Shown here one piece after another: positions 1 to 43,647 of a stretch of 43,647 nucleotides of DNA (position 1 is the first letter of the stretch; each line of letters starts with the position of its first letter). This DNA comes from Candidatus Dormiibacterota bacterium (GTDB lineage: Bacteria; Chloroflexota; Dormibacteria; Dormibacterales; Dormibacteraceae): assembly GCA_003151935.1 (NCBI GenBank), contig PLYZ01000092.1, positions 1 to 43,647 on the forward strand. The letters run 5' to 3'. The position numbers and the translations under genes are program-made. Below the pieces are notes generated by a model that was not told where the DNA came from, ran no database searches, and worked only from the letters and a program-made list of their open reading frames with translations.

Positions 1-675
1 GCCGAGGGCGAGCAACCGATCGATCGCAGGCTGGTCAAGGTGGAGCGCCCGGTCGTGGTCGCCGGCGGCGAGCTCAAGCTGCAGCAGCTGGACCTCACCT
101 ACGACTCATCCAACCGCTACTACGAGGCGCCCCTCCAGTGGAAGGCGAATGCCGGGGTTTTCGTGATCGACGACTTCGGCCGCCAGGAGGTTCCGCCGAT
201 GCGGCTCCTCAACCGGTTCATCGTCCCGATGGAGAAAAAGGTCGACTACCTGGACCTCTCGGCATCGGGACGGAAGATCGAGCTGCCCTTCCTGTGCCAG
301 GTCGTGTTCTCGACCAACCTGTCGCCCACCGAGCTCGTCGACGAGGCCTTCCTCCGGCGCATGGCGTACAAGATCGGCGTCGGCAACCCGTCGCCGGAGT
401 CCTTCGGCCGGATCCTGCGGTACGAATGCGATCGCCAGGGGGTCCAGTTCGATGAGAAGGCGATCGGGTACCTGCTCAACAACCTCTACGGAAAGAAGCC
501 GCTGCGCGGATCGCACCCCCGCGCGCTGATCGCCCGGCTGGTCGACCTCGCCAACTACCGGCAGGAGCCGCCGCGCCTGACTCCGCAGACCCTGAAAGAG
601 GCGTTCGACGCCTGCTTCAACCCCGCGCTGGGCAGCCTCACCGAGGACGACTGGGCCCGACCGGCAATCGGCTAG
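1..675 (+). CDS. AAA+ ATPase, C-terminal part (5' end outside window)
   Basis: The frame is open from base 1, so the gene begins upstream of the window; 224 codons are visible before TAG. What is seen is the second half of a AAA+ module: a Walker B-like hydrophobic strand ending in Asp-Asp (GVFVIDDFG), a sensor-1-like strand with Asn (VVFSTNLSP), and an Arg pair in FLRRM that could be the arginine finger. A C-terminal helical lid with GSHPRALIARL (sensor-2-like Arg) follows. The ATPase family is well supported but the substrate is not. It is not clpX, ruvB, dnaA or lon by any motif I can see. The P-loop lies outside the window. A GTG at 40 exists but starting there would cut the fold. Transcription ends in a 13-bp hairpin two bases after the stop. 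Confidence 0.7.
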   Translation, partial: AEGEQPIDRRLVKVERPVVVAGGELKLQQLDLTYDSSNRYYEAPLQWKANAGVFVIDDFGRQEVPPMRLLNRFIVPMEKKVDYLDLSASGRKIELPFLCQVVFSTNLSPTELVDEAFLRRMAYKIGVGNPSPESFGRILRYECDRQGVQFDEKAIGYLLNNLYGKKPLRGSHPRALIARLVDLANYRQEPPRLTPQTLKEAFDACFNPALGSLTEDDWARPAIG

Positions 676-835
676 ATATGAGGGAAAACCCGGATGGTTT
701 TCCCTCATCGCGAGTGCGGCTTCGCCGCAGTCGCTGCTCCCATTCCGGTATACGGATGGGATTTTCCTAAGAGTTACTCCAGGCTGCGCCTCGGTGGCAA
801 TTGGACAAAGTCGAGGCCGGGTTGAACCCGGCCTC
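676..835 (+). repeat. Composite intergenic hairpin repeat, family A, copy 1
   Basis: The element starts right after the stop codon of the AAA+ gene. It holds a perfect 13-bp inverted repeat (arms 678-690 and 696-708, 5-nt loop), and an 11-bp hairpin with one mismatch (710-720 / 724-734). It continues with the box GGATGGGATTTTCC (754-767), and ends in a palindrome with 11-bp arms around a single base (813-823, 825-835). Copies 2 and 3 share the order of parts and several exact blocks. This copy lies between convergent genes, so it cannot be a promoter for the next gene. No U-tract follows the first hairpin, so a simple intrinsic terminator is not certain. Confidence 0.75.
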
Positions 836-852
836 CCGCGCCACGCTCGCGA

Positions 853-1536
853 TCAAGCCGGACGCGTTACGCCCGTCAGCTTCTTCCGGTATGAGTCCAG
901 GTCGCTGAACAGGCCTCGCTGCTCCGGTGGGAGCAGCTCCGCGATGGCGACCATGATCGCGTCGGAAGCCTCCTCATGCGACACGCGCGTGCCATCAGCG
1001 CGCTTCAGGAGAACGTAGAAGGGCTTACCGAAAGTGATAGTGACACTGGTCCGGCGCGGCCAGTGCGCTCCCTTGGGAAGGCACTCGCGCGTGCCGGTCA
1101 ACCCAACCGGAAGAACAGGGCAGCCCGCCTTCTGGGCGATGAACCCGGCGCCCGGTTCGGGCGTGGCCAGCACGCCGGATTCGACCCGCGTCCCTTCTGG
1201 ATAGATGATCAGCGCCTGACCGGCCTTCAGCAAGTCGAACGACCTCTTCAGCGCCGCCCGGTCGGCGGTGTGGCGCACGACCGGAAACGAGTGGTACGCC
1301 GTGAATATGAATCTCGAAGGCGGGCGCCTGAAGTACTCCGATTTGGCCATGCTCCAGGTGTCGTTGCGCAGAACGAACGCCGGCACCATCGGCGGGTCCA
1401 GCGTCGCCGAGTGGTTGGGACAGATGATCAGAGGTCCGGTGCGAGGGATGTTCTCGAAGCCGACGACGTGGAACAAGCCGACCAGGTACGTCCTGGTGAT
1501 CGTGCGCATAACCGCACGCAGAAACGCGTACATCAC
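853..1536 (-). CDS. plsC: 1-acyl-sn-glycerol-3-phosphate acyltransferase (PlsC family)
   Basis: This enzyme acylates lysophosphatidic acid to phosphatidic acid at the membrane, the second acylation of phospholipid synthesis. The 227-residue protein has the acyltransferase motif I H42-x4-D47 (NHSATLD) and motif III as YPEGTR at 112-117. An N-terminal hydrophobic stretch suits membrane association. The start is GTG at 1536, which overlaps the cmk stop as GTGA; an ATG at 1533 is one codon later and equally plausible. It is the last gene of the long minus-strand run, and its stop faces repeat A copy 1. The acyl-donor type (acyl-CoA or acyl-ACP) cannot be read from the sequence. Confidence 0.9.
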   Translation of the reverse strand: MMYAFLRAVMRTITRTYLVGLFHVVGFENIPRTGPLIICPNHSATLDPPMVPAFVLRNDTWSMAKSEYFRRPPSRFIFTAYHSFPVVRHTADRAALKRSFDLLKAGQALIIYPEGTRVESGVLATPEPGAGFIAQKAGCPVLPVGLTGTRECLPKGAHWPRRTSVTITFGKPFYVLLKRADGTRVSHEEASDAIMVAIAELLPPEQRGLFSDLDSYRKKLTGVTRPA

Positions 1537-2183
1537 GGCTTGGTTCGCTCGGCGATGTGCTTCAGGATCAGGTCGACCACCTGGTCGACATCGAGCCGGT
1601 CGGTGTCGATCACGATGGCATCCGTCGCGGGCCGCAGCGGAGCGACCGCGCGCTCCGTGTCGACCCGATCCCGCTCCGCGACCTCCTTGCGCATGGCCTC
1701 CTCGTCCACGCGCTCGCCTCGACGCTCGTACTGCGCTGCTCGGCGCCGAACCTTCTCTTCGAGGCTCGCGACCGGGAAGAACTTGAAGTCGGCGTCCGGA
1801 AACACCACGGTTCCGATGTCGCGCCCCGCCATGACCACCCCGGACCCTCCCATGCGCCTTTGCTGCGCGACCAGTGCCTGCCGCACGCCTGGAATGGCCG
1901 AGACCAGCGGCAGGGCATCAGCGTAGTCGGCGTCATAGATCCCGTTCGTAAGCTCGACTCCGTTCGCCCATACCCGCTCACCGTCGATCTTCACCTCTGT
2001 CGCCTCCGCCAGCCGTGTGATCGCATCAGCATTGTGTGGATCGAGGCCGCGCTCGGCGGCGAGCCTTGTGATCGCGCGATACATCAGGCCGCTGTCGACG
2101 AACGGAATGCCCAGCGCATCGGCCACCCGGCGGCCGACTGCCGACTTGCCTGAGGCGACGCCGCCATCGATCGCAACGATCAT
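1533..2183 (-). CDS. cmk: Cytidylate kinase
   Basis: Cmk phosphorylates CMP and dCMP with ATP in the cytoplasm. The 216-residue protein begins MIVAIDGGVASGKS: the P-loop GxxxSGKS lies at residues 7-14, followed by DSGLMYRA (30-37) and the nucleotide-binding GRDIG (120-124). I chose ATG 2183 because it forms an ATGA overlap with the rluB stop. A longer frame to 2309 would only add repeat-derived and out-of-frame rluB sequence. Neighbours rluB, scpA, scpB and plsC form one of the commonest conserved bacterial gene orders (scpA-scpB-rluB-cmk-plsC), which supports every call in this block. Confidence 0.95.
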   Translation of the reverse strand: MIVAIDGGVASGKSAVGRRVADALGIPFVDSGLMYRAITRLAAERGLDPHNADAITRLAEATEVKIDGERVWANGVELTNGIYDADYADALPLVSAIPGVRQALVAQQRRMGGSGVVMAGRDIGTVVFPDADFKFFPVASLEEKVRRRAAQYERRGERVDEEAMRKEVAERDRVDTERAVAPLRPATDAIVIDTDRLDVDQVVDLILKHIAERTKP

Positions 2184-2986
2184 CTGGCTCTGGCCTCCCC
2201 ACCATGTGGGGAGGTGGGCCCTGCCCGGAGGGCACGGCCCAGAGGGGCGCTTTTCTCTGCAACCGCCCGTTGGAGTGCCGCCACCTCGGCCTCGCCCAGC
2301 ACGCGCCACCCGCCCGCTTTGAGGCGCCCGAGCTTCAGCGGTCCGAAACCGACGCGCGTGAGCGACTGGACCTTGTGGCCGACGAAGTGCAGCATGCGGC
2401 GGACCTGCCGGTGCCGCCCCTCGCGGATCACGATCCGGATCTCTGCAACGCCCGAATCACGGCTGCCGGGCGTGATTCGAAGCACGTCGACCTCGGCCGG
2501 TGCGGTCATTCCATCGTCGAGCTGGACGCCCGTGCGCAGGCTCTCGATATCCGTGGAGCTCGGGTTGCCCGCGACCAGCGCGATGTACTCCTTGCTCACC
2601 TTGTAGCCGGGGTGCGTGAGGCGAAACGCGAGGTCGCCATCGTCAGTGAGGAGGAGCAGCCCCGATGTATCCGCGTCGAGGCGTCCGACCGGAAACAACC
2701 GATGGCCGCTCTTACCTTCGTCACCGACCACGTCGAGCACGGTGGTCCTAGACGCCTCGTCCCGTGCGGTCGTGATCACGCCGAGCGGCTTGTTCAAAAC
2801 GATGTAGCGATGGCGGGTGACAGGCTTGACAGCCTTGCCGTGGACGGTGATCCGATCGTTATCCGGATCGATGAGAACCCCTTCGGGCGGCGGGGTCTTG
2901 CCGTTGACCCGGACTCCTCCCGAGGCGATCAGCTCGTCGGCGGCGCGGCGGCTCGCCACGCCGGATCGCGCCAGGAAGCGATTCAG
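2180..2986 (-). CDS. rluB: Pseudouridine synthase of the RluB/RsuA family, likely CTG start
   Basis: The family isomerises a uridine in rRNA; RluB acts on 23S rRNA and RsuA on 16S rRNA. The catalytic motif GRLDADTSGLL is present, with Asp104 in CTG numbering, as are RYIVLNKPLG and the late GRHRQVRRM. An N-terminal S4 RNA-binding domain is complete only if translation begins upstream of the first canonical start (GTG 2959), because the conserved NRFLARSGVASRR lies before and across it. The only sensible start is CTG 2986, which overlaps the scpB stop as CTGA, giving 268 residues. The last 22 residues come from repeat B and are unlike the family's usual tail. A GTG 2959 start would give a protein lacking part of S4. 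Confidence 0.85.
   Translation of the reverse strand: MNRFLARSGVASRRAADELIASGGVRVNGKTPPPEGVLIDPDNDRITVHGKAVKPVTRHRYIVLNKPLGVITTARDEASRTTVLDVVGDEGKSGHRLFPVGRLDADTSGLLLLTDDGDLAFRLTHPGYKVSKEYIALVAGNPSSTDIESLRTGVQLDDGMTAPAEVDVLRITPGSRDSGVAEIRIVIREGRHRQVRRMLHFVGHKVQSLTRVGFGPLKLGRLKAGGWRVLGEAEVAALQRAVAEKSAPLGRALRAGPTSPHGGEARAR
2191..2249 (-). repeat. 59-bp palindromic element, family B, copy 1 (inside rluB 3' end)
   Basis: About 52 of 59 bases match the second copy at 34192-34250 on the opposite window strand. Each copy holds a hairpin with 9-bp arms CCTCCCCAC / GTGGGGAGG around a 3-nt loop and a shorter hairpin TGCCC / GGGCA. The copy lies entirely within the rluB reading frame and supplies its last 22 codons. 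It ends 8 bases before the cmk start codon, so it also forms a strong RNA hairpin just ahead of cmk. The other copy is read in a different frame. Confidence 0.8.
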
Positions 2987-3534
2987 GCGTTCTTGGTTAG
3001 CGATCGTGGTCCCGCGGGCTGATCCGTGTCGTCGCGATCGAGGCGCGGCCTCGGCAGGTGGTCGAGCGATTCGAGCCCCATCACCTGAAGAAACCTCATC
3101 GTGGTGCCGTAGAGCTTGGGTTGGCCGGGTCCCGAGCCGCGCCCGACCTCGACGATCAGGTCGCGCAGCTCGAGGTTGGTCAGCACGCTGTCGCAGTTGA
3201 CGCCGCGCACATCTTCGATTCGAGAACGCGGGACGGGCTGCTGGAAGGCAACGATCGCAAGCGTTTCGTACGCGGCCGGCGAGAGCTTGCCCGAAACCTC
3301 AGGGCGCAGTGCGCGCCGCACGGCGCCGGCGAGCTCCGGCCGCGTTGCGAGATGAATCTCGTCGTGGTGTCGCATCACCATCACGCCGCGACCTTCAAGG
3401 GCCTGGCGCAACTCCTCCAGCGCCTGCTCGACCGCCGTGCGATCGGAGTCGGTCGCCTGCTGCAGCTCGCGCAGCTTCAGGGGCCGGTTGGAGCTGAAAA
3501 GGATCGCCTCGATCGCGGCGGAGACTTCACTCAC
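2983..3534 (-). CDS. scpB: Segregation and condensation protein B
   Basis: ScpB, with ScpA, forms the non-SMC part of the bacterial condensin that organises the chromosome. The 183-residue protein begins VSEVSAAIEAILFSSNRPL and contains the winged-helix core LSPAAYETLAIVAFQQPVPRSRIEDVRGV and the late YGTTMRFLQVMGL. All are typical of the family. The start chosen is GTG 3534, which overlaps the scpA stop by eight bases (GTGAGTGA). Codons further upstream in this frame are just the antisense-like shadow of scpA. The C-terminal tail after residue 160 is Arg/Asp-rich and not conserved. Confidence 0.93.
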   Translation of the reverse strand: MSEVSAAIEAILFSSNRPLKLRELQQATDSDRTAVEQALEELRQALEGRGVMVMRHHDEIHLATRPELAGAVRRALRPEVSGKLSPAAYETLAIVAFQQPVPRSRIEDVRGVNCDSVLTNLELRDLIVEVGRGSGPGQPKLYGTTMRFLQVMGLESLDHLPRPRLDRDDTDQPAGPRSLTKNA

Positions 3535-4294
3535 CGTCGGGCTGTTCCCTGGCTTCGACGTGAATGGCGCCGAAGCGCTCCTTCTGCCGGACGCGCACGA
3601 GCGATCGCCGAAGCAGCTCGAGCACGGCGACGAAAGTGACGACTGCCTCGAGCCGGTCCTCCGATTCGAGGATGAGCTCCACCAGCTCGATCGGGCCCCG
3701 GCGCAGCCGGTCCGTGATGAGGTCGAGCTTCTCCTCCAGCGTCCACATCCGCCCCGTGACGACCAGGGGCCGAGGAGGGATGCGGGAGAGCACGCTGTTG
3801 AACGCCACAAGCAGAAGCCCGACTTCCAGGGGCTCCTCCTGACCCCCCGCCTCGACGGGACGCGCCGGCGGCGGAAACGAGATGGAATCGTTCTGCGTCC
3901 GCTCCATCAGCTCGCCCGCCATCTCCTTGTAGGCTCGGTACTCCTCGAGCCGCTGGCGCACCTCCTCCTCCCAGCCGAGGAGATCGGTCTCCTCTTCGGT
4001 GGGCACCTCGCCCGGCAGAAGGCGGATCGATTTGATGAGCAGCAGGCGCGCCGCCATCCACAAGAACTCGGCCATCTCCTGCGGGTCCGCGACCTCGCGT
4101 GCGGCGATCTCCGCCAGGTAGGCGTCAGTCACCTTCGCCAGCGAGACCTGGAGGATGTCGAGCTCCTCGCGTTCCACCAGCGCCAGGAGGAGCTCGAGCG
4201 GCCCTTCGAACACCGGCGTGCTTACGCCGAGGCGCGGGCCAGCGAGCGGCTGTTCCACGAGCGATAAGGATAGGGCCAGAGACAACTTAGGCAA
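3527..4294 (-). CDS. scpA: Segregation and condensation protein A
   Basis: ScpA is the kleisin that bridges the SMC heads in condensin. The 255-residue frame contains VFEGPLELLLALVEREELDI, the classic N-terminal kleisin motif, and the helix LWMAARLLLIKSIRLLPG. It also has the acidic linker before the C-terminal winged helix. The first possible start is TTG 4294; GTG 4258 would give MEQPLAGPRLG and 243 residues, closer to the usual N-terminal length. No good ribosome-binding site precedes either, so the start is uncertain. It follows repeat A copy 2, which separates it from the deacetylase gene. Confidence 0.9.
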   Translation of the reverse strand: MPKLSLALSLSLVEQPLAGPRLGVSTPVFEGPLELLLALVEREELDILQVSLAKVTDAYLAEIAAREVADPQEMAEFLWMAARLLLIKSIRLLPGEVPTEEETDLLGWEEEVRQRLEEYRAYKEMAGELMERTQNDSISFPPPARPVEAGGQEEPLEVGLLLVAFNSVLSRIPPRPLVVTGRMWTLEEKLDLITDRLRRGPIELVELILESEDRLEAVVTFVAVLELLRRSLVRVRQKERFGAIHVEAREQPDGE

Positions 4295-4307
4295 GACGTG
4301 GCCGCAA

Positions 4308-4439
4308 GGCCGGATTCATTCCGGCCGTCCAAATTCATGCATACATCCCGCCTCGCGTGGCGAGGAGAGATATTCCGAAAAATCCCCACCTTTAGGAAGA
4401 TGAGTCATGAGAAGGAACCCTTGGTTCCTTCTCATATCG
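4308..4439 (-). repeat. Composite intergenic hairpin repeat, family A, copy 2
   Basis: Read on the minus strand, the element begins two bases after the TAA of the deacetylase gene. First comes a perfect 13-bp inverted repeat (4407-4419 / 4423-4435, 3-nt loop), then the shared box with ATTCCGAAAAATCCCC on the plus strand and GGAAGATGAG. A small hairpin CCTCGC/GCGAGG (4351-4365) and a GGCCGGA/TCCGGCC hairpin (4308-4326) complete it. The block ATTCCGAAAA..TCCC..GGAAGATGAG matches copy 3 almost exactly. The distal palindrome is the most diverged part. Confidence 0.7.
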
Positions 4440-5111
4440 TTATCGCAGGTTTACTTGATGGAACTTTTCGATTCGCGCCATCGCGCGCCAGCGGCGCATG
4501 AGGGCGGCCGGGCTCGTCGTCTGGCTTGCATGCGCCAGGCGCGCTTCGATCTTCTTGCCCAGGACCTCCTCGACGTCGATCTCGAGCGTCGGCTGCAGGC
4601 CGCCGAAGCACCATGCCTCTGCTGTTTCGTGAGGAGTCCCCGCTTTGGGAAAGGTGAGGGGATCGCGCGCGCTCGGCCACGCCGCGTCCAGCGCTACGCG
4701 CCCGACCACGCGATGGTCGGGGTGAAAGCGATACGGCACGTTGGGGTCGAACGTGAGGAGCACGTCGGGCTTCGAAGCTCGGATCTCCCGCACCAGCTCC
4801 TCGCGCAGCTCGAGGCTTTCAACGAGCTCGGCGTCAGGGTGCCGCAGGAAGACCACGTGCTTGACGCCGAGCACATCCGCGGCCATCTCCTGCTCGCGCT
4901 CCCGGATGCGTGCCACCTTGGCCCGGGACTTGCCCCCGTCACGCGTACCTTTGTCGCCTGATGTCGCAAGCACGAAGTCGACAGCAACGCCGTGGCGGGT
5001 CATCAGTAAGACCGCCCCCGCGCAGTAGAACTCGATGTCGTCGGGATGGGCGACGACGCACAGCGCGCGCTTGATGCGGCGATCCTCCGGACCGCTGAAT
5101 AGTTTCGGCAT
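4440..5111 (-). CDS. LmbE/PIG-L family N-acetylglucosaminyl deacetylase
   Basis: These zinc enzymes remove an acetyl group from N-acetylglucosamine-type substrates, for example in mycothiol, bacillithiol or GPI precursor pathways. The 223-residue protein has the family motif AHPDDIE at residues 21-27 (His22, Asp24 and Asp25 expected for zinc and catalysis) and HPDH at 130-133. The substrate cannot be assigned: no other thiol-synthesis gene is nearby. It starts at ATG 5111, directly after the recN stop, so the two are probably cotranscribed. Its stop is followed by repeat A copy 2. Confidence 0.9.
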   Translation of the reverse strand: MPKLFSGPEDRRIKRALCVVAHPDDIEFYCAGAVLLMTRHGVAVDFVLATSGDKGTRDGGKSRAKVARIREREQEMAADVLGVKHVVFLRHPDAELVESLELREELVREIRASKPDVLLTFDPNVPYRFHPDHRVVGRVALDAAWPSARDPLTFPKAGTPHETAEAWCFGGLQPTLEIDVEEVLGKKIEARLAHASQTTSPAALMRRWRAMARIEKFHQVNLR

Positions 5112-6707
5112 CTATCGACGGGACTCATCCAGGAGCTCATGCGCTCGCGCCACCGCCTTGGGCGTGATGCCGCCGCTCATCATGCGGGCCAGCTCGTGCG
5201 CTCGCTCGCCGTCAGAGGTGAGCTCGCGCACCGACACCACGTTGCGCCCATCCGGACCCGGAGCCTTCTCCACGAGCAGGTGATGATCGGCGAAGGCCGC
5301 GATCTGTGCCAGGTGCGTGACCACCAGCACCTGGTGCCGCGCGCCCAGCGCCTTGAGGCGAATGCCTACCTGCAGGGCAGCCTCACCGCCGATCCCTGCA
5401 TCGACCTCGTCGAAAACCAGCGTAGGCAGCCTGTCCGCATCCGCCCCGACGGTCTTGATGGCGAGCATCACGCGTGCAAGCTCGCCACCAGAGGCGACGC
5501 GGGCCAGCGGCTGGAGCGGTTCGCCCGGATTGGCCGAGAACATCATCTCTGCGCCCTCGGCGCCGGCCGGGCCGATCTCCGCAGAAGGTCTCATTCCGAT
5601 CTCGAAACGCGCCCCCTCCAGGCGCAGGCCCGCGAGCTCGTGGGCGACTCCCTTCTGCATCCGGCGACCGGCATTTGTTCGCGCCTCCGTCAGAACCGCG
5701 GCGGCGGCCACCAGTTCGGCGCGACATCTGTCGCGCTCGGCGACGGCAGCCGCGACCGAGCCCTCGAGGTCCTCGGTCGCACCGATCTGCACCTCGAGCC
5801 GGCGGAGCTCCTCGAGCGCGGAATCGAGCGTCCCGCCGTACTTGCGCTTGATTCCGTCGAGCACAGCAAGGCGTGACTCGATCGTCTCAAGGCGCCTGGG
5901 GTCAGTGTCTAGCACCTCGCCGTAGCGGCGGATTTCCGCGGCCGCGTCCGACAATTCCTCCACCAGCGCATCCAGGCGCGCCGCCTGCTCGCTAAGCCGC
6001 GGGTCGAGCTCTGCTGCAGATCGCATCGATGCTGCCGCACGAGCGAGGCCATCTTCGTGCAGGGCGTCGAGCGCGAGCTGCCCTAGCTCTGCAAGGCGGG
6101 CCGCGTGGCGGGCCGCCGCGCGCTCAGCCGAGAGCTCGTCGTCTTCGCCTGGGCGTGGGCCGGCGGAGCGCAGCTCCTCCAGCTGCCAGCGCATGTACTC
6201 TTGCTCGCGCCGGCCGCGGGAGCGGAGCTGTTCGAGATCGCGCACCCTGGTGCCGGCTCCGATCCAGGCCGAATGACTCGCGGCCACTGCGACGCGCATC
6301 TCCATCGCTCCGGCGTACGCATCGAGAAGCTCGGTCTGGGTATCGCTGTCGAGCAGCGCGTGGTGCTCGTGCTGCCCATGCAGCGCGACGAGGTTGCGCC
6401 CGAGCTCTCGCAGCTGGCTGGGACTGGCGGTGCGTCCATCGATGCGGGCACTGCTCCGCTTCCCCAGCTCACGCTGCAGGACCAGCTGCGTGCCACCGGA
6501 TTCGAAAGCGCTCTCCACAGTGGCGCGGTCGGCCCCATGACGGACCTGGTCGGCGCCGCCCCTCGCACCGAGAGTGAGGCTCAGAGCGTCGACGATGAGC
6601 GACTTGCCGCTGCCCGTCTCGCCGGTGAGGAGGTTGAGGCCGGTCCCGAAGCGAACCCGGCATTCCGCGACCAGAGCCAGGTCGCGAACCCTCAGTTCTT
6701 TGAGCAC
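5112..6707 (-). CDS. recN: DNA repair protein RecN
   Basis: RecN is an SMC-like ATPase acting early in double-strand break repair. The 531-residue protein has the Walker A GETGSGKS at 29-36 and a long coiled-coil middle region. Near the C-terminus come the ABC-type signature SGGELARVMLA and the Walker B LVFDEVDAGIGG, followed by LVVTHLAQIAAFAD. The length is slightly below the usual 550. ATG 6707 starts the standard N-terminus MLKELRVRDLALV. It lies 10 bases after nadK, matching the conserved tlyA-nadK-recN order seen in many Gram-positive genomes. Confidence 0.95.
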   Translation of the reverse strand: MLKELRVRDLALVAECRVRFGTGLNLLTGETGSGKSLIVDALSLTLGARGGADQVRHGADRATVESAFESGGTQLVLQRELGKRSSARIDGRTASPSQLRELGRNLVALHGQHEHHALLDSDTQTELLDAYAGAMEMRVAVAASHSAWIGAGTRVRDLEQLRSRGRREQEYMRWQLEELRSAGPRPGEDDELSAERAAARHAARLAELGQLALDALHEDGLARAAASMRSAAELDPRLSEQAARLDALVEELSDAAAEIRRYGEVLDTDPRRLETIESRLAVLDGIKRKYGGTLDSALEELRRLEVQIGATEDLEGSVAAAVAERDRCRAELVAAAAVLTEARTNAGRRMQKGVAHELAGLRLEGARFEIGMRPSAEIGPAGAEGAEMMFSANPGEPLQPLARVASGGELARVMLAIKTVGADADRLPTLVFDEVDAGIGGEAALQVGIRLKALGARHQVLVVTHLAQIAAFADHHLLVEKAPGPDGRNVVSVRELTSDGERAHELARMMSGGITPKAVARAHELLDESRR

Positions 6708-6717
6708 TACTACCTAA

Positions 6718-7593
6718 CTATTTCTTGGGGACGAGTGGGCGGCCCCAGCCGAGCTTTTCGCCCAGGCGGCGGTAGAACTCTTCGGGCGGCCTGAAACGAA
6801 CCACCTTGAGCCGGCGTGGATGCGACCCGCATCGAACCAGATCGCCTGTCGCTACTGCGCGGCCCCGGCGGCCGTCGATGCGCATCTCGGCCGGGCCTCG
6901 CAGGACCAACAGCCTGATGTCCTGACCGGGCGGAAAGACGATCGGTCGCACCGTGAGGGCGAACGGGTTCATCGGCACGAGCACCAGGTCGCTGAGCGTC
7001 GGCTCGAGGATCGGCCCACCGCTGGCGAGCGCGTAGGCGGTGGACCCGGTCGCCGTCGCAACCATCACGCCGTCGGCATCGATGACGCCCACTGCCTGGC
7101 CGCCGACGTCGATCTCGACCCGGAGCATCCGCGCCTCCCCCGAATGGTCGACCACCACCTCGTTAAGGCCGATCGCACGGGCCACGGTCCGCTGGCCGCG
7201 GGTGAGCACCACCTGGAGGATCGTCCGCTCCTCGATCCGGTAATCGCCGTCGAGGAAGCGCTTCAGACCCTGTTCGAGGTGGTCGGCTTCAACTTCCGTC
7301 AAAAAGCCTAGCCGGCCGAGGTTGACTCCAAGGAGGGGAATGCCTCGGGGGGCGGCAAACCGGGCACCGGCAAGGAACGTTCCGTCGCCGCCGAGGGTCA
7401 CGACCAGGGCGCAGCTCTTGAGCCGGTCCGTGACCGCCTTGGCGGGCCCATCGCGATCGGATTCGATCGCCTCGACTCCACGATCCTTGAAGGCAGCGAT
7501 GGCACGATCAACCACCGATTGCTCAGCCCCCGGCCCACGAAGAATGCAGACGGTGCTGGTCAGCGCGGGCGGGTTCGGACTCACTGAATTCAC
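6718..7593 (-). CDS. nadK: NAD kinase
   Basis: NadK phosphorylates NAD to NADP and is the only source of NADP in the cell. The 291-residue protein has the GGDGT motif at 68-72 and NLGRLGFLTEV. It also has the conserved nucleotide-binding segment DGVMVATATGSTAYALASGG. The start is GTG 7593, overlapping the tlyA stop as GTGA. The C-terminus ends with a basic tail. Placement between tlyA and recN is a widely conserved order and supports cotranscription. Confidence 0.95.
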   Translation of the reverse strand: MNSVSPNPPALTSTVCILRGPGAEQSVVDRAIAAFKDRGVEAIESDRDGPAKAVTDRLKSCALVVTLGGDGTFLAGARFAAPRGIPLLGVNLGRLGFLTEVEADHLEQGLKRFLDGDYRIEERTILQVVLTRGQRTVARAIGLNEVVVDHSGEARMLRVEIDVGGQAVGVIDADGVMVATATGSTAYALASGGPILEPTLSDLVLVPMNPFALTVRPIVFPPGQDIRLLVLRGPAEMRIDGRRGRAVATGDLVRCGSHPRRLKVVRFRPPEEFYRRLGEKLGWGRPLVPKK

Positions 7594-8306
7594 CTGGGCT
7601 TCAAATGAAAAAAGAATTCCTGGTTGCCTTCGGCTCCGGTCACCTCAGAAGCCGCATGCCCCGACACGCAATAGCCGTTGGCGCCGCACCACGTCTTAAA
7701 CGCCTGAAGCGCGGTCTCGATCACGGCGGGGTCGCGGACGATGCCTCCTTTTCCCACCTCTGTCCGGCCGACCTCGAACTGCGGCTTGAAAAGTGCCACG
7801 ACCTCCGCGTCCGGCGCGGCCTGGCGCAGGGCGGGCAGCACCTTCTCGAGGCTGATGAACGAGACATCGGCGACGACCAGGCTGACAGGCTCGGGGAACG
7901 ATTCGAGATCGCGTGCGTTCACCCGCTCGATCACTACCACCCGCGGGTCCTGGCGAAGGCGCCAGTGAATCAAGCCGCGGCCGACGTCGATCGCAAACAC
8001 TTTCGCGGCGCCGCGCCTCAGCAGCACGTCGGTGAACCCTCCCGTGGAGGCGCCGATGTCCGCACAGACGCGGCCGCGCGGCTCGACCTGGAAGCGATCA
8101 AGCGCCGGGCCCAGCTTCAATGCGCCCCGACTTGCGTAGGCGGGGGTCTCGTCGACGGTGATGACGTCGTCTTCCCGGACAGAGCGATCGGGACGGCGCA
8201 CCGTCTCGCCCGCCACCTGCACCTTGCCCGCCAGGATCAGTGCCTGGGCACGCTGGCGCGATTCGATGCGGCCGCTTCTGGTCAGGAGCACGTCGAGGCG
8301 AGGCAC
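7590..8306 (-). CDS. tlyA: TlyA-family rRNA 2'-O-methyltransferase
   Basis: TlyA proteins methylate the 2'-OH of cytidines in 16S and/or 23S rRNA; many family members were first labelled hemolysins. The 238-residue protein has an N-terminal S4 domain (about 1-60), the YASRGALKL segment, and the SAM-binding motif DIGASTGGFTD at 83-93. VADVSFISLEKVLP and FKPQFEVGR follow, as in the FtsJ-like Rossmann fold. It starts with GTG 8306, five bases after the DUF212 gene. Whether it modifies one or both subunits cannot be told from the sequence. Confidence 0.9.
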   Translation of the reverse strand: MPRLDVLLTRSGRIESRQRAQALILAGKVQVAGETVRRPDRSVREDDVITVDETPAYASRGALKLGPALDRFQVEPRGRVCADIGASTGGFTDVLLRRGAAKVFAIDVGRGLIHWRLRQDPRVVVIERVNARDLESFPEPVSLVVADVSFISLEKVLPALRQAAPDAEVVALFKPQFEVGRTEVGKGGIVRDPAVIETALQAFKTWCGANGYCVSGHAASEVTGAEGNQEFFFHLKPR

Positions 8307-8311
8307 CGCCT

Positions 8312-8725
8312 TCAGAGGATCAGCCCGACGGCGATGCCGAGAACAGCGCCGACCAGCACCTCGACCGGTGTATGGCCGAGCAGCTCGCGCAGCCTCTGTT
8401 CCTGCATGCCGCGCATGTGAACGAGGTCCTCGACCAGGCGGTTCAGGATGGCAGCCTGCCGGCCCGCGGCGCGGCGCAACCCGGCGGCGTCGTACATCAC
8501 CACGAACGAGAAGATAAGGGCGATTGCGAACGACGCGGAAGAGACACCTGCATATTTACCGACCGCAGCGGTCATGCCCATCACGATCGCGGCATGGCTG
8601 CTCGGCATCCCCCCGGTCTCTGCGAGGACCCGCAGGTTCAGCCGTCGCTGATGCATCGAGGTAAGAATCACCTTGGCCGCCTGCGCGATCGCCCAGGCGA
8701 CCAGCGGGGCGAGAAGAAATTTCAC
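8312..8725 (-). CDS. DUF212 / divergent PAP2-family membrane protein (YuiD-like)
   Basis: This 137-residue membrane protein has several hydrophobic segments and the hallmark GGMPSSHAAIVMGMTAAVG, which resembles the PSGH motif of PAP2 phosphatases. HTPVEVLVGAVLGIAVG follows near the C-terminus. The family is often found with isoprenoid or cell-wall genes, but its reaction is not established, so I give no function. The start is GTG 8725, overlapping the xseB stop as GTGA. The N-terminal MKFLLAPLVAWAIAQAAKVI is typical of the family. Confidence 0.85.
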   Translation of the reverse strand: MKFLLAPLVAWAIAQAAKVILTSMHQRRLNLRVLAETGGMPSSHAAIVMGMTAAVGKYAGVSSASFAIALIFSFVVMYDAAGLRRAAGRQAAILNRLVEDLVHMRGMQEQRLRELLGHTPVEVLVGAVLGIAVGLIL

Positions 8726-8958
8726 GCGCTCACATTAGGGTCTAGCAGCGATCGAGAGATCTGGTCGGCATGGCCCTTGAGCTCGTCGAGACGAGACTGA
8801 GCCTCGGCGAGGATGCGGAGCGCGCGCTGGTGCGCCGCGACCAGCTCTTCCAGTGGAGCCGTACCGCCGGCAAGCTCGGCGATCGCCTGCTCGAGGGTCG
8901 CGAGCAGGTCCTCGAAGCGCGGGGCCTCGACAGGACGTTCGGTACCGGCCCGGTTCAA
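8722..8958 (-). CDS. xseB: Exodeoxyribonuclease VII small subunit
   Basis: XseB is the small helical subunit of exonuclease VII, which digests single-stranded DNA together with XseA. The 78-residue protein carries the typical FEDLLATLEQAIAELAGGTAPLEELVAAHQRALRIL pattern (residues about 15-50), a helical hairpin. The start is TTG 8958, overlapping the nusB stop as TTGA. The usual partner gene xseA is not in the window, which is unusual because nusB-xseA-xseB is the commoner order. The enzyme needs XseA from elsewhere. Confidence 0.87.
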   Translation of the reverse strand: MNRAGTERPVEAPRFEDLLATLEQAIAELAGGTAPLEELVAAHQRALRILAEAQSRLDELKGHADQISRSLLDPNVSA

Positions 8959-9389
8959 TTCGTGTCTGGCGTCGTTACTGGGCCGGGCGCCTTGGTCGCT
9001 GCGACGCGGCCCAGGATGCCGTTCACAAAGCGGCCTGACTCGTCCCCCGAGAAGGTCTTGGCCAGCTCGATCGACTCGTTGATCGCAGCCTTGGTCGGCA
9101 CGCGACGGTCGATCGCGATCTCGTACACCGCGATGCGGAGGATGATGCGGTCGACCTTGGCCATCTGGCCGAGCTTCCAGTGATCGGACGCCTCGCTCAG
9201 CATCGCATCGAGCTTCTCGCGGTTGGCGATCACGCCCTCAACGAGCTGCAGGGCGAAAGTCGCGACGTCCGGGGTGGCGGCCCCTTCGAACGCGTGGTAG
9301 CGCAGTACCTCCTCGGGGTCGTCTTCCGCGCCCTCGAGCTGGAACAGCGTCTTGAGCGCCAGCTCCCTGGCCTGGTGTCGTTTGCCCAC
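8955..9389 (-). CDS. nusB: Transcription antitermination factor NusB
   Basis: NusB, with S10 (NusE), binds boxA RNA and supports rRNA antitermination. The 144-residue protein begins VGKRHQARELALKTLFQLEG and contains MAKVDRIILRIAVYEI and PTKAAINESIELAKTFSGDESGRFVNGILG (split here across about 30 residues), all diagnostic. GTG 9389 is chosen because upstream codons in this frame are a shadow of the Asp23 gene, which ends at 9400. The C-terminal tail of about 12 residues is not conserved. Confidence 0.95.
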   Translation of the reverse strand: MGKRHQARELALKTLFQLEGAEDDPEEVLRYHAFEGAATPDVATFALQLVEGVIANREKLDAMLSEASDHWKLGQMAKVDRIILRIAVYEIAIDRRVPTKAAINESIELAKTFSGDESGRFVNGILGRVAATKAPGPVTTPDTN

Positions 9390-9399
9390 CTGGCGCCGG

Positions 9400-9750
9400 T
9401 TAGCTGGCGAAGGCGACGCTGGAAACGAAGACGTTGACCTCCCCCACTTCCAGCCCAAGCATCCGCTCGGTGGCCTCGACGACGTTGGTCTGCACCGAGG
9501 CCGCGACGTCGGCGAGCTTCGCTTCAGACTCGACCGTGATGAAGACCTCGAGGTGGATCGAGCGATCGGTTTCGATGTGCACCCGCACGCCGCGGTGTGC
9601 GGACTGGCGGCGAACCCAGTCTCCGAAATGCCTCGCGGCCGCCTCGTCCATGCCTTCGACGCCCTCGACCTCGCACGCGGCGAGCGCCGCAATGCTCGCG
9701 ATCACCTCGTTGGCAACCCGAACCGCCCCAGGGGACCCGTTCTGACCCAT
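9400..9750 (-). CDS. Asp23/Gls24 family envelope stress-type protein
   Basis: This family (DUF322) is common in Gram-positive bacteria, where Asp23 is linked to the cell envelope and alkaline stress. The 116-residue product shows VRVANEVIASIAALAACEVEGVEGM and, near the end, VEATERMLGLEVGEVNVFVSSVAF, both typical. ATG 9750 is preferred over the TTG at 9780, which would add ten unconserved residues. It sits directly upstream of nusB, the standard arrangement in Firmicutes. Repeat A copy 3 lies upstream, so it may head its own transcription unit. Confidence 0.85.
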   Translation of the reverse strand: MGQNGSPGAVRVANEVIASIAALAACEVEGVEGMDEAAARHFGDWVRRQSAHRGVRVHIETDRSIHLEVFITVESEAKLADVAASVQTNVVEATERMLGLEVGEVNVFVSSVAFAS

Positions 9751-9816
9751 CAGGCGTGATGCTACCGCCTGGTACCGCAACGTCGCTCGGGTTAGCTTTT
9801 AGCTCGCGTCGCGGGG

Positions 9817-10056
9817 GCGGCCGGGTTTAACCCGGCCGCAACTTTGTCTCAGACACTCCCAAGCGTCGCTTGGAGTGACTATTCCGAAAATCCCATCCCC
9901 GGAAGATGAGCGCCGGTCCTGATCACCGAGATCGTGCTTTGAGACTCGATGAGGGCCGGGTCCCCGTCGGCGGGAACACGACCGGGCGATGCAATCAGTA
10001 AGTCCGAACCTGGTCGCGCTTGCGCGCAGAAGGAACAGTCCGGTTCCTTCTCATAT
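9817..10056 (-). repeat. Composite intergenic hairpin repeat, family A, copy 3
   Basis: Read on the minus strand, this starts immediately after the TAA of efp with ATATGAGAAGGAACC, as in copy 2, forming a 9-bp-arm hairpin (10028-10036 / 10043-10051). About 100 bases of extra, hairpin-rich sequence follow (9911-10020). The shared GGATGGGATTTTCGGAATAG box comes next, then a hairpin CTCCCAAGCG/CGCTTGGAG (9856-9875) and ACAAAGT. The end palindrome has 11-bp arms around one base (9817-9827 / 9829-9839), the same geometry as copy 1. The 12-base block AAAATCCCATCC is identical to copy 1 in reverse. Confidence 0.75.
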
Positions 10057-10614
10057 TTATGCTCGCTCCATATAGGTCTGGGTTCGAGTGTCGACCCTGA
10101 TCACGTCGCCGGGCTGGATGAAAAGAGGAACCTGGATCGTCGCCCCGCTCTCGAGCTTGGCCGGCTTGGTGCCTCCCGAAACCGTGTCGCCTTTGAAGCC
10201 CGGATCGGTCGAGACGACCTTCAGCTCCACGTTGATCGGCAGCTCGACGCCGATGAGCCGGTCCTGGTACCGCAGCAGGTAGGCGACACTTCCCTCCTTC
10301 AAGAGGGGGAGTACCGATTCGAGCAATGACTCGTCGATCGGCACCTGGTCGTACGTCTTCGGGTCCATGAAATAGTGGTGCGTGCCGTCCGCATACAGGT
10401 ATTGGGCCTCGCTCTTGTCAATCCGAACCGTCTTGAACTTGTCTCCACTGCGGAAGCTCTGTTCGAAGTTCGCGCCGGTCAGCAGGTTGCGCAGCTTAGC
10501 CTTGATCACCGCGCCCGCGCGCGCGAGCTTGATGTGCTCAACATTGACGACCTGCAGGAGCTGGCCCTCCATCTCGAACATCGTCCCGTTGCGAAAGTCG
10601 TTGGTGGAGATCAC
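10057..10614 (-). CDS. efp: Elongation factor P, Arg32 type
   Basis: EF-P relieves ribosome stalling at polyproline stretches. The 185-residue protein has the three-domain EF-P layout and the closing signature SGATIQVPLFIQPGDVIRVDTRT. The loop that reaches the peptidyl-transferase centre reads HIKLARAGAVIK: the tip residue is Arg32, not the common Lys, and the usual Pro-Gly before it is replaced by Leu-Ala. Arg32 is the residue rhamnosylated by EarP in some proteobacteria; no earP is visible here. GTG 10614 starts the protein. A 72-nt gap separates it from aroQ, and no clear promoter is seen in it. Confidence 0.93.
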   Translation of the reverse strand: MISTNDFRNGTMFEMEGQLLQVVNVEHIKLARAGAVIKAKLRNLLTGANFEQSFRSGDKFKTVRIDKSEAQYLYADGTHHYFMDPKTYDQVPIDESLLESVLPLLKEGSVAYLLRYQDRLIGVELPINVELKVVSTDPGFKGDTVSGGTKPAKLESGATIQVPLFIQPGDVIRVDTRTQTYMERA

Positions 10615-10686
10615 TTTGTTGTCAAGGCTAAGCGGTGGCAGCGGTCACCGAGAAATTTGGGCTCCATAGATCCGGTGATCCGTCTG

Positions 10687-11115
10687 TCACTGCTTAGCCA
10701 AGTACTCCATGGCCAACTCGTAGCCCGCAAAGCCCAGTCCCGTGATCACGCCGCGTGCCGCCCGCGCCGTCACGCTCTTCGAACGGAACTCTTCGCGTGC
10801 GTGGATGTTCGAGATGTGGACCTCGACCGCCGGAACCTCGACCGCGTGCAGGCAATCGAACAGCGCAAGCGAGTAGTGGGACAGCGCCCCTGGATTGATC
10901 ACGATGCCCAGCGCTCCCGGCGCCTCCTTTTGCAGAAAGTCGATGATCGCGCCCTCGTCGTTGCTCTGAAACACGCTCACCGTCACACCGAGCTCGCGGG
11001 CTTTGGCGCGCACTGTCTTGACCAGGTCGGCGTGCGAACGCTTGCCGTAGATGTGCGGCTCACGCTTGCCGAGCAGGTTCAGGTTGGGTCCGTTGACGAC
11101 GACGATCCGCTTCAT
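10687..11115 (-). CDS. aroQ: 3-dehydroquinate dehydratase, type II
   Basis: This enzyme removes water from 3-dehydroquinate in the shikimate pathway. The 142-residue protein has the type II signature VVNGPNLNLLGKREPHIYG with the catalytic-loop Arg and the Tyr of IYG. The substrate-binding NPGALSHYS and HISNIHAREEFRSKSV follow. ATG 11115 is chosen for its ATGA overlap with aroB and because the family always begins just before this motif. Upstream codons to 11343 belong to aroB in another frame. The length is typical. Confidence 0.95.
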   Translation of the reverse strand: MKRIVVVNGPNLNLLGKREPHIYGKRSHADLVKTVRAKARELGVTVSVFQSNDEGAIIDFLQKEAPGALGIVINPGALSHYSLALFDCLHAVEVPAVEVHISNIHAREEFRSKSVTARAARGVITGLGFAGYELAMEYLAKQ

Positions 11116-12188
11116 GCGAGCGCTCGCGTCACGGCTCGCCGCACAAGTGGGGACGGAACCGCATGCCCGGGCTCGGCGCGGCCAAGGCGGCGCGGCATAA
11201 CCCACGCGACCTTGCCCCGCCTTGCCTTCTTGTCTCGGGGTATCGCCGCCAGGACGCGGGCTGGTTCGACATGAGGAACGCGGTCCGGCAGTCCATAGGC
11301 GGTGAGTAGCTCGTCCTGGGACTCGACCAGCCGCTTGCTGCACAGGTCCATCGACAGCGCGATCTCCGCCGCAACCCGCATGCCGAACGCGACGGCTCGA
11401 CCGTGCGAGACGCGAAAGCCGCTGGCCGCCTCGAGCGCATGGCCCGCGGTGTGTCCGTAGTTGAGGATCGCCCGAGGTCCTTTCTCGCGCTCGTCCTTGG
11501 CCACGACCAGCGCTTTGGCCGTGACGCAGCGGAAGACCACGCTCTCGAGCAGCGCGCGGTCGGCGGCGAGCAGGCGCGGGCGTTCTCTCTTGAGGAGGTC
11601 GAAAAGGCCCCGGTCCATGGCAACGGCGTACTTTACAACCTCGGCGAACGCGTCCCGATAGCTAGCCGGAGGCAGAGTTTCGATGGTGGCCAGGTCCGCG
11701 ATGACGGCGGAGGGCTGCCAGAAGGCTCCGATCGCGTTCTTGGAACGCGTCCCGTTGACGCCGGTCTTGCCTCCGATGCTGGAGTCGACCATCGCAAGAA
11801 GAGTCGTTGGCACCCCCACCAGCCGTATACCTCGCTGCCAGACCGCAGCCGCAAAACCGGCGAGGTCGCCCACCGTTCCCCCGCCCACGGCGATCACGCA
11901 ACCGCCGCGATCGATGCGCTGGCGTTCGAGGAAGGCCAGCACCTCCTGGAGCTGGTTCATCGATTTCGAGCGCTCGCCGACCGGGATCACGTGAATCGCC
12001 GTCTTCAAGCCGGCGCGCTTGATCGACTTTGAGACTTTCACGGCCCACGGCCTCACGTTGGAGTCGGTGATGATCGCCACGCCCGTTGGGTCAAGCCTCG
12101 TGACGACACTGCGCAGCTCGCGGTGGATGTTGCTGCCGATGACGACGGGATAGCTTCCGGCCGACGAGTCGAGGATCAGGCGGACCAA
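11112..12188 (-). CDS. aroB: 3-dehydroquinate synthase
   Basis: AroB converts DAHP to 3-dehydroquinate, with NAD and a divalent metal. The 358-residue protein contains the NAD-binding GGGTVGDLAGFAAAVWQRGI and the following VPTTLLAMVDSSIGGKTGVN. The metal-ligand region includes LNYGHTAGHALE. The start is TTG 12188, inside the aroK 3' end. A CTG at 12179 is also possible: it lies in frame within the last bases of aroK as a CTGA overlap and would remove three residues. TTG gives the more typical N-terminal strand before SYPVVIG. Confidence 0.94.
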   Translation of the reverse strand: MVRLILDSSAGSYPVVIGSNIHRELRSVVTRLDPTGVAIITDSNVRPWAVKVSKSIKRAGLKTAIHVIPVGERSKSMNQLQEVLAFLERQRIDRGGCVIAVGGGTVGDLAGFAAAVWQRGIRLVGVPTTLLAMVDSSIGGKTGVNGTRSKNAIGAFWQPSAVIADLATIETLPPASYRDAFAEVVKYAVAMDRGLFDLLKRERPRLLAADRALLESVVFRCVTAKALVVAKDEREKGPRAILNYGHTAGHALEAASGFRVSHGRAVAFGMRVAAEIALSMDLCSKRLVESQDELLTAYGLPDRVPHVEPARVLAAIPRDKKARRGKVAWVMPRRLGRAEPGHAVPSPLVRRAVTRALA

Positions 12189-12676
12189 AGCTTGATCACC
12201 TCTTCGGCCACCAGCTCAGGTGGGCGGTCGCCATTCACGCGATACATCGCCTGTTCATACCGCGCTCGCCGCCTTTCGAAAAGCGACTCGACCTCGTGGC
12301 GAGAGCGGCCGGAGGCAAGCGGCCGCCCCGCGAGCTTTCGGATCCTTTCCCACATCGTGTGGAAAGGCACCTCGAGATACACGGTGGTGGAACCCTCGGC
12401 GACGACGTTCCAGTTCGCGTCGTCGATCAGGCTGCCGCCGCCCAGAGCCACGACCGATCCGGGTTCAAGTGCAGCCGGTAAAAGTCGCGTCTCCAGCGCG
12501 CGAAACATGGGCTCGCCTCCGGTCGCGAAGATCTCGGCAATCGGCATCCTGGCCTCGCGTTCGACCATCTGGTCCAGGTCGTGAAACGGCGCCTTCGTGC
12601 GCTCGGCCACGAGCGTTCCCACCACGCTCTTGCCCGAACCCATGAAGCCGACCAGCGCGATCGGACGAGTGCTCAG
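12176..12676 (-). CDS. aroK: Shikimate kinase, likely CTG start
   Basis: Shikimate kinase phosphorylates shikimate with ATP. The P-loop is GFMGSGKS, and DLDQMVE, FRALETRLL, VALGGGSLI and GRPLASGRSR (lid) are present. The first canonical start, ATG 12643, falls inside the P-loop strand and would delete the beta strand IALVGF that every member has. The frame is open upstream, and CTG 12676 gives MSTRPIALVGFMGSGKS, overlapping the stop of the PH-domain gene as CTGA. With that start the protein has 166 residues, the usual length. No ATG, GTG or TTG lies between. Confidence 0.9.
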   Translation of the reverse strand: MSTRPIALVGFMGSGKSVVGTLVAERTKAPFHDLDQMVEREARMPIAEIFATGGEPMFRALETRLLPAALEPGSVVALGGGSLIDDANWNVVAEGSTTVYLEVPFHTMWERIRKLAGRPLASGRSRHEVESLFERRRARYEQAMYRVNGDRPPELVAEEVIKLWSA

Positions 12677-13209
12677 ACGCCGCCGGGGTTGACCGGCATA
12701 GCAGACGGCGCCGCAGGCATGCCTCCGCCTCGACGCTTCTCAGACTGCATGAAGACCTGGTCGCGAAAGGCGCCCGGGTTCGGTAGGTGGTTGAGCACCT
12801 CGGCTCCCTGCGCTCCGGCCGCGTCGATCTCCACGCGCCCGTAGCCGAGCATGCGTCCCATGACCGACATCCTGGTCGTGCAGTCCTGGACTCGGTCGAT
12901 GGGGATGACCTTTTCCTGGCGCCCGAAGACGCCGGTCTCGATCTTGATGCGCTGGTCCGTCAGCGTGTATGCGGTCGACTGCCAGCGGATCCAGACCACG
13001 ATGAGCCACAGCAGCGCGACCGCCACCACGCCGAGGCTCAAGATGGTGCGCAGGTGCGGCACGTAGACGTTGCCGGGGCCCAGGATCGTGAGGTCGGCGA
13101 TCACGACAAGGATCACCAGGACGGCCGGGATCAAGACCGATTTGATGAGGACGACCCAGTGCGGGTGGTCCTTGAGGATCAAGTTCTCGCCGGGCAGCAG
13201 GTTGCTCAT
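12673..13209 (-). CDS. Membrane-anchored bacterial PH-domain protein
   Basis: This 178-residue protein has two membrane segments (about 19-41 and 54-76) and a bacterial PH (bPH2-type) domain at about 77-150. That domain shows TAYTLTDQRIKIETGVFGRQEKVIPIDRVQDCTTRMSVMGRMLGYG (given here as one region, with key residues TDQRI, IPIDRVQD and GYGRVEI). Such domains are widespread, and their ligand and role are unknown. The Pro/Ala-rich tail is not conserved. ATG 13209 starts it, and its stop TGA overlaps the proposed aroK CTG. It separates aroK from the prepilin peptidase, an order I do not know from other genomes. Confidence 0.8.
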   Translation of the reverse strand: MSNLLPGENLILKDHPHWVVLIKSVLIPAVLVILVVIADLTILGPGNVYVPHLRTILSLGVVAVALLWLIVVWIRWQSTAYTLTDQRIKIETGVFGRQEKVIPIDRVQDCTTRMSVMGRMLGYGRVEIDAAGAQGAEVLNHLPNPGAFRDQVFMQSEKRRGGGMPAAPSAMPVNPGGV

Positions 13210-13229
13210 GGCCGCCTATTCTCCACGAC

Positions 13230-13889
13230 TCAACTGGAAGAGAGTGGGAGGGCCGGATTCTGGAACAGCACGATCAGTGCCCCGGCGGCCAGGTAGGGGC
13301 CGTAGGCGATCGCCTGCTTCATCGTGCGGTGCCGCACGATGAGGCCTACTGAAACGACGCCGGCCAGCACGACGCCGTAGAAGAGCGCCTGGATCGTGGG
13401 CAGCGGGCCCAGCAGCAAGCCCATGAACAGCGCGAGCTTGACGTCTCCAAACCCGAGAGCCTCTGCTCTGAAGATGGCTGAGCCCGCAAGGGCCAAGATC
13501 AGGAACAGTGCCCCCGCCACCAACCCGGCCGCGATGCCCGCCCACCACGGTTGACGGAACAGACTGACGAGCACCGCTGCCGCCATTGACGGGAACATCA
13601 CGCGGTCGAGGATCAAACGATGCTCGAAGTCGAAGAAGATCACCTGCACAAGCACGAGCACGAACACGCTGCGGAGCGCGAGCAGGGCAAGCGACCCCGG
13701 CTCGAATGCAGCGATCGCGAACAGGAGCGCGCCCAGGATCGGCGGCCCGTAGACCTGCCACCGCCTCTCGCCCGGCTCGAGCTCCTCCAACCGCGCGAGG
13801 CGCACCGAGCCCCGCCGCACGAGCCAACCCGCCGCCGCGCCAACGATCGCCCATGGCAGGACGAGCAGCAGCGAGCCGGCGGCGTTCAT
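13230..13889 (-). CDS. Prepilin peptidase (type IV leader peptidase, A24)
   Basis: These integral membrane aspartyl proteases cut prepilin leaders for type IV and Tad pili. The 219-residue protein has the two active-site regions, FFDFEHRLILDRVMFP (first Asp) and GFGDVKLALFMGLLLGP (the GxGD Asp), in a seven- to eight-helix hydrophobic protein. The N-terminal methylase-like loop lacks the zinc CxxC cysteines found in PilD; the loop reads LEPGERRWQVYGPP. The start at ATG 13889 overlaps the aroE stop as ATGA. It is the only processing enzyme in view and probably serves the Tad locus 14 kb away. Confidence 0.88.
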   Translation of the reverse strand: MNAAGSLLLVLPWAIVGAAAGWLVRRGSVRLARLEELEPGERRWQVYGPPILGALLFAIAAFEPGSLALLALRSVFVLVLVQVIFFDFEHRLILDRVMFPSMAAAVLVSLFRQPWWAGIAAGLVAGALFLILALAGSAIFRAEALGFGDVKLALFMGLLLGPLPTIQALFYGVVLAGVVSVGLIVRHRTMKQAIAYGPYLAAGALIVLFQNPALPLSSS

Positions 13890-14659
13890 GGCTGAAGAGT
13901 CTCGCGCATCGCGCTCACGGGCGCGGGGCGGCCGGTCCACAGCACGAAGGAACTCGCACCCTGCGCGAGCAGGATCTCCCATCCGTCGGCGGTCCGTAAG
14001 CCCAGCGATCGGGCCTTGCGCACCAGTGGCGTGCCGCCGGTCACGTACACCAGGTCGATCACGGCGCCATCGCGCGGCAGCGCCGCGGGCCGGATCGGCA
14101 TCTCGTCCCGCCGGCCCAATGGCGTGGCGTTGACGAGCAGGTCGGCCGCCCTGACCAGCGCGTGAAGGGATCCGTTGTCCCAGGCGATGGTCCTGCCGGG
14201 CACGTCAGCCTCGTCGGGGCGCCTCGACACGAAGGTCAGGTGCGCTCCCTCGAGCGCCACCGCCGCGGCCCGGGCCGAACCGCCCGCGCCGAAGATGACC
14301 ACGTTCGCACCCCTCGGTTCCACTTCAACGTTCGCGATCGCGGAGCGAATCGCGGCGATGTCGGTGTTCGAACCGACCAGGCGGTCGCCGTCGCGCACGA
14401 TCGTGTTGACCGCTCGCGCCCTGACCGCCTCGGGGTCAAGCGCGTCCATGTGCTCCATGACTGCCTGCTTGTGGGGAATCGTGACGTTGGCGCCGGCGAT
14501 GTCCGGATCGCGAAGGCCTTTCAGCGCGGCCGGCAGATCGCCGGGGGGAACGTCGAGCAGCTCGTAGGTCCAATCCATTCCGAGCGCGCGAAAGGCCGCG
14601 TTGTGCATGTCGGGGCTTCGCGAGTAGGAGATCTCGTGGCCGAGCAGAAATATCTTCAG
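13886..14659 (-). CDS. aroE: Shikimate dehydrogenase, likely CTG start
   Basis: AroE reduces 3-dehydroshikimate to shikimate with NADPH. It has the shikimate-binding SYSRSPDMHN, NVTIPHKQAV (catalytic Lys), GSNTD and the nucleotide-binding GAGGSARAAAVAL. The family N-terminus KIFLLGHEISYSRSP is complete only if translation begins at CTG 14659, which overlaps the mltG stop as CTGA. The upstream codon at 14677 is GTA and no ATG/GTG/TTG lies near. The next downstream ATG (in PDMHN) would remove the shikimate site. With CTG the product has 257 residues, slightly short but normal. Confidence 0.92.
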   Translation of the reverse strand: MKIFLLGHEISYSRSPDMHNAAFRALGMDWTYELLDVPPGDLPAALKGLRDPDIAGANVTIPHKQAVMEHMDALDPEAVRARAVNTIVRDGDRLVGSNTDIAAIRSAIANVEVEPRGANVVIFGAGGSARAAAVALEGAHLTFVSRRPDEADVPGRTIAWDNGSLHALVRAADLLVNATPLGRRDEMPIRPAALPRDGAVIDLVYVTGGTPLVRKARSLGLRTADGWEILLAQGASSFVLWTGRPAPVSAMRETLQP

Positions 14660-15702
14660 CTTCCGCTCACGCCGTACTTCTGTATATCGCGGTCGAAATC
14701 CTGCTGGTTGGTCTCGAAATGCGTGACACCCTGCCGGTCGGCGAAATAGAAGAGGAACTGGGTTTGCGGGGGGTTGATGCAGGCGAGCAGGGCCGCCTTG
14801 CCTGGGTTGCTGATCGGTCCCGGCGGAAGACCCGCGTGCGTTCGAGTGTTGTATGGCGAGTCCAGCTGCAGCTCGGCCGCCGTCGGTTCGGGAGTCAGGC
14901 GTCCAAGTGCGTACAGAAGAGTGGCATCCACGCCCAGCGTCATGTTGACCTTGAGCCGGTTGTAGTAAACGCTGCAAACGTTGCCGCGATCGCTCGGCGT
15001 GGCGGCGTTGGCTTCGCGATCCACCATCGAGGCCAGGATTACGATCGACTGGATCGACTCGGCGGGACGCGCCGCCGTGGCCTGCGCGATCTGCGCGCGC
15101 AGGTCGGCCGAGAACACGACCCCGAACTGATCGAGCTGCTCATTGACCAGGCCGCTTACACCGGCGGCCGGATCGATCAAGTACGTGTCGGGGAAGAGAT
15201 AGCCCTCGAACGGTGCATCCGGGTTCCCCGGCTGGGAGGGCAAGAAGCTGTAGGTCGCTCGCAAGGCGGGGTCCTTCGCGGCCGCGATGTAGCCGGCCGC
15301 GGTTCCGACGCCTTTGCTTTCGACGACCTTGGCCTGCTCTCGGATCGGGAAACCCTCTGGGAACGTGATCGCCTGCTGGGCGGCCTTGCCGTGCTGGAGC
15401 GCGTTCACGATCTGGGCGAGTGACATGTTGGAGTTGAGCGCGAAGACGCCGGCTTCAAGTTTCGCCGCGGCGTTGGTGACCCGCGTGTAGAGGTCGAAGG
15501 CGATGGTGTTGCGAATCAGCCCGAGGTTGAAAAGGTCCAGCCCGATCTGGGTCGGGGTTTCGCCGGGGTCGATGTGGAATACGACCGAGTGGCTGGTCGA
15601 GGAGATCGCGGTGTTGACGTTGAGATTCCACCAGTCCATTCCACGCGAGACGCCGAAGCCGAGGATCGCGATCAGCAAGATGATGGCGGCCAGGCGTCTC
15701 AT
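14656..15702 (-). CDS. mltG: Endolytic transglycosylase MltG
   Basis: MltG cuts nascent peptidoglycan and ends glycan strand growth, acting outside the membrane. The 348-residue protein has one N-terminal membrane anchor (about 4-22), a LysM-like region and the YceG core. That core includes FPEGFPIREQAKVV, FEGYLFPDTY, VYYNRLKVNMTLGVDATLLYAL and YNTRTHAGLPPGPISNPG. The usual VEKE motif reads VDRE (in SMVDREAN), so one acidic residue is Asp. ATG 15702 overlaps the DUF1292 gene as ATGA. The order ruvX-DUF1292-mltG-aroE is common in Terrabacteria. Confidence 0.93.
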   Translation of the reverse strand: MRRLAAIILLIAILGFGVSRGMDWWNLNVNTAISSTSHSVVFHIDPGETPTQIGLDLFNLGLIRNTIAFDLYTRVTNAAAKLEAGVFALNSNMSLAQIVNALQHGKAAQQAITFPEGFPIREQAKVVESKGVGTAAGYIAAAKDPALRATYSFLPSQPGNPDAPFEGYLFPDTYLIDPAAGVSGLVNEQLDQFGVVFSADLRAQIAQATAARPAESIQSIVILASMVDREANAATPSDRGNVCSVYYNRLKVNMTLGVDATLLYALGRLTPEPTAAELQLDSPYNTRTHAGLPPGPISNPGKAALLACINPPQTQFLFYFADRQGVTHFETNQQDFDRDIQKYGVSGS

Positions 15703-15947
15703 TCGACCTCGTCCTCCTCGAGCGCGGTCATCACCCGCTTGAACTCATCGCCGTCGACCGTCTCGAGGCCGCCGCCCGTTTCACGCAGCAGCAGCACCTG
15801 CGACGGGTCGTCGACGGCTTCGACCAGGTAGTAGTGGATCTCCTGGACATCGAAGGCGTCGTGCAGCCGGAAGCGGCGCTCGAGCCCGGTCTCGTCGATC
15901 AGGGTGATCGGTTCGGAATCATCAGCCCACGGCACGTCAGCCGGCAC
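15699..15947 (-). CDS. DUF1292 family small acidic protein (YrzB-like)
   Basis: An 82-residue acidic protein of unknown function, usually encoded between ruvX and mltG in Gram-positive bacteria. The core EPITLIDETGLERRFRLHDAFDVQEIHYYLVEAVDD forms predicted beta strands, and LLLRETGGGLETVDGDEFKRV matches the usual C-terminus. GTG 15947 overlaps the end of ruvX by 11 bases. I recognise the family from sequence and position but cannot state a role. Confidence 0.8.
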   Translation of the reverse strand: MPADVPWADDSEPITLIDETGLERRFRLHDAFDVQEIHYYLVEAVDDPSQVLLLRETGGGLETVDGDEFKRVMTALEEDEVE

Positions 15948-16353
15948 GTTTGGAGTCCAGGTGGCCCTGCAGAAGCAGGGTGGCCGCGACGCCGTCGATG
16001 CTGAGGCGCCGCTTAGCTCGCCGCACGCCCCCGGCGATCAGGAAACGCTCCGCCTCCGCCGTGGTGAGCCGCTCGTCGACCATCTCGACCGGCAGGCCGG
16101 AAGCCTGCCGCAGGCCGTGCGCCAGCCGCCGAGCGGCGGCGGCCTCAGGTCCATGGGTGCCGTCCAACCGCAGCGGCAGCCCGACGACGATCCGGCGCGC
16201 GTCCTGCGCCTTCGCGATCTCGGCGAGCCGCGACGCAAGAGTGACGGCCGGCTCTGCCGGGATCGTGGTCAAAGCCTGGGCGATGGTCTCGGTCGGGTCG
16301 CTCACGGCCAGACCGACCCTCTTCGATCCCGGGTCGACCGCCATCACGCGCAC
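15937..16353 (-). CDS. ruvX: YqgF/RuvX, putative Holliday junction resolvase or pre-16S rRNA nuclease
   Basis: The family has an RNase H-like fold and is involved in 16S rRNA 5'-end maturation, with a proposed resolvase role. The 138-residue protein has the first catalytic Asp in VDPGSKRVGLAVSD, VGLPLRLDG, and the later DERLTTAEAE and SIDGVAATLLLQG. GTG 16353 follows the upstream TAG closely; ATG 16344 is better placed 8 nt after an AGGAG and gives MAVDPGSKR, so the true start may be there. It belongs to the block leading to mltG. Confidence 0.9.
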   Translation of the reverse strand: MRVMAVDPGSKRVGLAVSDPTETIAQALTTIPAEPAVTLASRLAEIAKAQDARRIVVGLPLRLDGTHGPEAAAARRLAHGLRQASGLPVEMVDERLTTAEAERFLIAGGVRRAKRRLSIDGVAATLLLQGHLDSKRAG

Positions 16354-16355
16354 TC

Positions 16356-17957
16356 CTACGGGGATGGTTTGGGCGAGGCCGTAGGCGAGGCCGTAGGCGA
16401 GGCGGTAGGCGTGGCACCTCCCGCTGCCGTCGCCGCGGGCACCCCCGACTGGATTGTGTAGTGGAGGGAGATGCGACCGATGAGCAAGGGCATGAGCGGG
16501 AGCGTCATCGGCTGCTCTTTGATGGCGACCGAGCGAACGGGCAGCCGCTGGAGATAGAACCGAGCCTGAGCCAGCGGCCGGCCGACGATCTGGGCGCGGA
16601 TCGCCGCTTCGTCCAGCTTCGGCGCGACGTACGCGGCGGCGCTGCCGACGAAGGTCATGTTGCCACCTTGAGTGTCGTTGAGGATTCGGTACGTGACCTG
16701 GATCGGACTTTCGGTGAGGAGCTGCTGATCATTTGGAACGCGCTGAGACAGGTAGGTCTGGAACGCCTTCTGCACGTCTGAGTCGCTGTAGAAGTCGCCC
16801 TCGCCGGACACCGTCATGGTCCCGCTGAAAGTCGGCACCTTGTCGTTGGGCTGGTGGTCGGTCGTGTACTGGGCCGGCCCGTAGATGATGGTTTCGCTGA
16901 GCTTCTCACCAGCCTGGCCGCCGCCGACCAGGGCCTGGGCAAGGCTCTGGTGCAGCTCCTGCTCGAGCTGCGCGCGCCCGGCGTCGAAGTCTGCGACCGT
17001 CATCTGCGGGGTGGTCGACGGATCGGTCCCGCCACCGGTGGCCTGAACATTGGTCACCGTCAGACAGCTGAAACTGTTGTTTTCAATGGTCGTGATGGTG
17101 CCCGAGCCGACGTTGCCGGCGGAGCCGGCCTGGACCGCGATGACGCTGGCATTCACCGGTGGGCCCTGCCAGGGAATCATGGTGTCGGCCGAAGTCTGAG
17201 CGAATGTGATCCCGTTCGTGTTGTCGAGCCGCTGACCGCGGTAAAGCCAGATGCCAGGGCTGTTGTGGTTATTTTTCAGACAGCTGTTCGTGTAGGCCAC
17301 CACTCCCTGGGAGGGCACCAATGGGACCACGATCGAGCCGGTGGTCTTGAAGCCCTGCGAGCTGGAGCGGGAGATGACGCTGGCTCGCACGTGGATCGTC
17401 TTGCTGGCCGGCGTGGCCTGGACCTCCACGTTGTTCTGCGTGAACGGAGCCGCCTGCGCGATCAGGGTGACCGAGGCCGAAGGGACATAGATCGCCGCCC
17501 CGAACAGGCCGACCAGCAGCAGCGTCGCCGCGGTGATGTACAGGAGGAACCGGCCGGGTTTGAGCTCGGTCGCGGTCTTGGTCAGGAGCCGTGTCGGAGC
17601 CGCGATGCCCACATGCGTGGTCGGCGCGGTGCGAATTCGCTGCCACCAGCGATGGACTGGCGGCGGAGCCTCCGCCTCGGACGGGATGCCTTCGCCCAGC
17701 AGACCGACGGCGCCGAAAACCGCGAAACCGCTCTCCGAGGCCATCTTCTGCACCGCCGGGTCGTCGCAGACCACCGTGACTCGCTTTCCGAGGCGGGCCG
17801 CGTAGTTGCGGAGCAGCTGGAAGTTGAAGCGGCTCTGTCCGATGCGCGACCGCATGGGCAGCACGAGCATCGTGTCCTCGCCGTTGAAGCGGCGCAGGCG
17901 TTCGACGAGCTCAGGAATCTCTTCCTCGGTTTCGACGTAAATCGGATTCGTTGCCAT
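16356..17957 (-). CDS. Baseplate J/gp47-like membrane protein
   Basis: The 533-residue protein has an N-terminal cytoplasmic segment (1-100), a single membrane helix at about 138-158, and a large Thr/Ser-rich exterior part. That part includes repeated GSAGNVGSGTITTIEN-like beta segments that resemble baseplate J folds. I assign the family on overall pattern, not on a full motif. The C-terminus holds three SPTA-type repeats from a 12-bp DNA tandem repeat and ends in a Pro/Ser-rich tail. AGGAG precedes ATG 17957 at a distance of 11 nt. The PilM-like gene upstream suggests a role in a cell-surface or secretion complex, but no function is known. Confidence 0.55.
   Translation of the reverse strand: MATNPIYVETEEEIPELVERLRRFNGEDTMLVLPMRSRIGQSRFNFQLLRNYAARLGKRVTVVCDDPAVQKMASESGFAVFGAVGLLGEGIPSEAEAPPPVHRWWQRIRTAPTTHVGIAAPTRLLTKTATELKPGRFLLYITAATLLLVGLFGAAIYVPSASVTLIAQAAPFTQNNVEVQATPASKTIHVRASVISRSSSQGFKTTGSIVVPLVPSQGVVAYTNSCLKNNHNSPGIWLYRGQRLDNTNGITFAQTSADTMIPWQGPPVNASVIAVQAGSAGNVGSGTITTIENNSFSCLTVTNVQATGGGTDPSTTPQMTVADFDAGRAQLEQELHQSLAQALVGGGQAGEKLSETIIYGPAQYTTDHQPNDKVPTFSGTMTVSGEGDFYSDSDVQKAFQTYLSQRVPNDQQLLTESPIQVTYRILNDTQGGNMTFVGSAAAYVAPKLDEAAIRAQIVGRPLAQARFYLQRLPVRSVAIKEQPMTLPLMPLLIGRISLHYTIQSGVPAATAAGGATPTASPTASPTASPKPSP
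16372..16407. repeat. 12-bp tandem repeat, three copies
   Basis: The unit GGCGAGGCCGTA is present three times in a row, with one change in the third copy, and continues partly beyond. It lies in the reading frame of the baseplate-J-like gene and encodes the repeated Thr-Ala-Ser-Pro tail. The unit is a multiple of three, so copy number can change without a frameshift. Confidence 0.8.
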
Positions 17958-17985
17958 GGCGTTTACAAGTCTCCTGGAGGTCTGT

Positions 17986-19245
17986 TCAGACCTTTATACC
18001 GCCTAGGACCCGCCGCATGACGGTGTTGACGGTGTCCCGCTCTTCGGCTTCGGTTCGAAGAGCGTGGTTCGCCAGTCCCATCGGGGCGATGTCCTGCGGG
18101 CTCGAAAGCTGGCCTGTGGAATCGGTCAGGTTGCGCACATCCGCCGGCACGAGGTGCCGGATCCGCGGCTCGCGTGGGAAGGGAAGACCGGCAGCCCAGT
18201 TGTTCTTGACCATCTCGAGCGTGAGCTCGGGCAGGAGGCTGCCGCCCCCACACAGGAAGATGCTCGTCGGGAGCCGCTCTCCGCGCGAGAGCTCCTTGAC
18301 GCTCAGGGCCAGGCCCTGGAGCAGAACTTCCGCGTCTGCGCTCAACAGCTCGGACACCTGTCGGTGCTGGTCGGCGGAAAGCAGCCCTTCCGAGTGCCGG
18401 AGCTTGCGGGCCTCGGCCTCCTCGTAGCTGAGGCCGAATGCGAGGGCCAGACGGCGGGTGAACGCGCGGCCGCCGAGATTGAACATCCGCGTGCCCTCGA
18501 CGCCGCCATCGCGGATCAGCGCGACGTCGGTCGTGCCGCCGCCGATGTCGACGAAGATGCCACCTTCCGCCCACGTCTCTTCATTCGCGCACGCTCGCGC
18601 CAGTGCGTACGGCTGTGCGACGGCGGCCGCCAGCTCGAGGTCGAGCTCCCGTACGACAGTCTCGATCGCGTCGATGTGGGTCATCGGCGCGAACGTGTTG
18701 AACACGGTCACCTCGAGGTTCTTGCCGGTGAAGCCGACAGGGTTCGTGACCGGGTAGCCGTCGACGCGGACGTTGGTGATGGCGGAGTGCACAAGCCTCG
18801 CCTCCAGCTGACCGTAGCTTCGCTCCATCTCCAACAGGTGCTGCGCTTCTCGCAACGCGCGCCGCTGGACCATCTGCAGCATCGTGGAGATCTCGCCAGA
18901 CCGGACCCGCGCTTTTGAGTTCTCGCGAGGGTAGGCGATCGTCGACGAGAAGCCCTTGATGAGCTCGCCTGCGATTCCTACCACGACCTGCCCTGGAACG
19001 GTCTTGGCCATGTCCTCGGCCGCCTCCAGCGCGCGGTTGCACGACTGGATCACCGACTCGAGGTCGGCGATCGCGCCGCCCGACATCGCGGCCGGAGCCT
19101 GAGGCTCTCGCCCGACGCCGAGCACCTCGCCATCCGGACCTTCGCGCCGGACGACGAGGACCTTGATCAAGTCGGTGCCGATGTCGAGCACGGTGAAGTG
19201 GCGGTAGTACTCGCTGCGCTTGCGGAGGAACTTGAACTTGGTCAC
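17986..19245 (-). CDS. PilM/FtsA-like actin-fold ATPase
   Basis: This 419-residue protein belongs to the actin-like ATPases: VLDIGTDLIKVLVV at about 19-32 is phosphate-1, and VDIGGGTTDVALI at about 229-241 is phosphate-2. LCGGGSLLPEL near the end is the adenosine loop. It has SHS2-like content between, as in FtsA and PilM. It could be a type IV pilus inner-membrane factor (PilM) or a divergent cell-division FtsA. The neighbour with a membrane helix and large exterior part fits a PilM-PilN type pairing in organisation, but this is inference. GTG 19245 overlaps the alaS stop as GTGA. I give no symbol. Confidence 0.75.
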   Translation of the reverse strand: MTKFKFLRKRSEYYRHFTVLDIGTDLIKVLVVRREGPDGEVLGVGREPQAPAAMSGGAIADLESVIQSCNRALEAAEDMAKTVPGQVVVGIAGELIKGFSSTIAYPRENSKARVRSGEISTMLQMVQRRALREAQHLLEMERSYGQLEARLVHSAITNVRVDGYPVTNPVGFTGKNLEVTVFNTFAPMTHIDAIETVVRELDLELAAAVAQPYALARACANEETWAEGGIFVDIGGGTTDVALIRDGGVEGTRMFNLGGRAFTRRLALAFGLSYEEAEARKLRHSEGLLSADQHRQVSELLSADAEVLLQGLALSVKELSRGERLPTSIFLCGGGSLLPELTLEMVKNNWAAGLPFPREPRIRHLVPADVRNLTDSTGQLSSPQDIAPMGLANHALRTEAEERDTVNTVMRRVLGGIKV

Positions 19246-21803
19246 CGCAACGCCTCTTCTAGGCGCTTGAACGCATCACCGGCCGTCCCGTTCAACTTTC
19301 CGCGGGCGAGGTGTTTCTGGCCGCCACCCGTGCCGACAAGGCCCGCAAGGCGCGCGGCATCGTATTCGGAGGTCAGGTCCTTGGACACCTTGATGACAAA
19401 CATGTCGCCGGCCACAACGGTTACGACGCCGGACTTCACCAGGTCGAGGTAGCGGTCGGCGTAAGCCGCCAGCTCCTGCGGACTGGAGGCGTCCACGGTC
19501 TCGGTCACAAACGGTACTTTGCCTTGTTTGACCTCCACGCCGTCGCCACCCTTGACCCTGGCCGAGCGCAGCTCGTCCGAAAGCGCTTTCAACCGGCGCT
19601 CTGCCTCCTTGAGCTGCGCGCGCAGCGCGTGCGTTCGCTCGGGCAGCTGCTCCGGGCTGGCGTTGAAGGAGCGCGCCAGCTCGATGAGCAGGTCGCGATC
19701 ACGGCGCACCATGTCGTCGGCCGCCGCGCCCACCACCATGTCGATGCGCCTCAGCCCCGAGCCGATGCTGGACTCGGAGACGATCAGCGCAGTCCCGATG
19801 TCCGCGCTGTTGGCGACATGCGTTCCACCACAGAGCTCGCAGGTCCAATCGCCGAAGCACACGACCCGCACGACGTCGCCGTACTTCTCTTCGAACAGGT
19901 GCATGGCTCCCTGTGCCACCGCATCTTTGAGTGGCTTGTGGCTTTCATGAAAGGTCAATGCCTCGCGCACCTTCTCCATCACCCGGCGATTGATGTGAGC
20001 AATCTCGTCTTTGGTGATCGCCCGGTTCAGAGGAACGTCGAAAGTCGTGTGGTCCGGGCCGACCCAGGATCCCTTCTGCACGACGTTGTCCCCGAGCGTC
20101 TCGCGCAGTGCCTTGTGGAGAAGGTGCGTGGCCGAGTGATGCCGCGCGATCTGCCGCCGGCGCCCGGCGTCCACGACAGCAGTCGCCGCCTCGCCGACTG
20201 TTAGCTCGCCGGTTACGACAGCGCCAAGATGGGCGATTACACCTTCCGCGGGCTTCTGTGTGTCTTCCACGCGGTAGCGGCCGCTTTCGGTCGTGATGGT
20301 GCCGGAGTCGCCGACCTGCCCGCCCGACTCCCCGTAGAAAGGCGTGCTTGCGAGGAAGACCTCTACGTCCTCGCCCTCGGCGGCGCGGTCCACGGACTTG
20401 CCGTCCTTGCGCAACGCGACGATCGAGGTTTGCGTGGTGAGCTCGTGGTAGCCGGTGAACTCGGAGTGCGACAGGTCCTTCGCCGCGCTCCACCCGCGCG
20501 GCACCTCACGGCGTGAACGCTCTTTCTGAGCGGCCATCGCGCCTTTGAAGCCTGGTTCGTCGACCTCGAGTCCACGCTCTGCAGCAAGTTCGCGGGTGAG
20601 GTCGATTGGAAAGCCAAAAGTGTCATGGAGCTTGAAGGCGTCAGACCCAGAGATCCCTTTTGCATGCTGGGCAACGATTCGCTCGAATTGCTCCATACCA
20701 CTACGAAGAGTGTTTTGGAACCGCGCAGCTTCCAGATTGATCCCCGTGCGGATCAGGTCCTCCTGCTGCGCGAAGTCCGGATACTGCTCTCCCATCACTT
20801 TGACAACCTCGTCGACAAGACCACCAACCTGAGAGTGCATGCCCAATCGTTCGGCATGAAGCGTGGCCCGGCGGATCAGCCGGCGCAGGACATAGCCGCG
20901 TCCCTCGTTGCTCGGCGCAACGCCATCGGTCATCACAAAGCAGGCGGCGCGAACGTGGTCAGCCACGATCCGTTCCGAGAACGTCGAGCGCTTGTCTGAC
21001 AGCTCGCGAATCCGATCGATAATTGGCAGGAACAGATCCGTCTCGAAGACGTCGGTTTTGCCCTGAAGGATGTAGCTGATCCTCTCGAGTCCCATCCCAG
21101 TGTCAATGGCTGGATGCGCCAACGGGACGAGACTCCCGTCAGCCACGCCGCGACGCACCGCCTCTCCGGATGTGCCTTCGATCGGACCGCGCTGGTCGTA
21201 CTGCGGGAACACCAGGTTCCAGAACTCGGTGAATCGATTGCAGTGGTCGGGCACGCAGTCGTCGCGGCCGCAGCCCACCTCTTTGCCACGATCCCACCAG
21301 ATCTCGGAGTCAGGCCCGCACGGCCCGGCGCCGAGCCCCCACCAGTTGTCCTCAAGCCGCGTTATGTGCTCGGCGGTCATGCGGGGCTGAGCTACCCAGA
21401 TCTCGTGAGCCTGGTCGTCCGTCGGGTGGATGGTCACGCGGAGCCGATGCACCGGCATCGCGAACACCTTGGTGACCAGGTCCCATGCGAGCGGAATTGC
21501 GGTCTCCTTGAAATAATCGCCGGTAGGGGCGAAGTTTCCGAGCATCTCGAAGAAGGTGTGATGGCGGTCGGTCTTCCCCACCTCTTCGATGTCCCCGGTG
21601 CGCAGGCACTTCTGGCAGCTCGCTAACCTGGGCGCGGGCGGATCGCTCAAACCCAGGTAATACGGCTTGAGCGGCTGCATTCCGGCCGAGATGAAGAGCG
21701 TGCTCGGGTCCCCATGCGGCACCAGCGACGCGCTGGGCAGGACCTTGTGCTCCCGGCTCGCGAAATGCTCTAGAAAACGTCTGCGGATCTCATTCCCGGT
21801 CAC
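19242..21803 (-). CDS. alaS: Alanine--tRNA ligase
   Basis: AlaRS charges tRNA-Ala and clears mischarged Ser and Gly through its editing domain. The 853-residue protein has the catalytic N-terminus with RHHTFFEMLGNFAPTGDYFK (motif 2 region), the editing HSATH at about 554 and CELCGGTHVAN at about 652-660. A C-terminal DHHA1 domain ends in GLVGTGGGQKHLARGKLNG. All editing zinc ligands are present. GTG 21803 gives the standard MTGNEIRRRFLEHF. Domain order and length are normal. Confidence 0.97.
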   Translation of the reverse strand: MTGNEIRRRFLEHFASREHKVLPSASLVPHGDPSTLFISAGMQPLKPYYLGLSDPPAPRLASCQKCLRTGDIEEVGKTDRHHTFFEMLGNFAPTGDYFKETAIPLAWDLVTKVFAMPVHRLRVTIHPTDDQAHEIWVAQPRMTAEHITRLEDNWWGLGAGPCGPDSEIWWDRGKEVGCGRDDCVPDHCNRFTEFWNLVFPQYDQRGPIEGTSGEAVRRGVADGSLVPLAHPAIDTGMGLERISYILQGKTDVFETDLFLPIIDRIRELSDKRSTFSERIVADHVRAACFVMTDGVAPSNEGRGYVLRRLIRRATLHAERLGMHSQVGGLVDEVVKVMGEQYPDFAQQEDLIRTGINLEAARFQNTLRSGMEQFERIVAQHAKGISGSDAFKLHDTFGFPIDLTRELAAERGLEVDEPGFKGAMAAQKERSRREVPRGWSAAKDLSHSEFTGYHELTTQTSIVALRKDGKSVDRAAEGEDVEVFLASTPFYGESGGQVGDSGTITTESGRYRVEDTQKPAEGVIAHLGAVVTGELTVGEAATAVVDAGRRRQIARHHSATHLLHKALRETLGDNVVQKGSWVGPDHTTFDVPLNRAITKDEIAHINRRVMEKVREALTFHESHKPLKDAVAQGAMHLFEEKYGDVVRVVCFGDWTCELCGGTHVANSADIGTALIVSESSIGSGLRRIDMVVGAAADDMVRRDRDLLIELARSFNASPEQLPERTHALRAQLKEAERRLKALSDELRSARVKGGDGVEVKQGKVPFVTETVDASSPQELAAYADRYLDLVKSGVVTVVAGDMFVIKVSKDLTSEYDAARLAGLVGTGGGQKHLARGKLNGTAGDAFKRLEEALR

Positions 21804-21817
21804 GGGGTCGATTCAGT

Positions 21818-22414
21818 TTAGGGTGCGAGCCGCTCCATTCGCCAAACTGCTCCCGGCCGCTGGACATACCGAAGTCGATCGTGGAGGCGATCCTCGCGGT
21901 TTTCCCAGAACTCGATCCAGCGTGGATGCAGCGCGTAGCCACCCCAATCCTCAGGCAGCGGGACATCGTGCGGATGCTTTGTCGCGAGCTCCAGTACGGC
22001 GCGCTCGAGCACGTCGCGGGACCGGACCACCCGGCTTTGCCTCGATGCCAACGCCGAAAGCTGAGCGCCCCTGGGACGGCTTGTGAAGTAGGCGAGCGAC
22101 GCTTTGCGATCCAGGCGACGAACGGTCCCTGAGACGCGAACCTGGTGGCTGGTCAGGGACCAGTAGAAGACGATCGCAGCGCGATTATCGTGGGCAAGGT
22201 CCAGGCCCTTGCGGCTCTCGTAGTTTGAATAGAAGCGAAAGGATCCGTCCCGGACGCCCTTGAACAGCACCATGCGCACGGAGGGACCGGAGCTGCCTGA
22301 CGTTGCGAGGGCGACCGCATCCGGCTGCCGTGCGCCTGCCTTCTGCGCCGCTCTGTACCAGCGCCGGAACAGCGTGAGGGGATCGCGAGGAACGTCGGAC
22401 TCGAGCAGTGGCAT
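21818..22414 (-). CDS. pdxH: Pyridoxamine 5'-phosphate oxidase
   Basis: PdxH oxidises pyridoxamine or pyridoxine phosphate to pyridoxal phosphate, using FMN. The 198-residue protein has DPLTLFRRWYRAAQKAG, the FMN-binding RMVLFKGVRDGSFRFYSNYESRKG, SLTSHQVRVSG, and the C-terminal GYALHPRWIEFWENREDRLHDR and RL. Length and motifs match the family. ATG 22414 lies three bases after the sigma factor stop. It is a normal PLP-salvage gene whose link to its sigma-factor neighbour is probably only positional. Confidence 0.93.
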   Translation of the reverse strand: MPLLESDVPRDPLTLFRRWYRAAQKAGARQPDAVALATSGSSGPSVRMVLFKGVRDGSFRFYSNYESRKGLDLAHDNRAAIVFYWSLTSHQVRVSGTVRRLDRKASLAYFTSRPRGAQLSALASRQSRVVRSRDVLERAVLELATKHPHDVPLPEDWGGYALHPRWIEFWENREDRLHDRLRYVQRPGAVWRMERLAP

Positions 22415-22417
22415 CGG

Positions 22418-23203
22418 CTAGGGGGAGGCGCTTTCTTGCGGCACGTACTTTCGCAGCTGCTCGAGGGCCGCTCTCTGCAGACGAGACACGTGCATCTGGC
22501 TGATGCCAAGACGGCGTGCGATCTCCGATTGCGACATCTGCTCGTAGAACCTCATCGCCATGATCGCCCGCTCGCGCGGGGTCAGGTGCTCCATCGCGCG
22601 GTCCAGCACGTCACGCATCTCGACCCGGTCGAGCTCGGGGTCGGGACTGCCGATCTGGTCGGCCACCGCCCTGCTGTCCTGCCCGTCGCTCGAGCCGATG
22701 GGCTGGTCCAGCGATAGGGGCACGTACGCAGGGCCGATTTCAATCGCCTCGGTCACGTCGTCCGGCGTCACGCCGAGCCGCTCCGCGAGCTCGGAGACGG
22801 TCGGCTCGCGTCCTAGCTCGTTCTTCATCTGCTCGTTGACGCGTATCACCGACTGGTGGAGCTCCTGCAGGCGGCGCGGAAAACGGATCGCGGTGCCCTT
22901 GTCCCTGAAGTGGCGCTTGATCTCGCCCGCGACGGTCAGGGTCGCGAACGTCGTGAACTCGAATCCCAGGTCGGGGTCGAAGCGCTCGATGGCTTTGATC
23001 AGCCCGAGGTAGCCGACCTGCACGATGTCGTCCAGCGGTTCGCCTCGGTTCTGAAACTTTCGCGCGAGGAAGTAGACGAAATCGTGGTAGGCATTGACCA
23101 GCTGTTCGCGGATGCGCTCCTTCTCCGCCGGGTCGGTGGTCTCCCGGTAACGGCGATGGAGCGCCCGCAGCTCTTCGCGGGGAATCCGCTGCTGTGCAGC
23201 CAC
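22418..23203 (-). CDS. SigB/SigF/SigG-type RNA polymerase sigma factor
   Basis: A 261-residue group 3 sigma-70 factor. Region 2 shows DDIVQVGYLGLIKAIERFDPDLGFEFTTFATLTVAGEIKRHFRDK (about residues 53-98), a strong SigB/SigF signature. Region 3 has LGREPTVSELAERLGV and region 4 PRERAIMAMRFYEQMSQSEIARRLGISQMHVSRL with the helix-turn-helix. These factors usually respond to stress or developmental signals through an anti-sigma. The gene before it encodes a degenerate RsbW-like protein, consistent with that circuit. GTG 23203 is used; no SD or clear promoter is seen in the 37-nt gap. Confidence 0.92.
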   Translation of the reverse strand: MAAQQRIPREELRALHRRYRETTDPAEKERIREQLVNAYHDFVYFLARKFQNRGEPLDDIVQVGYLGLIKAIERFDPDLGFEFTTFATLTVAGEIKRHFRDKGTAIRFPRRLQELHQSVIRVNEQMKNELGREPTVSELAERLGVTPDDVTEAIEIGPAYVPLSLDQPIGSSDGQDSRAVADQIGSPDPELDRVEMRDVLDRAMEHLTPRERAIMAMRFYEQMSQSEIARRLGISQMHVSRLQRAALEQLRKYVPQESASP

Positions 23204-23240
23204 TATCTGTCTAGTGTCGGCCTACCCGGGTTGGTTGCGC

Positions 23241-23660
23241 TTAGCCTGCCAGGTACTTGACCATGCGGAAGCTGACGTGCCCTGTGGTGGGCTCGACCTG
23301 CGGCCGGAAGTCGTCGACGAAGCAGCGGATCATCTCGTAAGCGAGCCGCTGCAGCTCCGGGTCGACCTCGGTATCGTGCTTCGGCGCCGGGACGGCGTTG
23401 CCGGTCGGCATCAGGTCGACGTCGACCACCAGCGCCCGGTTGGTTGCGAAGTAGGTGAGCTTGAGGTCGGCCGGCGAGCCGAGGTCGTTCGCGGCCGCGA
23501 TCGCGCTGTCGCACGCCTGTGTCAGCGCGATGGTCAGCTCGTCGAGGTCGACCAGGCTGAAACCCAGCTGGCCGCCAAGCGTCGTGGCCACCCTCTTGGC
23601 GACCGGAATGAACGCCGGCGAGGCCGGGATCTTCAGCTCTGCCAGGTTGCGCTTTGCCAA
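23241..23660 (-). CDS. RsbW-like (GHKL-fold) protein, probable anti-sigma partner
   Basis: This 139-residue protein matches the outline of RsbW/SpoIIAB anti-sigma kinases: SPAFIPVAKRVATTLGGQLGF, then DLDELTIALTQACDSAIAAAND at the N-box position and HVSFRMVKYL at the end. The catalytic residues differ. The usual EACTNA reads QACDSA, and the expected G1 (DxGxG) and G2 (GLGL) boxes are absent (VDLMPTGNAVP and DPELQRLAYEMI stand there). It may bind the sigma factor without kinase activity. It lies directly upstream of the sigma gene on the same strand. An alternative is an unrelated histidine-kinase-like regulator. Confidence 0.7.
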   Translation of the reverse strand: MAKRNLAELKIPASPAFIPVAKRVATTLGGQLGFSLVDLDELTIALTQACDSAIAAANDLGSPADLKLTYFATNRALVVDVDLMPTGNAVPAPKHDTEVDPELQRLAYEMIRCFVDDFRPQVEPTTGHVSFRMVKYLAG

Positions 23661-23687
23661 TCGATCCTCTTCCTTTTATTCCTTGAA

Positions 23688-24020
23688 CTATTCCTTGTCT
23701 TGCGTGGCTTGCTGCATCTTGCGCGTGGCTGTCGCTTCCAGCTCTTCGCGCTTGCGCTTGGCGGCCGCGACTCCGTCCTGGATCGCTTTGCCGACCGGGT
23801 GGTCCGGGTCGATGACCATCTGCCGCGCCCGCTGCGCCGCATCCTTCGCCCGCTGCACCGGTTCGCTTCCGCTGAGCTCGATGGTCTTGCTGCGCAGGCT
23901 GTCGACCTGTGATCTTCCCGGGCCGGATGCGATGTAGGCGCCCGCAGCCAGGCCGATCAGGCCGCCCAGCACGAACCAACCGAAACCGCCGCCGCCGCCG
24001 CCGTTACCCTCGTCAGCCAT
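23688..24020 (-). CDS. YtxH-like small membrane protein
   Basis: A 110-residue protein with a Gly-rich start (MADEGNGGGGGGFGW), one membrane segment FVLGGLIGLAAGAYIAS (about 16-32) and a long charged, Ala/Arg/Gln-rich helical tail. This matches the YtxH layout, whose founder is a general-stress protein in Bacillus. The function is unknown. It lies between the DUF948-like and RsbW-like genes, and this trio with a SigB-type factor fits a stress-response unit. ATG 24020 starts it, two bases after the DUF948 gene stop. Confidence 0.65.
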   Translation of the reverse strand: MADEGNGGGGGGFGWFVLGGLIGLAAGAYIASGPGRSQVDSLRSKTIELSGSEPVQRAKDAAQRARQMVIDPDHPVGKAIQDGVAAAKRKREELEATATRKMQQATQDKE

Positions 24021-24022
24021 CT

Positions 24023-24346
24023 CTAGCCTCCTAATACAGTTCGAACTAGGCTCTGCCCCGCCACCTTGACGCCATGAGCGGCGGACTTGATACCGCGACC
24101 AACCGCCGCCGCGCCGCCGCCCGCCGTCCGCAGGCCGACGTTGACGCCGGCCGTGATGTCGTTGACGTTCCCGATCGTCTGGCGGACCTCGGGCAGCGTC
24201 TCCTTCATCTCTTCATTGGTCGTGTCCAGCAGCTCCTCCACGGCTCCGAGCGTTCCGCGCAGCCGGATCAGCACCGCGGCCAGGGCCAGCGCCACCACCA
24301 GGGCGGCCACCCCGAACGCCAGCCACATGAAGCTCTGACTGCTCAT
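24023..24346 (-). CDS. DUF948-like membrane protein
   Basis: A 107-residue protein with one N-terminal membrane helix (SSQSFMWLAFGVAALVVALALAAVLI, about 2-27). A helical, Glu/Asn-rich stretch follows (LGAVEELLDTTNEEMKETLPEVRQTIGNVNDIT) and resembles DUF948 coiled-coil proteins often encoded beside YtxH. The role is unknown. ATG 24346 starts it. The order with YtxH is a known Gram-positive pairing. Confidence 0.65.
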   Translation of the reverse strand: MSSQSFMWLAFGVAALVVALALAAVLIRLRGTLGAVEELLDTTNEEMKETLPEVRQTIGNVNDITAGVNVGLRTAGGGAAAVGRGIKSAAHGVKVAGQSLVRTVLGG

Positions 24347-24391
24347 CCTGTGAATACCCCGTGGTCCGAGCCCGCAAACACAACCGCAATC

Positions 24392-24706
24392 TTAAGTGCG
24401 AGCGCCGGGGTTGCTGGGCTTTGGCTCCTTCGGCTCTGAGCTTGGGCGTGGCACGAACCGCGCGAGAGGCTGAAGCAGAAGCGCGAACACGGCGGCCGGC
24501 AGCAGGTCGGCCTGCCCCAAGCGGGTCGAGGGAAGACCCAGGAAATCCCAGAGCTGGCCGAGGGCGAAGCCGGCCGCGGTCATCAGGAGGATGGGTATGT
24601 AAGCGCGGCGGCGGTACGGCAGGAACGCAAAGAACAGCTGGGAGAGGATGAGGACCGCGAGAACCCCCACGATCGCGCCCGGGGGGATCAGCTTCAGCAG
24701 GTTCAC
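24392..24706 (-). CDS. Small integral membrane protein, unknown function
   Basis: A 104-residue protein with about three hydrophobic segments (about 11-30, 37-52 and 68-84) and a Pro/Ser/Glu-rich soluble tail. I recognise no family. GTG 24706 is preceded by a strong Shine-Dalgarno GGAGGG (24718-24713) six bases away, so the start is well supported. The gene is first in the unit that leads to DUF948, YtxH, the RsbW-like protein and the sigma factor. The 222-nt structured region upstream may be its leader. Confidence 0.65.
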   Translation of the reverse strand: MNLLKLIPPGAIVGVLAVLILSQLFFAFLPYRRRAYIPILLMTAAGFALGQLWDFLGLPSTRLGQADLLPAAVFALLLQPLARFVPRPSSEPKEPKPSNPGART

Positions 24707-24928
24707 GGCGCTCCCTCCGGGTCACGGGGGTGGGTTGTCCTGAGCGAGCTCAGGTGGGTCCCCTGCCTTGGCTCTCCAAGTCCCGTCTTAGGGGGGTCCC
24801 CGCGAAATCGAACATTTCGTGGGGTCCTCTAGCGGGCATTTGGTCGGCTTTCCGGACTCCGGGGTCCCTAATGCTGTCTAGTTGGGCAACGCGCACATCG
24901 CCCGCAGCCCTTCGGGAGCCAGCCAATA
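24707..24928 (-). promoter_or_regulatory. 222-nt structured gap, possible 5' leader of the sigma-factor unit
   Basis: No coding frame of note is seen here. Three inverted repeats are present: TGAGC/GCTCA (24741-24752), CTTGG/CCAAG (24767-24780) and an 11-bp hairpin with one mismatch (24798-24808 / 24814-24824). Four copies of GGGTCCC-like words occur at 24756-24763, 24793-24801, 24821-24827 and 24861-24868. No known riboswitch core could be recognised. It may instead hold terminator and promoter parts between aspS and the next gene. Confidence 0.35.
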
Positions 24929-26686
24929 CTACGTGGGCTTCTTCGGCGGAACAACCTGGATATGGAGCTCTTCGAGCTGCGCGCCATCGACCTCCGAGGG
25001 CGCTCCCAGCATCAGGTCCGACATCGACTGGGTCTTGGGAAAGGCCACGACGTCGCGGATGTTGTCGGTGCCGCCGAGCATCATCACGATGCGGTCGATG
25101 CCCGGCGCGATACCGCCGTGGGGCGGCACGCCGTACGTGAAGGCCTGGAGCAGTGTCCCGAAGCGGGCGCGGATGGTCTCGAGCGGCATGCCCAGGAGCT
25201 GGAACACCCGCTCCTGCATCGCAGGGTCGTAGATCCGAAGGCTTCCACCACCCAGCTCGTAGCCGTTGCAGACGATGTCGTATGCGTGCGCGCGCACGTC
25301 GTATGGCCGCTCCTCGACGAACGTCATGTCCTCCTCGAACGGCCGTGTGAACGGATGATGCGCATAAGTGAGCTTGCCCTGGTCGTCCTCTTCGAAAAGG
25401 TAGGTCGGGTTGATCCAGAGGAACTTCCACTGGTCCTGTCTGATCAGCTTCCGGCGCCGCGCCACTTCCTGGCGGATCAGGCCCATCACCGTTTCGGCCT
25501 TGCGTTTTCGGTCCGCCACCAACAGGACCAGGTCGCCGTCTTCGGCACCGGTCGCGTGCCTGATACCCGCGATCTCGGCCTCCGAGAGGAACTTGTCGAT
25601 CGTGCTGCCCGGCAGCCATGCCATTCCTTTTCCACCCGCCCCTTTCGCCATGGTGACCAGGTCGTCAAGATCGCGGCGAGGCATGTCGCGGCCACCCGGG
25701 ACTCTCATACCCCGGACCACGCCTCCCGCATCGAGTGCTCCGCGGAAGATCTGCGCTTTCGTGCCGGCGAGAACCTGGCCCAGGTCGGCGATCTCGAGGT
25801 CGTGACGGAGGTCGGGCTTGTCAGTGCCGAACCGGAGCAGCGACTCCTTGATGTCCAGGCGTGGAAAGGGAGTCGCCAGCTCGACTCCCAGGATGTCGCG
25901 CCACAGCTTGCTGAACAGCGCCTCGATCAAGCCGAAGACGTCTTCCTCGTCGCAGAAGGACATCTCGACATCGAGCTGGGTGAACTCCGGCTGCCGGTCA
26001 GCCCGCAGGTTTTCGTCGCGAAAGCAGCGCGCGATCTGGTAGTACCGCTGCACGCCCGAGACCATCAGAAGCTGCTTCAACATCTGGGGTGCCTGAGGAA
26101 GGGCGTAAAAGCTGCCGGGATGCAAGCGCGACGGCACCAGGAAGTCGCGAGCACCCGATGGCGAGCTGCGTGTCAGGATCGGCGTCTCGACCTCGATGAA
26201 CTCGTTGCCGTCCATGAAGTCCCGGATGATCTTGTTGGCGCGGCTTCTCAGCTCGAGCATCTGCGTCATGCGCGGCCGGCGCAGGTCCAGGTACCGGTAC
26301 TCGAGTCGTGTCTTCTCGTCGGGTTCTTCGAGATCCTCGATCGGAAACGGCGTGGTCTCCGACGTGTTGACGACCTCGAGCTCGGAAGCGGTGACCTCCA
26401 CCTCGCCGGTCGGCATGCGCGGGTTTTCCGAACCTGCCGGCCGGTGGCCGACCGCGCCCTTGACGCGCACGACGTATTCGGACCTCAGGTCTGACGCGGC
26501 GGCATGCGCTTGCGGCGCGTTGGCCGGGTTGAACATCACCTGCACAGCGCCCCAGCGGTCGCGGAGGTCGATGAAAATCAGACCGCCATGGTCGCGCCGC
26601 CTGGCCACCCATCCAAACAGCTCGACCTCGCGGCCAACATCCTTTGCGCGGAGCGCTCCGCAATGCGGAGCGGAGTACCCGCTCAT
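24929..26686 (-). CDS. aspS: Aspartate--tRNA ligase
   Basis: Bacterial-type AspRS charges tRNA-Asp, and in organisms lacking AsnRS also tRNA-Asn. The 585-residue protein has the anticodon-binding domain (VELFGWVARRRDHGGLIFIDLRDRWG), motif 2 CFRDENLRADRQPEFTQLD, a GAD insertion and the C-terminal GGIAPGIDRIVMMLGGTDNIRDVVAFPK. ATG 26686 (MSGYSAPHCG) forms ATGA with the hisS stop; the GTG at 26713 would add nine unconserved residues. hisS-aspS adjacency is common. Discrimination between Asp and Asn tRNAs cannot be judged from the sequence alone. Confidence 0.96.
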   Translation of the reverse strand: MSGYSAPHCGALRAKDVGREVELFGWVARRRDHGGLIFIDLRDRWGAVQVMFNPANAPQAHAAASDLRSEYVVRVKGAVGHRPAGSENPRMPTGEVEVTASELEVVNTSETTPFPIEDLEEPDEKTRLEYRYLDLRRPRMTQMLELRSRANKIIRDFMDGNEFIEVETPILTRSSPSGARDFLVPSRLHPGSFYALPQAPQMLKQLLMVSGVQRYYQIARCFRDENLRADRQPEFTQLDVEMSFCDEEDVFGLIEALFSKLWRDILGVELATPFPRLDIKESLLRFGTDKPDLRHDLEIADLGQVLAGTKAQIFRGALDAGGVVRGMRVPGGRDMPRRDLDDLVTMAKGAGGKGMAWLPGSTIDKFLSEAEIAGIRHATGAEDGDLVLLVADRKRKAETVMGLIRQEVARRRKLIRQDQWKFLWINPTYLFEEDDQGKLTYAHHPFTRPFEEDMTFVEERPYDVRAHAYDIVCNGYELGGGSLRIYDPAMQERVFQLLGMPLETIRARFGTLLQAFTYGVPPHGGIAPGIDRIVMMLGGTDNIRDVVAFPKTQSMSDLMLGAPSEVDGAQLEELHIQVVPPKKPT

Positions 26687-27939
26687 GCCAGACGCGCGGG
26701 GAGGTCGTCCCACGCGACTTCCGCCTGCTCCCCGCTCGCCATGTTTTTGAGCTGCGCCACGCGCCGGCCGGCCTCACTCGCGCTGAGCAGCACCACCCAC
26801 CGGGAACCGAGCTTGTTTGCCGATCGCATTTTTGCCCTCAGGCTCTTGGGCTCATAGTCGACGGCCACCGATATGGCGGTGCGGCAAATCCGGGCGACCT
26901 CGGCGGCGGCGACCTCCAGGCCGGCATCCGCCAGCACCAGGACTTCCGCCAGCGGCGCCGCGATCACCTCCGCGCCGGTCTCCTTCATCATCTCGGTCAC
27001 GCGGTCCAATCCGCTGGCAAAGCCCACCCCCGGGGTCGCAGGCCATCCCTCGGCCTCCGCCAAACCGTCGTAACGTCCCCCACCCCCCAGCGCGTCCTGG
27101 GACCCATCGCGGTTGGCCGGGTAAAACTCGAAGACGGTTCGGGTGTAGTAGTCGAGTCCGCGCACAAGATAAGGATCGTGGCGGTATTCGATGCCGGCCG
27201 CATCGAGCAGGCGGCGGACCGCCGTCCAGGCGGCCGCGCACTCCTCACACAGGTGGTCGGTGATGCGAGGGGCGTCGACCTTGAATGGCTGACACTGCGG
27301 CACCTTGCAGTCAAGCAGGAGAAGAGGGTTGGACTCGAGGCGGCGCTGGCAATCGCCATGCAGCTGATCCTTCAACGGACGGTAGTACGCCCGCAACAGA
27401 TCCAGGTAAGCGGGACGGCATTTCGCGTCCCCGATCGAGTTGAGGTCCATCCTCAGGTCACCGAGGCCGATCTCGCGGAGCCACGTCGCGGCAATCTCGA
27501 TCACCTCGGCATCGAGAGCAGGACTCTCGCCGCCGATGGCCTCCACGTCGAGCTGGAAGAACTGGCGGTAGCGACCCTTTTGTGGGCGGTTGTAGCGAAA
27601 CATCGGACCGATGAGAAACAATCGTGCCGGCTGCGGCAACTGGTTGAGGTGGCCTTCGAAGTACGCGCGGACAACGCCCGCGGTGGCCTCGGGACGCAGT
27701 GCGAGCTTTCGCCCGCCGCGGTCCTCGAAACGGTAGAGCTCTTTGGCGACGGCGTCGGTATCCTCGCCAACGCGCTCGATCAGCTCGGCCGCCTCGATCA
27801 CGGGGGTCACGATCTCCTCGTAGCCGAAGCGCCGCGCCACGTCCGCCGCGGCCTTCTCGGCCACGCGCCAGATCCCGCGGTCCTTCGGAAGGATGTCGCG
27901 CATTCCACGGACGGCCCTCATCGGTTCGTATCGAGGCAT
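26683..27939 (-). CDS. hisS: Histidine--tRNA ligase
   Basis: HisRS charges tRNA-His. The 418-residue protein begins with MRAVRGMRDILPKD, the typical N-terminus, and has FRYNRPQKGRYRQFFQLDVE (motif 2). It also has the class signature LVRGLDYYTRTVFEF and GGGGRYDGL, and an anticodon-binding C-terminus. ATG 27939 and an in-frame ATG 27921 are both possible. A TACAAT hexamer lies 10 nt upstream of the first, consistent with a leaderless transcript. It is the first gene of the long minus-strand run. Confidence 0.95.
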   Translation of the reverse strand: MPRYEPMRAVRGMRDILPKDRGIWRVAEKAAADVARRFGYEEIVTPVIEAAELIERVGEDTDAVAKELYRFEDRGGRKLALRPEATAGVVRAYFEGHLNQLPQPARLFLIGPMFRYNRPQKGRYRQFFQLDVEAIGGESPALDAEVIEIAATWLREIGLGDLRMDLNSIGDAKCRPAYLDLLRAYYRPLKDQLHGDCQRRLESNPLLLLDCKVPQCQPFKVDAPRITDHLCEECAAAWTAVRRLLDAAGIEYRHDPYLVRGLDYYTRTVFEFYPANRDGSQDALGGGGRYDGLAEAEGWPATPGVGFASGLDRVTEMMKETGAEVIAAPLAEVLVLADAGLEVAAAEVARICRTAISVAVDYEPKSLRAKMRSANKLGSRWVVLLSASEAGRRVAQLKNMASGEQAEVAWDDLPARLA

Positions 27940-27943
27940 AAGA

Positions 27944-27973
27944 GTGACGATTGTAAGAACCTCCCGTTACTAT
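27944..27973 (+). promoter_or_regulatory. Putative promoter for the small membrane gene (GTGACG, 18 bp, TACTAT)
   Basis: A -35-like GTGACG (27944-27949), 18-bp spacer and -10 TACTAT (27968-27973), nine bases before GTG 27983. It overlaps the candidate hisS promoter on the other strand, so the two could compete. The -35 matches TTGACA at four of six positions. Confidence 0.35.
27950..27955 (-). promoter_or_regulatory. Putative -10 element for hisS (TACAAT)
   Basis: TACAAT on the minus strand, 10 nt before ATG 27939. There is no room for an SD-bearing leader, so the mRNA would be leaderless or nearly so. The best-placed -35 (27978-27973) reads GACTGA, a weak match. Similar spacing occurs at two other divergent starts. 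Confidence 0.35.
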
Positions 27974-27982
27974 CAGTCGCCG

Positions 27983-28321
27983 GTGACCACGCCCCTTGTC
28001 CAGATCGTCTCACTGGTGCTTGCCGCACTCGCCTTGATCATGGGCGCCTATCTGCTCATCCTTGGCAAGCGGCCATGGCGGGGCGGCGAGGACGTCCGGG
28101 TGGTGGCGCCGCGCGTCAGGCTGCTGGGTCTCAGCTACATCCTTGTCTTCGGCGCGGCGATGATCCAGATCATCAGCCAGCCCCAAGGCGTCGAGGCCGA
28201 GGCGCTTGGTGGGTTGATGGTCCTGGGCGGCGTGATCGTGATCGTCGTCGTCTTGCTCGAGGCGCGAGCCTCACGGCTCGCCGGGCATGAGGATCGCCTG
28301 GACAGCCGCCTCAAGAGCTAG
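27983..28321 (+). CDS. Small three-helix membrane protein, unknown function
   Basis: A 112-residue integral membrane protein with three hydrophobic segments (about 4-26, 46-63 and 75-95) and a short basic or acidic C-terminus. No family recognised. GTG 27983 gives MTTPLVQIVSLVLAALAL; longer starts upstream would read through the hisS promoter area. It is alone between the divergent hisS gene and the convergent kinase gene. A hairpin pair follows its stop. Confidence 0.65.
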   Translation: MTTPLVQIVSLVLAALALIMGAYLLILGKRPWRGGEDVRVVAPRVRLLGLSYILVFGAAMIQIISQPQGVEAEALGGLMVLGGVIVIVVVLLEARASRLAGHEDRLDSRLKS

Positions 28322-28337
28322 AGCAGAACAAGCCACA

Positions 28338-28387
28338 CCGCCCCCCACCCGGCCCTTCGGGCCACCCTGCCCCTACGGGGGAGGGCA
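28338..28387. terminator. Hairpin pair between convergent genes
   Basis: Two adjacent inverted repeats, GGCCC/GGGCC around TTC (28351-28363) and TGCCC/GGGCA (28368-28387), lie between the stops of a plus-strand gene (28321) and a minus-strand gene (28393). They could end transcription from either side. No U-tract is seen, so action by structure alone is uncertain. The C-rich style resembles repeated palindromic elements of high-GC genomes. Confidence 0.4.
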
Positions 28388-28392
28388 CGGAT

Positions 28393-30003
28393 TTAGAGCC
28401 CAGCCTGCTCGCGGGTTGTTCGGTACCCAGCTGCTGCTTTGAATGCTTCGACCAGGTCGTCCAGGTGTACCGGCTTGCTCATGTAGTCGTCGAATCCCGC
28501 TTTCAGGCAGCGCTCTTCGTCCCCCGGGCCGGCCATGGCGGTCAGCGCGATCAGCCGGGGCCGGCTCCCGCGCGGCCAACGCCGGCAGATCGCCTCCGCC
28601 GCGGCCAGGCCGTCCATCTCCGGCATCAGGACGTCCATGAGCAGTGCGTCGTACGGCTCCTGTGCCACCGCGGCCACCGCCTCACGGCCGTTCGAGACGA
28701 CGTCAGCTTGATGCCCGAGCTTGACGACCAGCCGTTTCAGAAGGTTCTGGTTGAGGGCGTTGTCGTCGGCGATCAGGACATGCAGCGCCCCCGGAACCAC
28801 CTCGACCTGCGGTTTCGGCACCGCGGCCCCGTGAACCCCGACCTGGACCATGACGTCGTGCAGCGTGCGGGCCGCCACCGGTTTTGTCAGCGTGGCCTGG
28901 ATCACGCCGCTGTCGGCGGCCTCCGCGACCTCCGGGCCGGGAGCGGCAACCGCGATCAGCACGATCGGGAGCTGGTCCGCGCGCTTCAGCGCGCGCAGCA
29001 TGGTGGAGAGCCCGAGCCCGTCGAGGACAGGGGGCCGGTGCTCGACGACCGCGATGTCAAACGGGTGTCCTGCTTTTACGACGCCCAGGGCCTCTTCGGG
29101 CGTGGCGGCCGTGGCCGTCGCTCCCCACTGTTCTGACTGCAGAGCGAGCACGCGCCGCTCGGTCGGGTCCGAGGTCACGACCAGCACCCGCATCGCTTCG
29201 AGCGTCAGCTGCGACGTGGTCACCGTCGCCGGCAGGACCTCGGCCAGGATCGTGAACTGAAAAGACGTGCCGGCGTCCGGACCGGCCTCGACGCCGCCCT
29301 GCTCGACCCGAAGCTCGCCGTCCATCAGCTCGACCAGGCGCTTGGTGGTCGCGAGGTTCAGGATCGCCAGCCGGTCACCCGGCTCCGGGCGGTCGCGAGG
29401 GGTTGAGACGCCGTCGAGCCCACCGCGCAAGATCCTGGCCGGGATACCACGGCCAGTGTCGCGAACCATGAAGCTCAGCGCGACCAGGCCACCTCTGTCC
29501 TCGAAGCCCAGCTCGACGCCCACGCCGCCCCGGAAGGTGCGCTCGATCCCTCCATGCAGGAGCGAGAGCACGATCTGCTCCAGCCGGCGAGAGTCGCCAA
29601 CAATGACGCTGGGCACGTCCGGCGCCGCCTGGAAGGAGAGGTCGAGGCCTTTGGCCCCCGCCGCATCGGCGACGAGTCCGATGCAGCTCTCGACGCTGGC
29701 GCGGACATCGAACGGATGAAGTGCAAGCTCGAACGCGCCACTCTGGATGGTGGCGGCGTCGAGGACGTCGTCGACCAACCTGGCGATCTGCTCGGCGCCG
29801 ATCTCCACGATCGAGGCGAGCTCGCGCTCCTCGTTGGAAGCGGCGCTGCCGGACAGCAGCCCTGCTGCTCCGACCACGGCGTTCAGCTGGTTGCGCACCT
29901 GGTGACCGAAGTCTGCGAGCAGCTCGGCATCCAGCACGCCGGGCTGCGGCACACCGTTCGTATGTGGACCTCCTTCCACCGGCTTCGCCTCCTGTTCGCT
30001 CAT
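28393..30003 (-). CDS. Hybrid histidine kinase with partly degenerate domains
   Basis: The 536-residue protein has no membrane segment. HisKA begins FGHQVRNQLNAVVGAAG with His34 as the expected phospho-acceptor. The HATPase domain keeps DTGRGIPARI (G1). Its N-box reads LSLLHGGIERTF with no Asn, and the region expected to hold GLGL reads GDRLAILNLATTKRLVELM. A first receiver-like domain has Glu where the phospho-Asp should be (VVEHRPPVLDG). The last domain is a normal receiver with LLMDVLMPEMDG and a Lys in KPVHLDD. ATG 30003 overlaps the cpaF stop by one base, so it is probably coupled to the pilus ATPase. Whether it signals is unknown. Confidence 0.85.
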   Translation of the reverse strand: MSEQEAKPVEGGPHTNGVPQPGVLDAELLADFGHQVRNQLNAVVGAAGLLSGSAASNEERELASIVEIGAEQIARLVDDVLDAATIQSGAFELALHPFDVRASVESCIGLVADAAGAKGLDLSFQAAPDVPSVIVGDSRRLEQIVLSLLHGGIERTFRGGVGVELGFEDRGGLVALSFMVRDTGRGIPARILRGGLDGVSTPRDRPEPGDRLAILNLATTKRLVELMDGELRVEQGGVEAGPDAGTSFQFTILAEVLPATVTTSQLTLEAMRVLVVTSDPTERRVLALQSEQWGATATAATPEEALGVVKAGHPFDIAVVEHRPPVLDGLGLSTMLRALKRADQLPIVLIAVAAPGPEVAEAADSGVIQATLTKPVAARTLHDVMVQVGVHGAAVPKPQVEVVPGALHVLIADDNALNQNLLKRLVVKLGHQADVVSNGREAVAAVAQEPYDALLMDVLMPEMDGLAAAEAICRRWPRGSRPRLIALTAMAGPGDEERCLKAGFDDYMSKPVHLDDLVEAFKAAAGYRTTREQAGL

Positions 30004-31493
30004 CAGTACAGCTGCTCCGGAGGAGGCTGACTCGTGGCCGCAAACAGCGAGTCCGGCAGCTGAACTCCGTTGGACACGAAATGCTGCTGAAAGATCGACT
30101 GAGCGCCCGTCGCCGTGTGATAGCCGACGGCCCGCCCGTCCGGGGTCACACCGACCTGGTGGAAGACGAAGATCTCCTGAAGGGCGATCTCGCCTTCGAC
30201 CAATCCCATCACCTCCGCGATGCTCACGACCTTGCGAGCACCCCCGCGCAGCCGTTCGGTCTGCACGATGACGTTCACGGCGGATGTGATCTGGCTCCGG
30301 ATGGCGCGCGATGGAAGCTCGGTGCCGGCCAGCAAGACCAGCGTCTCGAGGCGACCGAGGGCATCGCGCGGGTTGTTCGCATGCAGGGTGCTCATCGATC
30401 CGTCGTGGCCTGTGTTCATCGCCTGGAGCATGTCGAGCGCCTCGGGTCCGCGACACTCGCCGACGATAATGCGGTCGGGCCGCATGCGCAGCGAGTTGCG
30501 CACAAGGTCGCGGATCGAGATTGCGCCCCGGCCTTCGACGTTCTGCGGCTTGGACTCGAGGCTGATCACGTGAACCTGGCGCAGCCGGAGCTCGGCCGCG
30601 TCCTCGCACGTGACGATACGTTCGGTCGCGGGGATGAAGCCAGAAAGGACATTGAGGAGGGATGTTTTGCCCGACCCGGTACCACCCGAGACGATGACGT
30701 TGAGCCGGGTCCTTACCGCGGCGTCCAGGTACACCATCATCGCCTCTGTCGCGCCGCCCGTCGAGATGATCTTCTCGGGAGAGAGGACCTCCCGCCCGAA
30801 CTTGCGGATCGTCAGACAGGGGCCGTAGATCGCGACCGGCGGGATCACAACGTTGACGCGTGATCCGTCCTTAAGCCTTGCGTCACACATCGGCTCCGAC
30901 TCGTCGACGCGGCGGCCGATCGTGGAGACGATGCGATCGATCACGCGTCGCAGGCTGTCCTCATCCTCAAATGCAAGGCTGGTGAGCTCGATCCGGCCGC
31001 GCCGTTCGACGAAGATCTGCTCCGGCCGGTTGACCATGATCTCGCTGACCTCAGGGTCCCGCAGGAGCGCTTCGAGCGGCCCGAGGCCGATGACCTCGTC
31101 GAACAGGATCTCGACCAGACGCTCCTTGTCGATCGCCGTGACCAGCGCAGCGGGTGGCTTGGACCGGAAGTGGTCCTCGGTGAGCTGCATCAACAGGCGC
31201 CGGATGCCGGCGCGGTTGTTGATGTCGATGGCGGCGGCGTGCCGGCTGAGCAGCTGGGCGTGAATCTCGCCTTTCGCCGCGGCAAGGGTCGGGCTCAGGA
31301 GAGCCGACGGCTCGGCGATGCGGAGCGGTTCGGTGATCGGTCCTGCGGGCGCCGCCCCGTCCCGGGGAACGATGCGCCGTTCGGCCGGAGCAACTATGAC
31401 GGCGCCGGTCGAAACCGGGCCGGCGCCAGGCGATGGCGGCGCCGGCGAGGGCACCTGTTGATAGCGGCGGTCGAACCGCTCCGAGAGCTTCAT
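30003..31493 (-). CDS. cpaF: Tad pilus assembly ATPase CpaF/TadA
   Basis: This hexameric secretion ATPase powers Tad/Flp pilus assembly. The 496-residue protein starts with a Pro/Ala-rich leader, then the N-terminal domain, and the Walker A GGTGSGKTS at about 268-276. The Asp box TCEDAAEL, MRPDRIIVGECRG (Walker B region) and TGHDGSMSTLHANNPRDALGRLE with the His box follow. ATG 31493 overlaps the HEAT gene stop as ATGA; upstream codons to 31640 are a shadow. CpaF here lies on the opposite strand from the other tad genes. Confidence 0.95.
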   Translation of the reverse strand: MKLSERFDRRYQQVPSPAPPSPGAGPVSTGAVIVAPAERRIVPRDGAAPAGPITEPLRIAEPSALLSPTLAAAKGEIHAQLLSRHAAAIDINNRAGIRRLLMQLTEDHFRSKPPAALVTAIDKERLVEILFDEVIGLGPLEALLRDPEVSEIMVNRPEQIFVERRGRIELTSLAFEDEDSLRRVIDRIVSTIGRRVDESEPMCDARLKDGSRVNVVIPPVAIYGPCLTIRKFGREVLSPEKIISTGGATEAMMVYLDAAVRTRLNVIVSGGTGSGKTSLLNVLSGFIPATERIVTCEDAAELRLRQVHVISLESKPQNVEGRGAISIRDLVRNSLRMRPDRIIVGECRGPEALDMLQAMNTGHDGSMSTLHANNPRDALGRLETLVLLAGTELPSRAIRSQITSAVNVIVQTERLRGGARKVVSIAEVMGLVEGEIALQEIFVFHQVGVTPDGRAVGYHTATGAQSIFQQHFVSNGVQLPDSLFAATSQPPPEQLY

Positions 31494-32338
31494 GCCGGGC
31501 GCGCCTCCGCCACCGCGGGATGCAATCGCATCTGAGCATGCATGGCGGCTTTCTTGACATCGGCATCCGGCTCCCTGCCGACTAGGGTGCGAAGGCCATC
31601 GGACGCAGTCAGATCCCCGATCATGCCGAGCGACTTGCACGCGGCGATGCGAACGGGCTTAGGCCAGCGCCTGTCGTGGGCGATGCCGAGGAGCGGAGGA
31701 ACGCGAAGCGCGTCGCGCCGCAGCCCGCATGCGAGCACCGTGACGACCGCGGCCTTTTCGCTCTCGGGCCGGCGCATCAGTGCCTCGATGTCGAGGTCGG
31801 AAGCCGCCATGGCGAGGGCGATCGCAAGCCGGTGAGTCGGAATCCTGTCCGCCGAGGCCATGAGCGCCTCAACCGCTCGACGCCCGCCGAGAAGCCCCAG
31901 GGCTCGGATCGCCGACTCGCGCACCTGCGGGATCTCGTCCTGGACCAGGTCTTGAATCCAGATCGCCGCCTCGGTGAGGCGGAGAGACCCGCACAGGCGG
32001 GCTGCGGCGGCCCGGGTCAGGGGGTTCGGGCTCACCAGCGAGTTGAGCAGCTCGTCGCTGAGGCCTGCACGCCGGAAAGGTTCGGTGATGCGCCACTGGC
32101 CGGTCAGGCCAGGACCCGCCTGGGCGAGAGCCGCCACGATCACCGAGCCAATCCGGTAGGGCTCGCCAAGCAGGTCGCTGGAGGTGACGTTTAGCACGAC
32201 ATGGGGCTCGCCGGCGAGAGCAGCGTTAAGCACCCGCTCAATCTGAGCCGCCAGGCGAGATCTCGGAGCACGGGAACCAGCCCCCGGCCGCTTGGTCGGG
32301 CGCTGCAGATCGATCTCGGCCGGAGGCCTCGTGTTCAA
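31490..32338 (-). CDS. HEAT-repeat protein ahead of cpaF
   Basis: The 282-residue protein has a basic N-terminus, a region of unknown fold (about 27-95) and a run of alpha-helical repeats. Pieces such as LTRAAAARLCGSLRLTEAA, VRESAIRALGLLGGRRAVEALM and VRIAACKSLGMIGDLTASDGLRTLV match the HEAT pattern. Such repeats bind proteins. It is translationally coupled to cpaF by an ATGA overlap, so a role in pilus assembly or its control is likely but unproven. TTG 32338 is the start, facing the CpaE gene across a 56-nt region. Confidence 0.7.
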   Translation of the reverse strand: MNTRPPAEIDLQRPTKRPGAGSRAPRSRLAAQIERVLNAALAGEPHVVLNVTSSDLLGEPYRIGSVIVAALAQAGPGLTGQWRITEPFRRAGLSDELLNSLVSPNPLTRAAAARLCGSLRLTEAAIWIQDLVQDEIPQVRESAIRALGLLGGRRAVEALMASADRIPTHRLAIALAMAASDLDIEALMRRPESEKAAVVTVLACGLRRDALRVPPLLGIAHDRRWPKPVRIAACKSLGMIGDLTASDGLRTLVGREPDADVKKAAMHAQMRLHPAVAEARPA

Positions 32339-32379
32339 AGCTAGTACTGGGATGTGCGGTCGATCCGGGGGGACGTTGG

Positions 32380-32385
32380 TACATT
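32380..32385 (+). promoter_or_regulatory. Putative -10 element for the CRP/CpaE fusion gene (TACATT)
   Basis: TACATT lies nine bases before TTG 32395. The next bases form a second, shifted candidate, CATTAT (32382-32387). No -35 is evident. Position suggests a leaderless mRNA. The whole 56-nt gap must also serve the divergent HEAT-cpaF-kinase unit. Confidence 0.3.
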
Positions 32386-32394
32386 ATCGGCGAA

Positions 32395-33690
32395 TTGAGC
32401 GCCCGTGAGGTTCACGAAGCCTATCGGGCCCGGGAGGAAGAGCCACACCAGGTGGGTGCCAGCAGCGAGCCCGCCGCCGACCAGGCGCCGTCAGCCGTGC
32501 AGATGAGGACGCGAATCCTGGAAATGTCGACCGTGTTCGCCGCGCTCGGCGACGGGCCGCTCCGGGCCGTCGCTCGGCGCATGCGAGCCATCGGGCTGAC
32601 CGCCCGGGATACGCTGCGCCTCAAAGCTCATGGCGGTGACGTGGTCCTCTTCCTCGCGTCCGGCCAGGTCGAGGAATCGATCACCGACGGCACCGGCAAA
32701 GTCCTCCTGACGCGACGCCCCGCGCCCGGCGACCTGGTCATCCTCCCCGCGCCCCGGACCAACGACCGGTATCAGACGGCCATCTACGGGCTGACCGACG
32801 CAGTTCTGCTCACGCTCGACCGGGACGGGCTGCTCGAGGGCCTCGGCCCTGAGGTCGAGAAGGTGGCGCTCGCCCTCGACCGGCTGTGGGAGCAGGAGCT
32901 GTCGGCCGTCAACGCCGCCGAGGTCCAGCGGTCCTCGCGCACGGCGGCACCCATCGTCGCGTTTTTCTCGGCCAAAGGGGGTTCCGGGGTCACCACCCTC
33001 GCCATCAACACCACGGCGGTGCTCGCCAAGAAGTTCCCGCGCCAGGTCCTCCTGGTCGACCTGTCGGCTCCGTTCGGGCACGCGGCCCTCTTCGCCGACC
33101 TCATCGCCACCGGCTCGATCGCGAGCGCCGCCAAGGCCGCCCAGGTCGACTTTGAAACCGTGCTGCGGGGCAACATCGTCAATCACCGCTCAGGCATGGG
33201 AGTGCTTCCGGGGACGCTGCGGCCCGAGGAGGTCGACCTGATGACCGGTGACCTGACCGGGCGGGTCCTCGATGTCGTCGTCAGCTGGCAGAGGTTGATC
33301 GTGGTGGACCTTGGCACCTCGCTGGGCGAAGCGGCGCTGGCTGTGCTCGAACGCTCGGAATGTGTGGTTATCGTCATACCCCCCGAGATTGCCGCGATGA
33401 CCGATGCACGGCGCTCGCTGGCCGTCTTCCGCGACATCCTGAACGTAGCTGACAACCGCATCGAGCTGGTCCTCAACCAGCGGGTGCCACACCCGCCGCT
33501 GGATCGCGCTGCAGTGGAGTCGATCCTCGGTCGAAAGATGTCGGTCACCGTCGGGTTCGACGATTCCCGGCCCGAAGATGCGGCCCTGGCCGGCGGCCTG
33601 GTCCTCCAGCGCGACCCGAACTCGCTTGTCTCCCGCGGGGCGACAGACCTGGCAAAGGTGATCCTCTCCAACCTGAAGATGGATGTCTGA
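32395..33690 (+). CDS. CRP-like domain fused to a CpaE/TadZ-type ATPase
   Basis: The 431-residue protein has two parts. Residues about 43-148 look like a cyclic-nucleotide-binding beta-roll: MSTVFAALGDGPLRAVARRMRAIGL, VVLFLASGQVEESI, RRPAPGDLVIL and TDAVLLTLDRDGL. Residues about 187-431 are a MinD/ParA-type P-loop ATPase with AKGGSGVTT (193-201), LLVDLSAPFG, IVVDLGTSLGEAALAV and LVLNQ. The second Walker Lys is replaced by Val, as is common in CpaE/TadZ. CpaE positions the Tad machinery. The start is TTG 32395 and it is the first gene of the plus arm. The usual CpaE has a receiver-like N-domain instead, so this fusion is unusual. Confidence 0.8.
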   Translation: MSAREVHEAYRAREEEPHQVGASSEPAADQAPSAVQMRTRILEMSTVFAALGDGPLRAVARRMRAIGLTARDTLRLKAHGGDVVLFLASGQVEESITDGTGKVLLTRRPAPGDLVILPAPRTNDRYQTAIYGLTDAVLLTLDRDGLLEGLGPEVEKVALALDRLWEQELSAVNAAEVQRSSRTAAPIVAFFSAKGGSGVTTLAINTTAVLAKKFPRQVLLVDLSAPFGHAALFADLIATGSIASAAKAAQVDFETVLRGNIVNHRSGMGVLPGTLRPEEVDLMTGDLTGRVLDVVVSWQRLIVVDLGTSLGEAALAVLERSECVVIVIPPEIAAMTDARRSLAVFRDILNVADNRIELVLNQRVPHPPLDRAAVESILGRKMSVTVGFDDSRPEDAALAGGLVLQRDPNSLVSRGATDLAKVILSNLKMDV

Positions 33691-34180
33691 ACCGACGCGA
33701 CGAAGGTCAGGCCAGGCGATGGTCGAGTTCGCGATCACGCTGCCGATCCTCATCCTGCTCGTGGCCGGGGTCCTCGAGCTGGGCCGGGGCTATGTCTTCG
33801 CGGTGGCGACCTCAGACGCGGCCCGTGACGCGGCCCGGTACGTGGCAGGCAAGACATCGACGACCAACGGACCCGGCCTGGCCAACATGTGCAGCCTCGT
33901 CACGGCGGACCTGGCGGCCATCACCTCGAACGTGAACTGCCCCCCGACGCAGGTCAACCACGCGCCGCCGTTCGTGGCCGGCACTGACTTCACGGCGCCG
34001 GTGGCGGGACATGCCGTCGTCGCGGTCTATTGCGGCACCAGCTTGAACTGCACCGGGTCGGTGACCACCTATTACGGCTCCGAGGTTGATGTCTATGTGT
34101 ACTACGGGTTCAGCGACCTCAACCTGCTGGGAGGCGGGATCACGATCTCGGGATCGAGCCGCTCCACCACGTCCTGGTGA
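33683..34180 (+). CDS. TadE-like pseudopilin
   Basis: The 165-residue protein has the TadE leader: RRRSGQAMVEFAITLPILILLVAGVLELGRG, that is a basic start, a Gly before the hydrophobic segment and Glu at the fifth position of the mature part. The prepilin peptidase is expected to cut after that Gly. Four Cys lie in the exterior region. ATG 33683 overlaps the CpaE-type gene by eight bases (ATGTCTGA). TadE-like proteins are minor pilus components needed for assembly in other systems. Confidence 0.88.
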   Translation: MSEPTRRRSGQAMVEFAITLPILILLVAGVLELGRGYVFAVATSDAARDAARYVAGKTSTTNGPGLANMCSLVTADLAAITSNVNCPPTQVNHAPPFVAGTDFTAPVAGHAVVAVYCGTSLNCTGSVTTYYGSEVDVYVYYGFSDLNLLGGGITISGSSRSTTSW

Positions 34181-34848
34181 GGCTATTTGCTCGCCCCTCT
34201 AGGCAATGCCCTTCGGGCAGCGCCCACCTCCCCACGTGGTGGGGAGGCAAGGCCCAAGCGATGGTGGAGTTCGCCCTGGTGGCGCCGGTTGTACTGCTCA
34301 TCATCGGCGCCACGGTCGACATGGGACGGGGCATGCTGATGTACGCGCTGCTGCAGGGAGCTTCTCGCGACATGGCCCGGCAGGCGGCCCTCGACTACTA
34401 CAGCGGATCCAACACCCTGCCTCCCAACTGCACAGCGCTCACGACCCCGTGCTCGCTGACCTCGGTCGTCAACGGCGCGCACCTGCTCGACTCGCTGGGC
34501 GCTTCCGTCGTATACAGCGATTCGGGCACGATCTCCGCAGCGCCGCTGTCATACGGGTCCTATGCCGGGGGCACCACCACGCAGCCAGGGACCATAACTC
34601 TGGTCGGCGCCACCAACCCGAACACCGTCTACGTCTTCATCTATGAGCTGGATTCGACAGGCGGCCCGAATCCACGTTGGAGCTGCCCGTCGTGCGCAGC
34701 GGCCAACGGCGCGGCGGTTCGCACCGGCGGCCACCAGCTCGCAGTGGTCGACCTGAAGCTCAAGTGGCAGCCGGTGATGGCAAAGTTCCTGGGCATCCCG
34801 AGCGTGATCACGTTCGACTCCCAATCCGTGATCCGGATGGAGTTCTAG
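34177..34848 (+). CDS. TadE/TadF-like pseudopilin with repeat-derived leader
   Basis: The 223-residue protein has the TadE-type segment AQAMVEFALVAPVVLLIIGATVDMGRG followed by the expected helical and beta exterior part with Cys pairs. Its leader (about residues 6-24) is encoded by palindromic repeat B copy 2 and reads HLPTWWGGK near the cleavage region. That gives an unusual Trp pair before the membrane segment. GTG 34177 overlaps the first TadE stop as GTGA. The next ATG (34261) would lose the whole leader, so the repeat appears to be part of a working signal. Confidence 0.82.
   Translation: MRLFARPSRQCPSGSAHLPTWWGGKAQAMVEFALVAPVVLLIIGATVDMGRGMLMYALLQGASRDMARQAALDYYSGSNTLPPNCTALTTPCSLTSVVNGAHLLDSLGASVVYSDSGTISAAPLSYGSYAGGTTTQPGTITLVGATNPNTVYVFIYELDSTGGPNPRWSCPSCAAANGAAVRTGGHQLAVVDLKLKWQPVMAKFLGIPSVITFDSQSVIRMEF
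34192..34250 (+). repeat. 59-bp palindromic element, family B, copy 2 (inside pseudopilin leader)
   Basis: The same element as at 2191-2249, in the orientation that places CGCCCCTCT first on this strand. Hairpins are TGCCC/GGGCA and CCTCCCCAC/GTGGGGAGG. It is read as Arg-Pro-Ser-Arg-Gln-Cys-Pro-Ser-Gly and on to Trp-Trp-Gly-Gly, a different frame from the rluB copy. Both frames are open. Confidence 0.8.
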
Positions 34849-37193
34849 TGAAGCGGCGACGGTCGCAGTCCGGCCAGGTGATGGTGCTCGTCGCGCTGTC
34901 GTTGATCGCGTTGATCGGCTCGGCGGCGCTCGTCTTGTTAGCCGGCTCGGCCGAGTGGCAGAAGAATCAGCTGCAGCAGCTTGCCGACCAGGCGGCGCTC
35001 GACTCCGCTTTGAAGATCGGCATCGGCTGCGACGCTGCCAAGGCGACGGCCATCATCACCGAGGCGGACAATTTCCTCGCCACCCAGCGGACGCGCACCG
35101 GAGCGCTCAGCATCGCCGGCGGCGTGTGCGCCGCTCCGTACACAGGCACCGACACATTCGCCGGCGGCCTGAGCGAAACCATCAACTATCCGTACCGGGC
35201 GCACCAGCAGCAGGTCGAGGTGGTCCTGACCCTGACCCTTCCTATCTCATTCGGCGGCGTGGTGGGTAAGACGAGCACCACATTGGTTCGACGCGCGGTG
35301 GCCCAGGCCTTACCTGGATCAACTTCCGCGGTTTCAGCCACGACCCTCACGTGCAGCAGCGGCCAGGTCAACGTCGCCGGCAGTGTGCTGGCCCAGAACC
35401 TGATCGTGCGCAGCGGAACGTGCGCGCTGTACGCCCATGCCCGATTCGACGCAGCGTCCAGCACGTATTCCGACCTGGGCAACGTGAGCGTCTACACGGA
35501 CGGGCAGACCTGGACCGCCCCTGGCACTTGCGCCGTCGGAAACAGCGGCTCGAAAAGCGCGATCTGCGCTGACGGCTTCGAGTTGAGCGGCCACACCGCG
35601 CCGGCCTGCGCCGCGGCCGCCACCTCGTATCTGCTGGCCGGCGACAAGACCATCAATCCCAATCCATGCGCGGCGGGCACCGGACCCCAGCCGGTTCCGC
35701 CGCTGTCCACAACCCTCCCGCCCGAGCCGAACACCGATGCCAGCGCGATCGCCACCCTCCAGGGCACCGGTGGAGCGGCCTGCACGGCCGCTGGGGTCTA
35801 CAACCATGCCATCGTCGTTGGTGGCTCGACTGTTGCCACAGGCACCGTGACGACTCCGGTTCCGGTCAAGGATGCCAGCGGCTTCTATCACTTCAAACCA
35901 AGCTGCTATGGGTACCTGAACCCCAGCTCTCTAAGCGGTGGTGGGGGCGGCATCACGAACCGGCAGACGGGCCCGGAGGCGGGTCCGGCGACCGGGACGC
36001 TCACGTTGACCCTGCCTGCAAACAGTCAGGCGGGCACCCTGCTGGTGGCTACTCTCCGCTCCGAGACGAGCCCGTCGCGGAAACCGTTCACAGCGCCTGC
36101 AGGATGGGTCTCGGCGGTCGCTGGCGGAGCTTTCCTGGACGGGACCGCGCACACGGAGATCTGGTACTACCCGAATAACCCCGGTGGAATCGCAAGCGTT
36201 GACTTCGGCGTCAGCCCAGCCTCGATCAACGCCGTCGGACTGATGACGGAATGGTCAGGTGTGGCCGCGGCCTCTCCGCTGGACAAGACCGGGGTCGTTA
36301 CCGTCAGCTCAAACCAGGCGTCGGTGACCATCTCAACCAGTGCCGCCATGACCACCGCCAACGAGCTCGTGATCACCGACCTCGGCAGCGACAGCGACCA
36401 GTCGCCCGAGAACTACACACCGGGGGCCGGGTGGACGAGCCTGGTCAGTGACTCAAACAACTTGTTCGCCTCCCAGTACCGGCTCAGCCTCCCAGCAGGA
36501 GTCGCGAGCGAGACGGTTACCGGCTCGCAGGCAACCGCTTGGGCGGTGATGATCGCGTCCTTCAAGCCCGCCGCCGGTGGAGGCCCTGGCGCGGTGCTCG
36601 ATCCCGGGTTCTACTACTTCAACGGCTCCGGGTTTGCGGGCGGAGGTGGCATCTGCCTCAACGGCGGAACCCTGCTCGCGCGTGATGTCACTCTCGAGTT
36701 CGTCAATCAGGCTGGATTCTCGTCGGGCACCTGTGCGGCGGGAGGGGGCGCCGCGTGCGCTGCCGCAGCTTGCCAGTTCGGTTCGACCCCTTGCTCGCTG
36801 TCGGCCTGTCCACCCAATACAGCGGCGGACTCGCCCAACAACCTCACCTGGTTTGCAGCACCCTGCTCGACCGCGCCCACAGGCGATGCCGCAAGCTGTC
36901 CCGCTTCCGCGTGGTGCACTGCCGGTGACCGCGCCTGCTCGAACGTACTGATCTGGGCGCCGGCAAGCAACACCGGTCAGTTCGCGATCAAGGGCGTCAC
37001 CGTCAAACACTGGCTGCTCGGCTCGATCTACTGGCCTGGCACCTGCACGGACAGCGTGAACGGAACCTCAACGATCTCGGGGACGTTGTTCTGCGGCCCA
37101 CTATCCATCTCCGCCGGCGCCGGCGCGGGGTTCGCTGTGGGCGGCAACTACGGGATCGCCACTTCGTTGGTGGAGGCAGTGCTCGTCGAATGA
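34848..37193 (+). CDS. Giant TadG-like protein with an inserted beta domain
   Basis: The 781-residue protein starts like TadG: VKRRRSQSGQVMVLVALSLIALIGSAALVLL, then a helix ending AEWQKNQLQQLADQAALDSALKIG, as in the TadG N-terminal module. A long exterior part follows. Residues about 370-578 form an inserted domain (TGTLTLTLPANSQAGTLLVATLRSE ... VMIASFKPA) with the look of secreted beta-sandwich adhesion modules. The C-terminal region resumes a Cys-rich TadG-like pattern; about 22 Cys occur overall, implying disulfides outside the cell. GTG 34848 shares a base with the previous TAG. The normal TadG is about 300-500 residues. Confidence 0.78.
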   Translation: MKRRRSQSGQVMVLVALSLIALIGSAALVLLAGSAEWQKNQLQQLADQAALDSALKIGIGCDAAKATAIITEADNFLATQRTRTGALSIAGGVCAAPYTGTDTFAGGLSETINYPYRAHQQQVEVVLTLTLPISFGGVVGKTSTTLVRRAVAQALPGSTSAVSATTLTCSSGQVNVAGSVLAQNLIVRSGTCALYAHARFDAASSTYSDLGNVSVYTDGQTWTAPGTCAVGNSGSKSAICADGFELSGHTAPACAAAATSYLLAGDKTINPNPCAAGTGPQPVPPLSTTLPPEPNTDASAIATLQGTGGAACTAAGVYNHAIVVGGSTVATGTVTTPVPVKDASGFYHFKPSCYGYLNPSSLSGGGGGITNRQTGPEAGPATGTLTLTLPANSQAGTLLVATLRSETSPSRKPFTAPAGWVSAVAGGAFLDGTAHTEIWYYPNNPGGIASVDFGVSPASINAVGLMTEWSGVAAASPLDKTGVVTVSSNQASVTISTSAAMTTANELVITDLGSDSDQSPENYTPGAGWTSLVSDSNNLFASQYRLSLPAGVASETVTGSQATAWAVMIASFKPAAGGGPGAVLDPGFYYFNGSGFAGGGGICLNGGTLLARDVTLEFVNQAGFSSGTCAAGGGAACAAAACQFGSTPCSLSACPPNTAADSPNNLTWFAAPCSTAPTGDAASCPASAWCTAGDRACSNVLIWAPASNTGQFAIKGVTVKHWLLGSIYWPGTCTDSVNGTSTISGTLFCGPLSISAGAGAGFAVGGNYGIATSLVEAVLVE

Positions 37194-37237
37194 GTTGCAC
37201 CAACGGGCGCATCATGCCAAGCTGCAGGCCCACCTAG

Positions 37238-38029
37238 ATGTCAATCGCCACCCCTGAGGCTGGCCGGCCGCGCCGGGGACGCCTTTACATAGTCATCGGC
37301 GCAATCCTCACGGTGCTTGCTTTTGCGACGGCAGCGGGCCTCGCCAGCCTCTCGCTGCTCCAGACCAACACCAACGGGACGCGCGTGGTCGTGGCGAGGA
37401 ACGCCATCGGCGCGCGCACCAAGATCCAGGCCTCCGACCTGATGCTGAGCTCCGTCAACCCTGCGCCGCCGCAGTCGTTCACCCACGTCGACGCGGTCGC
37501 CGGCAAGGGAGCACGCGTCGACATCCCAGCGGGATCGCCCGTCACCGCGAACCTCATCGCTCCGGCAGGCGATGTGTTGAGCAGCAGCGACGTGGCCTTC
37601 CTCCCCATCCCGTCGGGCTTCGTCGCGGTGACGGTTCCGACAGGTGAGCAGGTCGGCGTCGGCGGCTACCCCCAGGTCGGAGACCGCATCACCATGCTCG
37701 CCACCCTGAACACGTCGGTTTTCGGCGCGAGCCCTCCGGTTCCCGTGGTGCGGACGGTCTTCACCAACCTGGACATCATCAGGGTCGGCCCCGTGGCATC
37801 GCAGGCCGCAAGCGGGGTCCCGAGCAGCCTCACCCTGCTCATGACCGGGTGCGATGCCGAGTACCTGTTCTGGCTCCTCAACAACTCGGTCTTGAAATAC
37901 GCGCTGGAGTCGTTCAGCGACTATTCGGCCACTCCCACCCAGCCCGATCCCGCGTGCCCGAAGCTCTCGTCAGCCGGTGGAGTCGGACCCAAACAGGTTG
38001 ACAACCGCTGGCACTTCACCAGCGGCTGA
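37238..38029 (+). CDS. cpaB: Tad pilus assembly protein CpaB (SAF domain)
   Basis: The 263-residue protein has one N-terminal membrane helix (about 17-41) and a SAF-type domain (about 48-115: VVVARNAIGARTKIQASDLML, then GKGARVDIPAGSPVTANLI). VAVTVPTGEQVGVGGYPQVGDRITMLAT follows, as in CpaB/RcpC. CpaB connects the inner and outer parts of the machinery in Gram-negatives; in this putative monoderm its partner is unknown. ATG 37238 follows a 44-nt gap after tadG. Confidence 0.88.
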   Translation: MSIATPEAGRPRRGRLYIVIGAILTVLAFATAAGLASLSLLQTNTNGTRVVVARNAIGARTKIQASDLMLSSVNPAPPQSFTHVDAVAGKGARVDIPAGSPVTANLIAPAGDVLSSSDVAFLPIPSGFVAVTVPTGEQVGVGGYPQVGDRITMLATLNTSVFGASPPVPVVRTVFTNLDIIRVGPVASQAASGVPSSLTLLMTGCDAEYLFWLLNNSVLKYALESFSDYSATPTQPDPACPKLSSAGGVGPKQVDNRWHFTSG

Positions 38030-38032
38030 TCC

Positions 38033-38977
38033 ATGTCGATGAGCGTCATCTTCATCGCGGCCGCCGCGGCCATCGGCGTCGGGCTGGTTGTCTACGGGAT
38101 CGTCGGTGCGGGCCGCGCGGCGGCGAGCGCCGAACCTAGCGCCCGCGTCACCTACCGCACCCTGGCCGACGTGCGGGAGCAGCTGAGGAGAAGGTTCGAG
38201 CCGACCGGTGCGCCGGTGTGGATCGCTGCCAACCAGAAGGTGAACTCACTCGCCGCCGACCTGGCGAGCGCCGACCTCCAGCTCCGACCGTACGAGTTCC
38301 GGCTGGTCCAGACAGCGTCCGCGCTGCTGTTCGCCTTGATCGCGCTGCTTCGATTCGGGATCTCGATCCCCGTCGTGATCCTTGCGATCATCGGCTTTGC
38401 CCTTCCGGCGCTTTACCTCCGCAATCGACGCGGCCATCGGCTCGCCCAGTTCGAAACAGAGCTGCCCAGGGCGATGGAGCTGATGGCCAACTCGATGAAG
38501 GCCGGCCAGTCGATTGCCCAATCCATGCGAGCGGTGACCGAAAACGCCGGTCCGCCGGTCTCGGATGAGTTCGGACTCGCCAGCAGGGAGATCGAGCTCG
38601 GCGCTTCGATCGAGAGTGCGCTCGGAAACATGGTCAAGCGGATCGGGAGCAGTGACCTGAGGCTGGTGGTCATGGTGATCACGATCCAGCACTCAGTCGG
38701 AGGCGACCTGCCGGCGATCCTCATCAGCCTTGGCGACACCATGAAGCAGCGAGCAGAAATGCGTGCGGAGGTCCTCGCCTCGACCGCCCAGTCCCGTGCG
38801 TCGTCGCTGATCATCACGCTGCTTCCGATCGCAGCAGCTCTCGGCCTGTACTTCCTCGTCCCTGACTATTTCCGGCCGATGTTCACGAATCCGTTGGGCT
38901 GGTTCATGCTGGCCATCGCGGCCGTCATGCTGGGGATCGGAAACTTCATCATCCGCCGCCTCACGGCAGTCACATGA
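38033..38977 (+). CDS. tadB: Tad pilus inner-membrane protein TadB
   Basis: A 314-residue T2SSF-domain protein. It has an N-terminal membrane segment, a middle membrane pair, and the core ELPRAMELMANSMKAGQSIAQSMRAV, followed by VVMVITIQHSVGGDLPAILISLGDTMKQRAEMRAEV and two C-terminal membrane helices. TadB and TadC form the platform driven by CpaF. ATG 38033 is used (a second ATG is at 38039). It lies three bases after cpaB. Confidence 0.93.
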   Translation: MSMSVIFIAAAAAIGVGLVVYGIVGAGRAAASAEPSARVTYRTLADVREQLRRRFEPTGAPVWIAANQKVNSLAADLASADLQLRPYEFRLVQTASALLFALIALLRFGISIPVVILAIIGFALPALYLRNRRGHRLAQFETELPRAMELMANSMKAGQSIAQSMRAVTENAGPPVSDEFGLASREIELGASIESALGNMVKRIGSSDLRLVVMVITIQHSVGGDLPAILISLGDTMKQRAEMRAEVLASTAQSRASSLIITLLPIAAALGLYFLVPDYFRPMFTNPLGWFMLAIAAVMLGIGNFIIRRLTAVT

Positions 38978-39909
38978 GCCTGGGGCCCCTGCTCCCGCTC
39001 CTCGTCGGCGTCATCGCAGCGGCAGGTGTGTGGCTGCTGGCGTCTGGGATCGTGTCGGCCCGAGCGGGCGACGCGACGATGCTGGCAAGGCAGAGGCTCG
39101 CCCGCCAGGACATCGGCCTCGGCCAGAGCGCCGCGGCGCTCGAGCTGGAGAAGCCCCTTTTGGAACGACTCTTCGCGCCCGGCCGGCGCTGGCTCGCGCG
39201 GCAGATGACCCGCCTGACCCCCACGGCGCAGGCCGCGAACTTCCGCCGCCAGCTCGATTTCGTCGGCGACCCCCTCGGTCTCGACCCCGCGGGCCTGCAG
39301 GCGCTCCGCATCACGGCGGCCGCCGGGCTGGGAGCCCTCGGGGTGGCCTTTGGTGTTCTCATCGGGACGTCATTCGCGATCGGTGTCGCCCTCCTCATCG
39401 GTGTGGCGATCGGGTTCTACCTCCCCGTGATTTGGCTCGACCAGCTGGTGCGTCAGAGGCGGTCTGAGCTCGAGGCCGTGCTGCCAAACGCGTTGGACGT
39501 GGTGGCGATCAGCATGGAGGCCGGCCTCGGCCTGGACCGGGCGCTCGAGCAGCTGGTTCGTCACCAGGAGGGGCCGCTCACCTTGCTCGTCGCCCGCGCG
39601 CTCCGCGAGATCGAGCTCGGCCGCCCGCGCGCCGACGCGTTGGAGGACATGGCCGCGGCGACCGGCGTAGAAGACTTCCACTCGCTGGTGAAGGGCATCC
39701 TGCACGCGGAACGTACGGGAGTGCCCATCGCCCGCACCATCGCGGCGCATTCGGCTCAGATGCGGGTCAAGCGGCGGCTCAAGATCCGTACCGATGCCGC
39801 GCGCGCGTCACTGAAGATCCTGCTTCCGACGGTCGGGTGCGTCTTCCCGACCCTGTGGCTGATCCTCCTGGGGCCGGCGGTAATCGTCGCTCTCACCTTG
39901 GGTCACTAG
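38974..39909 (+). CDS. tadC: Tad pilus inner-membrane protein TadC
   Basis: A 311-residue T2SSF-domain protein with the core VLPNALDVVAISMEAGLGLDRALEQLV and VEDFHSLVKGILHAERTGVPIARTIAAHSAQMRVKRRLKIRTDAARASLKILLP. Membrane segments lie near both ends. ATG 38974 overlaps tadB as ATGA. Its stop TAG shares the four bases CTAG with the stop of the convergent hydrolase gene. Confidence 0.93.
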   Translation: MSLGPLLPLLVGVIAAAGVWLLASGIVSARAGDATMLARQRLARQDIGLGQSAAALELEKPLLERLFAPGRRWLARQMTRLTPTAQAANFRRQLDFVGDPLGLDPAGLQALRITAAAGLGALGVAFGVLIGTSFAIGVALLIGVAIGFYLPVIWLDQLVRQRRSELEAVLPNALDVVAISMEAGLGLDRALEQLVRHQEGPLTLLVARALREIELGRPRADALEDMAAATGVEDFHSLVKGILHAERTGVPIARTIAAHSAQMRVKRRLKIRTDAARASLKILLPTVGCVFPTLWLILLGPAVIVALTLGH

Positions 39910-40532
39910 CTCAGGAACGGGTTCGTTCTCCTTTCTCGGCCGATCGTGGTCGATGGCCCGTGTCCGCTGTAGACCGTCAGCTCATCGGGTTGGGAGAGCA
40001 GCTTGGCATTGATCCCATCCACAAGCGCTCTTCCATCTGAGTTGGCGAAGTCGGACCGGCCGATCGAGCCGGCAAACAGCGCGTCGCCCGTGAAAAGGTT
40101 GTCGCCGATCTTGAGCGTGACGCCGCCCGGGCTGTGGCCCGGCGTGTGCAGCACCTCAAACGCGAGCGAACCGGCTCGAAAGGTCTCTCCCTCGACCAGG
40201 TTCACCACGCTGTCGACGGGGTCGGTCGCGGGACCGAATTCGCGGCGCAACGGTCTGCCCTCGGCGACGACGTGCTTTTCTGATTCATGGACGGCGACAG
40301 GGACAGGTCCGAACGCCGCAAGCAGCACCGGCAGGCCCGCGACGTGGTCGACGTCCGTGTGCGTGAGCAAGATCGCCTTGACGTTCGCACCCCGATTTCG
40401 AACCAGGTCGACCATCGCCTGAGGTTCGAGGTTGGCGTCGATCACCACCGCGTCGTTGGTTTCCTCGTCCTCGACCAGGTACGAGTTGGTGCGGAACTGC
40501 TGGTCGGCGGTCGACTCGATGTGAACCCTCAC
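39906..40532 (-). CDS. MBL-fold metallohydrolase, glyoxalase II-like
   Basis: A 208-residue metallo-beta-lactamase-fold protein. The metal motif usually HxHxDH reads HTDVDH here, so the second His is Asp; this form is also seen in ComEC-type MBL domains. HTPGHSPGGVTL and FTGDALFAGSIGRSD are typical of the hydroxyacylglutathione-hydrolase-like group, and GHGPST ends the active-site set. GTG 40532 overlaps the rel stop as GTGA, so it is cotranscribed with rel. The substrate is unknown. Confidence 0.85.
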   Translation of the reverse strand: MRVHIESTADQQFRTNSYLVEDEETNDAVVIDANLEPQAMVDLVRNRGANVKAILLTHTDVDHVAGLPVLLAAFGPVPVAVHESEKHVVAEGRPLRREFGPATDPVDSVVNLVEGETFRAGSLAFEVLHTPGHSPGGVTLKIGDNLFTGDALFAGSIGRSDFANSDGRALVDGINAKLLSQPDELTVYSGHGPSTTIGRERRTNPFLS

Positions 40533-42658
40533 GAAGCTTCGCGGGCGACGGTGTGCACGTCCTTGACGCCTTCCAGCTTCTCCATCAGCCGCGAGAGCTG
40601 CGCGAGCGAGTCGATCTCGACGGTGGTCGAAACCACCGCTGTCTTGTCGTCGTAGACGTGTACCTCGAGAGAGGACATGTTGACGCGGTTCTCCGCGACC
40701 ACGGTGGCGATATCGCGGAGGAGTCCCTGGCGGTCCCAGGCTTCGATCTTGATCGCGACCGGATAGATGTGAGTCGCTTCCGAGTCCCAGTCGACCGGGA
40801 CCACGCGCGCCTGGTCCTGCGCGTTGACCGCGTTGATGCAGTCAACGCGATGAACGGTCACACCCTTGCCGCGCGTGGTGTAGCCGACGATGGCGTCGCC
40901 CGGCACAGGCTGGCAGCAGGGCGCGATCTTCGTGAGAATGCCCTTCTCGCCGTGCACGAGCACTCGCGGGATCGGTTGCACGTTGGGAATGAGCGGGATG
41001 GTCCGCAGGTCGCCGCCCGGAATATCCAGGCTGGGGGCCATGCGCATCACGACCGAATGAGTTGAAAGGTCGCCATAGCCGATCGCCGCCAGGAAGTCGT
41101 CGATCGAGCCGAACTTGTGCAGTGTGGCGATCTCGCCCAGCTTTTCGTCGTCCAGGTCGACGAGGTTCACGCGGTGCATGCGGTGAAGCTCTTTGTCGAG
41201 CAGGTCGCGACCCTTGGCCACGTTCTCTTCGCGGCTCTGGCTCTTGAACCACTTCCGAATCCGCTCTTTGGCGGAGGCGCTCTTGACGAAGTTGAGCCAG
41301 TCGCGGCTCGGGCCGTGCGGGCTCTTCGATGTCAGCACCTCGACGATCTCACCGTTCTGGAGCTCGTAGTCAAGCGGCACCATCCGTCCGTTGACCTTCG
41401 CGCCGATGCACCTGTGCCCGACCTCCGTATGGATCCGGTACGCGAAGTCCACGGGCGTCGAGTCCGCCGGCAGGTTGAGCACGTCGCCCTTCGGCGTGAA
41501 CACGTACACCTCGTCCTGGAAGAGGTCCACCTTGACCGTATCCAGGAACGACTCGGCGTCCCCCACCTCGTTCTGCCACTCCAGCAGGCTGCGCAGCCAG
41601 GAGAGCTTCTTGTCGAAGCTTGCGTCCTTCCCGCCTTCCTTGTAAGTCCAGTGCGCGGCAACGCCGAACTCCGCGATGCGATGCATCTCGTGGGTCCGAA
41701 TCTGGATCTCGATCGGCTCGCCCGTGTGTGTGATCACGGTGGTGTGGAGGGATTGGTAGCCGTTTGACTTCGGCATCGCCACGTAGTCCTTGAAGCGGCC
41801 GGGGACCGGCTTCCACAATGAATGCACCACGCCGAGGACTCCGTAGCAATCGCGCACCGTGTCGACATGCACGCGGATCGCGGAGAGGTCGTAGATCTCT
41901 GAGAAGTCCTTGTTCTCGCGGGTCATCTTCTGCCAGACCGAATAGATGTGCTTGGGCCGGCCGCTGATGTCGGCCTGGATGCCGACCTTCTCGAGCTCGC
42001 GTGCGAGGATCTCGCGAAGGTCCGACACGAGCGTTTCGCGGTCGTGACGCGTGCGAGCGATCCGTTTGACAACGTCCTCGTAGGCCTCGGGTTCGAGGTT
42101 GCGGAAGGCCAGGTCTTCGAGCTCCCATTTGATCTGCCCGATGCCGAGCCGGTGCGCGAGCGGCGCGTAGATTTCGAGCGTCTCGCGCGATATCTTCCGG
42201 CGCTTCACCTCGGGCAGCGGGTCGAGCGTGCGCATGTTGTGGAGCCGGTCCGCGAGCTTGATGAGCACGACCCGAAGGTCTTCCGCCATCGCGACCATCA
42301 TCTTCCGGATGTTCTCCGCCTGCTGTTGCTGATCGGATCGGAGCGCGATCCGGCCCAGCTTGGTGACCCCGTCCACCAACCGGGCCACCTCCGGTCCGAA
42401 CTCGCGTTCCACCTCCTCCGCCGTGAGCGCGGTGTCTTCCACGGTGTCGTGCAGCAGGGCGGCCGAGATCGTCTCGGCGTCGAGCTCGAGGTCGGCGAGG
42501 ATGGCCGCGACCTCCAGGGGATGGTTGACGTACTCTTCGCCGGACAGGCGGCGCTGTCCCTTATGGGCGCTAGCGGAGCGCTCATAAGCCTTCCGAACCA
42601 TCTGCTGACCCGTGGGATCGAGGTGGTCGGCGATGCGGAGAAGCTCTGAAACCGTCAT
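40529..42658 (-). CDS. rel: Bifunctional (p)ppGpp synthetase/hydrolase Rel
   Basis: Rel makes and degrades the alarmone (p)ppGpp. The 709-residue protein has the HD hydrolase domain (YVNHPLEVAAILADL, LLHDTVEDT; metal His/Asp present), the synthetase domain with RPKHIYSVWQKM and the RFKDY motif typical of bifunctional enzymes. A TGS domain (VFTPKGDVLNLPADSTPVDFAYRIHTEVGH) and a C-terminal ACT domain follow. ATG 42658 gives MTVSELLRIADHL; the GTG at 42730 adds 24 unconserved residues. No SD is strong. It is downstream of no gene and diverges from the GAF gene. Confidence 0.96.
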   Translation of the reverse strand: MTVSELLRIADHLDPTGQQMVRKAYERSASAHKGQRRLSGEEYVNHPLEVAAILADLELDAETISAALLHDTVEDTALTAEEVEREFGPEVARLVDGVTKLGRIALRSDQQQQAENIRKMMVAMAEDLRVVLIKLADRLHNMRTLDPLPEVKRRKISRETLEIYAPLAHRLGIGQIKWELEDLAFRNLEPEAYEDVVKRIARTRHDRETLVSDLREILARELEKVGIQADISGRPKHIYSVWQKMTRENKDFSEIYDLSAIRVHVDTVRDCYGVLGVVHSLWKPVPGRFKDYVAMPKSNGYQSLHTTVITHTGEPIEIQIRTHEMHRIAEFGVAAHWTYKEGGKDASFDKKLSWLRSLLEWQNEVGDAESFLDTVKVDLFQDEVYVFTPKGDVLNLPADSTPVDFAYRIHTEVGHRCIGAKVNGRMVPLDYELQNGEIVEVLTSKSPHGPSRDWLNFVKSASAKERIRKWFKSQSREENVAKGRDLLDKELHRMHRVNLVDLDDEKLGEIATLHKFGSIDDFLAAIGYGDLSTHSVVMRMAPSLDIPGGDLRTIPLIPNVQPIPRVLVHGEKGILTKIAPCCQPVPGDAIVGYTTRGKGVTVHRVDCINAVNAQDQARVVPVDWDSEATHIYPVAIKIEAWDRQGLLRDIATVVAENRVNMSSLEVHVYDDKTAVVSTTVEIDSLAQLSRLMEKLEGVKDVHTVAREAS

Positions 42659-42754
42659 CTGGTGGTAGCTGAGAAGTTTAGGCGGGCAGTTCCTCGCCCC
42701 CTCTGTATACGGGTTCCGCTTGCCGGACACGCTCCTAGACTTACGACTCGCGAA

Positions 42755-43647
42755 GTGTCCAATCTCCGAACTTCCCAGCTTCTCCGCGGCCTCGCCGGCC
42801 GGAACTCACAAAGGGCGACGTTTGCGCTGAGGCTCGGGTTCTCGGCCGCGACCGCCGTGCTGGTTCTGATCGGCGCCTCGCTCAATGTCACCGGGCGATC
42901 CGGTCCGGCCGCTCTGGCCGCCGTCGTGGCCGGCGCGCTCGCGCTTGCGGCCGGAGCCCTCAACACCAACTGGCAGGGTTCGGTTCCGCTCGGGGGCGCC
43001 GCGCTGCTCTTGATGCTGGTCTCAGCCCAGTTCAACCTGCGCGACCGCGACCTCGTGCTACAGCTGGCCGGCCTGCTGGTCCTGGGACTCGGAGGCTTCG
43101 TTGGGAGCATTGCCTACCGCAGCTTCGCGCGCGCGATCAGCGCACACGCTGAAGAGCTGGAGGGCGTTCGCGTTCTGCTCCTGGCCAAGGAGCGGGCGTT
43201 CATGGCGGCGACGGCCGACGCGGACCACACCAAAAACCCTGGGGACATGGCCGCCTTCGGGATCATCGCGCGCGAGGCCGGCGCCGACTTCGCGTGCTAT
43301 TACGCCTCGTCTCCCGATGGCAAGCAGTTCCTGCCCCAGCCACCGGGCATCGGTCTCGATCGCATTCATCCGATTCCCGTGCAGCGTCACGCGGAAAGGG
43401 CCGGACCACTACTGAGCGCGATCGACTCCGGCAGGGAATACATCGGCAACGACCAGAGCGGCCTGTCGGAGTTGGTCCACTACCTCCCGGACGACCTGCA
43501 GGTCGCTCGCCTGATGGCGGTGCCGATGCGCATCGGCGACGAGGTCGGCGGGTTCATTCTGCTCGGGAAGAAAACCGGCGAGTTCGACGACGACGACCGC
43601 CGGCTGGCGGTGACCCTGACGCTGCGCGCCGGCGCCCAGCTTGCGAG
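42755..43647 (+). CDS. Membrane GAF-domain sensor protein, N-terminal part (3' end outside window)
   Basis: The frame is open from GTG 42755 to the window end. About 30 residues of basic leader (MSNLRTSQLLRGLAG) precede roughly four membrane helices (about 27-45, 50-66, 72-88 and 95-112). A charged helix (SAHAEELEGVRVLLLAKERAFM) and a GAF-like domain follow from about residue 150: DMAAFGIIAREAGADFACYYASS, RLMAVPMRIGDEVGGFILLGKKTGEFDDDDRRL. The output domain is cut off; a histidine kinase or a diguanylate cyclase is likely. It diverges from rel across a 96-nt region in which I see no convincing promoter. Confidence 0.7.
   Translation, partial: MSNLRTSQLLRGLAGRNSQRATFALRLGFSAATAVLVLIGASLNVTGRSGPAALAAVVAGALALAAGALNTNWQGSVPLGGAALLLMLVSAQFNLRDRDLVLQLAGLLVLGLGGFVGSIAYRSFARAISAHAEELEGVRVLLLAKERAFMAATADADHTKNPGDMAAFGIIAREAGADFACYYASSPDGKQFLPQPPGIGLDRIHPIPVQRHAERAGPLLSAIDSGREYIGNDQSGLSELVHYLPDDLQVARLMAVPMRIGDEVGGFILLGKKTGEFDDDDRRLAVTLTLRAGAQLA

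Follow-up and report, generated by a model that had tools for sequence, protein, structure and literature searches.

TadZ, encoded in Tad pilus loci, has been described to carry an atypical Walker A motif, to bind ATP and to show low ATPase activity (PMC6668835; PMC13170226). A model for Caulobacter places six CpaE dimers in a ring that encircles CpaF, and the contacts between dimers are likely made by the receiver domains (PMC13170226). The CpaE receiver domain is widespread and its role has been unclear, with recent in situ work pointing to a role in ring contacts. That a receiver is the usual N-domain of CpaE, as a sequence-only reading of the present DNA had held, was borne out by our scan of Tad-locus CpaE proteins from other families of the phylum, nine of ten of which matched Pfam Response_reg.

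The window, by which we mean the whole 43,647-nucleotide stretch of DNA that was analysed, belongs to a Candidatus Dormibacterota MAG and encodes a protein with a different layout. An open reading frame at 32395–33690 on the forward strand (431 residues) fuses a CRP-like N-domain to a MinD/CpaE-like C-domain, inside a Tad locus. The fusion is a new domain variant of the known TadZ/CpaE family, and no description of it was found in the open-access literature searched. The true start is probably the GTG at 32452, which would give a protein of 412 residues, and not the TTG at 32395. A GTG or ATG at this codon and a GGGAGGAAG-type Shine-Dalgarno sequence directly upstream are kept in most orthologs (L021, L022, L028 and L029 are among the few that depart from this pattern), and the ortholog comparison revealed no clear Shine-Dalgarno sequence upstream of the TTG. 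The later start shifts the residue numbers of the sequence-only reading by 19; residues are numbered here throughout from TTG 32395, as in the 431-residue version. The gene and its parts are as follows:

32452..33690, + strand, cpaE/tadZ with a CRP-like N-domain, probable coding sequence (conserved GTG/ATG and Shine-Dalgarno sequence in most orthologs)
32494..32820, + strand, CRP-like (cNMP_binding) beta-roll with its leading helices, residues 34–142 (Pfam, profiles, AlphaFold2 model)
32728..32778, + strand, degenerate phosphate-binding cassette region, residues 112–128, GDLVILPAPRTNDRYQT (Gly-Glu and cassette helix lost)
32821..32928, + strand, long helix 143–178, counterpart of the CRP C-helix, bridging both domains (AlphaFold2 secondary structure)
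32947..33675, + strand, MinD/ParA-type CpaE/TadZ ATPase domain, residues 185–427 (Pfam, NCBIfam, PDB and Foldseek matches)
32974..32997, + strand, deviant Walker A motif KGGSGVTT, residues 194–201 (signature Lys kept, second Lys replaced)

The N-domain has a CRP-type fold. Pfam cNMP_binding matched residues 81–148 of the whole protein with E=0.0011, which is below the curated cut-off, and matched the isolated N-domain with E=2.4e-4; all 12 orthologs scanned matched this family (best 9e-7), and no other family was matched by more than one of them. A profile built from the orthologs alone found CNB-type domains in the PDB, the best being KCNH channel homology domains (4.6e-5), with weaker matches to CNG channels and CRP/FNR regulators. 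In hhalign comparisons the N-domain of the window clade scored 98.7% against canonical cNMP paralogs, 99.2% against a second Tad-linked clade (C) and 94.2% against cNMP-MinD proteins from other families of the phylum, while the receiver profile scored 0.16%, on which we rejected a disguised receiver domain. The AlphaFold2 model of the protein (mean pLDDT 82) predicts helices at residues 34–44 and 53–61, then eight strands within residues 64–142 and a helix at 143–178, as expected of a CNB domain, in a model that is not fully independent because the paralogs were in its alignment. Prediction and profiles agree on an eight-strand beta-roll with flanking helices. A Foldseek search with the whole model was uninformative on the N-domain because the 50 matches listed are all P-loop NTPases (MinD/ParA-type proteins, HypB and the nitrogenase Fe protein).

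The C-terminal part had been read as the MinD-like ATPase of CpaE/TadZ, and both the sequence matches and the Tad-locus context agree with this assignment. AAA_31, the CpaE-related NCBIfam Ssd model and archaeal MinD models match residues 175–427, and the closest solved structure is that of a ParA-family ATPase, 3ea0 (phmmer 9.7e-18, Foldseek 2.3e-15). Every sequence in the alignment keeps the signature Lys of the Walker A motif; in place of the second Lys the orthologs have V, T, A or L. A C-terminal amphipathic membrane helix is a further trait of TadZ/CpaE proteins, and the sequence of the window protein stops directly after the last ATPase helix.

The other genes of the window that bear on the Tad system are these:

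13230..13889, − strand, prepilin peptidase (no other was found in the genome)
28393..30003, − strand, hybrid histidine kinase with two receiver domains (Pfam and ortholog loci)
30003..31493, − strand, cpaF/tadA motor ATPase (T2SSE, 5.1e-62)
31490..32233, − strand, HEAT-repeat protein, the start of which may be 32338 (found in all of the cNMP-CpaE Tad loci examined)
33683..34180, + strand, TadE-like protein (Pfam)
34177..34848, + strand, second TadE-like protein (Pfam)
34851..37193, + strand, long protein at the TadG position (by position only; no convincing Pfam match)
37238..38029, + strand, cpaB/rcpC (Pfam)
38033..38977, + strand, tadB platform protein (T2SSF)
38974..39909, + strand, tadC platform protein (homology to TadB, conservation across the loci)

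The prepilin peptidase possibly serves this Tad system. Gene order is kept in the long ortholog loci displayed, with hisS/aspS as well as a metallo-beta-lactamase-fold gene and relA at their flanks. A Tad context was found for 24 of 24 loci of the orthologs (clade A) and 17 of 17 loci of clade C. The HEAT-repeat gene is present in every one of these loci (24/24 and 17/17, or 41/41, all loci over 8 kb), a co-occurrence that shared ancestry could explain in part since both clades come from one family; it was found in none of 19 Tad loci with tadB and tadC from other families of the phylum. Flp pilins are encoded outside the window, one of them in another Tad locus, the second that the genome has (L135, contig C86), which contains the Flp pilin, cpaB, cpaF, tadB and tadC and lacks both cpaE and the HEAT gene. 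The hybrid histidine kinase adjoins cpaF in the ortholog loci displayed and may supply the receiver input that is missing from the cNMP-CpaE protein.

Full-length clade A orthologs (64–95% identity) occur in 25 of the 37 genomes of the host family, own genome included, and further full-length paralogs at 31–36% identity form several clades. Clade B has a canonical cassette (FFGEMALISEETRTASV) and does not lie beside Tad genes; in the clade B loci read, a HesB/IscA-like gene adjoins, with groESL next in two longer loci. Orphan cNMP-MinD paralogs with a canonical cassette are encoded in L002 (contig C18, same genome), L062, L065 and L097, the last three with the HesB/IscA-like neighbour and L062 and L065 with groESL next. 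Clade C, found in Tad loci of a second type, keeps the Gly-Glu pair (D for E in 2 of 18); its Arg is gone, with Gln in that place in most cases. Clade D lies within a kinase/receiver cluster, and clade E includes a PAS-GGDEF-cNMP-MinD protein. A 698-residue protein with PAS, GGDEF, cNMP and MinD-type ATPase domains (L073:7240-9336, genome G007 of the host family) apparently links c-di-GMP synthesis to a positioning ATPase. Proteins of the cNMP-MinD type also occur in a small number of further families of the phylum, some as tandem pairs; in L100, L101 and L102 the two genes in tandem differ, which suggests heterodimers.

Maximum-likelihood analysis of the ATPase domains places all 48 cNMP-MinD rows in one clade (98/92) among receiver-type CpaE homologs, and each of the clades A to E forms a single group; for the point at which clade A joins, the tree tool gave a long-branch warning. 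A single swap of a receiver for a cNMP domain would be the simplest history of this tree. Beyond the chromosomal loci, a search of plasmids for the fusion gave 21 records, none reaching 80% query coverage, and no such fusion was found in viral contigs. A scan of the contigs of the genomes with patterns taken from close relatives, which are insensitive to distant phyla, gave matches in this lineage only. Elsewhere in the host genome, a receiver-MinD ATPase sits outside the Tad loci in a CheW/kinase-type cluster (L061, contig C1, about 4.8–15.5 kb) with a class III cyclase nearby, and L137 and L139 (contigs C89 and C92) are two diverged copies of one gene block, which points either to a duplicated block or to more than one strain in the MAG.

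The phosphate-binding cassette of the Tad-linked proteins has been lost in part. Among 29 distinct clade A sequences, 28 have I and one has V in the column of the cassette Gly, and 28 have L and one has V in that of the Glu. In one alignment Y or F stands in the Arg column; in an alternative hhalign alignment R121 of the PAPRT motif, which is conserved in clade A with a near-invariant Arg, falls opposite the cassette Arg, flanked by gaps, one to either side, and the loss of Gly-Glu stands under both alignments. The GD at residues 112–113 was considered as the cassette GE and rejected, since its counterpart in the paralogs is the GD/DD ahead of FFGE. In the model of a canonical paralog a cassette helix (107–110) directly follows the GE, and the model of the window protein has none at that place. 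With Gly-Glu gone in clade A and Arg gone in clade C, both Tad-linked clades have therefore lost parts of the cassette; an intact one was found in paralogs away from Tad genes. The dN/dS of the degenerate N-domain is 0.04–0.14 over nine pairs, against 0.02–0.11 in the ATPase, indicating that the domain is under purifying selection. The sequence-only reading had noted that the cassette Arg was not obvious and that ligand binding may be lost; the alignment upholds the former, and the replacement of Gly-Glu in 29/29 sequences makes a loss of canonical binding probable. Its suggestion of a pilus whose placement or assembly depends on a nucleotide or other small ligand gained no positive support: both Gly-Glu columns hold hydrophobic residues, the cassette helix is missing, and the canonical cassette belongs to paralogs away from Tad genes. 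Since the fold is kept and the standard nucleotide pocket is lost, the N-domain is probably a structural part and not a cAMP sensor.

With moderate confidence, we favour the reading that the N-domain is a ligand-independent scaffold that replaces the receiver domain in a Tad CpaE/TadZ, with the HEAT-repeat protein as its probable partner. The alternative closest to the sequence-only reading is that a remodelled pocket in the beta-roll continues to bind a ligand, be it an unusual nucleotide or some other metabolite, and that binding switches CpaE dimerisation or docking, so that Tad assembly would respond to the ligand. The near-invariant Arg of PAPRT, alignable with the cassette Arg, makes such a pocket possible, and the purifying selection on the domain is consistent with it. 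The host genome, moreover, makes the raw material for a cyclic-nucleotide signal, with six matches to class III cyclases and, counting that of the window protein, nine cNMP domains, eight of them in addition to it. We nevertheless consider a remodelled pocket rather unlikely given that the Gly-Glu pair and the cassette helix are gone, that clade C has also lost its Arg and that the proteins which keep a canonical cassette lie away from Tad genes.

Two further explanations question the Tad role or the fold itself. The protein could be a MinD-type positioning ATPase for a non-pilus cargo that sits in the Tad locus by chance, as related cNMP-MinD proteins of clades B, D and E are encoded away from Tad genes and the second Tad locus of the genome manages without CpaE. 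The invariable Tad linkage in two separate clades, together with the run of tadE, cpaB, tadB and tadC that continues from the gene on its own strand, makes this improbable. That the N-domain is not CRP-like and its weak Pfam match a matter of chance is harder still to credit: the window protein alone falls under the Pfam cut-off and phmmer against the PDB reaches only E=0.15 for the N-domain, but the orthologs match cNMP_binding without exception and nothing else consistently, and the CNB profile matches, the hhalign score to the cNMP paralogs and the topology of the model all speak for the fold. On the strength of the ortholog matches and the profile-profile scores we rejected a chance resemblance.

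Under the favoured scaffold reading, the ATPase half would be expected to bind ATP, to hydrolyse it weakly, given its deviant Walker A motif, and to dimerise with ATP. ATP-bound CpaE would then bring CpaF, the motor, together with the TadB/TadC platform at a single site. The beta-roll and its long C-helix would no longer sense a cyclic nucleotide; they may instead act in dimerisation and in the docking of partners, and take over the ring contacts proposed for the Caulobacter receiver domains in the CpaE ring around CpaF. The co-encoded HEAT-repeat protein is the probable partner of the roll. More speculatively, cNMP-gated MinD-type positioning ATPases might have arisen once in the phylum, with members that have an intact pocket placing their cargo in response to cAMP and the Tad versions giving up the pocket and gaining a HEAT partner, so that a dead sensor became a scaffold of the motor ring; we hold this wider scenario to be doubtful.

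The variant is known from one family of soil bacteria and places a CRP-type domain at the usual receiver position on an ATPase that organises Tad pili. Such a natural swap by an unrelated fold tests what the CpaE receiver domain must do: if a beta-roll without a pocket can stand in for it, scaffolding and not phosphorylation would be its essential task. Clade B, the sister clade that keeps its cassette intact, hints at positioning ATPases, possibly regulated by cAMP, that form a class not yet studied.

Among known systems, the CRP/FNR transcription regulators have the beta-roll and long C-helix in common with the window protein, which differs from them in its lost cassette and in having a MinD ATPase after the C-helix instead of a helix-turn-helix DNA-binding domain, for which the Pfam/NCBIfam scan gave no family match. 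The CNB homology domains of the KCNH (EAG) channels, which have the CNB fold without a cyclic-nucleotide ligand, are the best PDB profile match; they are eukaryotic and serve as an analogy only, and we found no evidence in the window N-domain for an intrinsic-ligand motif of the KCNH type. The clade B cNMP-MinD proteins of the host family, with L002 in the same genome, belong to the common clade and have the same full-length architecture at about 34% identity; they differ in their canonical cassette (GE...RTAS) and in their location away from Tad genes. With the TadZ/CpaE proteins (Eubacterium rectale TadZ, 3fkq; Caulobacter CpaE) the window protein shares the MinD-like ATPase, the deviant Walker A motif and the encoding in a Tad locus. 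Other members have a C-terminal tail past the last ATPase helix that the window protein lacks, and it carries a CRP-like beta-roll where they usually have a receiver domain.
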